Source: Acidimicrobiales bacterium
Lineage (GTDB): Bacteria > Actinomycetota > Acidimicrobiia > Acidimicrobiales > MedAcidi-G1
Direction of reading: 5' to 3'
Length of the DNA: 64,000 bases
NCBI GenBank assembly: GCA_029577135.1
Contig: JARQPW010000002.1
Location: 1-64,000 of the forward strand
The translations under genes were made by a program, and so were the position numbers. Position 1 is the first letter of the stretch; the number at the start of each line of letters is the position of its first letter. The notes below the pieces were generated by a model. The model ran no database searches. It was not told where the DNA came from and saw only the letters and a program-made list of their open reading frames with translations. Of the stretch, positions 1 through 64,000 are shown piece after piece.

Positions 1-1
1 G

Positions 2-400
2 ACCGCAGGCCGCGGCATGAAGGGTCAGCGCTATCGCTCGAAGGTGCGCGTCGGCTTCGAGGGTGGCCAGATGCCGCTCCACCAGCGGGTGCCAAAGTTG
101 CGTGGCTTCAAGAACCCTTTCCGCGTCGAATACCAGGCGGTCAACCTCGACACCGTCGAGGCATCGGGCCTCGACGAGGTCACGCCCGAGACCCTGCTCG
201 AACTGGGCCTCGTCGGCAAGAAGTCGCTGGTCAAGGTGTTGGCCCGGGGAGAGGTCACGCGTGCCGTGACCGTCCGCGTCCACGCTTGTTCGGCGGCGGC
301 GGAGGCCGCCATCACGGCGGCCGGTGGCACGGTCGAGCGCCTGCCGCTGCCGTTCGCCGTGCGACCGCCGGCCAGCGGCAACGCACTGATGAACCGATGA
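2..400 (+). CDS. rplO: 50S ribosomal protein L15 (5' end outside window)
   Basis: Ribosomal protein L15 of the large subunit, which joins late in 50S assembly. The open frame runs in from the left edge (first full codon at base 2) and reads TAGRGMKGQR, then the L15 signature GFEGGQMPLHQRVPK and a C-terminal L18e/L15 fold of about 90 residues. About 20-25 N-terminal residues of the Gly/Arg-rich tail are missing. The internal ATG at 17 is not the start, because family sequence continues upstream of it. It lies 34 nt before secY, in the usual spc-operon order. Confidence 0.95.
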   Translation, partial: TAGRGMKGQRYRSKVRVGFEGGQMPLHQRVPKLRGFKNPFRVEYQAVNLDTVEASGLDEVTPETLLELGLVGKKSLVKVLARGEVTRAVTVRVHACSAAAEAAITAAGGTVERLPLPFAVRPPASGNALMNR

Positions 401-434
401 CGTCGTTCGTTCGACGCGACTAGAGGGGACCGCC

Positions 435-1757
435 GTGCTCGCCAGCATGCTGAACATGTTCCGGGTCCAGGACCTGCGGAAGCGGATCCTGTTCACGCTG
501 TTCATGATCCTGCTGTACCGGATCGGCGCCTTCATCCCGTCGCCCGGGATCGACGTCGAGCAGGTCCAGTTGCTGCGCGACCGCGCCAGCCAGGGCGGCG
601 TGCTGGCGTTCCTCCAACTCTTCTCGGGCGGCTCGCTGACGACCTTCGCCATCTTCGCCCTCGGCGTCATGCCGTACATCACGGCGTCGATCATCATGCA
701 GGTGCTCGGCGTCGTCGTGCCCCGCATCGAGCAGTGGCAGCAGCAGGGCGCCGTCGGCCAGCGCAAGATCACGCAGTGGACCCGCTACCTCACCGTGGTG
801 ATCGCAGTCATCCAGGCCACCAGCTTCGCCTTCCTGTTCAACAGCAGCGGCAACTCGATCAGCGGCCAGTCCGGCGCCAACCTGCTGCCCCGGTTCCACA
901 TCGGAACCGTCAGCGTGGTGGTCCTGACCCTTGCTGCAGGCACGGCGCTGCTCATGTGGATGGGCGAGCTGATCACCCAGAACGGGATTGGCAACGGCAT
1001 GTCGCTGATCATCATGATCTCGGTGCTCAGCGGCTTCCCCGCCCAGGGCTCCGTCATCCAGTCCGAGAACGGCCCGACGACCCTGCTCGTGGTCCTCGTG
1101 GTCCTCATCGCCGTGATCGGCGCCATCGTCTTCGTCGAACAGGGCCAGCGGCGCATTCCGGTGCAGTTCGCCAAGCGGGTGGTAGGACGCCGCATGTACG
1201 GCGGCCAGAACACCTACATCCCGCTGAAGGTCAACCAGTCCGGCGTGATCCCGATCATCTTCGCCACGTCGGTGCTGTACCTGCCGGTCCTGATCGCCGC
1301 GGCGCTGCCGTGGGACGGCTTCCGGAGCTGGGTCGACAACAACCTGGCCCAGCCGAACAACGTCTTCTACTTCACCTTCACCGGCGTTCTGGTCATCGGC
1401 TTCGCCTACTTCTACACGGCGATCACCTTCGACCCCGTGAAGCAGGCCGACCAGATCCGCAAGCAGGGCGGCTTCGTCCCGGGCATCCGACCGGGTCAAC
1501 AGACCGAGCGGTATCTGGCCAGGATCCTGGCCCGGATCACGTTGCCGGGAGCGCTCTTCCTCGCTGCCGTGGCGCTGATCCCGTCGATCCTCGTCAACGT
1601 GTTCCTCGACACGCAGGCGGGCGTCGGGAGCTCCGGCGCAGCCGGCTTCGGCTTCATCGGCATCTCGATCCTCATCGCCTCCGGCGTCTCGCTCGATACC
1701 ATGAAGCAGATCGACTCACAGTTGACCATGCGCAACTACGAGGGCTTCCTCAAGTAG
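435..1757 (+). CDS. secY: Preprotein translocase subunit SecY
   Basis: The central channel of the SecYEG translocon in the cytoplasmic membrane. The 440-residue product has the family's usual length and about ten hydrophobic spans. Family landmarks include the N-terminal amphipathic segment followed by [21 protein letters not shown], the plug-region [10 protein letters not shown] and the cytoplasmic loop [15 protein letters not shown] at 435 is chosen because AGAGGGG (422-428) sits 6 nt upstream and the protein then begins MLASMLNMF, as in relatives; the later ATG at 447 would also keep the core. It is followed 26 nt later by adk, as in other actinobacteria. Confidence 0.97.
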
Positions 1758-1783
1758 CCGTCGGGTTGAAGAGCACGACCAGC

Positions 1784-2356
1784 ATGGCAGCCGTCCGCCT
1801 CGTCATCCTGGGCCGCCAGGGCTCCGGCAAGAGCACGCAGTGTGCGCGCCTGGTCGAGGCCTACGGGCCGGTCCACATCTCCACCGGCGACATGTTGCGC
1901 GCCGTCGTCGCCGAGGGCACCGAACTGGGCCTGCGGGCGAGCGCCCTGATGGATGCCGGCAACCTGGTCCCCGACGACGTGATGATCGGGATCGTCGCCG
2001 AGCGCCTCGCCAAGCCCGACGTGGTCGAGCACGGCTTCCTCCTGGACGGCTTCCCACGGACCCCGGTCCAGGCCGAGGCGCTCGAGGAGATCCTCTCCGA
2101 CACCGGTGCCGACGGCGTCCGGGCGGTCAACATCGACGTTCCCGTCGACGAGGTCATCGAGCGGATGCTCGCCCGTGGCCGTGTCGACGACACCGAGGAG
2201 GCGATCCGACGACGCCTCGACCTGTACGAGTCCTCGACGGCGCCACTGCTCGCATGGTTCGAGGAACACGGCCTGCTGTCCGTCGTCGTCGGCCTGGGGA
2301 CCGAGGACGAGGTCTTCGACCGCCTCCGAACGGCCATCGAAGGGGTGTCGGCATGA
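1784..2356 (+). CDS. adk: Adenylate kinase, short-LID form
   Basis: Catalyses ATP + AMP = 2 ADP in the cytoplasm. The 190-residue protein begins [10 protein letters not shown] and continues directly into the P-loop GRQGSGKST. It also has the AMP-binding HISTGDMLR and DGFPRT motifs. The region after RMLARGR passes straight to [11 protein letters not shown], so this is the short form without the roughly 27-residue LID insertion, as in mycobacteria. ATG 1784 is preferred; a TTG at 1766 would only add a poorly conserved leader. The methionine aminopeptidase gene that usually follows adk is absent. Confidence 0.95.
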
Positions 2357-2426
2357 ACGTCGTGCACCTGTCGGCCCGTACCCGGACCGCCGCAGCGGCC
2401 CGCGGCCTTCGTTGTCGACCACTGGG

Positions 2427-2455
2427 TTGGCCGCGTCCAAAGGCCCCGGTAGCGT
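2427..2455 (+). promoter_or_regulatory. Predicted promoter for infA and the downstream ribosomal genes
   Basis: TTGGCC (2427-2432) and TAGCGT (2450-2455) are separated by 17 nt, within the 179-nt adk-infA gap. The arrangement matches the rplM promoter at 6452-6480 (TTGCCG-17-TAGCCT). The predicted transcript starts near 2462, giving a leader of about 75 nt. The call rests on motif and spacing only. Confidence 0.5.
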
Positions 2456-2535
2456 GGCCCGTCGGCCTCTGCCGGGTGCCCCTGTGCGCCCATGCAACGG
2501 ATTCCAGTCTGGCCGACCCGACCCGGAGGACCACC

Positions 2536-2760
2536 CTGCCGAAGCAGAAGGAAGACGCGATCGTCATGGAGGGCACGGTGCTCGAGCCGTTGCCCAACGC
2601 CATGTTCAAGGTCGAGTTGGAGAACGGCCACAAGGTCCTGGCCCACATCTCCGGCAAGATGCGGATGCACTACATCCGCATCCTTCCCGGCGACCGCGTG
2701 CAGGTGGAGCTCACCCCCTACGACCTCCAACGGGGTCGGATCACGTACCGGTACAAGTAG
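2536..2760 (+). CDS. infA: Translation initiation factor IF-1, probable CTG start
   Basis: IF-1 binds the 30S A-site during initiation. The OB-fold is nearly canonical: [41 protein letters not shown], and a [13 protein letters not shown] end. The frame has no ATG, GTG or TTG that gives a normal N-terminus. CTG at 2536 gives 74 residues starting [12 protein letters not shown] and lies 5 nt after GGAGGA (2525-2530). The next ATG, at 2566, would delete the first beta strand. ATG 2353 is also in frame but would add about 60 residues of non-family sequence. CTG is therefore the best start, which is rare. It is followed by rpmJ. Confidence 0.9.
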
Positions 2761-2781
2761 TTCGATTCAAGTGAGTGGACG

Positions 2782-2895
2782 ATGAAGGTTCGAGCCAGCG
2801 TCAAGCCGATGTGCGAGAAGTGTCGGATCATCCGGCGCCACGGTCGCGTGCGGATCATCTGCAGCAACCCGCGCCACAAGCAGCGCCAGGGCTGA
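2782..2895 (+). CDS. rpmJ: 50S ribosomal protein L36, zinc form
   Basis: A 37-residue large-subunit protein reading [14 protein letters not shown] and then [14 protein letters not shown]. The zinc-ribbon set Cys-Cys-Cys-His is complete (C11, C14, C27, H32), so this is the zinc-binding C+ paralogue type. It sits between infA and rpsM, 21 nt after infA and 22 nt before rpsM, its usual place in the alpha operon. Confidence 0.95.
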
Positions 2896-2917
2896 GAAGG
2901 ACAGGAACAGACACGAC

Positions 2918-3295
2918 ATGGCACGCATCGCCGGCGTCGACATCCCCCGAGAGAAGCAGGCCTGGGTCTCGCTGACCTACATCCACGGAGTCGGCCAGAC
3001 CACCGCAGAGCAGATCTGCGAAGCGACCGAGATCGATCCCACCGCCCGCGTCCGTGACCTCACGGACGACGAGGTCGCCAGGATCCGCACGTTCGTCGAC
3101 CAGAACCTCAAGGTCGAGGGCGACCTGCGCCGTGAGGTTTCGCAGAACATCAAGCGCAAGATGGACATCGGCTGCTACCAGGGTCTCCGCCACCGCCGTG
3201 GGCTGCCGGTGCACGGCCAGCGCACCCACACGAACGCCCGTACCCGCAAGGGTCCCCGCAAGACTGTGGCCAACAAGAAGAAGGTCACGAAGTAA
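2918..3295 (+). CDS. rpsM: 30S ribosomal protein S13
   Basis: A small-subunit head protein that contacts the P-site tRNA and the 50S bridge B1. The 125 residues begin [14 protein letters not shown] and include the helix-two-turn-helix [10 protein letters not shown]. The basic tail [19 protein letters not shown], which reaches the decoding site, is intact. The stop TAA overlaps the ATG of rpsK by one base (TAATG at 3293-3297), so the two are probably translationally coupled. Confidence 0.97.
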
Positions 3296-3693
3296 TGGCG
3301 AAGCCCACGGCCGGCAGTCGTCGACCCCGCAGGAAGGAGCGCAAGAACGTCCCCCACGGCGTTGCGCACATCAAGAGTTCCTTCAACAACACGATCATCA
3401 CGATCACCGACCAGCGTGGCAACACGCTGGCCTGGGCGTCGGCCGGCAACGTCGGTTTCAAGGGGTCCCGCAAGTCCACCCCGTTCGCCGCCCAGATGGC
3501 CGCCGAGCAGTGCGCCCGACGGGCCATGGAACATGGCGTCCGCAAGGTCGACGTAGTCGTCCGCGGTCCCGGATCGGGACGTGAGACCGCCATCCGCACC
3601 ATCCAGAGCACCGGGATCGAGGTGACCGGAATCAAGGACGTCACCCCGATTCCGCACAACGGCTGCCGTCCGCCCAAGCGGCGGAGGGTCTGA
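3295..3693 (+). CDS. rpsK: 30S ribosomal protein S11
   Basis: A platform protein of the 30S subunit near the E-site mRNA. The 132 residues show the family core [19 protein letters not shown], the [14 protein letters not shown] loop and the conserved C-terminus with [18 protein letters not shown]. Length and ends match the family exactly. It begins inside the rpsM stop and is followed by rpsD after one base, forming the conserved rpsM-rpsK-rpsD-rpoA-rplQ block. Confidence 0.98.
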
Positions 3694-3694
3694 C

Positions 3695-4312
3695 ATGTCC
3701 CGATACACCGGTCCCCGGGCACGGGTCTCCCGTCGCCTCGGCACGAACATCTTCGGCACCAAGGGCGAGACCATCGCCCTCGACAAGCGGCCCTATCCGC
3801 CGGGCGAACACGGCCGCACGCGTCGCCGCACCAACCAGTCCGAGTACCTCCTGCAGCTCCAGGAGAAGCAGAAGGCCCGCTTCTCCTACGGCCTCACCGA
3901 GAAGCAGTTCCGCCGCACCTACGAGGAGGCGAACCGCCGCGAAGGCGTCACCGGCGAGAACATGCTGCGCTTCCTCGAGTTGCGCCTCGACAACGTCGTG
4001 TACCGCGCCGGCCTGGCGGCGACCCGTCCCCAGGCCCGCCAGATGGTCAACCACGGCCACTTCGACGTCAACGGCCGCAGGGTGGACATTCCCAGCTTCC
4101 GGGTTCGCAAGGGCGATGTCATCAGCCTCCGCCCCAAGGCCCGCGACATGGTCGTCGTCCGTTGGAACATCGATGTCCTCGACCGGCAGGCTCCGGCCTG
4201 GCTGGCCGTGGGCGGCGACGGCTTCGAGGTCACCGTCAACGAACTCCCCGTACGTGAACAGATCGACATCCCGGTGCGCGAGCACCTCATCGTCGAGCTC
4301 TACAGCAAGTAA
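3695..4312 (+). CDS. rpsD: 30S ribosomal protein S4, zinc-free form
   Basis: A primary 16S rRNA binding protein at the mRNA entry pore; in several bacteria it also represses its own operon by binding mRNA. The 205 residues start [16 protein letters not shown] and carry the S4 domain [16 protein letters not shown]...[10 protein letters not shown] near residues 90-155. The N-terminal part lacks the four-cysteine zinc site, so this is the C- type. A 42-nt gap separates it from rpoA. Confidence 0.97.
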
Positions 4313-4354
4313 TCCGACCCACCAGGGTCAATCCCCGGATCAAGAGAGAGAAGC

Positions 4355-5293
4355 ATGCTGGTTATTCAGCGTCCCACCGTCGAGGCGATCGACGAGGCCC
4401 AAGTCAACACCCAACAGTTCGCTGTGGGTCCGCTCGAGCCGGGCTTCGGCCCCACGCTCGGCAACTCGCTGCGGCGCACACTGCTGTCGTCGGTTCCCGG
4501 TGCGGCCATCACCGAGGTCCGCTTCGAGGGCGCCGACCACGAGTTCGGCACGCTCGACGGCGTCGTCGACGACATCACCGACATGATCCTCGCCCTCAAG
4601 GACATCGTGGTCCGTAGCCACAGTGACGAGGCCGTCACCGTACGCCTCGAGGTCACCGGTCCCGCCGAGGCCACGGCCGGCGACCTGTCGCCCCATGCCG
4701 ACATCGAGGTCCTGAACCCCGACCTGCACCTGGCGACCGTCAACAAGGGTGGTCGCCTGTCCGCCGAGGTCACCATCGAGCGGGGCCGGGGCTTCCTGTC
4801 CTCCAACCGACCGGCCGTCGACGGGCTGATCGGCGTGATCCCGGTCGACGCCCTGTTCTCGCCGGTCCGTCGTGTGGCCTTCGACGTCGAGGCCACCCAG
4901 GTCGACCAGTCGACCGACTACGACCGCCTGATCCTCACCATCGAGACCGACGGTTCCCAGACGCCCCGTGACGCCCTCGCATCGGCCGGCGGCACGCTCC
5001 GGGCGCTGGTGCAGCTCGTCGAGGAGATGAGCGACGAGCCCCGGGGCCTGGCCCTCGGAGAGGTCGGTCCGGTCGGTGGCGAGTCCCCCGACATGGACCT
5101 GCCGATCGAGGACCTCGACCTCTCGGAGCGTCCCCGCAACTGCCTCAAGCGGGCGCAGGTCGACACCGTCGGCGAACTGCTCGAGCGCACCGAGGACGAC
5201 TTGCTCGCCATCACAAACTTCGGCCAGAAGTCCCTCGACGAGGTGCTCGAGAAGCTCGACGAGCGCGGCCTCGCCCTGCGGGTGCGAGACTGA
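4355..5293 (+). CDS. rpoA: RNA polymerase alpha subunit
   Basis: Alpha dimerises to start RNA polymerase assembly, and its C-terminal domain contacts UP elements and activators such as CRP. The 312 residues include the assembly domain ([19 protein letters not shown] and [12 protein letters not shown]), a linker, and the C-terminal domain with [22 protein letters not shown] and [14 protein letters not shown]. The length is normal. ATG 4355 follows AAGAGAGAGAAG. The family C-terminal domain residues expected to bind DNA are present, so CRP-type activation (crp is at 51290) is feasible. Confidence 0.98.
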
Positions 5294-5297
5294 CGCC

Positions 5298-5651
5298 ATG
5301 TTCGCGACACCGAGGAAGGGCCGCCGCCTCGGCGGGAGTTCGGCTCACCAGAAGTCGATGCTGGCCAACCTCGTGGCGTCCCTGATCGCGGCCGAGGCCA
5401 TCACGACCACGGAGGCCAAGGCCAAGGCGCTTCGGCCGGTCGCCGAGAAGGTCATCACCAAGGCCAAGAAGGGCGGCCTCCACAACCACCGCCAGGTGGT
5501 GTCGTTCCTACGCGACAAGGAGATGGTCGCCAAGCTCTTCGAGGAGATCGGTCCCCGCTACGCCGACCGCCCGGGTGGCTACACCCGCATCCTCAAGGTC
5601 GGACCCCGCCCGGGGGACAACGCCCCGATGGCCCGCATCGAGCTGGTCTGA
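5298..5651 (+). CDS. rplQ: 50S ribosomal protein L17
   Basis: A large-subunit protein near the exit tunnel. The 117 residues begin with a short variant of the usual MPRP...[12 protein letters not shown] start and continue [30 protein letters not shown]. The C-terminal [25 protein letters not shown] is canonical. The gene starts 4 nt after rpoA and ends the alpha operon; truA follows after 13 nt and is probably cotranscribed. Confidence 0.97.
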
Positions 5652-5664
5652 CAAGACCCACGAC

Positions 5665-6426
5665 ATGAGGGTCCGGGCAACCGTCGCCTACGACGGTGGC
5701 CCCTTCCACGGCTTCGCCGCCAACGAGGGCGTCCGCACCATCGCCGGCGAGCTCGACGACGCCCTCTCCCGTGTCGTCGGTACCACGATCTCCGTGACGT
5801 GCGCCGGTCGCACGGACCGGGGGGTGCACGCCTTCGGCCAGGTCGTCAGCTTCGACGCCCCCGACGACACGGACCTTGACCGTGTCCGTCGGTCGGTCAA
5901 CCGCCAGTGCGGCCCGTCGGTGGTCCTCCGGTCCCTCAAGCGTGCCGGCGACGACTTCGACGCCCGCTTCACGGCGACGGGGCGTTCCTACCGCTACCGG
6001 GTGCTCAACCGGCGGGATCCGGACCCGTTCCTGGCCGCTACCGCCTGGCACGTCACGGACCCGCTCGACGTGCCGGCCATGCAGTCGGCAGCCGACCACC
6101 TCGTCGGCGAGCACGACTTCTCGTCGTTCTGTCGTCGCCCGAAGGTGGCCACCGACGCAGCCGCGCCCAGCCTCGTCCGTCGGATCGAGACGGTGGGTTG
6201 GCAGGGTCCGGACGACGACGGCCTGCTCGAGTTCTCCATCACCGCCAGTGCCTTCTGCCACCAGATGGTCCGCTCGATCGTGGGAACGCTGGTCGACGTC
6301 GGCCGAGGGATGCGCAGCGTCGATGACGTGCCGGGGATGCTCGAGGCACGCGACCGGCAGGCGGCAGGCAGTCCGGCGCCTCCCCACGGGCTCGTCCTCT
6401 GGTCGGTGCGGTACCCCGACGCCTGA
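5665..6426 (+). CDS. truA: tRNA pseudouridine synthase A
   Basis: Converts uridines 38-40 in the anticodon stem-loop of many tRNAs to pseudouridine. The 253-residue product has the catalytic-Asp motif AGRTDRGVHAFGQV near residues 48-60, the RYRVLNRRDPDPF region and the C-terminal FCHQMVRSIVGTLVDVGRG. ATG 5665 follows rplQ by 13 nt and gives a normal N-terminus (MRVRATVAYDGGPFHGFA). Its position at the end of the rpoA-rplQ run is common in Gram-positive bacteria. Confidence 0.95.
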   Translation: MRVRATVAYDGGPFHGFAANEGVRTIAGELDDALSRVVGTTISVTCAGRTDRGVHAFGQVVSFDAPDDTDLDRVRRSVNRQCGPSVVLRSLKRAGDDFDARFTATGRSYRYRVLNRRDPDPFLAATAWHVTDPLDVPAMQSAADHLVGEHDFSSFCRRPKVATDAAAPSLVRRIETVGWQGPDDDGLLEFSITASAFCHQMVRSIVGTLVDVGRGMRSVDDVPGMLEARDRQAAGSPAPPHGLVLWSVRYPDA

Positions 6427-6451
6427 CTCGGGCGGAGCCGGCGACACAGGG

Positions 6452-6480
6452 TTGCCGGGTCCAACGCGCGGCCGTAGCCT
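6452..6480 (+). promoter_or_regulatory. Predicted promoter for rplM-rpsI
   Basis: TTGCCG (6452-6457), a 17-nt spacer and TAGCCT (6475-6480) lie in the 139-nt truA-rplM gap. The predicted leader of about 80 nt ends with the ribosome site GAAGAGG upstream of the GTG at 6566. Confidence 0.5.
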
Positions 6481-6565
6481 TGCCCTCTGGCCGTACGGTC
6501 ATGGTGGTCCCGGCCCATTCATAGGTTGGACGGCCGTCCCCGCAGAGCTCTCGAAGAGGTATCCC

Positions 6566-7018
6566 GTGTCCACCTACACCCCCAAGGCGAGCGAGATCGT
6601 GCGTGCCTGGCACGTCGTCGACGCCGAAGGCCTCATTCTGGGCCGCATGGCCACCGAGGTGGCTTCCATCCTGCGCGGCAAGCACAAGGCGACCTTCACG
6701 CCCCACATGGACACCGGAGACCACGTCGTCATCGTCAACACCGACAAGGTCGTGCTGACCGGTGTCAAGGCCACCGAGAAGATGGTCTACGACCACTCCG
6801 GCTACCCGGGCGGCCTCAGGACCCGTGCCTACGGTGACATGCTCTCCGACCGCTCCGACGAGGCCGTGCGCCGCACCATCCGAGGCATGCTCCCCAAGAA
6901 CCGGCTGGGTCGGCAGATGATCAACAAGCTCAAGGTCTACCGCGGCCCGGAACACCCCCACGAGGCCCAGCAGCCGCAGCCGCTCGTGATCGAGCATGCC
7001 CGGGCCCGCACTTCGTGA
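6566..7018 (+). CDS. rplM: 50S ribosomal protein L13
   Basis: An early-assembling 23S rRNA binding protein. The 150 residues include the family core RAWHVVDAEGLILGRMATEVA, the HKATFTPHMDTGDHVVIVN strand region and GMLPKNRLGRQMINKLKVY. GTG 6566 is taken as the start because GAAGAGG lies 5 nt upstream and the protein then reads MSTYTPKASEI as in other actinobacteria. It is followed by rpsI 28 nt later, the universal L13-S9 pair. Confidence 0.97.
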   Translation: MSTYTPKASEIVRAWHVVDAEGLILGRMATEVASILRGKHKATFTPHMDTGDHVVIVNTDKVVLTGVKATEKMVYDHSGYPGGLRTRAYGDMLSDRSDEAVRRTIRGMLPKNRLGRQMINKLKVYRGPEHPHEAQQPQPLVIEHARARTS

Positions 7019-7046
7019 CCGAGCAAGGCTGAACGAGGAACCCACA

Positions 7047-7445
7047 ATGCCGCATCCCCTCATCCAGACCACCGGTCGCCGCAAGTCCGCCGTCGCCCGC
7101 GTGCGCTTTCGTCCCATCGACGGTGTCTCCACCATCACGATCAACGGTCGTGCCGCCGACGACTTCTTCCCCTCCGAGTCCCACCGCCTGGTGTTCCTCG
7201 AACCGCTCCGGGTCACGGGCACCGAGGGCACCTATGACATCGACGCCACCGTCCACGGCGGCGGCGCCGCCGGACAGGCCGGCGCCCTGTGCCTCGGCAT
7301 CGCCCGTGCGCTCGAGGCACTCGAGCCCGAGCGCCGGGAGGCCCTCAAGCGGGCCGGGCTCCTGACGCGGGACGACCGCAAGAAGGAGTCCAAGAAGTAC
7401 GGCCTCAAGAAGGCCCGCAAGGCGCCGCAGTACAGCAAGCGCTAG
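7047..7445 (+). CDS. rpsI: 30S ribosomal protein S9
   Basis: A head protein of the 30S subunit whose C-terminal tail touches the P-site tRNA. The 132 residues begin near QTTGRRKSAVARVR and end with the conserved basic KKYGLKKARKAPQYSKR, with the terminal Arg that contacts tRNA. Length is normal for the shorter S9 type. ATG 7047 follows GAACGAGGAA. It is paired with rplM. Confidence 0.97.
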   Translation: MPHPLIQTTGRRKSAVARVRFRPIDGVSTITINGRAADDFFPSESHRLVFLEPLRVTGTEGTYDIDATVHGGGAAGQAGALCLGIARALEALEPERREALKRAGLLTRDDRKKESKKYGLKKARKAPQYSKR

Positions 7446-7498
7446 CGGCGGTCGGCGACCCGTTCCGAGTGGCCCGGACCCATAGCCCCACTTCCCCC

Positions 7499-8833
7499 AT
7501 GGCCCTGCGCTTCGGCACCGACGGAGTTCGTGCCCGGGCCGACACCGTGTTCACCGAGTCGGTCGTGCGCGCCCTCGGGCATGCCGCCGCCGGCCACCTG
7601 GGTGCGGACATCATCGTCATCGGCCACGACACCCGGGCCTCCGGCGAGGCGCTGTCCCGGGCGCTGGCCGAGGGCTTCCTCGAGGGCGGTGTCGAGGTTC
7701 GCCAGCTGGGCATGGCCCCGACACCGGCCGTCGCCCACGTGGCGGCGGCCGACGGGATCGCCGGTGCCGTGGTCTCCGCCTCGCACAACCCCTGGACCGA
7801 CAACGGCGTGAAGCTCTTCGCTGCCGGGGGCCACAAGCTCGACGACGCGGCGCAGGTTGAACTCCAGGCCAGTTGGGACGAGACCCCCGGCCTCGACGCC
7901 TCCGGCCGTGCGGTGCCCGAACCTGCGTCCGACGGCCGTTGGGTCGAGGCGGTCGCGTCCTCGGTCGACGTCGGTGCCCTCGTTGGGCTCACGCTCGTCG
8001 TCGACTGCGCACACGGCGCCATGTCGACGGTCGCACCCGCCGTGCTCGAGCGCCTAGGCGCAGAGGTCACCGTCCTCAATGCGACGCCGGACGGCCGCAA
8101 CATCAACCACCTCTGCGGTTCGATGCACCCCGAGGGGCTGCAACGGGCCGTGGTCGACGCCGGTGCCGATGCCGGCCTGGCGTTCGACGGCGATGGCGAC
8201 CGGGTCGTCGCCGTCGGAGCCGATGGCACCCTCCTCGACGGCGACCACCTCCTGGCGGCCTGCGGGATCGACCTCCACGGACGGGGCCTCCTGGCCGACG
8301 ACACCGTCGTCGGGACCGTCATGGCGAACCTCGGACTGCGGCTTGCGTTCGGCGCCTGCGGAATCTCCTTCCACGAGACTGCTGTGGGCGACCGCTACGT
8401 CCTCGAGGCGCTCGAGGCGAACGGCTGGACGCTCGGTGGGGAACAGTCCGGCCACCTGATCTTCCGCCACCTCGCCACCACGGGCGACGGCCTCCTCGCC
8501 GGAATCCAGGCGCTCGATGCCGCCCGCCGTCGCGGACGCACGCTCGGGGAGTGGACCACCGAATTGTTGGTCAAGGTGCCCCAGGTCCTCCGGGCCGTGG
8601 CCGTCGAAGGCTCCGGTGAGACGGTGGTCGAGGCCATGGCCGACGACATCGCCACGACGGCCGACCTGTTGGGCGACGAGGGTCGCGTCGTGGTTCGACC
8701 GTCGGGGACCGAATCCGTTGTCCGGGTCATGGTCGAGGCGCTCGACGCCGAGCTGGCGCGCAAGCTCGCCGACGAGCTCTGCGCGACGGCACAACGGACT
8801 GCCGAACGGGACGCGGGCTCCTCACAGGGGTGA
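7499..8833 (+). CDS. glmM: Phosphoglucosamine mutase
   Basis: Interconverts glucosamine-6-phosphate and glucosamine-1-phosphate, the second step to UDP-GlcNAc for peptidoglycan. The 444 residues match the family's usual 445 or so. The phosphoserine loop SASHNPWTDNG has the active Ser at residue 95. The metal-binding FDGDGDR and the sugar loop GGEQSGHLIF are present, as is the phosphate loop RPSGTES near the end. glmS lies 69 nt downstream, so the two steps are adjacent. A possible TAGCCC box at 7483-7488 would give a very short leader. Confidence 0.96.
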   Translation: MALRFGTDGVRARADTVFTESVVRALGHAAAGHLGADIIVIGHDTRASGEALSRALAEGFLEGGVEVRQLGMAPTPAVAHVAAADGIAGAVVSASHNPWTDNGVKLFAAGGHKLDDAAQVELQASWDETPGLDASGRAVPEPASDGRWVEAVASSVDVGALVGLTLVVDCAHGAMSTVAPAVLERLGAEVTVLNATPDGRNINHLCGSMHPEGLQRAVVDAGADAGLAFDGDGDRVVAVGADGTLLDGDHLLAACGIDLHGRGLLADDTVVGTVMANLGLRLAFGACGISFHETAVGDRYVLEALEANGWTLGGEQSGHLIFRHLATTGDGLLAGIQALDAARRRGRTLGEWTTELLVKVPQVLRAVAVEGSGETVVEAMADDIATTADLLGDEGRVVVRPSGTESVVRVMVEALDAELARKLADELCATAQRTAERDAGSSQG

Positions 8834-8838
8834 AGGCG

Positions 8839-8844
8839 TAGAAT
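8839..8844 (+). promoter_or_regulatory. Possible -10 box upstream of glmS
   Basis: TAGAAT lies in the 69-nt glmM-glmS gap and would give a leader of about 50 nt, ending with a GGGAAGGA ribosome site. No clear -35 is seen. The gap is too short for a glmS ribozyme. Confidence 0.35.
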
Positions 8845-8902
8845 CCAACCCGAGGCGGCTCGACGGGTCGTCGGACGGCTGCGGGAAGGAAACCAGGACA
8901 CG

Positions 8903-11900
8903 ATGTGCGGCATCATCGCGGTGCTTCGGCGCCCCGCCACCCGCTCGGCCCCCTTGGCCGACGCAGTGGTCGCCCCCATCCGACGGGCCGCCGACCTGCT
9001 CGGCGCAGGCGATCCCGTCGACCTCGCCGAGGCTGCGGGTTGCCTGGAGGAGGTCGACGCCCTCCTCGGGGGTACCCCGGGGCTCGAGTCCCTGCTCGGC
9101 ACGGGCGGCCTGCTCGACGCAGTCGCCGAGGACCTGGCGGGCGTGCGCACACAGTTCGCGTCCGTCGAGTCTGCGCTCGAGGCCCGCATCGGTGACCGGG
9201 AAGCGGGAAACGCAGCGCTGGTGCGGCTCCGGGACGCCGCCTGGGCGATCTCCAACGACCGCCTGGGTGCCGCCCGTGGCGTGTCCGCACTCTCCTCGAC
9301 GGCCGATCCGCCCAGCCGATCCGGACAGGCGGTCCTCCTGTCGGTCCAGCAGGCGCTCAGCGCACTCGACCGCCTGGAGGTGCGGGGCCGCGACTCCGCC
9401 GGGCTCCAGGTCACCCTCTGGAACCACGGACTCGACGTGTCTGACCCGGCCATCGCTGCGCTGTTGGCCACGCGGACGTCCGACCCGCTCCTGCGCTCGG
9501 GGAGCGCCCGGGTGCTCCCCGGGGGCGGTCTGGCGCTGGTCGTCAAGACGGCCGCCGAGATCGGGGAGCTGGGCGACAACACGTCGGCGTTGCGCCGGGC
9601 GCTCGTCGGCGACGAACTCCTGGCCCGTGCCCTCGCCGGCGAGGCGGTCCGGGGATCGGTGCTCGGGCACACCAGGTGGGCCAGCTTCGGGATCATCGCC
9701 GAGGCCAACGCCCATCCGCTCGACTCGACGGGCAGCGACGGCGTCGCGCCGGGCCGCTTCGTGTCGGCCGTCCAGAACGGCGATGTCGACAACCACGCCG
9801 ACCTGGTCGTTTCCGAACGCCTCGACGTGCCCGATGCCATCACGACCGATGCGAAGGTCGTGCCGCTCCTGTGCGCCCGCCACCTCGACGCCGGCGAGTC
9901 GCCCGACGAGGCGTTCCGCCGGGCGGTCCGGGCCTTCGAGGGGTCGCTTGCCATTGCCGCGTCGTTCGGTGCGACGCCCGACCGCCTCCACCTGTCGCTT
10001 CGGGGCAGCGGCCAGGCCCTCTACGTCGGCCTCGCCGAGGATGCATTCATCGTGGCCAGCGAGCCCTACGGCGTGGTCGAACTCACCATCGACTATGTCC
10101 GCATGGACGGCGAGGTGCCGGCCGAAGCGGACAACCCCGCGACCCGGGGGCAGTTGATCGAACTGGACGGCTCCGCAGCAGGCACGTTGGCGGGGATGCG
10201 CCGCCGGTCCTTCGACGGCCACGACCTTCCGTTGGGCGACGACGACGTTGCCCGGGCCGGCATCACCACCCGGGACATCGACCGGGGCGACCACCCCCAC
10301 TACCTCCTGAAGGAGATCGGTGAGTCGCCCGACTCGGTGCGGTCCACCCTCCGGGGCCGGCTCCTCGAGGATTCCGACGGGCTGGTCGTCTCGATGGCGC
10401 CCGGGGTCATGTCCGACTCGCTGCGGGCCGACCTGGCGTCAGGGCGGATCTCGAAGGTGGTCGTCATCGGCCAGGGCACTGCAGCGATCGCCGGTGACGC
10501 GGTGGCCGGCGCCATCGGTGCCGAGCTCGTGAGCACCGGGATCAACGTCTCGTCCCGGCCCGCCACGGAGCTCTCCGGCTTCGGACTGCAGCCCGACATG
10601 GCCGACACGCTGGTCGTTGCCATCAGCCAGTCGGGTACGACCACCGACACCAACCGCACCGTCGACCTGGTCCGCTCCCGCGGCGGACGGGTCCTGGCGA
10701 TCGTCAACCGCCGCAACAGCGACCTGACCGACCGTGCCGACGGTGTGCTCTACACCTCCGACGGTCGCGACGTCGAGATGAGCGTCGCCTCCACGAAGGC
10801 GTTCTACGCCCAGGTCGTGGCGGGCTTCCTGCTCGGTGCCGCCCTGGCCGACGCCGTGGGTGCCCCGGGCGCTCCCGACCGCGCCGGCCTGCTCGCAGGG
10901 CTCCGCTCGTTGCCCGACGCCATGGCGCAGGTGTTCGCCGGCCGGGAGCGGATCGCCGACCTGGCAATCCGCTACGCGCCCGGCCGCCGCTACTGGGCGG
11001 TGGTCGGCAACGGAGCGAACCTCGTCGCCGCCCGCGAGATCCGGATCAAGCTCTCGGAGCTCTGCTACAAGGCGATCGCCGCCGACGCCACCGAGGACAA
11101 GAAGCACATCGACCTCTCGTCGGAACCGTTGATCCTCGTCTGCGTCAACGGCCTTTCGGGTTCGACCATCGACGACGTGGCCAAGGAGGTGGCGATCTTC
11201 AGGGCCCACCAGGCGGCGCCCCTCGTGATCACGGACGCCCCGTGGCGGTATCCCGAGGCCCTCGACGTCGTTGAGGTGCCGGTGGTGCACCCCCGACTGG
11301 CCTTCGTGCTGGCCACGATGGTCGGCCACCTGTTCGGCTACGAGGCCGCCCTGGCGATCGACGCCCAGGCCCATCCGCTCCGCGAGGCACATGCCGCCAT
11401 CGAACAGGCGGCTGCCGGTGAGATGGGCGGATCCTTCGACGAGGCCGCAGGTGGACCGGGGGGCGATGCCCTCTTCGACGCCGTCCGCGAGCGCCTCCTG
11501 CCCTGCGCCGGCCGCTTCCACGACGAGCTCCGCTCCGGCCGCCTCAACGGTCACCTCGAGGCCGCCACTGCGGTCCGCCTTGCGTCGTTGTTCCGGTATG
11601 CCCTCGGTGACGTTCCCCTGGAGTCGTACCAGCGAGAGTTCGGCAGGGTCGGCACGCCCGCCCTCGTCCTCGACGACCTGGCCTCGGCCCTGACGGTCGC
11701 CATCGAGGAGCTCGCCCGTCCCGTGGACGCCATCAAGCACCAGGCCAAGACCGTCACGGTCGGCATCTCGCGAACCGACGAGACCCTCCTCGAGGCCCGA
11801 CTCACCCGTGCCCTGCTCGATGCCGGTGCGCCCCGGGACGGCCTCACCTACCGGACGCTCCGCCTGCTGCTGGCCCTCGACCCGGCCGTGGCCGAGATCA

Positions 11901-12349
11901 ACGGGTTCACCCGGTACCGGCTCGACGGTGTCGACGGTCCGACGCCGACTGCGGCGATCGTGGACCGTGGCGGGGTCTCGAGCGGGATCCCCTCGCGCAC
12001 CGAACGCGATCCGGCACTGCGGGGCACCAAGCACGGAGTTGCGGCGGATCGCGAGGTGCTCGTCACCCGGGGTGCCCACGACGGCCGGACGATCGTGCTC
12101 GTGCCCGAGGTCAAGGACGCCGAGGCCGTTGGGCTCACGCTGCTCCATGTCACGATCGTCGACCGGCTGCAGCCGGCCACGGTGCGCAGCGTCCTAGAGG
12201 GCTACCACAACCGCTACGGCGAGATCCGCGACGCCGTGTGCGAGACCGAGCCCTCGCTGCGCGACGACCTGTTGGCGGCGCTCGCCGTCGAGGACCTGTT
12301 GACCGACGAGGTCGGCGTCATCGCCGACCGCCTCCGCAGCAGGTCCTGA
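8903..12349 (+). CDS. glmS: Giant glucosamine-6-phosphate synthase (GlmS) with insertions
   Basis: Makes glucosamine-6-phosphate from fructose-6-phosphate and glutamine. At 1148 residues it is nearly twice the usual 610. Glutaminase parts seen: MCGI (nucleophile C2), LEVRGRDSAG (158-167), HTRWAS (256-261), QNGDVDN and TDAKVV. About 130 residues of mostly helical, unrecognised sequence are inserted between MCGI and LEVRG. The isomerase half has KEIGESPDSV, SIS domain 1 (about 510-650) with SQSGTTTDT and VASTKAF, and SIS domain 2 (about 690-840) with ELCYK and KKHIDLSSEP. The AKSVTVE peptide normally ending GlmS appears as QAKTVTVG with K949, after a roughly 105-residue spacer and before about 195 further residues. 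Assignment is firm; the extra parts are of unknown role. Confidence 0.92.
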   Translation: MCGIIAVLRRPATRSAPLADAVVAPIRRAADLLGAGDPVDLAEAAGCLEEVDALLGGTPGLESLLGTGGLLDAVAEDLAGVRTQFASVESALEARIGDREAGNAALVRLRDAAWAISNDRLGAARGVSALSSTADPPSRSGQAVLLSVQQALSALDRLEVRGRDSAGLQVTLWNHGLDVSDPAIAALLATRTSDPLLRSGSARVLPGGGLALVVKTAAEIGELGDNTSALRRALVGDELLARALAGEAVRGSVLGHTRWASFGIIAEANAHPLDSTGSDGVAPGRFVSAVQNGDVDNHADLVVSERLDVPDAITTDAKVVPLLCARHLDAGESPDEAFRRAVRAFEGSLAIAASFGATPDRLHLSLRGSGQALYVGLAEDAFIVASEPYGVVELTIDYVRMDGEVPAEADNPATRGQLIELDGSAAGTLAGMRRRSFDGHDLPLGDDDVARAGITTRDIDRGDHPHYLLKEIGESPDSVRSTLRGRLLEDSDGLVVSMAPGVMSDSLRADLASGRISKVVVIGQGTAAIAGDAVAGAIGAELVSTGINVSSRPATELSGFGLQPDMADTLVVAISQSGTTTDTNRTVDLVRSRGGRVLAIVNRRNSDLTDRADGVLYTSDGRDVEMSVASTKAFYAQVVAGFLLGAALADAVGAPGAPDRAGLLAGLRSLPDAMAQVFAGRERIADLAIRYAPGRRYWAVVGNGANLVAAREIRIKLSELCYKAIAADATEDKKHIDLSSEPLILVCVNGLSGSTIDDVAKEVAIFRAHQAAPLVITDAPWRYPEALDVVEVPVVHPRLAFVLATMVGHLFGYEAALAIDAQAHPLREAHAAIEQAAAGEMGGSFDEAAGGPGGDALFDAVRERLLPCAGRFHDELRSGRLNGHLEAATAVRLASLFRYALGDVPLESYQREFGRVGTPALVLDDLASALTVAIEELARPVDAIKHQAKTVTVGISRTDETLLEARLTRALLDAGAPRDGLTYRTLRLLLALDPAVAEINGFTRYRLDGVDGPTPTAAIVDRGGVSSGIPSRTERDPALRGTKHGVAADREVLVTRGAHDGRTIVLVPEVKDAEAVGLTLLHVTIVDRLQPATVRSVLEGYHNRYGEIRDAVCETEPSLRDDLLAALAVEDLLTDEVGVIADRLRSRS

Positions 12350-12365
12350 GCCCCCCGGTTTCGAC

Positions 12366-12731
12366 ATGATCGGCATCGGGACTGACCTCGTCGACATCGA
12401 GCGGTTCCGCCGGTCGCTCGAGCGCACGCCCGGGTTGCGGGACCGACTGTTCCGTCCCGACGAGCGCGCCTACGCCGACCAGCGCGGCGATCCTGCCGAA
12501 CGCTATGCGAGTCGGTTCGCCGCCAAGGAGGCTGCCCTGAAGGCCCTCGGCCTCGGCCTCGGCGGCATGGCCATGTACGACATCGAGGTGGTTCGAGCCG
12601 AGTCGGGCGCCCCCTCGCTGCTGCTGCACGGCGAGGCGGCCGAGACGGCGGCCGCAGCGGGCGTCACCGGGTGGCTGGTCACGATCTCGCACACCGACAC
12701 GGTCGCCCAAGCCGTGGTCGTGGCACGCTGA
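12366..12731 (+). CDS. acpS: Holo-[acyl-carrier-protein] synthase
   Basis: Transfers 4'-phosphopantetheine from CoA to acyl carrier protein. The 121-residue product has the two family motifs: GIGTDLVDIERF, whose Asp binds magnesium, and FAAKEAALKALG, whose Glu is the second ligand. The C-terminal strand ISHTDTVAQAVVV is normal. It starts 16 nt after glmS and ends 4 nt before the NAD(P)HX repair gene, an order shared with other actinobacteria (glmS-acpS-nnr-alr). Confidence 0.95.
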   Translation: MIGIGTDLVDIERFRRSLERTPGLRDRLFRPDERAYADQRGDPAERYASRFAAKEAALKALGLGLGGMAMYDIEVVRAESGAPSLLLHGEAAETAAAAGVTGWLVTISHTDTVAQAVVVAR

Positions 12732-12735
12732 GGGG

Positions 12736-14088
12736 ATGCTGCCGGTCGCCACACCCGAGGAGATGGCGGCCATCGATGCCGCCTCCACCGAGTCGTTCGA
12801 CGTGCTCGTCGGCCGTGCCGGTGCTGCCGTAGCCCGCGCAGCGCTCGACATGCTGGGCGGAGCCGACGGCCGCCGGGTCGTGGTGGTTGCCGGCAGGGGA
12901 TCGAACGGCGCCGATGGACGGGTGGCCGGCAAGCAGTTGAGCGAGCTGGGTGCGCAGGTTCAGGTGTTCGACGCCGAAGCGGCGCCCGCCGAACTCCCCG
13001 CAGCCGACCTCGTGGTCGACGCAGCGTACGGCACCGGCCTGAGCCGTCCCTATGCGGCTCCGGCCACCGACTCCCCCGTGTTGGCCGTCGACCTCCCTTC
13101 CGGGATCGACGGCCTGACCGGTTGTGAACTGGGTTCCCCGGTGGTTGCTGAGCGGACGGTCACGTTCGCCGCCCTCAAGCCGGGCCACCTGCTGGGACAG
13201 GGGCCGGAGCACTGTGGCGAGGTGTCGTTGGTCGACATCGGCCTCGACGTCTCGATGGTCGGGGCCGCACTGGTCGAGCCGTCCGATGTGGCGGCACTGG
13301 TGCCGGCGCGGCCCCGGGACGACCACAAGTGGAAGAGCGCCTGTTGGGTCGTCGCCGGGTCGCCGGGGATGGAGGGGGCTGCCCACCTCGCCGCCCGTGC
13401 CGCCCAACGCTCCGGTGCCGGCTACGTGCGGCTCTCGGTGCCGGGCGGCGGTTCGGCCCTTGCCGCTCCGCTCGAGGTGGTGGCCGACCCGATCCCGTCG
13501 GACCTCACCGCACCGGACGACCACGACCGCTTCGCAGCCCTCGTCCTGGGTCCGGGCCTCGGACCGGTCGCCGGTGACGCCGTCCGGTCCCTGCTCGAGG
13601 CCTTCACCGGCCCGGTGGTGGTCGACGGTGACGGCCTGCGGGCGCTCGGGCCGGTCGATGCCCTGCTCCGCCCCGCACCGACGGTCCTCACCCCGCACGA
13701 CGGCGAGTTCGAGCGCCTGACCGGCTCCCGTCCCGGCCCCGACCGCCTGTCGGCCGCCCGTGGACTCGCCGGGGCCTCGGGAGCCGTGGTCCTGCTCAAG
13801 GGCCCGACCACGGTCGTCGCCGAACCGGGTGGCAGGGTCCTGCTGGCGGCGTCCGGCGACCAACGACTGGCAACGGCCGGCTCGGGCGACGTCCTGGCGG
13901 GGATCATCGGTGCCTTCCTTGCCCGGGGGGCCGATCCCCTCGAGGCGGCTGCCGCTGCCGCCGTCGTCCACGGCCTGACGGTCCGGGACCTGCCGGCGAT
14001 CGGGGTGGTGGCCGGCGACCTCGACCAACGCCTGCCCGAGTTGCTGTCCTCCCTGTTGGCGGACGGATCAGCGGAGGAGGGGGCCTGA
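12736..14088 (+). CDS. nnr: Bifunctional NAD(P)HX epimerase/dehydratase
   Basis: Repairs hydrated NADH and NADPH. The N-terminal YjeF domain (about residues 1-185) epimerises the R and S hydrates, with AGRGSNGADGRVAG and DAAYGTGL visible. The C-terminal kinase-like domain (about 195-450) removes water using ADP or ATP, with TPHDGEFERLTG and the nucleotide loop ATAGSGDVLAGIIGA. The 450-residue length is a little under the usual 480-500. It overlaps the alr start by one base (TGATG at 14086-14090), so coupling is likely. Confidence 0.94.
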   Translation: MLPVATPEEMAAIDAASTESFDVLVGRAGAAVARAALDMLGGADGRRVVVVAGRGSNGADGRVAGKQLSELGAQVQVFDAEAAPAELPAADLVVDAAYGTGLSRPYAAPATDSPVLAVDLPSGIDGLTGCELGSPVVAERTVTFAALKPGHLLGQGPEHCGEVSLVDIGLDVSMVGAALVEPSDVAALVPARPRDDHKWKSACWVVAGSPGMEGAAHLAARAAQRSGAGYVRLSVPGGGSALAAPLEVVADPIPSDLTAPDDHDRFAALVLGPGLGPVAGDAVRSLLEAFTGPVVVDGDGLRALGPVDALLRPAPTVLTPHDGEFERLTGSRPGPDRLSAARGLAGASGAVVLLKGPTTVVAEPGGRVLLAASGDQRLATAGSGDVLAGIIGAFLARGADPLEAAAAAAVVHGLTVRDLPAIGVVAGDLDQRLPELLSSLLADGSAEEGA

Positions 14089-15182
14089 TGCGTCCGACCT
14101 GGTGCGACATCGACCTGGACGCCATCCGACACAACGTGGGCGTCCTGGGCGCCCTTGCGGGGGAGGCGGCGCTGTGTGCCGTCGTCAAGGCCGATGCGTA
14201 CCGGCACGGCGCCGTCCCGGTCGCACGGGCGGCGGCGGAGGCCGGTGCGACCTGGTTGGGGGTCGCCCTCGTCGAGGAGGCCGCCGAGCTCCGTGCAGCC
14301 GGCCTGGATGTCCCGATCCTGGTGCTCAGCGAGCCAACTCCCGGCGAGATGGCTGCGGTCGCCGAACTTGGCGGCGTGCGGCCCACGGTCTATTCCGAGG
14401 CGGGCATCGACGCCTTCGCCTCCGCTGCACCCGGTGCGCCGGTCCACCTGAAGGTCGACACCGGGATGCACCGGGTGGGGGCGGCGCCCGCCGATGCCAC
14501 GGACCGGGCCCGCCGGGCGCTCGGGGCCGGACTGGTGCTCGAAGGGGTGTTCACGCACTTCGCAGTCGCCGACGCCCCTGCAGATCCGTTTACCGGCGTC
14601 CAGGTCGGGCGTTTCGACGCCGTGCTGGCCGACCTCGCCGAACACGGCATCCATCCCGAGCTGGTCCACCTGGCGAACACCGCCGGGCTGATCACGAGTC
14701 CCGGGGCCCGCCGGTCGCTGGTCCGGGCCGGGATCGGAATCTACGGCGTGGCCCCGTCGCCGGAACTGGCCGCTGCCTGTGCCGACCTGGGTCTGCGGCC
14801 TGCGGCCCGTCTCCGCAGCGAGGTCCGCCATGTCCACGTCGTCGAGGCGGGCGAGGGCGTCTCCTACGGGCGCCGGTGGCGGACCGGGGAGCCGACCCAC
14901 CTGGCGACGGTCCCGGTCGGCTACGCCGACGGGATCACCCGTGCCTGGTGGGATGGCGGTTCGGTGCTGGTCGGTGGCCGACGACGACCCATCCGTGGAG
15001 TCGTCACCATGGACCAGTTGGTGGTCGAGGTGGACGGTGACGTGGCTGTGGGCGACGAGGTGGTGCTGCTGGGCGGGCAGGGCCACGAGAGCATCAGCGT
15101 CGAAGAGGTGGCGGCCTCCCTGGACACCATCACCTACGAGGTGCTGGTGTCTCTCGGGGCCCGTGTGCCAAGGCGCCACTGA
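14088..15182 (+). CDS. alr: Alanine racemase
   Basis: A PLP enzyme that makes D-alanine for peptidoglycan. The PLP lysine is K34 in VVKADAYRHG; the usual Gly after Tyr is Arg here, a mild deviation. The second catalytic residue, Tyr in GVSYGRRWR, and the substrate loop TMDQLVVEV are present. The 364 residues match the family. It is coupled to the upstream NAD(P)HX repair gene by a one-base overlap; the next gene starts 15 nt later, so this looks like one long operon from glmS onward. Confidence 0.95.
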   Translation: MRPTWCDIDLDAIRHNVGVLGALAGEAALCAVVKADAYRHGAVPVARAAAEAGATWLGVALVEEAAELRAAGLDVPILVLSEPTPGEMAAVAELGGVRPTVYSEAGIDAFASAAPGAPVHLKVDTGMHRVGAAPADATDRARRALGAGLVLEGVFTHFAVADAPADPFTGVQVGRFDAVLADLAEHGIHPELVHLANTAGLITSPGARRSLVRAGIGIYGVAPSPELAAACADLGLRPAARLRSEVRHVHVVEAGEGVSYGRRWRTGEPTHLATVPVGYADGITRAWWDGGSVLVGGRRRPIRGVVTMDQLVVEVDGDVAVGDEVVLLGGQGHESISVEEVAASLDTITYEVLVSLGARVPRRH

Positions 15183-15197
15183 AGCGACGCCGGTCCG

Positions 15198-16325
15198 ATG
15201 ACGCTCCGGGTGCTGCTGGTCGAACCGTTCCACGGCGGGTCCCATGCTTCCTGGGCCGAGGGCCTCGCCACCCACAGCCGCCACGAGGTCGAAACCGTGT
15301 CGCTGCCCGGCACCTCCTGGCGTTGGCGGATGCGCGGGGCGTCGGTGAGCCTGGCTGAGGCGACCCACGACGCGGTCGCCGCCGGCGGCCCACCCGACGT
15401 GGTCCTGGCGAGCGGAATGTTCGACCTGCCGGCGTGGCTGGGCCTCACGCGACGCATCCTCGGCGACCCTCCGGTCGTGCTGTACCTGCACGAGAACCAG
15501 TTGGGCTACCCGCTCAGTGCCAACCAGCGGGCCGACGACGAGTTCCCGTTGGCCAACTGGCGCTCGATGGTCGCCGCCGACGAGGTGTGGTGCAACTCCC
15601 GCTTTCAACTCGACGAACTGCTGGGCGGCCTGCCGGCACTGCTCGACCGGTCTCCCGACGAGTCCCATGCCCACCTGCTGGGTGAAGTCTCGGGGCGATG
15701 CTCGGTGGTGCCGGTCGGCGTCGACCTGGCGGACGTGCCGGACCCGGGCGACGGGGAGGATCCGGCCGACGACCCGCCGTTGGTGCTCTGGAACCACCGG
15801 TGGGACCACGACAAGAACCCGGTGGAGGTGTTCCGGGCGCTCGCCAGGCTGGCCGACGAGGGACTCGGCTTCGAGGTGGCGATCGTCGGCGAGAACGTCC
15901 GGACCGATCCCCGTGAGATGGAGGAGGCCCGCCTGGCATTGGGCGACCGGGTGGTGCAGTTCGGCCACCTGCCCCGCGTCGACTACGTGGTGCTGCTCGG
16001 ACGGGCCGACGTGGTCGTCAGCGCCGCACACCATGAGTACTTCGGGATCTCGGTGGTCGAGGCGGTGGCAGCCGGCGCCGTGCCGGTCCTCCCGGACCGC
16101 CTGAGCTACCCGGAGGTGGTGCCGGTGGCGTGGCACGGGTCGTCCCTGTACCCGGACGGCGGGCTCACCACCCGGCTCCGGGAGGTCCTCACCGACCTGC
16201 CGGCGTGGCGGGCACGGTGCGAGGGCCTGCCCGCGGCGATGCGCCGTTTCGACTGGCGGGAGGTCGCCGGCACCTACGACGATGGGCTCGGGGCACTTGC
16301 CGCGCGGTACGGTCGGGCACCATGA
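15198..16325 (+). CDS. DUF3524 glycosyltransferase, tRNA-queuosine mannosyltransferase-like
   Basis: A 375-residue GT4-type glycosyltransferase with an N-terminal DUF3524 domain. That domain is characteristic of the QTMAN/GTDC1 family, whose animal member mannosylates queuosine in tRNA-Asp. Signature pieces are EPFHGGSH (residues 9-16), SLPGTSWRWRMRGAS, and HENQLGYP starting at H98. The C-terminal GT-B half has NHRWDHDKNP, FGHLPRVDYV and HEYFGISVVEA. The bacterial substrate is unproven; no queuosine synthesis gene lies in this window. The stop overlaps the next ATG by 4 nt (ATGA). Confidence 0.85.
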   Translation: MTLRVLLVEPFHGGSHASWAEGLATHSRHEVETVSLPGTSWRWRMRGASVSLAEATHDAVAAGGPPDVVLASGMFDLPAWLGLTRRILGDPPVVLYLHENQLGYPLSANQRADDEFPLANWRSMVAADEVWCNSRFQLDELLGGLPALLDRSPDESHAHLLGEVSGRCSVVPVGVDLADVPDPGDGEDPADDPPLVLWNHRWDHDKNPVEVFRALARLADEGLGFEVAIVGENVRTDPREMEEARLALGDRVVQFGHLPRVDYVVLLGRADVVVSAAHHEYFGISVVEAVAAGAVPVLPDRLSYPEVVPVAWHGSSLYPDGGLTTRLREVLTDLPAWRARCEGLPAAMRRFDWREVAGTYDDGLGALAARYGRAP

Positions 16326-17191
16326 GATTCCCGATCGACGGGGTGCGGATCGGCCACTGGACCGACGATTCGGCCCGGACCGGCTGCACCGTCGTTCTGC
16401 TGCCCGCCGGGACCGTGGCCTCGGGCGAGGTCCGGGGTGGTGCGCCCGCCACCCGCGAGTTCGACCTGCTGGTCCCCGAGCGGTCCGTCGACCACGTCGA
16501 CGCTGTGGTGCTCACCGGCGGGTCGGCCTTCGGGCTCGCCGCCGCCGACGGGGTGGTGGCCCACCTCGAGGCCGGGGGCCTGGGGTTCCCGACGGGTGCC
16601 GGGCCGGTCCCGATCGTGGTGGCCATGGCGCTGTTCGACCTCTTGGAGGGCCGGGCGGACGTGCGGCCCGGTCCTGCGGAGGGCCGGGCGGCGGCCGAGG
16701 CGGCGACGGCCGAGGCGGCGACGGGTCGGGTCGGCGTAGGCACAGGTGCGACCGTGGGCACCTGGCGCGGGCGCGAGCACGCCCGTCCGGGGGGCCTGGG
16801 CATTGGGACGGCCCGGCGGGGCGACGTGGTCGTGGCGGCGGTCGTGGCGGTGAACGCCTCCGGCAACCCGGACGACGGTATGGCGTCGGCGGCGGTCGCC
16901 GACGGCACGTTCGCCGCCTGGCCGGCCGGCGACGTGGAGGCCTTCGGCGGTCGCCAGAACACGACCATCGGCGTCGTCGTGACGAACGCCGTGCTCAGCA
17001 AGGGCGAATGCCTGCTGGTCGCCCAGTCGGGGCACGACGGCCTGGCCCGGGCGCTGTTCCCCGTGCACCTCTCGACCGACGGCGACGCCCTGGTCGCAGC
17101 GGCAACGGGAGAGATCCAGGATGCAGCCCCCGACCTGGTTCGCGTGTTGGCCGTGGCAGCGGTGGAACGCGCCATCCGAATCGCCACCTGA
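16322..17191 (+). CDS. P1 (S58) family Ntn-hydrolase, NylC-like
   Basis: A 289-residue member of the DmpA/NylC (P1) family, self-cleaving aminopeptidases or amide hydrolases. Seen: the N-terminal GVRIGHWTD, LTGGSAFGLAAADGV, GVGTGATVG and the late motif GRQNTTIGVVVTNA. In NylC the chain cleaves between Asn and Thr to free the Thr nucleophile. The matching pair here is N213/T214, predicting subunits of about 22 and 8 kDa. ATG 16322 gives the family N-terminus; the same frame extends upstream within the preceding gene but carries no family sequence. The substrate is unknown. Confidence 0.88.
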   Translation: MRFPIDGVRIGHWTDDSARTGCTVVLLPAGTVASGEVRGGAPATREFDLLVPERSVDHVDAVVLTGGSAFGLAAADGVVAHLEAGGLGFPTGAGPVPIVVAMALFDLLEGRADVRPGPAEGRAAAEAATAEAATGRVGVGTGATVGTWRGREHARPGGLGIGTARRGDVVVAAVVAVNASGNPDDGMASAAVADGTFAAWPAGDVEAFGGRQNTTIGVVVTNAVLSKGECLLVAQSGHDGLARALFPVHLSTDGDALVAAATGEIQDAAPDLVRVLAVAAVERAIRIAT

Positions 17192-17201
17192 GGCCCGTCG
17201 G

Positions 17202-17207
17202 TACGCT
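17202..17207 (+). promoter_or_regulatory. -10 box (TACGCT) of a predicted leaderless promoter
   Basis: TACGCT ends 6 nt before the GTG at 17214, placing the expected transcription start at or next to the start codon. No ribosome site precedes the GTG. Confidence 0.6.
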
Positions 17208-17213
17208 TGACGG

Positions 17214-17789
17214 GTGTCCGACCCGTCTCCTGCGCCCATCCGCCTGTCGCTACTGGCCGAGGAGGCCTCGGGCTGTACCCGCTGCGCACTTGCCGAGGGC
17301 CGGAAGCAGGTGGTGTTCGGCGACGGCTCGCCGACTGCAGACCTCATGTTCGTCGGTGAGGGTCCGGGCGCACAGGAAGACGAGCAGGGGCTGCCGTTCG
17401 TCGGCCGTTCGGGCAGGTTGCTCGACCGTCTGCTGCAGGAGGAGGTCGGGATCGACCGCAGCGCCTGCTACATCACCAACGTGGTGAAGTGCCGGCCCCC
17501 GGGCAACCGCGACCCGAAGCCCGACGAGATCGTCGCCTGCCGCCCGTACCTGAGTGAGCAGTTGGCGCTGGTGGACCCGGCGGTCATTGTGACGCTCGGA
17601 AACTTCGCCTCGAAGCTGCTGCTCGACACCGAGACCGGCATCACGAAGTTGCGGGGACGCTCCTACGGGTACGCCGGCCGAAGCCTGGTGCCGACCTTCC
17701 ACCCGGCGGCAGCCCTCCGGGGTGGCGCCGACGTCCTCGCCAAGTTGCGCTCCGACCTGGTCCGCGCCAAGTTGCTGATGTCCCGATGA
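17214..17789 (+). CDS. Type 4 uracil-DNA glycosylase (Fe-S)
   Basis: Removes uracil from DNA to start base-excision repair. The 191-residue protein has the family 4 features: GEGPGAQEDEQGLPFVGRSG in the active site, HPAAALRG near the C-terminus, and four cysteines expected to hold a [4Fe-4S] cluster (CTRC early, then one in VKCRPPGNRDP and one in ACRPYL). The GTG start is supported by a -10 box 6 nt upstream and by the family N-terminus. It overlaps tsaE by 4 nt (ATGA). Confidence 0.93.
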   Translation: MSDPSPAPIRLSLLAEEASGCTRCALAEGRKQVVFGDGSPTADLMFVGEGPGAQEDEQGLPFVGRSGRLLDRLLQEEVGIDRSACYITNVVKCRPPGNRDPKPDEIVACRPYLSEQLALVDPAVIVTLGNFASKLLLDTETGITKLRGRSYGYAGRSLVPTFHPAAALRGGADVLAKLRSDLVRAKLLMSR

Positions 17790-18292
17790 CCACGACCGTC
17801 GTGCACACCGGGTCTGCGGTGGCCACGCAGGCCGTGGCCGCCCGCCTGGCGGCGCTGGTCGGTGCCGGCGACCTGATCGTGCTGTGCGGCGACCTGGGGG
17901 CCGGCAAGACCACGTTCACCCAGGGGTTCGGCGAGGCGCTCGGCGTGACCAGCCCCGTCACCTCGCCGACCTTCACGCTCGCCAACCGCTACGAGGGTGC
18001 GTTGATCGTCAACCATCTCGATGTGTACCGGCTGGCCCACATCGCCGAGGTCGAGGACCTGGGCCTTCCCGAACTCGTCGACGACCGCTCCGTGACGCTG
18101 ATCGAGTGGGGGGACGCCATCGTCGGGGCGCTGTCCGGCGGCTACCTCGAGGTCCGGATCCGACTGGGCGACGGAACTGACGACCGCACGCTCGAGTTCC
18201 GGGCGGTCGGCACGGAGTGGAGGGACCGGGAAGCGGCCCTGTCCGGGCTGGCCGACGGCGGTCCGGGGGATGCGGGGGGTGCCCCGTGCTGA
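17786..18292 (+). CDS. tsaE: tRNA t6A synthesis ATPase TsaE
   Basis: The ATPase that works with TsaB and TsaD in making N6-threonylcarbamoyladenosine at tRNA position 37. The 168 residues contain the Walker A GDLGAGKTTFTQG, the SPTFTLANRY segment and HLDVYRL. The C-terminal 25 residues are Gly/Ala-rich and not conserved. It overlaps the UDG gene by 4 nt and tsaB by 7 nt. The tsaE-tsaB-rimI-tsaD order is a widespread actinobacterial operon. Confidence 0.95.
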   Translation: MTTTVVHTGSAVATQAVAARLAALVGAGDLIVLCGDLGAGKTTFTQGFGEALGVTSPVTSPTFTLANRYEGALIVNHLDVYRLAHIAEVEDLGLPELVDDRSVTLIEWGDAIVGALSGGYLEVRIRLGDGTDDRTLEFRAVGTEWRDREAALSGLADGGPGDAGGAPC

Positions 18293-18987
18293 TCCTCGGG
18301 ATCGAGACCGCCGGCAGCCAGGTGGGCTGCGCCATCGGCGGCCACGAGGGCGTGCTGGCTTCGGCCCATGCCGGAAAGGGTCGTCGCCATGCCGAGAACC
18401 TGGCACCCCAGATCGACTTCGTGCGACGGCAGGCGGGGATCGAACTCGGCGACCTCGGTGCGGTCGCCGTCGACGTCGGTCCCGGCCTGTTCACCGGGCT
18501 CCGGGTGGGGATCGCGACCGCCGTCGCCATCTCACACGCCCTCGGTGTGCCGATGATCCCGATCACCAGCCCCGACCTGATGGCGTTCCCCGCCCGTTGG
18601 AGCAGCCGGCTCATCGTGACGGCCCTCGACGCCCGACGCGGCGAACTGTTCACGGCGCTCTTCCGGAAGGTGCCCGGAGGCATCCAACGGGTGCGTGAGG
18701 TCAACGTCTGTACGCCCGACGACCTGGCGGCCGAGCTCGAGGCAGCCGACGAGCCGACGCTCCTGGTCGGGGACGGGGCGCTCCGCTTTGCCGACACGTT
18801 CCACGACATCGGACGGATCGAGATGGCCGAGCAGGGGCTGGCACAGCCCAGTGCGCGCTCGCTCGTGCAGTTGGCACATGCCCGGGCCATGCGCGAGGAG
18901 TTCGTGCAGTCCTGGGAACTCGAGCCGGTGTACCTGCGCAAGCCCGACGCCGAGATCAACTGGTCGACCCGGGAGGGCGGCGCATGA
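18286..18987 (+). CDS. tsaB: tRNA t6A synthesis scaffold TsaB
   Basis: An ASKHA-fold partner of TsaD needed for tRNA t6A37 formation. The 233 residues start VLILGIETAGSQVG and include GRRHAENLAP, DVGPGLFTGLRVGIATA and LDARRGELF. The GTG start at 18286 is the only one that keeps the LILGIET strand; it lies inside the end of tsaE, indicating coupling. Its stop overlaps the rimI ATG by 4 nt. Confidence 0.94.
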   Translation: MLILGIETAGSQVGCAIGGHEGVLASAHAGKGRRHAENLAPQIDFVRRQAGIELGDLGAVAVDVGPGLFTGLRVGIATAVAISHALGVPMIPITSPDLMAFPARWSSRLIVTALDARRGELFTALFRKVPGGIQRVREVNVCTPDDLAAELEAADEPTLLVGDGALRFADTFHDIGRIEMAEQGLAQPSARSLVQLAHARAMREEFVQSWELEPVYLRKPDAEINWSTREGGA

Positions 18988-19535
18988 GTGCCTCCAGCCG
19001 CCCGGTGGCCGCGGAAGTGGCGCTGCGCCCGATGGTCGAGGCCGACGTCGGGGCCGTGTTGGACATCGACCGGCAGGTCCATCCGGACCCGTGGTCGCAC
19101 GACTTCCTCGTCGGCCAACTGGCTGCCATCGACCGGTGGCACCATGTCGTCGCCGACCGCAACGGCGACATCGTCGGCCACGCCGCCCTGACCGTGGTCG
19201 TCGACGAGGGCCACGTCGCCACCGTGTCCGTGCGACCCGACGAGCAGGGCGTCGGCATCGGCGGTCGGCTCCTCGCCGACCTGTGCCGGTTCGCCGTCGA
19301 ACAGGGGCTGGCCGCCTTGACCCTCGAGGTCCGTTCGTCGAACCGGCGGGCCATCGACCTCTACCGTCGCTTCGGGTTCGCCCCTGCGGGGGTCCGGCCC
19401 GCCTACTTCGCCGGCGTCCAGAACGGAGCACCGGAGGATGCGCTGGTGATGTGGGTGCACGACATCGCCGAGCCGGCGTTCCTCGGGCGGGTCGAGACGG
19501 CCGAACATGCACCACAGGAGAAGGCCCGCGCATGA
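18984..19535 (+). CDS. rimI: Ribosomal-protein-alanine N-acetyltransferase
   Basis: A GNAT enzyme; family members acetylate the N-terminus of S18 and other proteins. The 183-residue product has the acetyl-CoA loop VRPDEQGVGIGGRLL and the later VRSSNRRAIDLYRRFGF, both standard. It is about 25 residues longer than the usual 150-160, with an unconserved C-terminal tail. It is placed between tsaB and tsaD with ATGA overlaps on both sides, as in most actinobacteria. Confidence 0.92.
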   Translation: MSASSRPVAAEVALRPMVEADVGAVLDIDRQVHPDPWSHDFLVGQLAAIDRWHHVVADRNGDIVGHAALTVVVDEGHVATVSVRPDEQGVGIGGRLLADLCRFAVEQGLAALTLEVRSSNRRAIDLYRRFGFAPAGVRPAYFAGVQNGAPEDALVMWVHDIAEPAFLGRVETAEHAPQEKARA

Positions 19536-20563
19536 GCGATGTGATCCTCGGCATCGAGACCTCATGCGACGAGACGGCCGCTGCGGTCGTCGAACGGGCG
19601 CAACTGGTGCGCTCGTCGGTGGTCAGCAGCCAGGTCGAGCGGCATGCCCCGTTCGGCGGTGTGGTGCCCGAGATCGCCGGCCGGGCCCACGTCGAGCAGC
19701 TGGTGCCCGTCATCGCCGAGGCCCTCGTCTCCGCCGGCGCCGAGGGCGCAGACCTTGATGCCGTGGCGGCCACCACGGGGCCCGGGCTGGCCGGGTCGCT
19801 CCTGATCGGCGTGAGTGCCGCCAAGGCCCTGTCGCTGGTGTGGGACGTGCCATTCGTGTCCGTGAACCACCTCGAGGCCCACCTCTACGCCTCGTTCCTC
19901 GAAGAACCCGACCTCGAACTGCCCCTCGTGGTCCTGCTGGTGTCGGGGGGCCACACGATGCTCGTGTTCATGGAGGACCACTGCCGCTATCGGCTGCTGG
20001 GCTCCACGCTCGACGACGCCGCCGGCGAGGCCTTCGACAAGGTGGCCCGCTTCCTCGGACTGGGCTATCCCGGAGGTCCGGCGATCGACGAGCTGTCCGT
20101 CGAGGGCGATCCGTCGGCATTCGCCTACCCGCGTTCGATGGTGCAGGAGAATCCGGCCACGCTGCCAGACGACCGCCGGTTCGCTTTTTCGTTCAGCGGC
20201 CTCAAGACGGCCGTCGTCAACCACGTCCGCAACGAGCCTGATGCCCCGACGGCCGACGTGGCCGCCTCGTTCCAGGAGGCGGTCGTGGACACCCTCGTCA
20301 CCAAGGCCCGGTGGGCGGTCGAGGCCACGGGGGCGAAGGGCCTGTGCCTTGGTGGGGGAGTGGCGGCCAACTCCCGACTGAGGGAGAGGTTCCTCGACAC
20401 CTGTGGCGACCTCGGCGTGCGGGCGTTCCTGCCGTCGCGGTCGATGTGCACCGACAACGCCGCCATGGTGGCCGCCGCCGGCTGGTGGCGCCTGTCGATG
20501 TTCGGGCCCAGCCCGCTCGATACCGGTGTCGACCCCAACCAGGGCCTGCCGCTCGTCGACTGA
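19532..20563 (+). CDS. tsaD: tRNA threonylcarbamoyltransferase TsaD
   Basis: The catalytic subunit that moves the threonylcarbamoyl group onto A37 of ANN-decoding tRNAs. The 343 residues hold [14 protein letters not shown], the metal-binding NHLEAH, VSGGHT, the [10 protein letters not shown] segment and [12 protein letters not shown]. Length and start ([14 protein letters not shown]) are normal. It ends the tsaE-tsaB-rimI-tsaD run; the next gene is the CIRCE-controlled groES. Confidence 0.97.
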
Positions 20564-20609
20564 CGGGCTTCTCCATCGCCGCGCCGACAGAAATCGGCAC
20601 TGCGACACG

Positions 20610-20638
20610 TTGGGACGCCCCGGGGGCGACCGTATCGT
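20610..20638 (+). promoter_or_regulatory. groES-groEL1 promoter
   Basis: TTGGGA (20610-20615), a 17-nt spacer and TATCGT (20633-20638) end where the CIRCE element begins. The HrcA repressor would therefore sit on the transcription start. Confidence 0.65.
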
Positions 20639-20664
20639 TAGCACTCGTCAACTGAGAGTGCCAA
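20638..20664 (+). promoter_or_regulatory. CIRCE element (HrcA operator) for groES-groEL1
   Basis: TTAGCACTC, nine bases, then GAGTGCCAA: a 9-9-9 inverted repeat with one mismatch, matching the CIRCE consensus. It is the binding site for the heat-shock repressor HrcA. It lies 71 nt before the groES ATG. Confidence 0.95.
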
Positions 20665-20735
20665 GTGCGCTCAAGGTGCACCCGGTGGCCACTCCCGGCC
20701 GTCGTTCCAACCAACGAAGAGGGAAGAAGCGTTCG

Positions 20736-22680
<1,945 letters not shown>

Positions 22681-22716
22681 AAGCTCCGCCTTCTCCGGAA
22701 GGCGGCCTTCGACGTG

Positions 22717-22750
22717 GAGCCGGGCCGCAAGGCCCGGCTCCCGTCGTTTT
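22717..22750 (+). terminator. Rho-independent terminator after groEL1
   Basis: A perfect 10-bp GC-rich stem (22717-22726 with 22731-22740) closes a GCAA tetraloop and is followed by CCGTCGTTTT. A second small hairpin (22686-22692 with 22699-22705) lies just upstream. Confidence 0.9.
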
Positions 22751-22762
22751 CGGGGGCGGCGG

Positions 22763-22768
22763 TACCCT
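22763..22768 (+). promoter_or_regulatory. -10 box (TACCCT) of a predicted leaderless promoter
   Basis: TACCCT ends 6 nt before ATG 22775. It lies directly after the groEL1 terminator, so a fresh transcript is expected here. Confidence 0.6.
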
Positions 22769-22774
22769 CGGGGG

Positions 22775-23062
22775 ATGGATGACGCCGCCGTCGACGAGAA
22801 TCCCCGCCCGACGCCGGACCCGGCGAAGTTGGCTGGTCAGTTCGCCGAGTGGGTGCGGGGTGAGACCCTGCCCGGGCGGATGCTGGCCAACCTCAAGACC
22901 GGCAGGCTGCCCGAGGTGCTCGCCGCCGCAGGCGACGGTGCGACCGGCCTGGCCGAAGTCTGGCAGGGCTGGGAGCGGGGCAAGGTCGTGCCGCTGGAGG
23001 TGGCGCAGGGTCTCGCCGACGGCGGGCTCGTCGACCTGCTGGGCGACCTGGTCGAGGCGTGA
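22775..23062 (+). CDS. Small hypothetical protein
   Basis: A 95-residue soluble, acidic protein with no family I recognise and no signal peptide or membrane span. A Pro/Asp-rich start is followed by predicted helices ([40 protein letters not shown]). The start is supported by a -10 box 6 nt upstream. Its stop overlaps the following Nudix GTG by 4 nt, so it heads a three-gene operon with that Nudix enzyme and the decarboxylase. Confidence 0.75.
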
Positions 23063-23766
23063 CCATTCCGGCGGGCCGAGGCGGGCCGCAGCGCATCCCC
23101 CGTCCGGCGAGCTGGCGTCCGGGCGACCCGGCCCCCTGGGCGGACGTGGCCGACCGAACGATCACGATCGAACGCCTCCTCGGCGTTCTCAAGGGACGCG
23201 AGCCTGCCGGGGTCCGGGGGCGCCGGCACACCGGCGAGGAACGTACGGCGGGGGTCCTCGTCGCCCTGTACGACGATGTCGGCCCCCACGTGGTGCTCAC
23301 CCGCCGATCGCCCCGGCTGGTCTCGCACACCCACGAGGTGAGCTTTCCCGGCGGCCGCCACGACCCCGACGACCCGGACCTCTGGCACACCGCCCTGCGG
23401 GAGGCCCACGAGGAGACCGGCCTCGACCCGACGACGCCCCGCCTCGTCGGGCACATGGACCTGCTCAGCACCGTCGGCAGCCGCAGCATCATCCATCCCT
23501 TCGTGGCGCTGCTTCCGGGACGCCCAGACCTGGTCGCCAACCCGGACGAGGTCGAGGCGGTGCTCCACGTCCCGCTCGCCGAACTCCTGCTCGACAGGGT
23601 GTACCGGGAGGAGGAGTGGGACCTCCCGGACGGGCCGTGGCGGATCTCGTTCTTCGAACTGGTTGGCGACACCGTGTGGGGCGCCACGGCGGCGATCCTG
23701 CGCCAGTTGTTGTGCCTGGCGCTGGGCGTCGAGGAAGGTCTGGAGTACGTTCCCGCCGATGCCTGA
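23059..23766 (+). CDS. Nudix hydrolase, CoA pyrophosphatase-like
   Basis: A 235-residue Nudix protein of the CoA-diphosphatase (NudL/UPF0035) type. The specificity motif before the Nudix box is recognisable: LTRRSPRLVSHTHEVSFPGG, corresponding to LL.RS..L..H.G.VSFPGG. It is followed by the Nudix core ALREAHEETGL. Such enzymes split CoA into phosphopantetheine and 3',5'-ADP. The GTG start (23059) overlaps the preceding stop; the end overlaps the decarboxylase start by 8 nt. The exact substrate is inferred. Confidence 0.85.
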   Translation: MTIPAGRGGPQRIPRPASWRPGDPAPWADVADRTITIERLLGVLKGREPAGVRGRRHTGEERTAGVLVALYDDVGPHVVLTRRSPRLVSHTHEVSFPGGRHDPDDPDLWHTALREAHEETGLDPTTPRLVGHMDLLSTVGSRSIIHPFVALLPGRPDLVANPDEVEAVLHVPLAELLLDRVYREEEWDLPDGPWRISFFELVGDTVWGATAAILRQLLCLALGVEEGLEYVPADA

Positions 23767-25171
23767 CCCGCCACCCCCGACGCACCAGACGCCCGAGGAG
23801 TTCCGGGCGGCCGGCCACGCCGCCATCGACTGGCTGGCCGACTTCCTCGCCGGGATCGCCGGCCGGCCGATCACCCCGGACGTGGCACCGGGCGACGTGA
23901 GGGCCTCCCTCCCGGCGCACGCCCCCGAGGAAGGGGAGCCGTTCGAGGCGCTGCTCGACGATGTCGACCGGCTGATCACCCCGGCGCTCACGCACTGGCA
24001 GCACCCCGGCTTCTACGGCTACTTCCCCTGCAACTCGTCGCCGCCCTCGGTGCTCGGCGACCTGCTCTCGTCCGGGCTCGGCACCCAGGGGATGCTCTGG
24101 TCCACCGGCCCGGCATGCACCGAACTCGAGACCCACGTCCTCGACTGGCTGGTCGACCTCTGCGGCCTACCCGACCGCTTCCGGTCCGACGGCCCCGGAG
24201 GCGGCGTCATCCAGGACTCGGCGTCCTCGGCCACGTTGTGCGCCATCCTCGCCGCCCGCGACAAGAGTGGAGGGGCCGCCGTCCTGTCCAGCCTGCGCGT
24301 CTACACGTCGTCTGAAGCCCACTCGTCGGTCGAGAAGGGCGTGCGGGTGGCGGGCTTCGCCGCCGACCAGCTGCGGTCGATCGCCACCGGCGCCGACCAC
24401 GCCATGGACCCGGACGCCCTCGCCACCGCCATCGCCGCCGATCGGAAGTCCGGGCTGGTGCCGTGCATCGTCGTCGCCACCGTCGGCACCACCTCATCGG
24501 GCGCCGTCGACCCGCTGCCCGCCATCGCCGAGGTCGCCACAGATGCCGGGGCCTGGCTCCACGTCGACGCCGCCTGGGCCGGATCGGCCGCAGTGTGCCC
24601 CGAGCACCGGGACCTCCTCGACGGCCTCGACCGGGCCGACAGCTACTGCTTCAACCCGCACAAGTGGCTGCTCACCAACTTCGACTGCACCGCCTTCTAC
24701 GTCGCCGACCGCGGGCCCCTGCTCGACTCGCTCTCGATCCTCCCCGAGTACCTCCGCAACGCCGCCAGCGACGCCGGCGAGGTCATCGACTACCGCGACT
24801 GGCAGGTGCCACTGGGCCGGCGGTTCCGTTCGCTCAAGCTCTGGTTCGTGCTGCGCAGCTACGGCGCCGAGGGGCTCCGGGCGCATATCCGCCACCACGT
24901 CGCGGCCGCCTCGGCCCTCGCCGACCGCATCGACGCCCACCCCCGCCTCGAACTGGCCTCCCCGCGTTCGCTCTCCCTCGTCTGCCTGCGCCACATCGAC
25001 GGCGACGGGGCCACCGAGGCGCTCCACGCCGCCGTGAATGCCTCCGCCGAGGCCTTCCTCACCCACACGAGGCTGGACGGACGGTATGTCCTGCGGGTGG
25101 CCGTCGGCGGCACCTGGACCACCGCAGAACATGTCGAACGCCTGGGCGACGTGCTCGGCCTGCTGGCCTGA
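23759..25171 (+). CDS. Group II PLP decarboxylase (aromatic amino acid type)
   Basis: A 470-residue PLP-dependent decarboxylase closest in motif pattern to aromatic-L-amino-acid decarboxylases. PLP is held by K302 in FNPHKWLLTNFDC. HVDAAWAGSAAVCPE, the WQHPGFYGYFP entry segment and VIQDSASSATL are all typical. The likely product is an amine such as tryptamine, tyramine or phenethylamine, but the substrate cannot be read from sequence alone. It overlaps the Nudix gene by 8 nt; there is no adjacent amine oxidase or transporter to show what the amine is for. Confidence 0.88.
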   Translation: MPDPPPPTHQTPEEFRAAGHAAIDWLADFLAGIAGRPITPDVAPGDVRASLPAHAPEEGEPFEALLDDVDRLITPALTHWQHPGFYGYFPCNSSPPSVLGDLLSSGLGTQGMLWSTGPACTELETHVLDWLVDLCGLPDRFRSDGPGGGVIQDSASSATLCAILAARDKSGGAAVLSSLRVYTSSEAHSSVEKGVRVAGFAADQLRSIATGADHAMDPDALATAIAADRKSGLVPCIVVATVGTTSSGAVDPLPAIAEVATDAGAWLHVDAAWAGSAAVCPEHRDLLDGLDRADSYCFNPHKWLLTNFDCTAFYVADRGPLLDSLSILPEYLRNAASDAGEVIDYRDWQVPLGRRFRSLKLWFVLRSYGAEGLRAHIRHHVAAASALADRIDAHPRLELASPRSLSLVCLRHIDGDGATEALHAAVNASAEAFLTHTRLDGRYVLRVAVGGTWTTAEHVERLGDVLGLLA

Positions 25172-25223
25172 CCCGGTCCTTCCGAGACCGCCACGACCCT
25201 CCCCGGGCCTGCGCCCACACCGC

Positions 25224-25229
25224 TAGACT
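25224..25229 (+). promoter_or_regulatory. -10 box (TAGACT) upstream of guaB3
   Basis: TAGACT lies in the 94-nt gap before guaB3 and gives a predicted leader of about 30 nt ending in GAGAAGGGG. This is a conventional leadered start. Confidence 0.5.
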
Positions 25230-25265
25230 CAACGTTTCCCACGGGAGCGAGAAGGGGCCGAGAGC

Positions 25266-26429
25266 ATGCCGGAGATCGAGATCGGACTGGGCAAGAGCGG
25301 TCGCCGGGCGTACGGATTCGACGACATCGCCATCCTCCCGAGTCGTCGCACCAGGGACCCCGAGGACGTCGACATCACCTGGCAGATCGACGCCTACCGC
25401 TTCGACCTGCCGCTCATGGCGTCGGCCATGGACGGCGTCGTGAGCCCCGCCACCGCCGTCCAGATCGGTCGCTTGGGTGGAGTTGGGGTGCTCAACCTCG
25501 AGGGCCTCTGGACCCGCTTCGAGGACGCCGACGGCGTGCTCGCCGAGATCGCCTCCCAGCCCGCCGAGAAGGCCACCCAGCGGATGCAGGAGCTCTACCA
25601 GGAGCCCGTCCGCCCCGAACTCGTCACCCGGCGCATCCGCGAGATCAACGAGGCCGGCGTCGTGTCCTGCGCCTCGGTCACGCCGCAGCGCACCGAGAAG
25701 TTGCTGCCGCACATCCTCGAGGGCGAACTCGACATCCTCGTCATCCAGGGCACCGTCGTCTCCGCCGAGCACGTCTCGACCAACGTCGAGCCGCTCAACC
25801 TCAAGACCTTCATCCGCAGCCTCGACATCCCCGTGGTCGTCGGCGGCTGCTCCACCTACAAGGCCGCCCTGCACCTCATGCGCACCGGCGCCGCCGGCAT
25901 CCTCGTGGGCGTCGGCCCCGGCCACGCCTGCACCACCCGCGGCGTGCTGGGCATCGGCGTTCCGCAGGCCACCGCCATCGCCGACGTCCGGGCGGCCCGC
26001 ATGCGCCACCTCGACGAGACCGGCGTCTACTGCCAGGTCATCGCCGACGGGGGCATGGCCACCGGTGGCGACATCTCCAAGGCCATCGTCTGCGGGGCCG
26101 ACGCCGTCATGATCGGCTCTCCGCTGGCGGCGGCCGTCGAGGCGCCCGGACAGGGCTACCACTGGGGCATGGCGACCTTCCACCCGACGCTGCCGCGTGG
26201 CGCCCGGATCCAGACCGGCGTGCGGGGCACGCTCGAGGAGATCCTCCTCGGCCCGGCCCACGAGAACGACGGTCGCCTCAACCTGTTCGGGGCGCTCCGC
26301 ACGTCGATGGCCACCTGCGGCTACCTCGACATCAAGGAGTTCCAGAAGGCCGAGGTCATGGTGGCCCCCGCCCTCCAGACCGAGGGCAAGTCGTTGCAGA
26401 AGGCCCAGGGCGTGGGCATGGGCCACTAG
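25266..26429 (+). CDS. guaB3: GuaB3-type IMPDH-related protein (probable GMP reductase)
   Basis: A 387-residue TIM-barrel member of the IMPDH/GMP reductase superfamily without the CBS pair found in GuaB. The catalytic loop is GPGHACTTRGVLGIG with Cys at residue 222; the phosphate site VIADGGMATGGDISKAI and GADAVMIGSPLAAA are intact. The actinobacterial/cyanobacterial GuaB3 group was long called IMPDH-related; recent work on a cyanobacterial member showed GMP reductase activity. It sits 21 nt before guaA. The true IMPDH (guaB) is not in this window. Confidence 0.9.
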   Translation: MPEIEIGLGKSGRRAYGFDDIAILPSRRTRDPEDVDITWQIDAYRFDLPLMASAMDGVVSPATAVQIGRLGGVGVLNLEGLWTRFEDADGVLAEIASQPAEKATQRMQELYQEPVRPELVTRRIREINEAGVVSCASVTPQRTEKLLPHILEGELDILVIQGTVVSAEHVSTNVEPLNLKTFIRSLDIPVVVGGCSTYKAALHLMRTGAAGILVGVGPGHACTTRGVLGIGVPQATAIADVRAARMRHLDETGVYCQVIADGGMATGGDISKAIVCGADAVMIGSPLAAAVEAPGQGYHWGMATFHPTLPRGARIQTGVRGTLEEILLGPAHENDGRLNLFGALRTSMATCGYLDIKEFQKAEVMVAPALQTEGKSLQKAQGVGMGH

Positions 26430-26450
26430 CGCCCGGGATCCGCCCAGCAC

Positions 26451-28013
26451 ATGCCCACCGCCCCCAGTGGCGCCGCCGTTGCCGGTGACCGCGTCCTCGT
26501 CGTCGACTTCGGGGCGCAGTACGCACAGCTGATCGCACGACGGGTCCGCGAAGCCGACGTCTACAGCGAGATCGTCCCGCACGACCTGACCGCCGCCGAG
26601 TACGCCGAACGGCAGCCCACCGGGATCATCTTCTCCGGGGGACCGTCATCGGTCCACGTCGACGGCGCCCCACGCATCGACCCGGGCGTCTACGGGCTCG
26701 GCGTGCCGATCCTCGGCATCTGCTACGGCGCCCAGCTCGTCGCCCACCAGTGCGGCGGCAACGTGGACCGCAACGAGCGGGGCGAGTACGGCCGCACCGA
26801 GCTCACCGTGTCCGACCCCGGCACCCTGCTGACCGACGTCGGAGCGGGAGCCCAGTCGGTCTGGATGAGCCACTTCGACGCCATCACCGACGGACCCGAC
26901 GGCGCCCGCACCACCGCCTCGTCGCCCGACGCCCCCGTGGCGGCCTTCGAGGCACCCGACCGGGGCCTCTACGGCGTGCAGTTCCATCCCGAAGTGCACC
27001 ACACCCCGTGTGGCCAGAACGTCCTGCGGCGCTTCCTCACCGACGTGTGCGGTGCCGCCGGCGACTGGACCATGGCGTCCATCATCGAGTCATCCGTCGC
27101 GGCCATCCGCGCCCAGGTCGGCACCGGCCGGGCCATCTGCGGGCTCTCCGGCGGCGTCGACTCCGCCGTGGCCGCCGCCCTCGTCCACGAGGCCATCGGC
27201 CCGCAGCTCACCTGCGTGTTCGTCGACACTGGCCTCATGCGGGCCGGTGAGGGCGAGCAGGTCGTCGAGGCCTTCCGGCGGCACCAGGGCATCGAGCTCA
27301 TCCACGTTCGGGCCGCCGACCGCTTCTTCGAGCGCCTGGCCGGGGTCACCGACCCCGAGGAGAAGCGCAAGGCCATCGGCGAACTGTTCATCCGGGTCTT
27401 CGAGGACGCCTCGGGCGGCATCGAAGACGCCCGGTTCCTCGTCCAGGGCACCCTCTATCCCGACGTCATCGAGTCGGGCACCAGGGACGCCGCCAAGATC
27501 AAGAGCCACCACAATGTGGGCGGCCTGCCCGAGGACCTCGACTTCGAACTGGTCGAACCGCTGCGCAACCTGTTCAAGGACGAGGTGCGGGCCGTCGGCT
27601 CCGAACTGGGACTCCCCGACGAGATCGTCTGGCGCCAGCCGTTCCCCGGCCCCGGCCTCGGCGTGCGCATCATCGGCGAGGTCACGCCCGACAAGGTCGC
27701 CACCCTCCAGGCGGCCGACCTGATCGTCCGCGAGGAGATTGCCAACGCCGGCCTCGAACGCGAGATCTGGCAGTCGTTCGCCGTGCTGGCCGACATCCGG
27801 TCGGTCGGCGTCATGGGCGACGAGCGCACCTACGGCTGGCCCATCATCATCCGGGCCGTCACGAGCGAGGACGCCATGACCGCCGACTGGGCCCGGCTCC
27901 CGCACGACCTGTTCGAGACGCTCTCCAGCCGGATCATCAACGAGGTCGACGGGGTCAACCGCGTCGTCTACGACATCACGTCCAAGCCGCCCGGCACCAT
28001 CGAATGGGAGTAG
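26451..28013 (+). CDS. guaA: GMP synthase (glutamine-hydrolysing)
   Basis: Converts XMP to GMP. The 520 residues comprise a class I glutaminase domain (GICYGAQ with the catalytic Cys; FHPEVHHTP), an ATP pyrophosphatase domain with the P-loop [15 protein letters not shown], and the C-terminal dimerisation domain with [13 protein letters not shown] and the final KPPGTIEWE. Length and ends are canonical. The last 10 nt overlap the next gene. Confidence 0.97.
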
Positions 28014-28591
28014 GCGCCTTCGACCTGCTGGACGACTACCGGCAGGCGGCCGCCCTGTTCGGCGAGCACCTGTCGCTGGTCGGTGACGACGACTGGGCCA
28101 GCCCCACGCCCTGCGACGACTGGGACGTTCGTTCGCTGGTCTCCCACCTGATCGTCGGCGAGTCCCTGGCCTCCGCCCAGTTCCGCGGCGAGGGGGGAGC
28201 GCCCGTCGCCGAGGTCGACACCTCGGTTCTCGGCCCCAGCCCGATGGCGACGTGGCGGGGGACGGCCATCGGCGCCCTCGATGCGGCCGCTGCAGACGGC
28301 GTGCTCGACGCCGTGTACGCCCACCCCGACGGCGACTTCACGGGTTCGGTGATCGTCGGCTTCCGCATCACCGACAACCTGGTGCACGCCTGGGACCTGG
28401 CCCGGGCGTGCGGCGCCGACATCGAGCTACCCGAGGGCCTCGCCGCCCGATGTCTCGACTTCTGGCTGCCCCTGGTCGACGTCCTCACCGGGACCGGCGC
28501 CAGCGGGACGTCCTTCGCCGAGCCGGTCCTGCCCCCCGACGATTCCCCGGCGGGCGTGCGCCTATTGGCGCTGCTCGGTCGTAGCGCCTAA
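28004..28591 (+). CDS. TIGR03086-type DinB/mycothiol-fold protein
   Basis: A 195-residue four-helix-bundle protein of the actinobacterial TIGR03086 family, related to DinB and maleylpyruvate isomerase N-terminal domains. The typical [21 protein letters not shown] is present near residues 30-55, and [16 protein letters not shown] later. The histidines in SHLI and VHAW are candidate metal ligands. Some relatives use mycothiol, but function is not established. It overlaps the end of guaA by 10 nt. Confidence 0.8.
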
Positions 28592-28601
28592 CAAGTCCCG
28601 G

Positions 28602-29408
28602 ATGGAGAACACCCGATCCGAGGACTCCTTCTTCCACGTCGATGGCGATCTGGTGGTGCCCAGGCCGCTGGCCGGCGGGCCGTGGAACCCCGCCGAACAG
28701 CACGGCGGGTCGGTCGCCGGGATCCTTGCCCACCTGGTCGAGGTGGTCCCCACGGCGGTGCCGATGCGGATCTGCCGACACACGGTCGAGCTCATGCGGG
28801 GCGCGCCGATGCGACCCCTGCGGGGCGAGACCGAGGTGGTGCGCGATGGGCGGCGACTCCAGGTCGTGCGGGCCTCGCTGTTCGACGGGGATCGGGAGGT
28901 GGCCCGGTCGATGACGGTCCGGCTCCGCGTCAGCGACAGGGCGACACCCTTCGACGAAGACCTCATGCGCCACGACGAGGACGAGCCGCCGCCGCTGCCC
29001 GACGAGTCGGCGACCCTCACCATGCCGGGGGCCGGCGTTCCGGGGTTCCTCCACGGCGTCGAACTGCGCCGTCCCGGGGGTGAGTTCCGCACCGGTGCCC
29101 CCGGCCTGCTCTGGCTGCGGATGTACCGGCAGTTCGTGGCCGGTGTCCCGACTTCGCCCTACGTGCGGATGGCCGCCGTGGCCGACATGCTCAGCATGGT
29201 CGCCAGCCACCTCGACCCCGGTGAGTGGCTGACGGTCAACGTCGACCTCGACCTCCACACCTTCCGGGACCCGGTCGGGGAGTGGATCGGCCTGCGGGGC
29301 CTCCACAAGAACGTCGGCGACGGAATCGGCCTGTCCGAGGCGGTCCTCTACGACCTCGAGGGTCGGATCGGCCGGGGAACGGCCACCATCCTGATCGACC
29401 GCCGCTGA
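28602..29408 (+). CDS. Thioesterase-family (double hotdog) protein
   Basis: A 268-residue protein resembling the TesB-like double-hotdog acyl-CoA thioesterase group of actinobacteria. Seen: GPWNPAEQHGGSVAGILAHLVE, the hotdog strand TVELMRGAPMRPLRGETEVVRDGRRLQVVRA split over several strands, and a second hotdog with PYVRMAAVADMLSM. It lacks an obvious signal or membrane span. Substrate and pathway are unknown. It starts 10 nt after the TIGR03086 gene and probably shares its transcript. Confidence 0.75.
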   Translation: MENTRSEDSFFHVDGDLVVPRPLAGGPWNPAEQHGGSVAGILAHLVEVVPTAVPMRICRHTVELMRGAPMRPLRGETEVVRDGRRLQVVRASLFDGDREVARSMTVRLRVSDRATPFDEDLMRHDEDEPPPLPDESATLTMPGAGVPGFLHGVELRRPGGEFRTGAPGLLWLRMYRQFVAGVPTSPYVRMAAVADMLSMVASHLDPGEWLTVNVDLDLHTFRDPVGEWIGLRGLHKNVGDGIGLSEAVLYDLEGRIGRGTATILIDRR

Positions 29409-29475
29409 GGCGGTTTGCGCCACCGTCGCGCCGGGGCGCAGTCTGGTGCCAACGCGTCGTCCAGGAGGAGCGCCC

Positions 29476-30282
29476 ATGGCCCCGCCCGATTATCCGATCA
29501 AGGTCGGCAGCATGCTGTACACGCTCGTCGACCCCCACGAGGGACACGAGGTCGCCTACAACCGCTGGTACGAGCGGGACCACTTCTACGGCGGCTGCAT
29601 GACCGGCCCCTGGTGCTTCGCCGGAAGCCGCTGGGTCGCCACCCGCGAGTTGAAGGATCTGCGGTTCCCGGTCGAGGGCAACTCCGTCAACGACCCCGTC
29701 GACCGCGGTTCCTATGTGGCGATCTACTGGGTCGAGGCCGGTCACCACGGTGACCACTTCGCGTGGGGCGCCGACCAGGTGGTCAAGCTCTACACGGCCG
29801 GCCGGGGATTCAACGAGCGCACCCACGCCCATACCGTCCTCTACCTGCACCACGCAGACCACTACCGCGACGACGATCCCGTCCCCGTCGAGGTGGCGCT
29901 CGACCACCACTACGCCGGGATCGCATCGATCGCGGTCGAGCGGGCGGACGGCGTCGAGCAGGCCGACCTCGACGCCTGGCTGGCCTCCGAGGGCCTTCCC
30001 CCGGTGTTCGAGGGGGGGTCGGTCGCCTCGTGTTCGGCCTGGACGGCCGTGCCCCGCGACGACATGACCAACAACGCCCCGATGGACCTCGGCTCACCGC
30101 CGCTCAACGACCGGTCGATCCTGCAGGTCTTCTTCCTCGAGGACGACCCGCGGGCCTGTTGGAACCGATTCGTCGACTACGCCGGTCGCGTGGAGGCGTC
30201 CGGCCTCGGCCGGGTCACGTCGGCAGCACCGTTCCTCCGGACGGTCGTCGGGACCGACACCTACGCGGACCAGCTCTGGTAG
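29476..30282 (+). CDS. Hypothetical protein, possibly dimeric alpha-beta barrel
   Basis: A 268-residue protein I do not assign to a family with confidence. The start reads VGSMLYTLVDPHEGHEVAYNRWYERDH, which resembles EthD/ABM-type ferredoxin-like barrel domains; a second similar half begins near HHYAGIASIAVERADG. It is rich in His, Tyr and Trp, with a HTHAHTVLYLHHADHY stretch. ATG 29476 follows AGGAGG by 7 nt. It converges on the minus-strand oxidoreductase 7 nt beyond its stop. Confidence 0.65.
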   Translation: MAPPDYPIKVGSMLYTLVDPHEGHEVAYNRWYERDHFYGGCMTGPWCFAGSRWVATRELKDLRFPVEGNSVNDPVDRGSYVAIYWVEAGHHGDHFAWGADQVVKLYTAGRGFNERTHAHTVLYLHHADHYRDDDPVPVEVALDHHYAGIASIAVERADGVEQADLDAWLASEGLPPVFEGGSVASCSAWTAVPRDDMTNNAPMDLGSPPLNDRSILQVFFLEDDPRACWNRFVDYAGRVEASGLGRVTSAAPFLRTVVGTDTYADQLW

Positions 30283-30289
30283 GAGCGGT

Positions 30290-31222
30290 TCAGACGCCGT
30301 TCAGGGCCTCGACGACCGGGGCGAACTCGACCATGGCGTCCTCGCTGATGCCGATGTAGGAGAGCCCCCACCGCTCCCTCCACATCAACAGGGTCTCGAC
30401 ACACTGCCCGACCGAGCCCGCCAGGACGTGCGGGGACGCCAGGGCGTCGTCGGGCGAGATGCCGAGCGCCGGCGCCATGAGTTCGGCGAACGACCCCGGG
30501 TCGTCGGTGATCGTGGCGATGTGCACCCGGGTCTGGAGTTCGAGGTCGACGAAGCGGCCGCCGGCCGCCTCGCGGATCCAGCCCAACTTCTCGTCGGTCG
30601 CCGCGGGGGTGGCGCTGGGCCCGGCCCGCTGGTCGATCACCCCGGCATACATGTTGGCGTTGAGGCCGACGATGTCGGCCTCGCGGGCGGCGAGGGACAG
30701 CACCCGACGGCCGCCACCGGCGATGATGAACGGGGGGTGCGGCTTCTGGACGCACTCAGGCTGTCCGTCGAGGCTGCTGATCGTGTAGTGCTCCCCGGCG
30801 AAGTCGAACGGACCCTCGGCGAACAGGCCCTTGAGCACGGTGATGGCCTCGGCCAGGCGCTCGATGCGCAGGCCCGGCCGGTCCATCCCGATGCCGGCCC
30901 GCTCGTAGTCGGACGACTGCCAGCCGGCGCCGATGCCCAACTCGAGGCGACCGTCGGAGAGCAGGTCGAGGGTCGCCGCCTGCTTGTGGAGGAAGGCCGG
31001 GTTGCGGTAGTCGTTGCCGAGCACGAGGGTGGCGAGGCGCAGGTTGCGGGTGGCCTCGGCCGTGACCGCCAACGCGATCAGCGGCGCCATCTCGGCGTCG
31101 AGGTGGTCGGGCATCGACAGGGTCGAGAATCCGAGGTCCTCGGCGCGGCGGCCCAGTTCGCGCCATTCGGCCGCGGGCCGGGGAGCGGCGGCCGAGACGG
31201 AGAAGCGGAAGGCACGGGGCAT
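30290..31222 (-). CDS. F420-dependent LLM-class oxidoreductase
   Basis: A 310-residue luciferase-like TIM-barrel protein of the actinobacterial TIGR03621 F420-dependent type. Recognised pieces are the N-terminal FRFSVSAAAPRPAAEWRELGRRAEDLGFS, LATLVLGNDYRNPAFLHKQAATLD, GRLELGIGAGW and KPHPPFIIAGGGRRVL. F420 use is inferred from the family, since the sequence alone does not separate F420 from FMN. It is the only minus-strand gene between 1 and 43.7 kb. Its start has a TAGGGT box 8 nt upstream. Confidence 0.85.
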   Translation of the reverse strand: MPRAFRFSVSAAAPRPAAEWRELGRRAEDLGFSTLSMPDHLDAEMAPLIALAVTAEATRNLRLATLVLGNDYRNPAFLHKQAATLDLLSDGRLELGIGAGWQSSDYERAGIGMDRPGLRIERLAEAITVLKGLFAEGPFDFAGEHYTISSLDGQPECVQKPHPPFIIAGGGRRVLSLAAREADIVGLNANMYAGVIDQRAGPSATPAATDEKLGWIREAAGGRFVDLELQTRVHIATITDDPGSFAELMAPALGISPDDALASPHVLAGSVGQCVETLLMWRERWGLSYIGISEDAMVEFAPVVEALNGV

Positions 31223-31230
31223 GGCTGCGA

Positions 31231-31236
31231 ACCCTA
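31231..31236 (-). promoter_or_regulatory. -10 box (TAGGGT) of a predicted leaderless promoter
   Basis: On the minus strand TAGGGT ends 8 nt before the ATG at 31222. It faces an identical TAGGGT on the plus strand 33 nt away (31270-31275), so the two promoters must share the 61-nt intergenic space. Confidence 0.6.
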
Positions 31237-31269
31237 GCCAAGCCTCCGATCCCGGTCACAGGCCGCCTG

Positions 31270-31275
31270 TAGGGT
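31270..31275 (+). promoter_or_regulatory. -10 box (TAGGGT) of a predicted leaderless promoter
   Basis: TAGGGT ends 8 nt before ATG 31284 of the helicase gene. No ribosome site lies between. Confidence 0.6.
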
Positions 31276-31283
31276 GCCCGCCG

Positions 31284-33593
31284 ATGGTGCAACAGATCGA
31301 CCCTTCCCGAATCGGGGAAGGACTGAACCCCGCACAACTCGACGCCGTCACGCACCCCTCGGGGCCGCTCCTGATCGTCGCAGGCGCCGGTTCCGGCAAG
31401 ACCCGGGTGCTCACCCGGCGCGTCGCCCACCTGATCGCCGAGCGGGGGGTGTCGCCGTTCGGCATCCTCGCCATCACCTTCACCAACAAGGCCGCCGGCG
31501 AGATGAAGGAGCGGGTCGCCGAGTTGGTGGGCGACGTCGCCCACCGCATGTGGGTGTCGACCTTCCACTCGGCCTGCGTCCGGATCCTGCGCCGCGACGC
31601 CGAGCGCATCGGCTACCCGTCCCGGTTCAGCATCTACGACCAGGGCGACAGCGTGCGCCTTGTCGGCCATGTGCTGCGCGACCTCGGGCTCGACGTCAAG
31701 CGGTTCCCGGCCCGCGGCATCCAGGCGGCGATCTCGTCGGCCAAGAACGAGGGGTACACCGCCTCGCAGTACGCGGACCGGGCTACCGGACCGCACGAGG
31801 CACGACTGGCCGAGGTGTTCATGCTGTACCAGGAGCGCCTGCAGCGGGCAGGAGCCATGGACTTCGACGACCTGCTCGGCAATGCCGTGTCCCTGCTGCG
31901 CGGACACCCGGAGGTGCTCGCCGACCATCGGCGCCGCTTCGAGCACGTGCTCGTCGACGAGTACCAGGACACCAACTCGGTCCAGAACGAGCTCGTGCTG
32001 CTGCTCGGCGAGGAGCACCGCAACGTCTGCGTGGTCGGCGACAGCGACCAGTCGATCTATCAGTTCCGCGGTGCCGACATCCGCAACATCCTCGAATTCG
32101 AGCAGGCGTTTCCCGATGCCACCGTCGTCGTCCTCGACCAGAACTACCGCTCAACGCAGACCATCCTCGACGCCGCCAACGCAGTCATCACGAGGAACGA
32201 GGGCCGGACGCCCAAGGAGCTCTGGACCGACGCCGGCCGTGGAGAGCGCATCGTCCGCTACCGGGCCGACGACGAGGACGACGAGGCCCGTTGGATCACC
32301 CGCCGCCTCGCCGGCTTCCACGATGGTGGCCGCTACCGGTGGTCCGAGATGGCGGTCTTCTACCGCACCAACGCCCAGAGCCGGGCCATCGAGGAACAGC
32401 TCATCCGGTTCGGGGTGCCCTACAAGGTGATCGGCGGCACCCGCTTCTACGACCGCCGCGAGGTCCGCGACGCGTTGGCCTACCTGCGCCTCGCCGCCAA
32501 CCCTGCCGACGAGGTGGCCGCCCGGCGGATCCTGAACGTGCCCAGGCGCGGCGTCGGCGACACCTCGGTCGCCAGGGTCGACGCCTGGGCGGGCCACGGC
32601 AGCATCGGCTTCGTCGAGGCACTGCGCAACGCCGAGGAGGCCGGCGTGTCGGTCCGGGCCGTCGGCGGCATCCGTTCGTTCCTCGACCTGCTCGAAACCC
32701 TCGTCGGCCGGATCGACGACGGACCGGCCACCGTGCTCGAGGTCGCACTCGATGCCTGCGGCTACCTCGACGAGCTGCGGGCCGAACGCACCATCGAGGC
32801 CGAGGGCCGGCTCGAGAACCTGGCCGAGCTGGTCGGGGCCGCCTCCGAGTTCGACACGGTCGACGAGTACCTCGAACAGGTGGGCCTGGTGGCCGACACC
32901 GACCAGTTGCCCGACGCCGTCGAAGGCGTTGGGGACGGCGCCGTAGAGGACGAGGGCGAGGTGCTCCTCATGACCCTGCACGCCGCCAAGGGCCTCGAGT
33001 TCCAGGTGGTGTTCCTCAGCGGCGTCGAGGAGGGCGTGTTCCCCCACCTGCGGGCGCTCAGCGACCCCGAGCAGTTGGAGGAGGAGCGGCGCCTCGCCTA
33101 CGTGGGCATCACCCGGGCACGCGAACGGCTCCACGTCAGCCACGCCTGGTCCCGGATGCTCCACGGTTCCACCCAGTACAACCCGCCCAGCCGCTTCCTC
33201 GACGAGATCCCCGACGGGCTCATGGTCGAGTCCGAGGACAGCCGCAAGGTCCGTCGCCCCCGCGACAGCGGCTGGGGCAGCCCTTCGGAGCGTCGCCGCG
33301 GACGAACCGACCAGTGGTCGGACGCCGACACCGGCTCCCAGGTGGTCGTGTCCTCCGGCGACTACGAGCCGGCGGGATCCGTCATCGGCTCCGGCTCACC
33401 GCCAGGCCCTTCGCAAAGCGGTGCCCACGAACTCGGCCTCTGCGTCGGTGAATGCGTCGTCCACGGTGCCTGGGGCGAGGGCGTCGTGGAGTCGGTGTCC
33501 GGTGAGGGCGATCGCAGCGAGGCCATCGTGCGCTTCCCATCGGTCGGGGAGAAGCGCCTGCTCCTGGCCTGGGCCCCCCTCGAGCGGGCCTGA
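31284..33593 (+). CDS. pcrA: UvrD/PcrA-type superfamily 1 DNA helicase
   Basis: A 3'-5' DNA helicase for nucleotide-excision repair and plasmid or fork maintenance. The 769 residues hold the SF1A set: Q-motif LNPAQLDAV, Walker A AGAGSGKTRVLT, FTNKAAGEMKERV, DEYQDTN, DSDQSIYQFRGAD, TLHAAKGLEF and YVGITRARERLHVSHA. The C-terminal 100 residues form a polar linker and a Tudor-like end (GECVVHGAWGEGVVESVSG), as in PcrA. ATG 31284 is supported by the upstream -10 box. Confidence 0.94.
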   Translation: MVQQIDPSRIGEGLNPAQLDAVTHPSGPLLIVAGAGSGKTRVLTRRVAHLIAERGVSPFGILAITFTNKAAGEMKERVAELVGDVAHRMWVSTFHSACVRILRRDAERIGYPSRFSIYDQGDSVRLVGHVLRDLGLDVKRFPARGIQAAISSAKNEGYTASQYADRATGPHEARLAEVFMLYQERLQRAGAMDFDDLLGNAVSLLRGHPEVLADHRRRFEHVLVDEYQDTNSVQNELVLLLGEEHRNVCVVGDSDQSIYQFRGADIRNILEFEQAFPDATVVVLDQNYRSTQTILDAANAVITRNEGRTPKELWTDAGRGERIVRYRADDEDDEARWITRRLAGFHDGGRYRWSEMAVFYRTNAQSRAIEEQLIRFGVPYKVIGGTRFYDRREVRDALAYLRLAANPADEVAARRILNVPRRGVGDTSVARVDAWAGHGSIGFVEALRNAEEAGVSVRAVGGIRSFLDLLETLVGRIDDGPATVLEVALDACGYLDELRAERTIEAEGRLENLAELVGAASEFDTVDEYLEQVGLVADTDQLPDAVEGVGDGAVEDEGEVLLMTLHAAKGLEFQVVFLSGVEEGVFPHLRALSDPEQLEEERRLAYVGITRARERLHVSHAWSRMLHGSTQYNPPSRFLDEIPDGLMVESEDSRKVRRPRDSGWGSPSERRRGRTDQWSDADTGSQVVVSSGDYEPAGSVIGSGSPPGPSQSGAHELGLCVGECVVHGAWGEGVVESVSGEGDRSEAIVRFPSVGEKRLLLAWAPLERA

Positions 33594-33634
33594 GCGGGGC
33601 CGATACCCCCGACCGGAGGCCATGGGCGCCTCGC

Positions 33635-33640
33635 TACGCT
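33635..33640 (+). promoter_or_regulatory. -10 box (TACGCT) of tRNA-Thr(CGT)
   Basis: TACGCT ends 10 nt before the mature tRNA 5' end, consistent with a pre-tRNA leader of 3-4 nt. The same hexamer serves the other tRNA-Thr (54217-54222) and the gene at 17214. Confidence 0.5.
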
Positions 33641-33650
33641 TGCAGGCTGC

Positions 33651-33723
33651 GCCCGTGTAGCTCAGTCGGAAGAGCGGCTCACTCGTAATGAGCAGGTCCG
33701 GGGTTCGATTCCCCGCGCGGGCT
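33651..33723 (+). tRNA. tRNA-Thr (anticodon CGT)
   Basis: A cloverleaf can be folded: acceptor GCCCGTG with CGCGGGC (one G-T pair), D stem GCTC/GAGC, anticodon stem GCTCA/TGAGC around CTCGTAA, and T stem CGGGG/CCCCG around TTCGATT. The anticodon CGT reads ACG. The discriminator base is T, and no CCA is encoded. Confidence 0.95.
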
Positions 33724-33784
33724 CGCTCTCGACATCCGTCGGGGCGTCGCCCCCTGCATGTGGGGCACGTTCCGACCGAACCCA

Positions 33785-33790
33785 TAGGAT
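33785..33790 (+). promoter_or_regulatory. -10 box (TAGGAT) of a predicted leaderless promoter
   Basis: TAGGAT ends 7 nt before ATG 33798 of a 44-codon gene. Confidence 0.6.
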
Positions 33791-33797
33791 GCCCGCC

Positions 33798-33932
33798 ATG
33801 AACGTTCTCGCCGGCGTGATCTGGCACTACTGGTTGGCCGTTCCCCTCGTGGCCGGTGGCGTCGCACTCTGCATCGCCACCCTGGTCGGCTACTTCCAGA
33901 AGGTCTCCTCCACCCGGTACCCCCGGCGCTAG
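33798..33932 (+). CDS. 44-residue single-span membrane protein
   Basis: A small gene encoding MNVLAGVIWHYWLAVPLV and then a hydrophobic stretch to about residue 33, followed by a short basic tail ending STRYPRR. It reads as one membrane span with the positive end inside. Support: the promoter box at the leaderless spacing, a clean frame of 45 codons with G/C third positions, and a gap of 25 nt to the DUF2342 gene. No function is known to me; it may act with that metalloprotease. Confidence 0.7.
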   Translation: MNVLAGVIWHYWLAVPLVAGGVALCIATLVGYFQKVSSTRYPRR

Positions 33933-33957
33933 CCCCGCCGACCGGGAGCAACGCCAC

Positions 33958-35028
33958 ATGGCGTCCCGCCCCAACCCGCCCATCGACTGGGAGCTGGCGG
34001 AGAGGGTCGCGATCCGGATCGCCGACCGGGCGCCCTTCGCCCGTGCCCACGAGCTTCCGGGCCTCGCCGACGACTTCGACCGCCACACCGCCCTCGCCGA
34101 GCGGCTCGTCGCCGAGACCACCGGCCTCATCCCGCTCCACGGTTCGGCCCGCGCCCGGGTGGTCGACCGGAGCGACTGGATCCGGGCGAACCTGGCGTCG
34201 CTCCAACGGCTGCTCCGTCCGATGCTGGATCGGATGGCGGAACGGCCGGCTGGTTCGTTGACCCCACTCACCACGCGGATCAGCGGAGCCGAACTGGGCG
34301 CCGTGCTCGGCTGGATGTCGACCCGGGTGCTCGGCCAGTACGACCTGCTCGTCCTCGAGGACGAGTCCGCCGAGGACCAGGACCTCGTCTACTACGTGGG
34401 CCCCAACGTGGTGGCGATCGAACGCCGCTACGCGTTCCCGCCCGGCGACTTCCGGCTCTGGCTGGCCCTCCACGAAGTTACGCACCGGGCCCAGTTCACG
34501 GGTGTGCCCTGGATGCGCGGGCACTACCTGGGGCTCGTCGAATCGCTCCTCGACATCGACGACCCCGAGGACGAACCGTTGGTCGACCGTCTCCGCGGCC
34601 TGGCCTCGAAGCGCGGCGGAATCAGACGAACGGAGGGTGTCGGACTGATCGAGGCGGTCGTCGGACCGGAACAACAGCAGGCCCTCGACCGGATCACCGG
34701 GCTGATGAGCCTCCTGGAGGGCCACGGCGACGTCACGATGGACCGGGCGGGAGCAGGACACGTGCAGGGGGCCGACCGCTTCGCCCGGGTGATGCGCGAT
34801 CGCCGCCGCTCGGCCACCGGGATCGTCCGACTGGTCCAGAAGCTGATTGGACTCGAGGCGAAGCTGGCGCAGTACGCACAGGGCGAGGCCTTCATCGCCG
34901 CCGTCGAGGCAGCAGGTGGCCCTGCCCTGCTGGACCGGGCCTGGGAGGGACCGGACAACCTGCCCGACCGGGCCGAGATCGGCGAACCGGCCCGCTGGAT
35001 CGAGCGCATGGCCGTACTGGTCCCCTGA
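33958..35028 (+). CDS. Zinc-dependent metalloprotease-like protein (DUF2342)
   Basis: A 356-residue actinobacterial protein of the DUF2342/TIGR03883 group, named in databases as zinc-dependent metalloprotease or coenzyme F420 biosynthesis-associated. The zinc motif HEVTH is at residues 172-176 (WLALHEVTHRAQF). WERVAIRIA-type N-terminus, VYYVGPNVVAIERRY and GHGDVTMDRAG are typical. Activity is unproven. Its place upstream of tilS and hpt matches mycobacteria. ATG 33958 follows GGGAG. Confidence 0.85.
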   Translation: MASRPNPPIDWELAERVAIRIADRAPFARAHELPGLADDFDRHTALAERLVAETTGLIPLHGSARARVVDRSDWIRANLASLQRLLRPMLDRMAERPAGSLTPLTTRISGAELGAVLGWMSTRVLGQYDLLVLEDESAEDQDLVYYVGPNVVAIERRYAFPPGDFRLWLALHEVTHRAQFTGVPWMRGHYLGLVESLLDIDDPEDEPLVDRLRGLASKRGGIRRTEGVGLIEAVVGPEQQQALDRITGLMSLLEGHGDVTMDRAGAGHVQGADRFARVMRDRRRSATGIVRLVQKLIGLEAKLAQYAQGEAFIAAVEAAGGPALLDRAWEGPDNLPDRAEIGEPARWIERMAVLVP

Positions 35029-35062
35029 TGGATGTCGCGTGCGTGGCCACCCCTACGCCCTG

Positions 35063-35953
35063 ATGGAAGCGGCCGACCTTCTCGCCCGCTGTGCGTTCCC
35101 GTCGCCGGGGACCGCCGTCGACTGTGCGGTGTCGGGTGGCCCCGACTCGTTGGCGCTCCTCGTGCTGGCCGTCGAGGCGGGCCTGACCGTCACCGCCTGG
35201 CACGTCGACCACGGGCTCAGGCCCGGCTCGGACGCAGAGGGCGACCGGGTGGCGGCGGTCGCCGCCTCACTGGGCGCAGCCGCCGTATCGGTCACCGCCA
35301 TGGTCGGCGACGGTCCGAACCTCGAGGCCCGGGCACGGGAGGCCCGCCTCGACGCCCTGCCCGACGGCGTGCTCACCGGGCACACGGCCGACGACCAGGC
35401 CGAGACGGTCCTACTCAACCTCCTGCGCGGATCGGGCGTCCACGGTTCTGCCGGCATCGGCGACCCGGGCCGACGGCCGCTGCTGGGGTTGCGGCGCGGC
35501 GAGACCCGGGCCTTCTGTGCCGCCCGCGGGATCGAACCGCTCGACGACCCGATGAACGACGACCCCCGGTTCGTCCGCAACCGCATCCGCAACGAGGTGC
35601 TGCCCCTCCTCGCCGAGGTCTCCGACCGCGACCCGGTGCCACTGCTGGCCCGACACGCCAAACTGGCCGGAGAGGCCGTGGTGCTGCTCGACGCACTCAT
35701 CGCGGACATCAACCCGACCGATGCCCGGACGCTGGCCGGGCTGTCGCCCGAACTGGCCCGCCTGGCGCTGCGCGGCTGGCTCACCGGCCTGCTCGGCGGA
35801 CGGCCACCCGATGCCGCCGCCGTCGACCGGGTGCTCGACGTGGCGGGCGGCCTGGTCCGTGCGACCGAGGTGGCCGGCGGGCTGCGCATTGAGCGCTCAC
35901 GGGGTCGGCTGCGGCCGCTTCCGGAGGGCGGGCGCATCGATGGCGGCCGCTAG
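35063..35953 (+). CDS. tilS: tRNA(Ile)-lysidine synthase
   Basis: Converts C34 of the CAU-anticodon tRNA-Ile to lysidine so that it reads AUA. The 296 residues hold the PP-loop CAVSGGPDSLALLVLAVEAG, HVDHGLRPGS, GHTADDQAETVLLNLLRGSG and DDPRFVRNRIRNEVLP. It is the short form lacking the extended C-terminal domain of E. coli TilS. ATG 35063 is chosen; GTG 35039 in the same frame would add eight residues. Its TAG stop is part of the TAGGGT box for hpt. Confidence 0.92.
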   Translation: MEAADLLARCAFPSPGTAVDCAVSGGPDSLALLVLAVEAGLTVTAWHVDHGLRPGSDAEGDRVAAVAASLGAAAVSVTAMVGDGPNLEARAREARLDALPDGVLTGHTADDQAETVLLNLLRGSGVHGSAGIGDPGRRPLLGLRRGETRAFCAARGIEPLDDPMNDDPRFVRNRIRNEVLPLLAEVSDRDPVPLLARHAKLAGEAVVLLDALIADINPTDARTLAGLSPELARLALRGWLTGLLGGRPPDAAAVDRVLDVAGGLVRATEVAGGLRIERSRGRLRPLPEGGRIDGGR

Positions 35954-35956
35954 GGT
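35951..35956 (+). promoter_or_regulatory. -10 box (TAGGGT) of a predicted leaderless promoter
   Basis: TAGGGT starts with the tilS stop codon and ends 8 nt before ATG 35965 of hpt. Confidence 0.6.
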
Positions 35957-35964
35957 CGCGCTCC

Positions 35965-36531
35965 ATGGGTAGCGCCTCCTTGGATTCCCTCGCCCCCGGT
36001 CGCGTCCTCATCTCCGAGGAGGAACTGGCGACACGGGTACGCGAACTCGGCGCCTCGATCACCGCCGACTATGCCGGGCGTGCACCGTTGCTGATCGGGG
36101 TGCTCAAGGGCGCCTTCATGTTCATGAGCGACCTGGCCCGTGCCGTGGACCTACCCGTCGAATTCGACTTCATGGCGGTGTCCTCCTACGGTCACTCGAC
36201 CCGGTCGTCGGGCGTGGTCCGCATCGCGAAGGACCTCGACCTCGACCTGGCCGACCGCGACGTCATCCTCGTCGAGGACATCGTCGACAGCGGGCTCACC
36301 CTCAACTACCTGCGGAAGAACCTGATGTCCCGGAACCCCGCCAGCCTCGAGGTCTGCGCCCTGCTGGTCCGCGACAGCGACGACTACGACAAGTCCTTGT
36401 TGCGGTACGTGGGCTTCCGGGTGCCTGACGACTTCCTCGTGGGCTACGGACTCGACGTGGCAGAGCGCTACCGGAACCTGACCGAGATCCGGGTGCTCGA
36501 CCAGGATGTACAGGAGGGTTCCGACAGGTGA
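35965..36531 (+). CDS. hpt: Hypoxanthine phosphoribosyltransferase
   Basis: A purine-salvage enzyme making IMP or GMP from the base and PRPP. The 188 residues show [20 protein letters not shown], the [11 protein letters not shown] loop, the PRPP motif [14 protein letters not shown] and FLVGYGLD. The length is normal. In mycobacteria ftsH lies between hpt and folE; here folE starts in the last four bases (GTGA), so ftsH is absent from this site. Confidence 0.96.
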
Positions 36532-37115
36532 GCGACGACTTCGACGTCGACCTCGGACGCATCGAGGCAGCCGTCCGCGAGATCCTCGAGGCCATCGGAG
36601 AGGACGTCGATCGCGACGGCCTCCGGGAGACCCCCGCACGGGTGGCACGCATGTACGCCGAGGTGTGCAGCGGCATCCAGGAGGAACCGGCCGACCACCT
36701 CATCAGTACGTTCGACGTCGACCACGACGAGATGGTGATGGTCCGCGACATCCCGCTCTACTCCCTCTGCGAACACCACCTGCTGCCGTTCATCGGACGG
36801 GCGCACGTGGCCTACATCCCGCAGAAGGGGGGCAAGATCACCGGACTCTCGAAGCTCGTCCGCCTCGTCGACGGCTACTCCAAGCGCCCCCAGGTCCAGG
36901 AACGCCTCACCGCACAGGTCGCCAGCTCCATCCAGCGCACCCTCGACCCGCAGGGGACGCTTGTCGTCATCGAGGCCGAACACCTCTGCATGTCGATGCG
37001 GGGCGTGGCGAAGCCCGGTGCGGTCACCATCACCTCGGCGGTGCACGGCGTGTTCCGAGACGAGGTCTCCACCCGCCTCGAGGCCATGCGCTTCATCGAG
37101 CGGGGTCGGCACTGA
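36528..37115 (+). CDS. folE: GTP cyclohydrolase I
   Basis: Turns GTP into 7,8-dihydroneopterin triphosphate, the entry to folate. The 195 residues include [15 protein letters not shown], the zinc residues in LCEHHLLPF and [10 protein letters not shown], and [23 protein letters not shown]. The GTG start overlaps the hpt stop by 4 nt. It heads the folate run folE-folP-(two small genes)-folB-folK. Confidence 0.97.
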
Positions 37116-37132
37116 GTCCGAATCGGGCCGAC

Positions 37133-37942
37133 ATGGCACGTCCCCCCGATGGTGCCCCAGTGGACGGACCGGGTGCCGTCATGGGCGTCCTCAACGTCAC
37201 GCCCGACTCCTTCTCCGACGGCGGCCGCTTCCTCGACCACGAGGCGGCCATCGAGCATGGCCACCGCCTGATCGACGAGGGTGCCGCCATCGTCGACGTG
37301 GGCGGCGAGTCGACCCGTCCCGGGGCCGATCCGGTCGGTCCCGACGAGGAGGCCAGGCGGATCGTGCCCGTCGTCGCCGAGTTGGCGGGCAACGTGCGCG
37401 TCTCGATCGACACGCGCCACGCCGAGGTCGCCCGGGCCGCCGTCGCGGCCGGCGCCACGATCGTCAACGACGTCAGTGCGAGCCTCGGCGATGTGGCAGC
37501 GGACCTGGGTGTCGGCTGGGTCGCCATGCACATGCGCGGCGACCCGCGGACGATGCAGGACAGACTCGTCTACGGCAACGTGGTGGCCGAGGTCCGCGAC
37601 TTCCTCGTGGAGCGGGCCGAGCGGGCTGCCGAGGCGGGTGTCGCCGAGGTATGGATCGACCCGGGGATCGGCTTCGGCAAGACCACCCGCCACAACCTCA
37701 AACTGCTGGCCGGCCTGGACGTGTTCGTGGACACCGGGTGGCCGGTCATCGTGGGGGCCAGTCGCAAGCGGTTCCTGGGCGAGCTGACGGCGGCCAGCGA
37801 CGGTGTAGACGTCCTGACGCCCCCCGACGACCGACGGGAGGGGTCGGTTGCCGTCGCCACGTGGGCATTCCGCAGCGGCGTCCGGATCGTGCGGGCCCAC
37901 GACGTTCGTTCCACCGTTCAGGTCGCACAGGTGGTCGGATGA
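37133..37942 (+). CDS. folP: Dihydropteroate synthase
   Basis: Joins dihydropterin pyrophosphate and p-aminobenzoate; the sulfonamide target. The 269 residues have VMGVLNVTPDSFSDGGRF, DVGGESTRPGADPV, VNDVSASL, DPGIGFGKTTRHN and GASRKRFLGEL. ATG 37133 is used; the protein then has a short leader before the first strand. Its stop forms ATGA with a 24-codon frame at 37939. Confidence 0.96.
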   Translation: MARPPDGAPVDGPGAVMGVLNVTPDSFSDGGRFLDHEAAIEHGHRLIDEGAAIVDVGGESTRPGADPVGPDEEARRIVPVVAELAGNVRVSIDTRHAEVARAAVAAGATIVNDVSASLGDVAADLGVGWVAMHMRGDPRTMQDRLVYGNVVAEVRDFLVERAERAAEAGVAEVWIDPGIGFGKTTRHNLKLLAGLDVFVDTGWPVIVGASRKRFLGELTAASDGVDVLTPPDDRREGSVAVATWAFRSGVRIVRAHDVRSTVQVAQVVG

Positions 37943-38013
37943 GGGTCCCGCCCGGCATCATGCAGGGCACACGGCCGGGTGACCGGCCCTTCAACGAGCG
38001 TGAGGTCCGATGA
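37939..38013 (+). CDS. 24-codon linker ORF in the folate operon
   Basis: A tiny frame, MRVPPGIMQGTRPGDRP...REVR, lies exactly between folP and the next gene, with a perfect 4-nt ATGA overlap at each end (37939-37942 and 38010-38013). The peptide is basic and Gly/Pro-rich with no recognised domain. It may serve mainly to hand ribosomes on from folP to the gene at 38010. Whether the peptide matters is unknown. Confidence 0.45.
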   Translation: MRVPPGIMQGTRPGDRPFNEREVR

Positions 38014-38534
38014 GAGGCAAGTGGGCTCGGGGCATCGTGCCCCGCGGGTTCAAGTGGATCATCACGGACCGCCTCGCGGTCTGCGAGCGTCCCGGCGGCT
38101 GCGGCTCCAGCCACCGCAAGGTGCGCCGCAATGAGGAGATCATCTGGCTGCGCGAGAACGACTTCGATCTCGTGGTGTCGCTCCTGGGGAGCGAGCACAA
38201 CCTGCACAACTACGAGGACCTCACCGTCAAGTGGGCCCAGGTGCCCTATGGCGGTCCCGAGGAGGGCCCCGAACGCCTCGCCGAGGTGCTCGACCAACTG
38301 GTCGAGTTCACCGCCGACGGCCAACGGGTGATCGTGCACCGGGACGAGTTGAACGACGTTGTCTGCGGGTTGATGGGCGCCTACCTGTTGTGGAGCGGCC
38401 TGATCCCACACGGCCCGCAGGTCATCTCGGTCACCGAACGCCTTCTCGAACGTCGGCTCGACAGCCCGGGGCGCCAGATCATCGAGCAGGCGGTGCAGGC
38501 CAGGGGCGTCCCGGACGACGGCGACGAAGCGTGA
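38010..38534 (+). CDS. Protein phosphatase-like protein with degenerate signature
   Basis: A 174-residue protein with the layout of a dual-specificity/tyrosine phosphatase: EEIIWLRENDFDLVVSLLGSE, then a P..GPEEGPERLAEVLDQLVEF segment, then a strand leading to the active-site loop. In active enzymes that loop is HCxxxxxR; here it reads VIVHRDELNDVV, with Arg in place of the Cys (R111) and Val in place of the Arg (V117). It is probably a catalytically dead relative, perhaps a binding protein. It is coupled to folB by a GTGA overlap. Family assignment is from pattern only. Confidence 0.6.
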   Translation: MRGKWARGIVPRGFKWIITDRLAVCERPGGCGSSHRKVRRNEEIIWLRENDFDLVVSLLGSEHNLHNYEDLTVKWAQVPYGGPEEGPERLAEVLDQLVEFTADGQRVIVHRDELNDVVCGLMGAYLLWSGLIPHGPQVISVTERLLERRLDSPGRQIIEQAVQARGVPDDGDEA

Positions 38535-38902
38535 CGGGCGTGTCGGACGACGTCATCGAACTTCGGGACCTGCGGGTCTCCGCCTTCTGCGGCGTACTGC
38601 CCGAGGAGACCACCCGTCGCCAACCGTTCGCCTTCGACCTCGACATCCACGTCGACCTGGCGGTGGCAGCCGTCAGCGACGAGTTGGCGGACACGGTCGA
38701 CTACGGGGCGCTCTGCGGGCTCGTCGCCGGGATCGCCGCCGCCGAGCGCTTCTCGCTCCTCGAGCGGTTCGCCGGCCGGGTGGCCGAGGCGGTCCTGGCC
38801 GTGGACCGGGTCGAGGCCGTGACAGTCGTGGTTCGCAAGCTGCGACCGCCGGTCGCCGAGGCGCTCGGCACCAGCGGCGTCCGGATCCACCGGCGGGCAT
38901 GA
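38531..38902 (+). CDS. folB: Dihydroneopterin aldolase
   Basis: Splits dihydroneopterin into 6-hydroxymethyl-dihydropterin and glycolaldehyde. The 123 residues include IELRDLRVSAFCGVLPEE, where Val-Leu-Pro-Glu-Glu carries the catalytic Glu, then TVDYGALC and FSLLERFAGRVAEAVL. GTG 38531 is preferred because it overlaps the previous stop; GTG 38540 is the alternative. It ends with an ATGA overlap into folK. Confidence 0.93.
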   Translation: MTGVSDDVIELRDLRVSAFCGVLPEETTRRQPFAFDLDIHVDLAVAAVSDELADTVDYGALCGLVAGIAAAERFSLLERFAGRVAEAVLAVDRVEAVTVVVRKLRPPVAEALGTSGVRIHRRA

Positions 38903-39375
38903 AGCGGGCCCATCGTCGGGCCTTCCTCGGCCTGGGATCGAACCTGGGAGATCGCCTCGGGCATCTGCGGGCTGCTGTGGCGTCCCTACCGGACGTGGTG
39001 GCCGTCTCGCCCGTCTACGAGACGACACCGGTCGGGGGCCCCGAACAGGGTTCGTACCTGAACTGCGTCGTCGAGCTCCACACCTCGGCAGGTGCCCGCC
39101 AACTGCTCCACGCGGCGCAGGCCTGCGAATCCGCTGCCGGAAGGGTCCGGGAGGAGCGGTGGGGGCCGCGCACCCTCGACGTGGACGTGCTCTGGATCGA
39201 CGGGTCGACGGTCGACGAGCCCGACCTCGTCGTGCCCCATCCCCGGATGTCCGAGCGGGCCTTCGTCCTCGTGCCGTTGCGGGACCTGGCCCCCGACCTG
39301 GTCGCGGAGATCCCGGCGGGGAGTGGGTCGGAAGGCGTGGTCAGGATCGGCCCGCTCGGCCCGCCGGTATCCTGA
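38899..39375 (+). CDS. folK: HPPK, 6-hydroxymethyl-dihydropterin pyrophosphokinase
   Basis: Transfers pyrophosphate from ATP to the pterin before FolP acts. The 158 residues have FLGLGSNLGDRLGHLRAAV, SPVYETTPVGGPEQGSYLN, RWGPRTLDVDVLWIDG (two metal-binding Asp) and PHPRMSERAFVLVPL. Length is normal. A TATCCT box for the next gene lies within its last codons. Confidence 0.96.
   Translation: MKRAHRRAFLGLGSNLGDRLGHLRAAVASLPDVVAVSPVYETTPVGGPEQGSYLNCVVELHTSAGARQLLHAAQACESAAGRVREERWGPRTLDVDVLWIDGSTVDEPDLVVPHPRMSERAFVLVPLRDLAPDLVAEIPAGSGSEGVVRIGPLGPPVS
39368..39373 (+). promoter_or_regulatory. -10 box (TATCCT), near-leaderless
   Basis: TATCCT ends 13 nt before ATG 39387, so a transcript would have a leader of only 6 nt or so. 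It lies inside the end of folK. Confidence 0.4.
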
Positions 39376-39386
39376 CGGCGATCGCC

Positions 39387-40106
39387 ATGCGACGGGTACG
39401 GATCATCGGGCCCGGACGGGCCGGCAGCTCTCTGGCAGCGGCACTGGGCCGCTGCGGCTGGTCCGTCGAGCCACTCCTCGGCCGCGACGACGACCCCTCC
39501 TCGGCAGCCGAAGGCGTCGACCTGTTGGTGGTCGCCACCCCCGACCGGGTGGTCGCCGACGTTGCCGCCTCAGTGGGTCCCGACCCGGACACGGTCGTGG
39601 CGCACCTCTCCGGAGCCCTGGGACTCGAGGCCCTGGCGCCCCACCTGCGAAGGGCCGCCTGCCATCCGCTGGTGTCGTTGGCCGACGCCGACCGGGGCGC
39701 CGATCTGTTGTGCGGCGGCGCCTGGTTCGCCGTGGCGGGCGATCCGCTCGTCAACGAGGTGGTCGAGGCGCTGGGGGGACGGACCGTCACCGTCGACGAC
39801 GCCGACCGGTCGACCTACCACGCCGCTGCCGTGCTGGCGTCGAACCACCTCGTGGCGCTGCTGGGACAGGTCGAACGCATCGCCGGACCGCTCGGCATCC
39901 CGCTCGACGCCTTCCTCGACCTCGCCGAGGGGAGCCTCGCCAACGTGCGCGCACTGGGCCCCGCCGACGCGCTGACCGGACCGGCGGCCCGGGGTGACGA
40001 GGCCACCATCGACCGCCACCTCGCCGCCCTGTCCGCCGACGAGCATGCCGCGTACAAGGCCCTGGCCGACCTGGCCAGGAGGCTGGCGGGGCGACGTCGG
40101 CCATGA
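39387..40106 (+). CDS. panG: DUF2520 Rossmann protein, PanG-type ketopantoate reductase candidate
   Basis: A 239-residue NADP-binding protein with a Rossmann start RVRIIGPGRAGSSLAAAL and a C-terminal DUF2520 helical domain (STYHAAAVLASNHLVALLGQ). The family includes PanG, an alternative ketopantoate reductase described in Francisella and some Clostridium species. Its ATGA coupling to panC, the next pantothenate enzyme, supports that role here. No panE or panB is in the window. Function is inferred from family and neighbour. Confidence 0.8.
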   Translation: MRRVRIIGPGRAGSSLAAALGRCGWSVEPLLGRDDDPSSAAEGVDLLVVATPDRVVADVAASVGPDPDTVVAHLSGALGLEALAPHLRRAACHPLVSLADADRGADLLCGGAWFAVAGDPLVNEVVEALGGRTVTVDDADRSTYHAAAVLASNHLVALLGQVERIAGPLGIPLDAFLDLAEGSLANVRALGPADALTGPAARGDEATIDRHLAALSADEHAAYKALADLARRLAGRRRP

Positions 40107-40966
40107 GTCGACCGGAGGTCGTCGGCTCCGTCGCCGACCTGCAGGAACGCCTCGATGCCACCCGGGCGGCGGGGGCATCGGTGGGCTTCGTGCCGACCAT
40201 GGGGTACCTCCACCAGGGGCACGCCTCGCTGATCGACGCCGCCGTCGCTGCGGACGACCTCACCGTGGTTTCGATCTTCGTCAACCCCCTCCAGTTCGCC
40301 TCCGACGAGGACCTGGCCGACTACCCGAGGGACCTCGAGGCCGACCTCGCCTGTTGCGGAGAGCACGGCGCCGACCTGGTGTTCCATCCGACGGCCCGGG
40401 AGGTCTACCCGGAGGGCGCCGACGAGCCGGTCGCCGTCGGTGCCGTCGGTGGGCCCCTGGAGGGGGCGAACCGACCCACCCACTTCGCCGGCGTGGCCAC
40501 CGTTGTCGCCCGGCTGTTCCGGATCTTGGGCCGCTGCCGGGCCTACCTCGGCGAAAAGGACTTCCAGCAGTTGGCGGTGGTGCGCCGGATGGTCGCCGAC
40601 CTGGACCTGCCCGTCGAGGTGGTGGGCTGTCCGATCGTGCGCGAGTCCGACGGCCTTGCACTCTCGAGCCGAAACGTCTACCTCGAACCGGACGAACGGC
40701 GCCAGGCACCTGTGCTGTACCGGGCGCTCCGGGCGGGAGTCGCTGCAGTCGAGTGCGGTGGTGGCGACCCGGTGGCCGTGGTGGGGGCGATGGAGGCCGT
40801 GCTGGCCGATGCGCCGGACCTCGCCGTCGACTACGCCGCGCTCGTCGAACCCGACACCTTCGCCGTGCCGGAGCGGATCGCCACCGGGAGCGAGGTCCGG
40901 CTCCTGGTCGCCGGCCGCCTCGGTCGGGCCCGCCTCATCGACAACGTGGGGGCGACGGCTCCGTGA
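40103..40966 (+). CDS. panC: Pantothenate synthetase
   Basis: Joins pantoate and beta-alanine using ATP. The 287 residues include GFVPTMGYLHQGHASLI (the HxGH nucleotide motif), VSIFVNPLQF, YPRDLEADL, GEKDFQQLAVV and ALSSRNVYL. The C-terminal domain is complete. It overlaps panG by 4 nt and the nad remnant by 4 nt (GTGA). The aspartate decarboxylase gene panD, adjacent in mycobacteria, is missing here. Confidence 0.96.
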   Translation: MSRPEVVGSVADLQERLDATRAAGASVGFVPTMGYLHQGHASLIDAAVAADDLTVVSIFVNPLQFASDEDLADYPRDLEADLACCGEHGADLVFHPTAREVYPEGADEPVAVGAVGGPLEGANRPTHFAGVATVVARLFRILGRCRAYLGEKDFQQLAVVRRMVADLDLPVEVVGCPIVRESDGLALSSRNVYLEPDERRQAPVLYRALRAGVAAVECGGGDPVAVVGAMEAVLADAPDLAVDYAALVEPDTFAVPERIATGSEVRLLVAGRLGRARLIDNVGATAP

Positions 40967-41448
40967 GTCCGGAAGCGCAGCACCTCGACCTGGTGGTGGT
41001 CGGCAGCGGAGTCGCCGGCCTCTCGGCCGCCGTCCGGGCCGGCGGAGGCCACAACCACCCCGCGAACCTGAGCGACAGCGTGATGCTCAAGGACAACCAC
41101 CTGTTCGGCACCGACATCACGTCGGCCGTCGCCCGGTCCCGCGGCCTCCGGCCGGATCGGATCGTCCACGTCGAGTGCGACACCCTCGACCAGGTCCGCG
41201 AGGCACTTTCGGCGGAAGCCGACGCACTGCTGCTCGACAACATGGTCCCGCACCTCGTGCGGGAGGCCGTCGGCATCGCCCGCTCCTTCGGCGAGGACGG
41301 CGGGAGCGTGCCCCTGCTCGAGGCCTCGGCAGGGATCACGCTCGGGACGGTGGCCGACTACGCAGCGACCGGTGTGGACTGCGTTTCCAGCGTTTCGCTG
41401 ACCCAGGCCGCCCCGGCGCTGGACATCGGCCTGGACCTCGGCCGTTGA
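40963..41448 (+). pseudogene. nadB'-'nadC chimera: NadB N-terminus fused to the NadC C-terminal half
   Basis: A 161-codon intact frame that cannot encode either parent enzyme. Residues 1-26 are the FAD-binding start of L-aspartate oxidase (HLDLVVVGSGVAGLSAAVRA). From residue 24-27 the sequence becomes the second half of quinolinate phosphoribosyltransferase: GGGHNHPANLSDSVMLKDNH, DALLLDNMVPH, LEASAGITLGTVADYAATGVD and ALDIGLDLGR. Missing are roughly 495 NadB codons and 155 NadC codons, about 2 kb. The quinolinate-binding His-Arg pair reads His-Pro here. Both proteins usually have A-V-R-A/T at this point, so a short shared sequence may have joined them. It is either a real deletion or an assembly collapse. 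Confidence 0.85.
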
Positions 41449-41521
41449 CCACAACACCCACCTGCGGGCCCGTCCGTGCGATGATCTCGCCAGGCGCCGA
41501 AACCGTTGTGGAGGAGCGACC

Positions 41522-42313
41522 TTGCTGCTGACCATCGACGTGGGGAACACCCAGACCGTCATCGGGCTCTACGACCGCGAACTCACCTCGGGGACGACCG
41601 CCGCCGCCGGCCTGTTCGACCACTGGCGTATCGCCACCGACGCGGCACGAACCGCCGACGAGCACGCCGTCGTGATCCGGAGCCTGCTGCAGTCGTCGGG
41701 CTACCCGTTCGACGTGGACGGCGTGGCGATCTGCGCCGGCGTGCCCCGGGTTCTCGCAAGCCTGCGGGAGATGATCGACCGCAACATCGACGTCGACCCG
41801 GTCGTGATCGAGCCCGGCGTCCGGACCGGGATGGCGATCCTCTACGACAACCCCAAGGAGGTCGGCGCCGACCGCATCGCCAACGCGGTTGCCGCCTTCG
41901 ACCTCTACGGCGGCCCGACCGTCGTGGTCGACTTCGGCACGGGCAACAACTTCGACGTCATCTCCGCCGACGGAGAGTTCCTCGGGGGAGCCATCGCCCC
42001 GGGGGTCGAGATCAGCCTGGACGCCCTCTTCGAGCGGGCGGCGGCCCTACGGACCGTCGAGTTGGTGGCACCCCGCAGCGTCATCGGCAAGAACACCGTC
42101 GAGTCCCTACAGTCGGGCGCCGTGTTCGGATTCGCCTCGCAGATCGACGGCATGGTCGAACGGTTCCGGTCCGAGTTGGGCGGCTGCACGGTCGTCGCCA
42201 CCGGCGGGCTGGCCCCCCTGATCGCCCCGGCGGCTGCGACGATCGAGCACGTCGAGCCCTTCCTGACGCTCCACGGCCTGCGCATCGTCTTCCACCGGAA
42301 TCAGGAGCACTGA
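41522..42313 (+). CDS. coaX: Type III pantothenate kinase
   Basis: The first step of CoA synthesis, ATP + pantothenate; this type is insensitive to CoA feedback. The 263 residues have LTIDVGNTQTVIGLYD, GADRIANAVAAF and FLGGAIAPGVEISLDALFERAA. The usual DFGTATTFD loop reads DFGTGNNFD here. TTG 41522 is the start, 7 nt after GGAGGAG. The 73-nt gap before it holds a GATGAT that could be a -10 (41480-41485). Confidence 0.93.
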   Translation: MLLTIDVGNTQTVIGLYDRELTSGTTAAAGLFDHWRIATDAARTADEHAVVIRSLLQSSGYPFDVDGVAICAGVPRVLASLREMIDRNIDVDPVVIEPGVRTGMAILYDNPKEVGADRIANAVAAFDLYGGPTVVVDFGTGNNFDVISADGEFLGGAIAPGVEISLDALFERAAALRTVELVAPRSVIGKNTVESLQSGAVFGFASQIDGMVERFRSELGGCTVVATGGLAPLIAPAAATIEHVEPFLTLHGLRIVFHRNQEH

Positions 42314-42317
42314 GCCG

Positions 42318-43760
42318 ATGGACACCGACAACGGCATCCCGTACCGCTTCGAGCCGACGGCCGACGCCGCCGGGCTGCACGCCGCCCACGGCGACCTCGA
42401 GCCCGGTGCCGAGACCGGCGTCGAGGTCACGATCGCCGGCCGCCTCATGCTGCGCCGCGACCAGGGGAAGCTGTTCTTCGGCGTTCTCCAGGACGCCACC
42501 GGACGCATCCAGCTCTTCGCCCCGCAGAAGACGACCCCCGACTTCGACGGGTTCACCGGCCTGCACCTGGGCGACTGGGTCGGTGTGACCGGCGAGGTCA
42601 TCGCCACCCGCCGAGGCGAGCTCTCGGTCCGGGTCGGCTCGTGGGTGCGCCTCGCCGAGGCCCGCCGCCCGTTCCCGGACAAGTGGCACGGCATCACCGA
42701 CACCGACACCCGCTACCGGCAGCGCTACGTGGACCTCTGGGTCACCGACGAGGCCCGCGAGGCCTTCCTCCTGCGCAGCCGGGCGATCTCGCTGATGCGC
42801 CGCTGGCTCGAGGACCGTGGGTTCATCGAGGTCGAGACGCCGGTCTTCCACCCCATCCCCGGCGGGGCGCTGGCCATGCCGTTCACCACCCACCACAACG
42901 CACTCGACCTCGACCTGTACCTGCGCATCGCTCCCGAGCTGTACCTGAAGCGCCTCACGGTCGGCGGCATGGAGCGGGTGTTCGAGGTGGCGCGGGTGTT
43001 CCGCAACGAGGGGGTGTCGACCCGCCACAACCCCGAGTTCACGATGCTCGAGCTGTACCAGGCGTACGCCGACTACACCGACATCATGGTGCTGGTCGAG
43101 GAACTGGTCGCCCACCTGGCCGAGTCGCTGCTCGGCACCACCAGCCTCACCTACGACGGTCGGGAGATCGACCTGTCGGTCCCGTGGACGCGGGCGACGC
43201 TCTCCGAGTTGCTCGCCGAACACGGCGGCCTCGAGGTCGACCTCGACACGCCGCGCCCCGAGCTGGTGCGGCTGTGCGAGGAGCGGGACATCACCGTCGA
43301 GGACCACTACGGGCCCGGCAAGCTGATCCTCGAGCTCTACGAGAAGACCACCGAGCCCGAGCTGTGGGGACCGGTGTTCGTCACCGACTACCCGAAGGAG
43401 GTCTCGCCCCTCTCGCGGGACCACCGCGACCGGCCGGGCTGGGTCGAGCGCTTCGAGGGCATCGTGGCGGGTAGCGAACTGTGCAACGCCTTCACCGAGC
43501 TCGTCGACCCCGATGAGCAGCGGGAGCGCTTCGCCGCCCAGGAGGCCGGGAGGGCCACCGGCGACTCCGAGGCGATGGCGGTCGACGAGGACTACCTGCG
43601 GGCGCTCGAGTACGGCCTACCACCGACCGGAGGCCTCGGAATCGGCGTCGACCGGCTGATCATGCTGCTGACCGGTACCACGGCGATCCGCGACGTGATC
43701 CTGTTCCCGACGCTGCGACCCGAGCAGGAACGGGGTGTCTCGGGCGGGCCCGACGCCTGA
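42318..43760 (+). CDS. lysS: Lysyl-tRNA synthetase, class II
   Basis: Charges tRNA-Lys. The 480 residues include the OB-fold anticodon domain (VTIAGRLMLRRDQGKLFFGVLQD), motif 2 FEVARVFRNEGVSTRHNPEFTMLE and motif 3 GLGIGVDRLIMLLTGT. The length is slightly under the usual 490-500. It starts 4 nt after coaX. The C-terminal tail after the family end RDVILFPTLRPE is short and polar. It converges on the polyprenyl synthase gene with 16 nt between. Confidence 0.96.
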   Translation: MDTDNGIPYRFEPTADAAGLHAAHGDLEPGAETGVEVTIAGRLMLRRDQGKLFFGVLQDATGRIQLFAPQKTTPDFDGFTGLHLGDWVGVTGEVIATRRGELSVRVGSWVRLAEARRPFPDKWHGITDTDTRYRQRYVDLWVTDEAREAFLLRSRAISLMRRWLEDRGFIEVETPVFHPIPGGALAMPFTTHHNALDLDLYLRIAPELYLKRLTVGGMERVFEVARVFRNEGVSTRHNPEFTMLELYQAYADYTDIMVLVEELVAHLAESLLGTTSLTYDGREIDLSVPWTRATLSELLAEHGGLEVDLDTPRPELVRLCEERDITVEDHYGPGKLILELYEKTTEPELWGPVFVTDYPKEVSPLSRDHRDRPGWVERFEGIVAGSELCNAFTELVDPDEQRERFAAQEAGRATGDSEAMAVDEDYLRALEYGLPPTGGLGIGVDRLIMLLTGTTAIRDVILFPTLRPEQERGVSGGPDA

Positions 43761-43776
43761 GACCCGCGCCCGATCC

Positions 43777-44793
43777 CTACTGCCGGTTCGGGGCGTGGGA
43801 GACGACGTCGACCCGGGACAACAACAGGTCGCAGGTCTGGCGCAGGGTGGAGACCGCCGGCGTGGGTGGAAACTCGGCGAGTGCACCGATGGCAGCGCCG
43901 GTGAACTCGATCGCCGTGGCCATCGAGGTGGCGAGTGATTCGTCGTCCCGCAGGATCTCGAGGGCCCGGTCGCGGGTCGTCGCGTCGATCGTGCCGCTGA
44001 GCAGGCTGCGGAGCTCGTCACCCGAGGAGCCACCGAACGCCCGGATGACCGGGAGGGTGTAGACGCCCTCGCAGAGGTCGTTGCCGGCGGGCTTGCCGAG
44101 TTGGCCGTCGCTGGCGACGAGGTCGAGGACGTCGTCGACGACCTGGAAGGCCATCCCGTAGTGGTGGCCGAAGGAGCTGAGGGCCTCGACCTCGTTGCGG
44201 GAGAGGCCGGCCACGATGCCGCCGATGCGGGCAGCGGTGGCAAGGAGGGCAGCGGTCTTGCCGGCGATCGACTCGAGGTAGGCGGCTTCGGTGCGGTCCA
44301 CGTCGAAGGCGCTGCCCAACTCCCGGACCTGACCCTCGCAGAGGCGGGCGATGGTGCCGGCCAACAGGGCGGCCACCTCGGTGCCGAGGTCGGCGGCGAT
44401 CTCGGAGGCCCGGGCCAGCAGGTAGTCGCCGGCGAGGATGGCCTCGAGGTTGCCGAACCGGGAGTTGACGCTCTCGACGGTCCGCCGGGTGTCGGCTCCG
44501 TCGATGACGTCGTCGTGGTAGAGCGAGCCCTGGTGGACCAACTCGACGGCGACCCCGCCTCGGATGGCGTCGAGGCTGGCCGGGCCGGGTTCGGTGGCGG
44601 TCGCCTGCGATGCCGTGATGGTGAGGGCGGGGCGGACCCGCTTGCCCCCGGCGTCGATCAGGTGCCGGGCCACCTCCGTGAGGAACGGTTCGGCGGACTG
44701 CACGACCCGACGGAGTTCCTCGTCGACCAGGCAGAGGTGGTCGGCCATGCCCGGAAGACCCAGGAGCGAGGAGGAATCGGGGGGTAGGGCCAC
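43777..44793 (-). CDS. Polyprenyl diphosphate synthase
   Basis: A trans-isoprenyl diphosphate synthase, likely for the C35-C50 chain of menaquinone or for carotenoid/other lipid precursors. The 338 residues have [11 protein letters not shown], the first Asp-rich motif [30 protein letters not shown] and the second Asp-rich motif [14 protein letters not shown] 44793 is selected because TATCCT ends 6 nt before it and the longer frame upstream is unconserved. Chain length cannot be told from the sequence. It diverges from clpC. Confidence 0.9.
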
Positions 44794-44799
44794 CCGTGG

Positions 44800-44805
44800 A
44801 GGATA
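44800..44805 (-). promoter_or_regulatory. -10 box (TATCCT) of a predicted leaderless promoter
   Basis: On the minus strand TATCCT ends 6 nt before GTG 44793. It helps decide the start of the polyprenyl synthase. Confidence 0.6.
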
Positions 44806-44881
44806 CGGGGGGGTCCGGTGCCGTGAAACCGACGGAGTGGGCCGTGGCCGAAGGAGCCGATTGCTCGTCACGGGCGGTGGG

Positions 44882-44887
44882 TACACT
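44882..44887 (+). promoter_or_regulatory. -10 box (TACACT) of clpC
   Basis: TACACT lies 61 nt before the clpC TTG and gives a leader of about 55 nt with a GACAGGGAG ribosome site. No CtsR-type or ClgR-type operator was recognised nearby. Confidence 0.45.
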
Positions 44888-44948
44888 CCCTGACAGAGGC
44901 GCCCGCCGGGCGCCACATCGATCAGGAACACGACAGGGAGACGGCTGC

Positions 44949-47477
<2,529 letters not shown>

Positions 47478-47512
47478 CAATACAGCGCGAACCTCGCCGT
47501 CGTCCCATCGCC

Positions 47513-47518
47513 TAGCGT
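47513..47518 (+). promoter_or_regulatory. -10 box (TAGCGT) of a predicted leaderless promoter
   Basis: TAGCGT ends 7 nt before ATG 47526. Confidence 0.6.
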
Positions 47519-47525
47519 CCCCGTC

Positions 47526-49076
47526 ATGCGTCGCCTCGCGTCCGTGGCCCCGTGGGCGTTCCTCCCGCTCCTGGTACTGCTTCTGTCCACCGGCTGTCAG
47601 GCCAACGTCTCGGTCGCCATCGAGGTCGGTGAGGACGGCTCGGGGACCGTCACCGTCGGATTGATCCTCGACGACGAGGCCGTCGAGATGGTCGGCGGGA
47701 TCGAGGAACAGCTCCGCATCGACGACCTGGCCGATGCGGAGTGGACGGTCGAGGGTCCGAACCGGCTGCCCACGGGCGACACCACCGTCACGGCCACCAA
47801 GTCCTTCGACTCGCCCCAGCGCCTGCCCGACGTCCTCGATGAGATCGCCGGGCCGGGCGTGTTCGAGGACGTGGCGCTCACCCGGCACCGCTCGTTCGCC
47901 CGCACCGAGTGGCGGTTGAACGGCAGGGTCGACCTGTCGGGTGGCCTCGAACTGTTCAGCGATCCCGAACTGGCGGAGACGCTCTCGGGCCTGCCTCTCG
48001 GTCGCACGAGCGCCGAACTGGCCGAACTGGCCGGCTGCCCGGGCGATGACTGCGACCCGGCCGACGCCTTCGAGATGGAGTTGACGGTGGCACTCCCCGG
48101 TGGACCGTTGGTTGAGGCCGACGGGGCCCACTGGACGATCGGCCTCGGCGACCTCTCCTCGACCCGGTTCGGCGTGGAGGGGGTGCTCACGGACCGGGAG
48201 CCGCGCATGTGGCGCAACGGGGCGATCGTGGCCGGGGTGTTGGCGATCCTGGTCACGCTGTTCCTGTCGGTGCGTTACGTCGTGGTGGGCCGCGTTGAGG
48301 GGCCCCCACGGTCCGTGCGGCCACCGCGCACCTCCCGTCGGGCGGGCGAGATCGTCGAGGAGCATCCCGCCGGTGGTGGGGAAACGGGCGAGCGTCGCCT
48401 CGAACTCCTGGTGCTCGGTGGCATCGGTGTGATCTGGGATTCCGGTGGCGACCCCGAAGGCCTCCTCGTGCGGTACGTGCGGGAACAGGGCGGCATCGCC
48501 GACCCCCGCGAGATCGCCGACCGCTACCGTTCGGCCAGCCTCGGCCACGTCTCGACCGCCCAGTTCTGGTCGTCGATCGGCGTCCAGGGGGAGGCCGACC
48601 AGCTCGACCGGGCCTACCTCGAGCGCGTCCAGCTACGCCGCGACGTGCTGCCCTTCCTCGATCGGATGAAGGAGCGGGGCCTGCCGGTGGCGTGCCTGAC
48701 CAACGCGGTCCTACCCTGGTCGGTGCTGTTGCGCGAACGCCTGGGCCTCGATGAACTCATTGCCCACTGGGTGGTCAGCGGGGAGGTCGGCGCCCGCAAG
48801 CCCAGCCAGGCCATGTTCGAGGCGCTCCGGCGCATGTCGGGGGTTCTATTCCGCAACATGCTGCTGATCGACTCCGAGCCGCCGATGCTCGAGGCCGCCC
48901 GCAGCATGGGGATGTCGACGGTCCTGATGCGGGGTGCGGCACTCATCCCGGAGGGCTTTCCACATCCGGTGATCGGTGGCTTCGCTGAGTTGTTCCGGTC
49001 GAGCAGTACGGCGGCGTCCGCCGAGGATCCCCCCGAAGGTGGCGCGCCCGGAGAGGGTGAATCCCCCGGAGGCTGA
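47526..49076 (+). CDS. LppM-like lipoprotein fused to a degenerate HAD domain
   Basis: A 516-residue membrane protein. A signal peptide ends at a lipobox-like LLSTGC (Cys24; Ser at -3 is not ideal), then an extracellular LppM/DUF3153-like domain (NVSVAIEVGEDGSGTVTVGL...). A membrane span lies at about 233-256 (AIVAGVLAILVTLFLSV). After a polar linker, residues 292-465 look like a subfamily IA HAD phosphatase: LTNA and ARKPSQAMFEA are seen. Motif I, normally DxDG, is GGIG (G298, I300), so both catalytic aspartates are gone; motif IV reads IDSE. The C-terminal domain would lie in the cytoplasm and bind rather than hydrolyse. I know of no described fusion of this kind. Confidence 0.75.
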   Translation: MRRLASVAPWAFLPLLVLLLSTGCQANVSVAIEVGEDGSGTVTVGLILDDEAVEMVGGIEEQLRIDDLADAEWTVEGPNRLPTGDTTVTATKSFDSPQRLPDVLDEIAGPGVFEDVALTRHRSFARTEWRLNGRVDLSGGLELFSDPELAETLSGLPLGRTSAELAELAGCPGDDCDPADAFEMELTVALPGGPLVEADGAHWTIGLGDLSSTRFGVEGVLTDREPRMWRNGAIVAGVLAILVTLFLSVRYVVVGRVEGPPRSVRPPRTSRRAGEIVEEHPAGGGETGERRLELLVLGGIGVIWDSGGDPEGLLVRYVREQGGIADPREIADRYRSASLGHVSTAQFWSSIGVQGEADQLDRAYLERVQLRRDVLPFLDRMKERGLPVACLTNAVLPWSVLLRERLGLDELIAHWVVSGEVGARKPSQAMFEALRRMSGVLFRNMLLIDSEPPMLEAARSMGMSTVLMRGAALIPEGFPHPVIGGFAELFRSSSTAASAEDPPEGGAPGEGESPGG

Positions 49077-49098
49077 TCCGGCTGTCACAGGGCGTCCG

Positions 49099-49104
49099 TA
49101 CTGT
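49099..49104 (+). promoter_or_regulatory. -10 box (TACTGT) of a predicted leaderless promoter
   Basis: TACTGT ends 7 nt before ATG 49112 of radA. Confidence 0.6.
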
Positions 49105-49111
49105 CGGCCCC

Positions 49112-50584
49112 ATGACGACGCAACCAGCTGCCCTCCACCCACCCGCATCCGCTGAACCCGAACCGGAACCGGGGGCGCCCGCCCATCGGCCGGTGGGGAG
49201 GCGCAGGCGCACCAACTTCGAGTGCGGCGAGTGCAGGGCCTCCCAACCCCGGTGGGTCGGTCGCTGTCCCGGGTGTGGGGGCTGGAACACGTTGCACGAG
49301 GTAGCCCGCGTGGCGGCGGCGACCGTGGTGCCGGACACCGAGGCGGTGCGGCTCGTCGATGTGACCACGAGCGCCGCGGCTCCGGTTGCCACGGACCTGT
49401 CCGAGTTCGACCGCGCCCTCGGCGGCGGCCTCGTCCCGGGGTCCGTGACCCTGCTGGGCGGCGAGCCGGGCATCGGCAAGTCCACCCTCACGCTCCAGGT
49501 CGCCGCCGGCCAGGCACGGCAGAAGCAGAGCGTTCTCCTGGTCGGAGCCGAGGAGTCCGCGGCCCAGGTCCGGCTGCGGGCTGAGCGGCTGGGCGCACTC
49601 GTCGACGGCGTCTGGCTGGCCGGCGATGCCGACCTCGACGTGGTGGTTGGCCACCTCGACCGGTTGGAGCCCGACGTGCTGGTGGTCGACTCGATCCAGA
49701 CCGTCTACGACCCGGCGATCGGCGGAGTGCCGGGCTCGACGACCCAGGTGCGGGCCTGCGCACACCGGTTGGTCGTCGAGGCGAGACGGCGCGGCACGAC
49801 CACCGTGCTCGTCGGGCACGTCACCAAGGAGGGCTCTCTGGCCGGTCCGAAGGTGCTGGAGCACGTCGTCGACACCGTGGTCGAGTTGACGGGCGACCGA
49901 CACCATGCCCTCCGGCTGCTTCGCGTCTCCAAGCACCGCTTCGGGCCGACCGATGAGTTGGGCCTGTTCGAGATGGCGGCCGATGGCATGCGGCCGGTCG
50001 ACGACCCGGGTCGGCTGTTCCTCGCCGACCGGGCAACCGACGTGGCGGGCTCGGCGGTGTTGCCGGCGATGGAGGGCCACCGTCCGCTGCTGGTCGAACT
50101 GCAGTCCCTGGTGGTGCGCTCCACGACGCCGAATCCACGACGCTCGTCCCAGGGCGTGGATCCCCGACGCCTGTCGCTGCTGCTAGCGGTTCTGGAGCGG
50201 CGCGTCGGGCTTGAGTTGGGGGCACTCGACGTCTACGTCACCGCCGTGGGCGGCGTGCAGGTCACCGAGCCGGGGGCCGACCTGCCCCTGGCCCTCGCCG
50301 TGACGTCGGCACTCACCGGTCGGCGGCTGGGGAGCGGGACGGTGGCCTGCGGAGAGGTGGGCCTCGGTGGTGAGGTCCGTCAGGTGGCGCACCTGGAGCG
50401 CCGCCTCGTGGAGGCACGGCGCATGGGCTTCACCCGGGCCGTGCTGCCCGAGTCGGGGCCGCCGGCGCCACCGGACATGGAGGTCGTCCGGGTCCGCACC
50501 CTTGCGGACGCCGTGGCGGCTGCCGGGCTCCTCGGCGGCGCGGACCACACGGGGGCCTCTTGGGGAGAGGGGGGCGATGCCTGA
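49112..50584 (+). CDS. radA: DNA repair protein RadA/Sms
   Basis: A RecA-like branch-migration helicase. The 490 residues have a four-Cys zinc finger (C38, C41, C52, C55), Walker A GGEPGIGKST near 116-125, and a C-terminal Lon-like domain (GADLPLALAVTSALTGR). The family KNRFG motif reads KHRFG (K274), an Asn-to-His change. An N-terminal 34-residue Pro/Glu/Ala-rich tail precedes the finger; ATG 49112 is supported by the upstream box. The tail from 470 on is unconserved. Confidence 0.94.
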   Translation: MTTQPAALHPPASAEPEPEPGAPAHRPVGRRRRTNFECGECRASQPRWVGRCPGCGGWNTLHEVARVAAATVVPDTEAVRLVDVTTSAAAPVATDLSEFDRALGGGLVPGSVTLLGGEPGIGKSTLTLQVAAGQARQKQSVLLVGAEESAAQVRLRAERLGALVDGVWLAGDADLDVVVGHLDRLEPDVLVVDSIQTVYDPAIGGVPGSTTQVRACAHRLVVEARRRGTTTVLVGHVTKEGSLAGPKVLEHVVDTVVELTGDRHHALRLLRVSKHRFGPTDELGLFEMAADGMRPVDDPGRLFLADRATDVAGSAVLPAMEGHRPLLVELQSLVVRSTTPNPRRSSQGVDPRRLSLLLAVLERRVGLELGALDVYVTAVGGVQVTEPGADLPLALAVTSALTGRRLGSGTVACGEVGLGGEVRQVAHLERRLVEARRMGFTRAVLPESGPPAPPDMEVVRVRTLADAVAAAGLLGGADHTGASWGEGGDA

Positions 50585-50622
50585 GATGGGGACCGTGGCC
50601 GGTCGGGGTGCAAGAGTGGCGC

Positions 50623-51279
50623 ATGCGCATCGAACTCGACTCCGGCACGTCCGCCGAACTCATCCACCCCTCCACCGGTCCGGCTGGTCGCGGTCTGGTG
50701 GTGGTTCCCGACATCATGGGGCTGCGGCCCCTCTTCGACGACCTCGTGGCCCGACTGGCCGAGGAGCAGGGGTGGTCGGTCTGTGCCTTCGAGCTCTACC
50801 CGGGCCTCGAACACCTCGAGGTCGCCGACCGGCTCGCTGCCGGGGCGACCCTCGACGACGACCGGGTCCTGGGCGATGCGGCGGCGGCGGCCGATGCGAC
50901 GGGCGCAGGCACAGTCGGGATCCTCGGCTTCTGCATGGGTGGCATGTACGTCCTAAAGGCTGTCTCCACCGGACGGTTCCACCGGCACTGCCCCTTCTAC
51001 GGGATGATCCACGTCCCGGAGCAGTGGCAGGGGCCCGGCCAGGGTGAGCCCCTCGACCTCCTTGCGGCCGGCGACGCGGGGTCCGTGTTGGCGATCATCG
51101 GAGCCGACGATCGCTGGACGCCGCCCGACCATGTCGACGAGCTCGAGGCGGCCGGTGCCACGGTCGTCCGCTACGAGGGTGCCGACCACGGCTTCGTGCA
51201 CGACGCCTCGCGGCCAGCCCACCGGGCCGACGATGCAGCCGACGCCTGGAAGCGGGTGCTCGCCTGGCTGCCCGGCTGA
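50623..51279 (+). CDS. Dienelactone hydrolase family protein
   Basis: A 218-residue alpha/beta hydrolase with the cysteine nucleophile of dienelactone hydrolases: GFCMGG with C104, acid Asp in GADDRW and base His in GADHGF. Family enzymes open lactones, but many genomic members have no known substrate, and no chlorocatechol genes are nearby. ATG 50623 is used (38 nt after radA). It converges on crp with 10 nt between. Confidence 0.88.
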   Translation: MRIELDSGTSAELIHPSTGPAGRGLVVVPDIMGLRPLFDDLVARLAEEQGWSVCAFELYPGLEHLEVADRLAAGATLDDDRVLGDAAAAADATGAGTVGILGFCMGGMYVLKAVSTGRFHRHCPFYGMIHVPEQWQGPGQGEPLDLLAAGDAGSVLAIIGADDRWTPPDHVDELEAAGATVVRYEGADHGFVHDASRPAHRADDAADAWKRVLAWLPG

Positions 51280-51289
51280 GCGGTGCGGC

Positions 51290-51949
51290 TCAACGGGAGC
51301 GGATCGTGAGCTGTTTGCGGTTGGTGATCCGGTAGGTCCGGTCGATCTGTTCGATCCAGCCAAGCCGGATGAATGAGGCGATGGCCTTGTTGACGCGTTC
51401 CCGTGAGGCGCCGACCATCCCGGCCAGTTCCTCCTGCGTGATCGGCAACGAGAACTCGTCGGACTCTCCGGCCAGGTCAAGCAGTCGCTTCGCCGTGCGG
51501 CCGGTGACGTCGAGGAACACGGAGTCGGCGAGCGCCGTGTCCATGTTGCGGAGCCGGCCTGCCAGCATCTCGATGACGCGCCACAGGAGGGTGGGGTCGT
51601 CCTCGTAGAGCTGTCGGACGGGTCCGTAGGGGACGGTGATCACGACCGAGGTCTCGAGGGCGCGGGCCTCGGCGGACCGGCCGTGGCCGTCGAAGAGGCC
51701 CATCTCTCCGAACAGGTCGCCGGACTCCATCAGCGCCACCATCGACTCGCGGCGGTCGAACGACTTGTTGGCGATGGCGATCCGCCCGGACACGACGATG
51801 TAGAGCTCGTGGGGCTCGTCGTCTTCCCGGAAGATGACGTCGCCGCGGCGCAGTTCGCGGTCCGCCGAAACGTCGACGATTGTGGCAAGGGAGCCGTCGT
51901 CGAGGCCTGCGAACAGCGTAGTTTCGCGAAAGAGTGTGGTGTCCGGCAT
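51290..51949 (-). CDS. crp: CRP/FNR-family regulator (Crp/GlxR-like)
   Basis: A 219-residue cyclic-nucleotide-binding transcription regulator. Residues 1-120 form the cNMP beta-barrel (GDVIFREDDEPHELYIVVSGRIAIA, DLFGEMGLFDGHGRSAEARA, where the Gly-Glu and Arg-Ser phosphate-cassette residues are present). Then come the dimer helix and a winged helix with ITQEELAGMVGASRERVNKAI. It closely resembles mycobacterial Crp/GlxR, so cAMP is the likely ligand. No matching TGTGA-N6-TCACA site was seen at its own promoter. It diverges from ispD. Confidence 0.93.
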   Translation of the reverse strand: MPDTTLFRETTLFAGLDDGSLATIVDVSADRELRRGDVIFREDDEPHELYIVVSGRIAIANKSFDRRESMVALMESGDLFGEMGLFDGHGRSAEARALETSVVITVPYGPVRQLYEDDPTLLWRVIEMLAGRLRNMDTALADSVFLDVTGRTAKRLLDLAGESDEFSLPITQEELAGMVGASRERVNKAIASFIRLGWIEQIDRTYRITNRKQLTIRSR

Positions 51950-51960
51950 GTCGGCTCGCC

Positions 51961-51966
51961 ATGCTA
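51961..51966 (-). promoter_or_regulatory. -10 box (TAGCAT) of crp
   Basis: On the minus strand TAGCAT ends 11 nt before ATG 51949, predicting a leader of only about 5 nt. Confidence 0.45.
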
Positions 51967-52021
51967 GTGAGATGAGCGCCCCCGCACGGACGATCCCGCG
52001 CCTTCCCGCCCCTCCGCAACG

Positions 52022-52663
52022 ATGAGCATCTGGACCGTCGTCGTCGCAGCGGGTCGGGGCGATCGCTTCGGGGCCGACAAGCAGTCGGCCGACCTGTGCG
52101 GCCGAGCGGTGCTCGAGCGCTCCGTCGTCGCCGCCGGTGGATCGGACGGGGTTGTCGTCGTGGTGGCGCCGTCGGCGGTGGACGAGGTCGCCGAGCGCTT
52201 CGCCGGGGTCGACACGGTGTCTGCGGTGGTCGCCGGGGGTGCGACCAGGTCGGCGTCGGTGCGGGCCGGGCTGAAGGCGGTGCCGGATGATGCATCGATC
52301 GTCTTGGTCCATGACGGGGCGCGACCGCTGGCCAGCCGGAACCTCTTTGATGTCGTGGTGACCGCGGTCCGCGTCGGTGCCGACGCCGTGGTCCCAGGGG
52401 TTCCGGTCAGCGACTCGTTGCGGCGGGCGGATCGTGCCGTCGACCGTGAGGGGATGTTCTCCGTCCAGACTCCGCAGGGTTTCCCGGCGGCGACCCTCCG
52501 GGCGGCGCATGCCGGAGGCGGTGACGCCTCCGACGACGCCACCCTTGTCGAGGCGATCGGTGGCCGGGTGGTGGTCGTGGAGGGCGAGGCCGACAATCTC
52601 AAAATCACCCGTCCGGTCGACCTCCTGGTCGCCCGCGAACTCCTGGACGCTTCCGATGGGTGA
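52022..52663 (+). CDS. ispD: MEP cytidylyltransferase
   Basis: The third step of the non-mevalonate isoprenoid pathway. The 213 residues have VVVAAGRGDRFGADKQ (CTP loop), GGATRSASVRAGL, VLVHDGARPL, VQTPQGFPAATL and DNLKITRPVDL. It is slightly short because the mid-region loop is trimmed. No -10 box or ribosome site was seen close to its ATG. It overlaps ispF by 8 nt. Confidence 0.95.
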   Translation: MSIWTVVVAAGRGDRFGADKQSADLCGRAVLERSVVAAGGSDGVVVVVAPSAVDEVAERFAGVDTVSAVVAGGATRSASVRAGLKAVPDDASIVLVHDGARPLASRNLFDVVVTAVRVGADAVVPGVPVSDSLRRADRAVDREGMFSVQTPQGFPAATLRAAHAGGGDASDDATLVEAIGGRVVVVEGEADNLKITRPVDLLVARELLDASDG

Positions 52664-53132
52664 GGTGCGGGTGGGCCAGGGGTTCGACGTCCACGCCTTC
52701 TCGGGCGACCCGGGCCGACGCATGGTCCTGGCCGGCGTCGAGTTCGACGGCCCGGGCCTCGTCGGCCACAGCGACGCCGACGCCGTGGCCCACGCCTGCA
52801 TCGACGCACTGCTCGGCGCAGCGGGGCTGGGTGACATCGGGGAGCGCTATCCGGACACCGACGAGCGGTTCGCGAAAGCCGACAGCATGGCGCTGCTGGC
52901 CGACACCGTCGCCGCTGTGCGTGCCGAGGGCTGGGAGGTCGGAAACGTGGACTGCTCGGTCGTCGCCGAGGCCCCGAGGCTGGCGCCGAGGCGTGACGAG
53001 ATGCGAGAGCGCCTGGAGGCGGTCGTGGGTGCGCCGGTCCGGGTCACGGGCCGACGGGTCGAGGGACTGGGAGCGCTCGGACGGCAGGAGGGCCTCGCCT
53101 GCCTCGCCGTCGTCCTGGTGCACCGACCGTGA
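52656..53132 (+). CDS. ispF: MECDP synthase
   Basis: The fifth step of the non-mevalonate pathway, forming the cyclic diphosphate. The 158 residues contain GQGFDVHAFSGD (Asp and His zinc ligands), GHSDADAVAHACIDALLGAAGLGDIG and YPDTDERF. The end of the frame overlaps rlmB by 4 nt (GTGA). In mycobacteria cysS lies between ispF and rlmB; it is absent here. Confidence 0.96.
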   Translation: MGEVRVGQGFDVHAFSGDPGRRMVLAGVEFDGPGLVGHSDADAVAHACIDALLGAAGLGDIGERYPDTDERFAKADSMALLADTVAAVRAEGWEVGNVDCSVVAEAPRLAPRRDEMRERLEAVVGAPVRVTGRRVEGLGALGRQEGLACLAVVLVHRP

Positions 53133-54088
53133 GCGGCGGCCGGCCGAAGGGCGGGGGGCAGCGGCGCGGCGGTCAGGAGCGGGGGAAGCGCCCCGGTGGG
53201 GGACAGCGCCGCGGGAAGGGTGACCGGCGCGACGACAGCCAGGGTCGGGACCGCCGCGGGCAGGGGCCGCGGGGTGGCCAGGGCCAGCGGGGTGCGACGC
53301 CCCAGCAACGCCGCAGCGACGGTCGGCCCAAGGGACTCGGCGGCGACCAGGTCGAGGGTCGCCAGGCGGTCCGCGAACTGCTCCTGGCCGGGACCCGGCG
53401 GACCCACGAGGTGGTCCTCGCCGGCGACCTCGATCCGGCGCCGATCATCGACGACATCATCGACCTGGCCGACGAGCAGAAGGTCGCGATCCGCGAGGTC
53501 GCCCGGTCCAGGTTCGAGTCGCTGGCCCGCACGGAGGCCCCGCAGGGCGTCATGGCGTTCGCCGCTCCCCTCGAGGACCACGGCCTCGAGGCGCTGTTGA
53601 CGACGTCCGGGCCGGCCTCCCGGGCCCCCTTCCTGCTCCTGCTGGACGGCGTCACCGACCCGGGGAACCTGGGCGCCATCCTGCGCTCGGCCGAGTGTGC
53701 CGGCGTGACCGGCGTGGTGCTGCCACGCCATCGGGCCGTCCGGGTGACGGCCATGGCCGCCAAGTCGGCGGCCGGGGCCATCGAGCACCTGCGCTTGGCT
53801 ACCGTGACGGGCCTCCCGAAGGCCATGGCGCGCTTCTCGCAGGTGGGCATCTGGTCCGTCGGCCTCGATGCCGGCGGTTCCGAACCGATCCACGACCTCA
53901 CGGTGGCCGACGGACCGGTGGCGCTGGTGGTGGGCGCCGAGGGTGCCGGGCTCTCGCGACTGGTCCGGGAGCGCTGCGACACTCTGGCGCACGTCCCACT
54001 GCACGGCGTGCTGCCATCGATGAACGTCTCGGCAGCGGCGGCCGTGGCGTTGTTCGAGGTGGCCCGCCGACGCGACGCCGGCGCCTGA
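53129..54088 (+). CDS. rlmB: TrmH-family 23S rRNA 2'-O-methyltransferase, RlmB-like
   Basis: A SPOUT methyltransferase; RlmB methylates G2251 of 23S rRNA. The 319 residues split into a disordered Gly/Arg/Gln-rich tail (1-70, RG and GQRRG repeats), a substrate-binding domain (GRQAVRELLLAG...) and the knot domain with DGVTDPGNLGAILRSAECAG, VGAEGAGLSRLVRERCD and PSMNVSAAAAVALFE. The GTG start is coupled to ispF; the tail is in frame and its bases are as GC-rich as the rest, so it may be real. Confidence 0.93.
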   Translation: MSGGRPKGGGQRRGGQERGKRPGGGQRRGKGDRRDDSQGRDRRGQGPRGGQGQRGATPQQRRSDGRPKGLGGDQVEGRQAVRELLLAGTRRTHEVVLAGDLDPAPIIDDIIDLADEQKVAIREVARSRFESLARTEAPQGVMAFAAPLEDHGLEALLTTSGPASRAPFLLLLDGVTDPGNLGAILRSAECAGVTGVVLPRHRAVRVTAMAAKSAAGAIEHLRLATVTGLPKAMARFSQVGIWSVGLDAGGSEPIHDLTVADGPVALVVGAEGAGLSRLVRERCDTLAHVPLHGVLPSMNVSAAAAVALFEVARRRDAGA

Positions 54089-54123
54089 ATGGGGCGCTGG
54101 GCCGCCAAGACGCGGTCCGATCG

Positions 54124-54197
54124 AGCCCGAGGTCGGATTCGAACCGACGACCTGACGCTTACAAGGCGCCTGCTCTGACCAACTGAGCTACTCGGGC
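54124..54197 (-). tRNA. tRNA-Thr (anticodon TGT)
   Basis: On the minus strand the acceptor GCCCGAG pairs with CTCGGGC; D stem GCTC/GAGC; anticodon stem GGCGC/GCGTC (one G-T) around CTTGTAA; T stem GTCGG/CCGAC around TTCGAAT. The anticodon TGT reads ACA and, by wobble, other ACN codons. Discriminator T; no CCA encoded. Confidence 0.95.
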
Positions 54198-54216
54198 GTT
54201 GGGCCTTCGGAGGGCG

Positions 54217-54222
54217 AGCGTA
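54217..54222 (-). promoter_or_regulatory. -10 box (TACGCT) of tRNA-Thr(TGT)
   Basis: TACGCT on the minus strand ends 19 nt before the mature tRNA, giving a 12-nt pre-tRNA leader. It is the same hexamer as at 33635-33640. Confidence 0.45.
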
Positions 54223-54287
54223 CGGCCCCGGGAGCCCTGGAAGAGTGGGTTGGACGGGGGGTGCTTGCACTCGGGCCGGTGGCAGAG

Positions 54288-54293
54288 GATGAT
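54288..54293 (+). promoter_or_regulatory. Possible -10 box (GATGAT), leaderless spacing
   Basis: GATGAT ends 6 nt before GTG 54300. The first base departs from TANNNT, so this is weaker than the others. Confidence 0.4.
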
Positions 54294-54299
54294 CGCGCT

Positions 54300-54557
54300 G
54301 TGGCATTGACCGATCGGGACCGTGAGATTCTCGAGTTCGAGCGATCCTGGTGGACCCTGGATGCCCCCAAGGAGGGGCTGATCAACGAGCGCTTCGAGTT
54401 GTCCGTCACCCGCTACTACCAGTTGCTGGGCGAGCTCCTGGACTCCCCGGAGGCGCTCGAGCAGGATCCAATGGTCGTCCTGCGCCTGCGGCGTCGGCGG
54501 GATCGGCGTCGGAAGGCCCGCTTCGAGATCCCCGCACAGGAGGAGGACGGACGCTGA
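54300..54557 (+). CDS. DUF3263 family protein
   Basis: An 85-residue actinobacterial protein with the family core LTDRDREILEFERSWWTLDAPKEGL and LSVTRYYQLLGELLDSPEAL, which looks like a small helix-turn-helix. The basic tail RRRRDRRRKARFE could bind nucleic acid. GTG 54300 gives the family N-terminus; the frame is open further upstream from GTG 54261 but without family sequence. It overlaps the LytR_C gene by one base, a pairing also found in mycobacteria. Confidence 0.85.
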   Translation: MALTDRDREILEFERSWWTLDAPKEGLINERFELSVTRYYQLLGELLDSPEALEQDPMVVLRLRRRRDRRRKARFEIPAQEEDGR

Positions 54558-55288
54558 TGGCCGCAGGTAGCGGTGGAGGGGGCCTCGGACCCAGCAACAG
54601 TGCGGCGCTGCCGCGTGCGCTGCTTCTGATCGTCGTCGCCGTCCTGCTCGGTGGTGCGCTGCTCTGGAAGGGCCTCGACGACGGGACGGACCTCACCTCC
54701 GACCAGCCGGTCCCGACGACCACGGCCCCGACACCCGACGACGGTTCGGGTGACGGTTCGGGTGACGGCACGCCCGACGACGGTTCGGGTGACGGTTCGG
54801 GTGACGGCACGCCCGACGACGGTTCGGGAGACGGCACGCCCGACGACGGTTCGGGTGACGGCACGCCCGACGACGGTTCGGGAGACGGCACGCCCGACGA
54901 CGGTTCGGGAGACGGCACGGGCGACACCACGACCTCGACCCTGTTCCCCACGATCACGGAGCCCCCCAGCGAGGTCCAGGTGCTCGTCGCCAACGGTTCC
55001 GGCACGGCGAGGGCGGCCGGGTCGGTGACGCAACTCCTCATGCCGAAGGGATACGCCACCCTTCCGCCGGCGAACGCCCAGCCCACCGAATCCACGATGA
55101 TCTTCTTCCGGCCCGGGATGGTGGCCGAGGCTCGGGCGGTGATGGAGATCCTTGCCCCGGACAGCCCCGACCTGCTGGCGCAGATCCCGCCGACCGGCCT
55201 GGCGGTCGCCGAGAACGCCCTCGACCGGCTGGAGTTGGCGGACATTGTGGTGATCCTGGGCGCGGACAGCCGCATCCACAACGGCTGA
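54557..55288 (+). CDS. LytR_C-domain membrane protein with repeat linker
   Basis: A 243-residue protein: a membrane anchor at about 20-37 (ALLLIVVAVLLGGALLW), an external Thr/Pro stretch, a 62-residue PDDGSGDGT repeat linker (60-121), a Thr-rich segment, and a C-terminal LytR_C domain (VQVLVANGSGTARAAGSVTQLL... and MIFFRPGMVAEARAV). LytR_C domains also occur attached to LCP cell-wall ligases and in stand-alone proteins such as this; the role is unclear. The linker would span the cell wall. Confidence 0.85.
   Translation: MAAGSGGGGLGPSNSAALPRALLLIVVAVLLGGALLWKGLDDGTDLTSDQPVPTTTAPTPDDGSGDGSGDGTPDDGSGDGSGDGTPDDGSGDGTPDDGSGDGTPDDGSGDGTPDDGSGDGTGDTTTSTLFPTITEPPSEVQVLVANGSGTARAAGSVTQLLMPKGYATLPPANAQPTESTMIFFRPGMVAEARAVMEILAPDSPDLLAQIPPTGLAVAENALDRLELADIVVILGADSRIHNG
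54734..54919 (+). repeat. Coding tandem repeat (27-bp units with nested 12-bp units)
   Basis: Six copies of a unit encoding PDDGSGDGT; the first two carry an extra 12-bp GSGD copy, giving 39+39+27+27+27+27 nt. Units are almost identical at the base level, differing mainly at GGGTGAC/GGGAGAC, which suggests recent slippage and length variation. Confidence 0.95.
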
Positions 55289-55303
55289 GGCTGGTCAGCC
55301 GGC

Positions 55304-56329
55304 GTGCGCGTCGTCGCCGCTCCGGACAAGTTCCGCGGGACCTCGACCGCTGGCGAGATCGCCGATGCCGTCGTGCGCGGCGCGACCTCCGCCGGAGCGA
55401 CGGCGGATGCGCTGCCCATGGCCGATGGCGGAGAAGGGACCCTCGAGGCACTCGGCGGGGGCAACCGACGGTCGAGGGTGACCGGTCCACTCGGTCCGAC
55501 GGTGGATGCTGCGTGGCGCCTGGTCGACCGGTTGGCGGTGGTCGAGATGGCGCAGGCCTCAGGCCTCGTCCTCGCCGGAGGAGCAGAGGGCAACGAGCCC
55601 CTCGACGCCACGACTGCCGGGACCGGCGAGCTCATCCGCGAGGCGGTCGAATCGGGTGCCCGACGGGTGATCGTGGCGGTCGGCGGCTCGGCCTCGACCG
55701 ACGGAGGACTGGGAGCGCTGCGGGCGATGGGTCCGCCGGCCCGCTACCGGGGCGTCGAACTGCTGGTGGCCTGCGACGTCCGGACGACCTTCATCGAGGC
55801 TGCAGAGGTCTTCGGGCCGCAGAAGGGGGCCTCTAGGGCCCAGGTCGAGATGCTGCGCCGGCGCCTCGTCCGACAGGCCCAGCAGTACGAGGAGGACTTC
55901 GGGATCGACGTGGCGGACCTCCCCCGGGCGGGGGCCGCAGGTGGCCTGGCGGGAGGCCTGGCCGCAATCGGCGCCGAACTGGTGGACGGGATCGACCTCG
56001 TGGCCGAGGAGTTGGCGCTGGACGAGGTCCTCGAGGGAGCCGACCTCGTCGTGACGGGGGAGGGGATGCTCGATGCCACCTCCTACGAGGGCAAGGTCGT
56101 GGGCGGCGTGTCGGCCTATGCAGCGGCAGCCGGGTTACCGGTCCTGATCGTGGCCGGCCAGGTCGCCGCCGGCCTTGCGGGTCGCTCCGACGTGGTCTCC
56201 CTGGTCGAACGGTTCGGCGGGGAGCGGGCCCGATCCGATCCCGCCGGATGCGTGAAGGCCGTCGTGGCGGAGGTGGTCGGAGCGGCCATTGCAGGGGCTT
56301 CAGGCGCTGATCGGGCCACGCGTCGATAG
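55304..56329 (+). CDS. Glycerate kinase (GlxK family)
   Basis: Phosphorylates D-glycerate, usually to 2-phosphoglycerate in this family. The 341 residues have VVAAPDKFRGTSTAGEIADAV, MADGGEGTLEAL, VAVGGSASTDGGLGAL and VTGEGMLDATSYEGKVVGGV. The GTG start at 55304 gives the family N-terminus. It is a little short of the usual 370-380, with loops trimmed. No glyoxylate or serine-cycle gene is nearby to explain the glycerate source. Confidence 0.92.
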   Translation: MRVVAAPDKFRGTSTAGEIADAVVRGATSAGATADALPMADGGEGTLEALGGGNRRSRVTGPLGPTVDAAWRLVDRLAVVEMAQASGLVLAGGAEGNEPLDATTAGTGELIREAVESGARRVIVAVGGSASTDGGLGALRAMGPPARYRGVELLVACDVRTTFIEAAEVFGPQKGASRAQVEMLRRRLVRQAQQYEEDFGIDVADLPRAGAAGGLAGGLAAIGAELVDGIDLVAEELALDEVLEGADLVVTGEGMLDATSYEGKVVGGVSAYAAAAGLPVLIVAGQVAAGLAGRSDVVSLVERFGGERARSDPAGCVKAVVAEVVGAAIAGASGADRATRR

Positions 56330-56332
56330 GTT
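56327..56332 (+). promoter_or_regulatory. Possible -10 box (TAGGTT) for cysO
   Basis: TAGGTT begins at the glycerate-kinase stop and gives a leader of about 48 nt ending with CACGGAGG. No -35 seen. Confidence 0.35.
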
Positions 56333-56387
56333 TTTGGGGCCAGTTCGACGCCGGCTCCCGCCGCGCACCAGCCCACGGAGGCACCCC

Positions 56388-56663
56388 ATGGCCGTCACCA
56401 TCCGCATCCCCACCACGTTGCGTCCCCTCACCGCCGGTGCCGGCGAAGTCGAGGTCGACGGCGCCACGGTCGGTGAGGCCCTGGCCTCCCTCGAGGCCTC
56501 CCACCCCGGCTTCGGTTCCCGCATTCTCGACGAGTCGGGTGCCCTGCGCCGGTTCGTCAACGTGTTCGTGAGCGACGAGGACGTGCGCTTCCTCCAAGGT
56601 CTCGACACGCCGATCCCCGACGGTGGAACCGTCGCCATCGTCCCGGCCGTCGCCGGCGGCTGA
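56388..56663 (+). CDS. cysO: CysO-like sulfur carrier (ubiquitin fold)
   Basis: A 91-residue MoaD/ThiS-fold protein ending in Gly-Gly, very like mycobacterial CysO: VTIRIPTTLRPLT, RRFVNVFVSDEDVRFLQGL and the tail IVPAVAGG. CysO carries sulfur as a C-terminal thiocarboxylate for CysM-dependent cysteine synthesis, with the Mec protease releasing cysteine. Neither cysM nor mec is adjacent, so the pathway assignment rests on sequence similarity. ATG 56388 follows GGAGG. Confidence 0.88.
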   Translation: MAVTIRIPTTLRPLTAGAGEVEVDGATVGEALASLEASHPGFGSRILDESGALRRFVNVFVSDEDVRFLQGLDTPIPDGGTVAIVPAVAGG

Positions 56664-56743
56664 GCGCGATGCGGCCCACGCCCTCCGGCGGATTCCACCG
56701 CTAGGCGGCTCCGTTCCCCCGGTTCCGAAGTGCCCGGCCGAGG

Positions 56744-56772
56744 TTGTGATTCCCGGCCGACGCTGATTGGAT
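56744..56772 (+). promoter_or_regulatory. Possible groEL2 promoter
   Basis: TTGTGA (56744-56749), 17 nt, TTGGAT (56767-56772). The -10 is a poor match, but it abuts the CIRCE element just as at groES. Confidence 0.4.
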
Positions 56773-56798
56773 TGGCACTCGCCGAGCGAGAGTGCCAA
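56772..56798 (+). promoter_or_regulatory. CIRCE element (HrcA operator) for groEL2
   Basis: TTGGCACTC, nine bases, GAGTGCCAA: a perfect 9-9-9 inverted repeat, 66 nt before the groEL2 ATG. HrcA therefore probably controls both groEL genes. Confidence 0.95.
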
Positions 56799-56813
56799 GC
56801 GTTGCGACCCTGA

Positions 56814-58481
<1,668 letters not shown>

Positions 58482-58514
58482 AGATTCTCCATCCCGGACC
58501 CCTTCACGCGTGCG

Positions 58515-58546
58515 GGGCGCCCTTCGGGGCGCCCTGTCGCCGTTTT
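58515..58546 (+). terminator. Rho-independent terminator after groEL2
   Basis: An 8-bp stem GGGCGCCC (58515-58522) with GGGCGCCC (58527-58534) closes a TTCG tetraloop, followed by TGTCGCCGTTTT. Confidence 0.85.
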
Positions 58547-58596
58547 GAACCCCGGGACTGTTCACTGGTGGTCGTGAACGCCGGAGGAGGACGAGC

Positions 58597-59385
58597 ATGA
58601 GTCGGGGCCGGACGCAGCGGGTGCTGACACGGCGGGTCGAGGGCGACGCCTCCCGACGGGTCCAGGACGAGCTGATCGTCGAGGAGCCGATGTCCATACG
58701 CCTCGACGGCGAGTTGGTCGCCACCACCATGCGCACTCCGGGCGACGACTTCGAGCTCGCCGTCGGCTTCCTCGTCACCGAGGGGATGCTCGACGACGCC
58801 CCAATCCGGGCCGTTCGCTACTGCGGGCAGGGCTCCGCCTCCGGCGCCGAGTTCAACGACGTCACCGTCGAGACCGGCGGGGTCGCACCGGTGCCGACGC
58901 CGCGGCTGGGGCCGGCATCCTCCTCATGCGGGATCTGCGGCTCGGTGGCCATCGACGAGTTGGTCGAGCGACTCGAGCCCCTCGACCTCGAGCCATTCGA
59001 TCCGGCCGTGCTGGCGGGTGTGACGGAGCGGATCGCCGACGACCAGGCCCTCTTCAGCACCACCGGTGCCGTGCACGCAGCGGTCGCCTTCGACCGGTCC
59101 GGACAGCCCCTCGTGCTGCGCGAGGACATCGGTCGCCACAACGCCGTCGACAAGGTGGTGGGACGGCTGCACCTCGACGGTCAGCTGCCCGCCAACGACC
59201 TCGGCCTGTGGGTCAGCGGACGCGCCTCGTTCGAGATGGCCCAGAAGGCGTGGGCGGCCGGCTTCGCCGCACTCGTGGCCGTGAGCGGTCCGTCGGCGTT
59301 GGCCGTCGAAACCGCTCGCACCGCCGGCCTGCAACTGGCGGGCTTCGCCCGCGGCAAGCGGCTCAACCTCTACACCGGCGACTGA
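58597..59385 (+). CDS. fdhD: Formate dehydrogenase accessory sulfurtransferase
   Basis: FdhD moves sulfur from a cysteine desulfurase to the molybdenum or tungsten cofactor of formate dehydrogenase. The 262 residues have the CGIC motif (C111, C114), DELIVEEPMSIRLDG, TTGAVHAAVAFD and EDIGRHNAVDKVVG. ATG 58597 follows GGAGGAGG. No formate dehydrogenase or molybdopterin gene is in the window. It ends 35 nt before the coproheme decarboxylase-like gene. Confidence 0.94.
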   Translation: MSRGRTQRVLTRRVEGDASRRVQDELIVEEPMSIRLDGELVATTMRTPGDDFELAVGFLVTEGMLDDAPIRAVRYCGQGSASGAEFNDVTVETGGVAPVPTPRLGPASSSCGICGSVAIDELVERLEPLDLEPFDPAVLAGVTERIADDQALFSTTGAVHAAVAFDRSGQPLVLREDIGRHNAVDKVVGRLHLDGQLPANDLGLWVSGRASFEMAQKAWAAGFAALVAVSGPSALAVETARTAGLQLAGFARGKRLNLYTGD

Positions 59386-59407
59386 GTCCCGGCCCGGCCC
59401 ACCTCCG

Positions 59408-59413
59408 TACACT
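59408..59413 (+). promoter_or_regulatory. -10 box (TACACT) of a predicted leaderless promoter
   Basis: TACACT ends 7 nt before ATG 59421. The same hexamer drives clpC (44882-44887), there with a leader. Confidence 0.6.
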
Positions 59414-59420
59414 CGGCGCC

Positions 59421-60110
59421 ATGAGCGAGCCGGCCACCCCGTCCGAGGGCCTCGGGGTCCTCCACCTGTTCTGCAAGGTCGGCCCGTTGGCGGACGCCGA
59501 TGCCGTGCGGGCAGCAGTCGGAGCCGCCGAGTCGTCCGGTGACCAGGTGGTGTCGGTGGCGGTCCTCGGCCACAAGGCCGACCTTGCGTTCATGGCGCTG
59601 GGCGACGACCTGTGGCGCCTCCGAGGCCTACAGACCGGCCTCACCCAGGCCGGCCTCGAGGTGGTCGACAGCTACGTCTCCCTGACCGAGGTCTCAGAGT
59701 ACGCCGCCGGGCTCCCCGACGAGATGAAGGAGGCCCGGCTACGTCCGGTGTTGCCTCCGGAGGGCAAGCCGGCCTGGTGCTTCTATCCGATGTCGAAGCG
59801 CCGGGGCGAACACGCCAACTGGTTCACGCTCCCCTTCGAGGAGCGGCGCGACCTGATGCTCGAGCACGGCACGTCGGGGCGCAACTTCGCCGGCCGCATC
59901 GTGCAGCTCATCACAGCCTCGACCGGAGTCGACGACTACGAGTGGGGCGTCACGCTGTTCGGCCGGCGACCCGATGACCTCAAGGACGTTGTCTACACGC
60001 TGCGTTATGACGAGGCCTCCGCGGTCTACGCCGAGTTCGGGATCTTCTACACGGGCCTCGTCGGCTCCCTCGACGAGGTCCTCGACAGCGTCGGCTGCCG
60101 GGCGGGGTAG
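59421..60110 (+). CDS. chdC: Coproheme decarboxylase (ChdC/HemQ)-like protein, catalytic Tyr replaced
   Basis: A 229-residue member of the Cld/ChdC superfamily. ChdC makes heme b from coproheme in the coproporphyrin-dependent route. Typical parts are YPMSKRRGEHANW, LPFEERRDLMLEHGTSGRNFAGRI, DDYEWGVTLFGRRPDDLKDVVYTLRYDEASA and FGIFYTG, closer to the Firmicutes pattern than to the usual actinobacterial one. The catalytic Tyr of ChdC lies in an N-W-Y motif; here it is N-W-F with Phe at residue 135. It is either a variant enzyme or a protein with another heme role. ATG 59421 is set by the upstream box. Confidence 0.85.
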   Translation: MSEPATPSEGLGVLHLFCKVGPLADADAVRAAVGAAESSGDQVVSVAVLGHKADLAFMALGDDLWRLRGLQTGLTQAGLEVVDSYVSLTEVSEYAAGLPDEMKEARLRPVLPPEGKPAWCFYPMSKRRGEHANWFTLPFEERRDLMLEHGTSGRNFAGRIVQLITASTGVDDYEWGVTLFGRRPDDLKDVVYTLRYDEASAVYAEFGIFYTGLVGSLDEVLDSVGCRAG

Positions 60111-60117
60111 CGACCCG

Positions 60118-60945
60118 GTGAGCCCGTCCACGCCGGTCGGAGTCAGGGAGCCGCTGGATCGGCTGCGCGCCGACCTCGGGGCACTGGAGAGCGTCGTGGT
60201 TGCCTTCTCGGGGGGCGTCGACTCGGCATTCCTCGCCTACGTCGCCCACGAGACCCTCGGCCCCGATCGGGCCAGGTCCGTCACGGCCGTGTCGCCGTCC
60301 CTTGCTGCCGTCGAAGAGGAGGAGGCCGCAGCGCTGGCCGAGGAATGGGGCCTGCGCTGGACCACGGTCGAGACCGACGAGATGGCTTCGGCCGCCTACC
60401 GGGCCAACGACGCCGACCGCTGCTTCCACTGCAAGGTCGCGTTGATGGACGCCGTCGGGCCGATCGCCGACGCCGAGGGGTCGACGGTGCTGCTCGGCGT
60501 CACGCTCGACGACCTGGGTGACCACCGTCCCGGCCAGCAGGCCGCCGCCGAGCGGGGCGCCCGGTTCCCCCTCCTCGATGCCGGCTTCACCAAGGCCGAG
60601 GTCAGGGAGCAGTCCCGGCTGCTGGGCCTGCGGACCTGGGACAAGCCGGCCGGGCCGTGCCTCGCCTCCCGGGTCCCCTACGGCACGTCGGTCAGCGTGT
60701 TTGTGCTGTCGACCGTGGAGCGCGCCGAGGCGGGCCTGCGACGGCTGGGCTTCGACGAGCTGCGGGTGCGCCACTACGGCGACACGGCCCGGATCGAGGT
60801 CCCCGTGCACCGACTCGGGGAGGTCGTGGTTCAGCGGTCCGAGGTCGTGGCCGCGGTCTCCGCCGCCGGCTATCACTACGTCACCATCGACCTGGCCGGA
60901 CTGCGGTCCGGCAACCTCAACGACGGCCTCCGGTCCGATCCGTGA
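60118..60945 (+). CDS. larE: LarE-type PP-loop sulfur transferase
   Basis: LarE inserts sulfur into the nickel-pincer nucleotide cofactor of lactate racemase-type enzymes. The 275 residues have the PP-loop FSGGVDSAFLAYVA, then CFHCK (C102, C105) and GPCLASRVPYG (C181). Single-cysteine LarE sacrifices that Cys; a three-cysteine set such as this is the type reported to carry a [4Fe-4S] cluster. larB and larC are not here, so the substrate may differ. GTG 60118 follows chdC by 7 nt; the end overlaps the next GTG by 4 nt. Confidence 0.87.
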   Translation: MSPSTPVGVREPLDRLRADLGALESVVVAFSGGVDSAFLAYVAHETLGPDRARSVTAVSPSLAAVEEEEAAALAEEWGLRWTTVETDEMASAAYRANDADRCFHCKVALMDAVGPIADAEGSTVLLGVTLDDLGDHRPGQQAAAERGARFPLLDAGFTKAEVREQSRLLGLRTWDKPAGPCLASRVPYGTSVSVFVLSTVERAEAGLRRLGFDELRVRHYGDTARIEVPVHRLGEVVVQRSEVVAAVSAAGYHYVTIDLAGLRSGNLNDGLRSDP

Positions 60946-61259
60946 CCATGCGGGTGCGGGCCTACGTCCCCGACCTGATGGACCGGTCACGACTGCGTGC
61001 GCCGGAGGCCTCGGTCGAGTTCGTGGCCGACCCGGCGGCGCTCCTCGACGAGTCGGCCGACCTGTTCGTCCTCGACCTTGCCCGTTCCGATGCCCTCCTG
61101 GCCATTTCGGGCCGCTCCGTCTGGTCTGGTCTGGTCGTGGGCTTTGCCCCGCACGTCGATGACGAGGTCATGGCAGTGGCACGGGAGGCCGGCTGCGACG
61201 AGGTGCTGCCCCGGTCGGCCTTCTTCCGAAGGTTCCCCGACCTCGGTCCTGACGCATGA
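60942..61259 (+). CDS. Small pseudo-receiver-like protein
   Basis: A 105-residue protein with an alternating strand/helix pattern like a response-regulator receiver: VRAYVPDLMDRSRL, VEFVADPAALLDE, LFVLDLARSDALLAI, LVVGFAPHVDDEVMAVAREAGCDEVLPRSAFFRRFPDL. The end resembles the helix-4/5 face of receivers, but the usual two acidic residues near the start and the Lys are not seen, so phosphorylation is unlikely. GTG 60942 overlaps the larE stop; ATG 60948 is the alternative start. It is coupled to larE. Function unknown. Confidence 0.6.
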   Translation: MTMRVRAYVPDLMDRSRLRAPEASVEFVADPAALLDESADLFVLDLARSDALLAISGRSVWSGLVVGFAPHVDDEVMAVAREAGCDEVLPRSAFFRRFPDLGPDA

Positions 61260-61260
61260 T
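61255..61260 (+). promoter_or_regulatory. Possible -10 box (CATGAT), leaderless spacing
   Basis: CATGAT ends 6 nt before ATG 61267 of glnD and overlaps the end of the upstream gene. The first base departs from TANNNT. Confidence 0.4.
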
Positions 61261-61266
61261 GGGGCC

Positions 61267-63576
61267 ATGACGGTCGACGCACCGACCTATTCGATCGACG
61301 ACCTGCTCGAAGACGACGGCCTGACCGGAATCTCATGGTGTGAGGCCCGGGCAGATCGGGTCGACGAATATCTGGCAGCCCTCCATGCTGCGGCCGACGC
61401 TCCGGCTGGCACCGCCCTCGTGGCGCTCGGTGGCTATGGGCGACGGGAACTGTGCCCGGGCAGCGACCTCGACGTGGCGCTGGTACACGCCCCCGGCGTA
61501 GAGATCGGTGCGGTCGCCGACCGTCTCTGGTATCCGGTGTGGGACGCAGGCCTCAAGCTGGGCCACCAGGTGGGCACGGTCGACCAGGTCCTCGAGGTGG
61601 CCCGCGAGAGCCTCGACACCGCCACGAGCCTGTTGAGCGCTCGGCTGGTGGCCGGCGACGACTTCCTGGCCGGAGCCCTGGCAGACGGGGGGAGGGCCCA
61701 GTGGTCGTCCCGCTGGCGAAGACACCTCCGGGACCTCGGCACGGCGGCCGGTGAGCGGCACGCCCGGTTCGGCGAGGTCGCCTTCCTGCTCGAGCCCGAC
61801 CTCAAGGAGGCCCGCGGCGGCCTGCGCGATGTCCACACCCTCGGCTGGCTCGAGATGAACGGGCCAGTGCTCCGCGAGGCCGAGTCGGCGGCGCTGGCGG
61901 AGGCCGCCGAGACCCTCTTGGCTGCACGCGTGGAGCTGCACCGGGTCACGGGGCGGCTCAGCGACCGCCTGTTGCTGGAGCTCCAGGACGAGGTGGCCGA
62001 CCGGCTGGGCTACCGGGACGCCGATCTGCTGATGGCGGACGTCGCCGGTGCGGGGCGCACCATCGCCTGGACCGGCGACGGAGTGCTGCGGCGGATCAGC
62101 TGGGCACTGCGCGACCAGGGGCGTCGGATGCCCCCCGTCCTCCGGCGCCGCCGCGAGGTGGCCCCGGGGATGTCCCTCGAGGACGGCCTGATCCACCTCG
62201 CCGACTCGGCGAGCTTTGACGACCCGCTCGCGGTCCTGCGATGCGCCCACGTGGCGGCGGGCCACGAGGCCCTCCTGGCCCGACGTGCGCTTGAGCGCCT
62301 TGCCGCCGAGGCGCCCCCGCTGCCGGAGCCCTGGCCCGAGGAGGCGCGGCACCTCTTCGTGGATCTGCTGGGCACGGGCGAGCCGGCGGTGGCGGTGATC
62401 GAGGACCTCGACCAGATGGGTCTGTTCGTCCCGATCCTTCCCGAATGGGAGCCCTGCAGGTCCCGGCCGCAGCGCAACGCCTACCACCGCTTCACCGTCG
62501 ACCGGCACCTGCTGACGGCGGCCGCCGAGGCATCGTTCCTTGTCGACCGGGTCGATCGGCCTGACCTCCTGCTCGTCGGAGCACTGCTCCACGACATCGG
62601 CAAGGGCTATCCGGGCGACCACACCGAGGTGGGCCAGGAACTCGTGGCGACCATCGCCTTCCGGATGGGGTTTCCGGCGGCGGACGTCTATCTGCTGGTC
62701 GCCATGGTGGAGCACCACCTGTTGCTGCCCGACGCAGCCACCCGACGCGACCTCGACGACGACGGAACCATCTGGTCCGTGGCGGATGCGGTCGGGGGCC
62801 GCCAACTGCTGGCTCTGCTGGGTGCGCTCACCGAAGCCGACTCGATCGCCACCGGCCCGTCGGCGTGGAGTTCCTGGAAGGCGGAGTTGGTCGAGGAACT
62901 GGTGCGGCGGGTCGACCATGTCCTCGCCGGTGGCGAGTTCGACGAGGTGGTCGGAGGGCGGTTCCCCGACGACGCGCAGCGGGAGATGATCGAGGGCGAG
63001 GAGGTGATCGTGCGTGGTGACGGCGTGACCTTGACCGTCGCGGCCGACAACCGGACGGGTACCTTCTCCAAGATCGCCGGGGTGCTCGCCCTCAACGGAG
63101 CGGGTGTGGTCTCGGCTGCGGCACATACGGAGAACGCCAGGGTCCTCTCGGTGTTCCGGGTGCAGGGAGAGTTCGGCGGAGCCCTCGACTGGGAGCGCAT
63201 CCGCCGACAGGTCGAGTTGGCGCTGGCGGGTCGCCTGGCGGTGGCTGCCCGGCTGGGGGACCGCTCGCGCACCTACCGGACGACGCCGACATCGGCCCGC
63301 CCGGCCAGGCCGAGGGTCACCGTCGACAACCGGAGCTCCGCTTCGGCCACGGTCCTCGAGGTCACGTGCCCGGACGGCGTGGGCGTCCTGTACCGGATCA
63401 CCCGGGCGTTCGCCGAGCTCGACCTCGACATCGTGAGCGCCCGCGTCCAGACGCTGGGCTCCGACGTGGTCGATTCGTTCTACGTCCGGGACTTCTCGGG
63501 GTCCAAGATCCTCGACCTGGAGCACCTGGCTGAGATCGAACTCGCCGTCCTGCGCTGGATCGACGTCGACTTCTGA
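61267..63576 (+). CDS. glnD: PII uridylyltransferase / uridylyl-removing enzyme
   Basis: The nitrogen sensor that modifies the PII protein (in actinobacteria often by adenylylation). The 769 residues have the nucleotidyltransferase motif GGYGRRELCPGSDLD (from residue 55), the HD phosphohydrolase site LLHDIGKGYPGDH (H442, D443) and two C-terminal ACT domains beginning near 586 and 695. No amt or glnK gene is adjacent, unlike the usual amt-glnB-glnD cluster. Confidence 0.94.
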   Translation: MTVDAPTYSIDDLLEDDGLTGISWCEARADRVDEYLAALHAAADAPAGTALVALGGYGRRELCPGSDLDVALVHAPGVEIGAVADRLWYPVWDAGLKLGHQVGTVDQVLEVARESLDTATSLLSARLVAGDDFLAGALADGGRAQWSSRWRRHLRDLGTAAGERHARFGEVAFLLEPDLKEARGGLRDVHTLGWLEMNGPVLREAESAALAEAAETLLAARVELHRVTGRLSDRLLLELQDEVADRLGYRDADLLMADVAGAGRTIAWTGDGVLRRISWALRDQGRRMPPVLRRRREVAPGMSLEDGLIHLADSASFDDPLAVLRCAHVAAGHEALLARRALERLAAEAPPLPEPWPEEARHLFVDLLGTGEPAVAVIEDLDQMGLFVPILPEWEPCRSRPQRNAYHRFTVDRHLLTAAAEASFLVDRVDRPDLLLVGALLHDIGKGYPGDHTEVGQELVATIAFRMGFPAADVYLLVAMVEHHLLLPDAATRRDLDDDGTIWSVADAVGGRQLLALLGALTEADSIATGPSAWSSWKAELVEELVRRVDHVLAGGEFDEVVGGRFPDDAQREMIEGEEVIVRGDGVTLTVAADNRTGTFSKIAGVLALNGAGVVSAAAHTENARVLSVFRVQGEFGGALDWERIRRQVELALAGRLAVAARLGDRSRTYRTTPTSARPARPRVTVDNRSSASATVLEVTCPDGVGVLYRITRAFAELDLDIVSARVQTLGSDVVDSFYVRDFSGSKILDLEHLAEIELAVLRWIDVDF

Positions 63577-63607
63577 TCGCGTGCCGGAGGCCGGCGTCGG
63601 GATCGCC

Positions 63608-63613
63608 TACGGT
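63608..63613 (+). promoter_or_regulatory. -10 box (TACGGT) of a predicted leaderless promoter
   Basis: TACGGT ends 8 nt before GTG 63622. Confidence 0.55.
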
Positions 63614-63621
63614 CAGCGTCC

Positions 63622-64000
63622 GTGGACTCGAACGACGCTCCCTCCGAGCGCGACCTCCTGCGCTGGTCGCAGGCCCTGGCGGCCATCGCCCGCACGGGAC
63701 TGGCCTTCTCCGACGTGGTCTACGAGAGGGAACGCTTCGAGGAGGTACTCCACGTGGCTGCCGACATCCGGGCGCGGGCCGGCTCGCCCTTCGACACCGA
63801 GACGCTCGTCGGCGACTGGCTGGGGTCCGTGGGATCGGGTGTCCCCGGCTACGTCACGCCGAAGGTCACCGTGGGCGCCGTCGTCGGCAACGGTGATGGC
63901 GAGATCCTGCTCGTCCAACGGGCCGACTCCGGGCACTGGCTGTTCCCCACGGGTTGGGCGGACGTGGGCTACTCGGCGTCCGAGGTGGTGGTCAAGGAGG
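63622..64000 (+). CDS. Nudix hydrolase with Nudix_N_2 domain (3' end outside window)
   Basis: The frame from GTG 63622 is open to the window edge. The first 75 residues match the N-terminal domain found before Nudix domains of the nucleoside-diphosphate-X type (RDLLRWSQALAAIARTGLAFS, YERERFEEVLHVAADI). A Nudix core then begins: YVTPKVTVGAVVGNG, LLVQRADSGHWLFPTGWADVGYSASEVVVKE, cut within the Nudix box. The substrate is unknown, possibly an ADP-ribose or ADP-glucose-like compound. Confidence 0.88.
   Translation, partial: MDSNDAPSERDLLRWSQALAAIARTGLAFSDVVYERERFEEVLHVAADIRARAGSPFDTETLVGDWLGSVGSGVPGYVTPKVTVGAVVGNGDGEILLVQRADSGHWLFPTGWADVGYSASEVVVKE

Follow-up and report, generated by a model that had tools for sequence, protein, structure and literature searches.

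A probable pseudogene left by a short-repeat deletion across nadB and nadC in an Acidimicrobiales genome

The open reading frame (ORF) between panC and coaX in the 64,000-nucleotide stretch of Acidimicrobiales DNA analysed here (the window) is best read as a decaying pseudogene, which would have arisen through a 2007-bp deletion between short repeats and would be among several lesions through which this bacterium lost de novo NAD synthesis. On the basis of sequence comparison, we put the probability of this reading at roughly 0.9. The ORF occupies positions 40,963–41,448 of the forward strand, begins with a GTG start codon and runs uninterrupted for 161 amino acids, joining approximately the first 26 codons of nadB in frame to approximately the last 141 codons of nadC. 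It is preceded by an intact panC (pantoate-beta-alanine ligase; 40,103–40,966, forward strand), a 287-aa ORF with PanC at the same position in congeners, and the TGA stop codon of panC overlaps the GTG start of the fused ORF as GTGA. The downstream neighbour, in conserved synteny, is an intact coaX (type III pantothenate kinase; 41,522–42,313, forward strand) of 263 aa. The window belongs to a 2.35-Mb draft genome (G000) of 68 contigs that is 93% complete, and its congeners include the metagenome-assembled genome (MAG) UBA2131 (G004), NIOZ-UU63 (G001) and UBA2983 (G003).

The original prediction of an in-frame nadB-nadC deletion fusion at this site was borne out by profile matches, identity to congeners and synteny, and the coupling to panC and the open frame that it described are both present. 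Residues 22–158 of the ORF match QRPTase_C (PF01729, 2.2e-32) over profile positions 35–169 of 169, while the NadC model TIGR00078 is matched only over positions 134–268 of 269, with a score of 120.4 bits that falls below the curated cut-off of 198.4 bits for a full-length NadC. The NadC N-terminal domain and the start of the barrel are missing, with NadB sequence upstream instead. The nadC 3' remnant, encoding the C-terminal barrel domain, spans 41,026–41,448 of the forward strand (41,026–41,436 as placed by the family search) and is 84–85% identical to congener NadC. The nadB 5' remnant (40,963–41,039, forward strand) encodes the FAD-binding loop and was recognised by its identity to congener NadB: residues 1–26 are 88% identical to the same residues of G004 NadB, and the first 28 residues are 82–85% identical to the NadB N-termini of G005 and G004. 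The match of the fused ORF to the NadB model (TIGR00551) is weak, since many flavoproteins share a short FAD loop; the catalytic body of NadB is gone. What settles the NadB origin of residues 1–26 is synteny, as the G004 nadB gene lies directly behind panC.

G004 carries a complete panC-nadB-nadC-coaX series at the same place, and the corresponding block of the window is shorter by exactly 2007 bp (669 codons), in agreement with the predicted loss of about 2 kb. A 14-bp direct repeat in G004, GCCGCCGTCCGTGC, has one copy in nadB and one in nadC, spaced 2007 bp apart, and is the longest direct repeat in the G004 segment that runs from the panC end to the nadC end. This repeat and its spacing support the proposal that a short shared sequence drove the deletion. 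Both copies fall in AAVRA codons and in the same codon phase. One copy (GCCGCCGTCCGGGC) is left in the window as the deletion joint at 41,026–41,039 of the forward strand, and the breakpoint is ambiguous within it. The join had been predicted at bases 41,032–41,046; the junction itself stands, but the exact bases do not, as the repeat begins a few bases earlier. The comparison shows a deletion of 2007 bp between these two short direct repeats, which took out the bulk of nadB together with the first half of nadC; the molecular event was probably replication slippage or RecA-independent recombination. The frame stays open because the repeats share a codon phase, so selection is not needed to account for it. 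Large deletions between short direct repeats are known in decaying bacterial genes. The present case resembles them in ending in a 14-bp repeat of which one copy is left, and differs in that two adjacent genes carry the repeat in one and the same codon phase, giving an in-frame fusion. The kind of event is already known and its mechanism is ordinary; a literature search returned no report of this nadB-nadC fusion.

Further decay is visible in the closest relative, G002 (92–94% identity in the flanks), which has lost even more of the nadB-nadC locus than the window's genome. Alignment showed that it lacks the bases equivalent to 41,009–41,362 (forward strand) of the window and retains nothing of the remnant but its two ends, and that the missing length breaks the frame. 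The comparison of close relatives proposed with the original prediction has therefore yielded one intact locus (G004) and one that is further eroded (G002), which makes this a gene loss caught with its mechanism legible, where repeat, deletion and later decay can be read from close relatives.

The fused ORF has also lost residues that are conserved in NadC. The predicted replacement of the NadC His-Arg pair by His-Pro was confirmed: the HNHR motif reads HNHP (R33P), where 96 of 96 NadC relatives have Arg. In addition, SGG has become SAG through substitution of the first glycine (G123A), again at a position unchanged in all 96 relatives, and two further substitutions affect positions that are invariant across 18 family sequences. 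In known NadC structures, the N-terminal domain helps to complete the active site. With the NadB body, the NadC N-terminal domain and conserved NadC residues lost, the fused product would be expected to make neither iminoaspartate nor nicotinate mononucleotide. The own-branch dN of the nadC fragment is 0.04–0.08, compared with 0.01–0.03 for CoaX, and its own-branch dN/dS, which mixes in time before the deletion, is 0.14–0.67 depending on the bracketing pair, above that of CoaX and not neutral. With no stop codon in the frame and a dN/dS of this kind, the deletion may be recent, or some constraint may have persisted after it. A non-neutral value is expected if the loss is recent; the test is weak.

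These data bear on an alternative in which the ORF encodes a functional small protein, a truncated NadC or a regulator, that selection has maintained since the deletion. The open frame and intact GTGA coupling, the fragment dN/dS of less than 1 and the identity to congener NadC would all suit such a protein. However, the phase of the repeats already accounts for the open frame, residues conserved universally in NadC and its entire N-terminal domain have gone, and G002 has deleted the centre of the remnant out of frame, so that we regard a functional product as highly improbable. High G+C also keeps frames open. The word "chimera" should not imply a working protein here, as the ORF reads as a pseudogene, and the locus is a warning that a good domain match in an open frame is no proof of a gene.

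The nadB-nadC remnant is accompanied by lesions elsewhere in the window's genome. On contig C41 (3546–4376), nadA persists as a remnant with an in-frame 555-bp deletion and a downstream frameshift, although the gene is complete in G001 and G004, with both of which its flanks are syntenic. The 3-hydroxyanthranilate dioxygenase (3-HAO) gene and the ACMSD-like gene of G002 are cleanly absent from contig C4, which has 44 bp in place of the 1956 bp of G002 (61,814–61,859, compared with 8764–10,721 of G002 locus L183). The breakage of nadA and the deletion of the 3-hydroxyanthranilate branch to quinolinate would add to the loss of de novo NAD synthesis. No second NadC, NadB or intact NadA was found in the 93%-complete genome; this upholds the predicted loss of de novo synthesis by the locus and, within that portion of the genome, excludes the suggested reliance on other copies. 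A match on contig C23 was considered as a second NadB and rejected, as it lies far below the NadB cut-off; it is probably a succinate dehydrogenase/fumarate reductase flavoprotein. The observations that count against the pseudogene reading include the stop-free frame and the lengths of the nadB-nadC and nadA deletions, both of which are multiples of three, for which the chance expectation is 1/9.

An assembly or consensus error, in which two similar stretches were joined across 2 kb of a genome whose nadB and nadC are in fact intact, would be in keeping with a 68-contig draft and a join that falls on a repeat. Another MAG supplies a potential parallel, as its contig L059 (coverage approximately 3x) has a comparable pair of in-frame gaps in PanC and NadC. 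Nevertheless, the G004 repeat is only 14 bp, which is shorter than the usual assembler k-mers, and a search of 2.09 Mb of the 2.35-Mb genome gave no second occurrence of any 19-mer around the join. Erosion has gone further at this locus in G002, and nadA and 3-HAO have been lost too, on other contigs. Alignment of 335 kb of the window's genome with G002 gave 13 larger gaps, including four of at least 80 bp in which the window's genome is the shorter. On inspection, none of these four cut a conserved essential gene; they removed the 3-HAO/ACMSD pair and, judging from translations, apparent accessory genes (an esterase, a flavin oxidoreductase and a dioxygenase). We therefore consider an artefactual join very unlikely. 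The gaps in L059 (1940–2937) are internal to PanC (residues 114 to 238) and NadC (37 to 180) on a single low-coverage contig, and could reflect either artefact or decay.

Loss of nadA or nadB with a resulting dependence on niacin is well known, as in Shigella and Escherichia coli NC101, where inactivation of these genes makes the cell auxotrophic for nicotinic acid (PMC8207962 and references therein). The likeness lies in independent lesions that remove de novo NAD genes and create a need for an external pyridine. Those bacteria are host-associated and nicotinate salvage compensates for the loss, whereas in the window's genome nadC has been destroyed too and no PncB or NadV was found. The predicted dependence on salvage gained no support from family searches: neither the PncB/NadV families (PF04095, TIGR01513 and PF17767) nor PnuC (PF04973) had a match in the six genus genomes (G000–G005), and the only PncB was that of G012, which belongs to another genus. 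All six genomes of the genus have NadE, and E. coli queries retrieved NadD and a PncC/CinA relative from the window's genome, while an E. coli NadR query found no ribosylnicotinamide kinase there.

A complete loss of de novo synthesis is harder to accept because no established salvage route was found, and the question raised is how NAD is produced when the de novo genes and the standard niacin-salvage genes both appear to be missing. The cell would have to take up a pyridine precursor, and the prediction that follows is of an actinobacterial lineage that relies on others for this compound. A salvage gene may lie in the portions absent from the drafts, unrecognised proteins may import NMN or nicotinamide riboside, or an unknown enzyme may be involved. 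Given that NadD, NadE and the PncC/CinA relative are kept and that the searches gave no phosphoribosyltransferase for nicotinate or nicotinamide, the likeliest route is tentatively suggested to be entry as NMN or nicotinamide riboside, or else an enzyme that was not recognised. A further proposal, which we consider unlikely, is that the window's genome and G002 have lost NadA, NadB, NadC and all recognised niacin phosphoribosyltransferases, keep NadE (and, in the window's genome, NadD), and make NAD by means of an enzyme or an uptake system outside the reach of current family models.

The best reading of the wider family, from gene content, is that the pseudogene belongs to a recurrent loss of de novo NAD synthesis. 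G001 keeps nadA and nadC with a nadB independently eroded by three gaps, G003 has nadC only, with nadB absent, and many family members have panC-nadC-coaX without nadB in between. 3-HAO scores above the cut-off in 19 of 24 family genomes, and many of these keep nadC while lacking nadA and nadB. With quinolinate derived from tryptophan, such genomes may have been able to do without nadA and nadB while keeping nadC, with the caution that 3-HAO adjoins the ACMSD-like gene in G002, a pairing that suits catabolism at least as well as NAD synthesis. The same distribution could be taken to mean that the window's bacterium still makes NAD de novo, using kynurenine-route quinolinate and a NadC encoded elsewhere in the cell. 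The pairing in G002 weighs against this, and the absence of both 3-HAO and NadC from the window's genome contradicts it unless both lie in the missing ~7%, so that such a route is extremely improbable. The window's genome and G002 have instead gone further than their relatives, having lost NadC as well.

In Bordetella and Streptococcus pyogenes, nadC alone is kept for quinolinate salvage and nadA and nadB are missing (PMC11452294). Many relatives of the window's genome resemble them, with nadC kept and nadA and nadB gone. By contrast, NadC is broken in the window's genome, which makes quinolinate salvage impossible. Eroded copies of nadB were seen at two other loci: in NIOZ-UU63 (L039, 6536–7511) the three-gap nadB lies between an intact panC and an intact nadC, in a genome with a complete nadA, and at L043 (7174–7377) an independent NadB stub retaining only residues 8–75 precedes an intact nadC.
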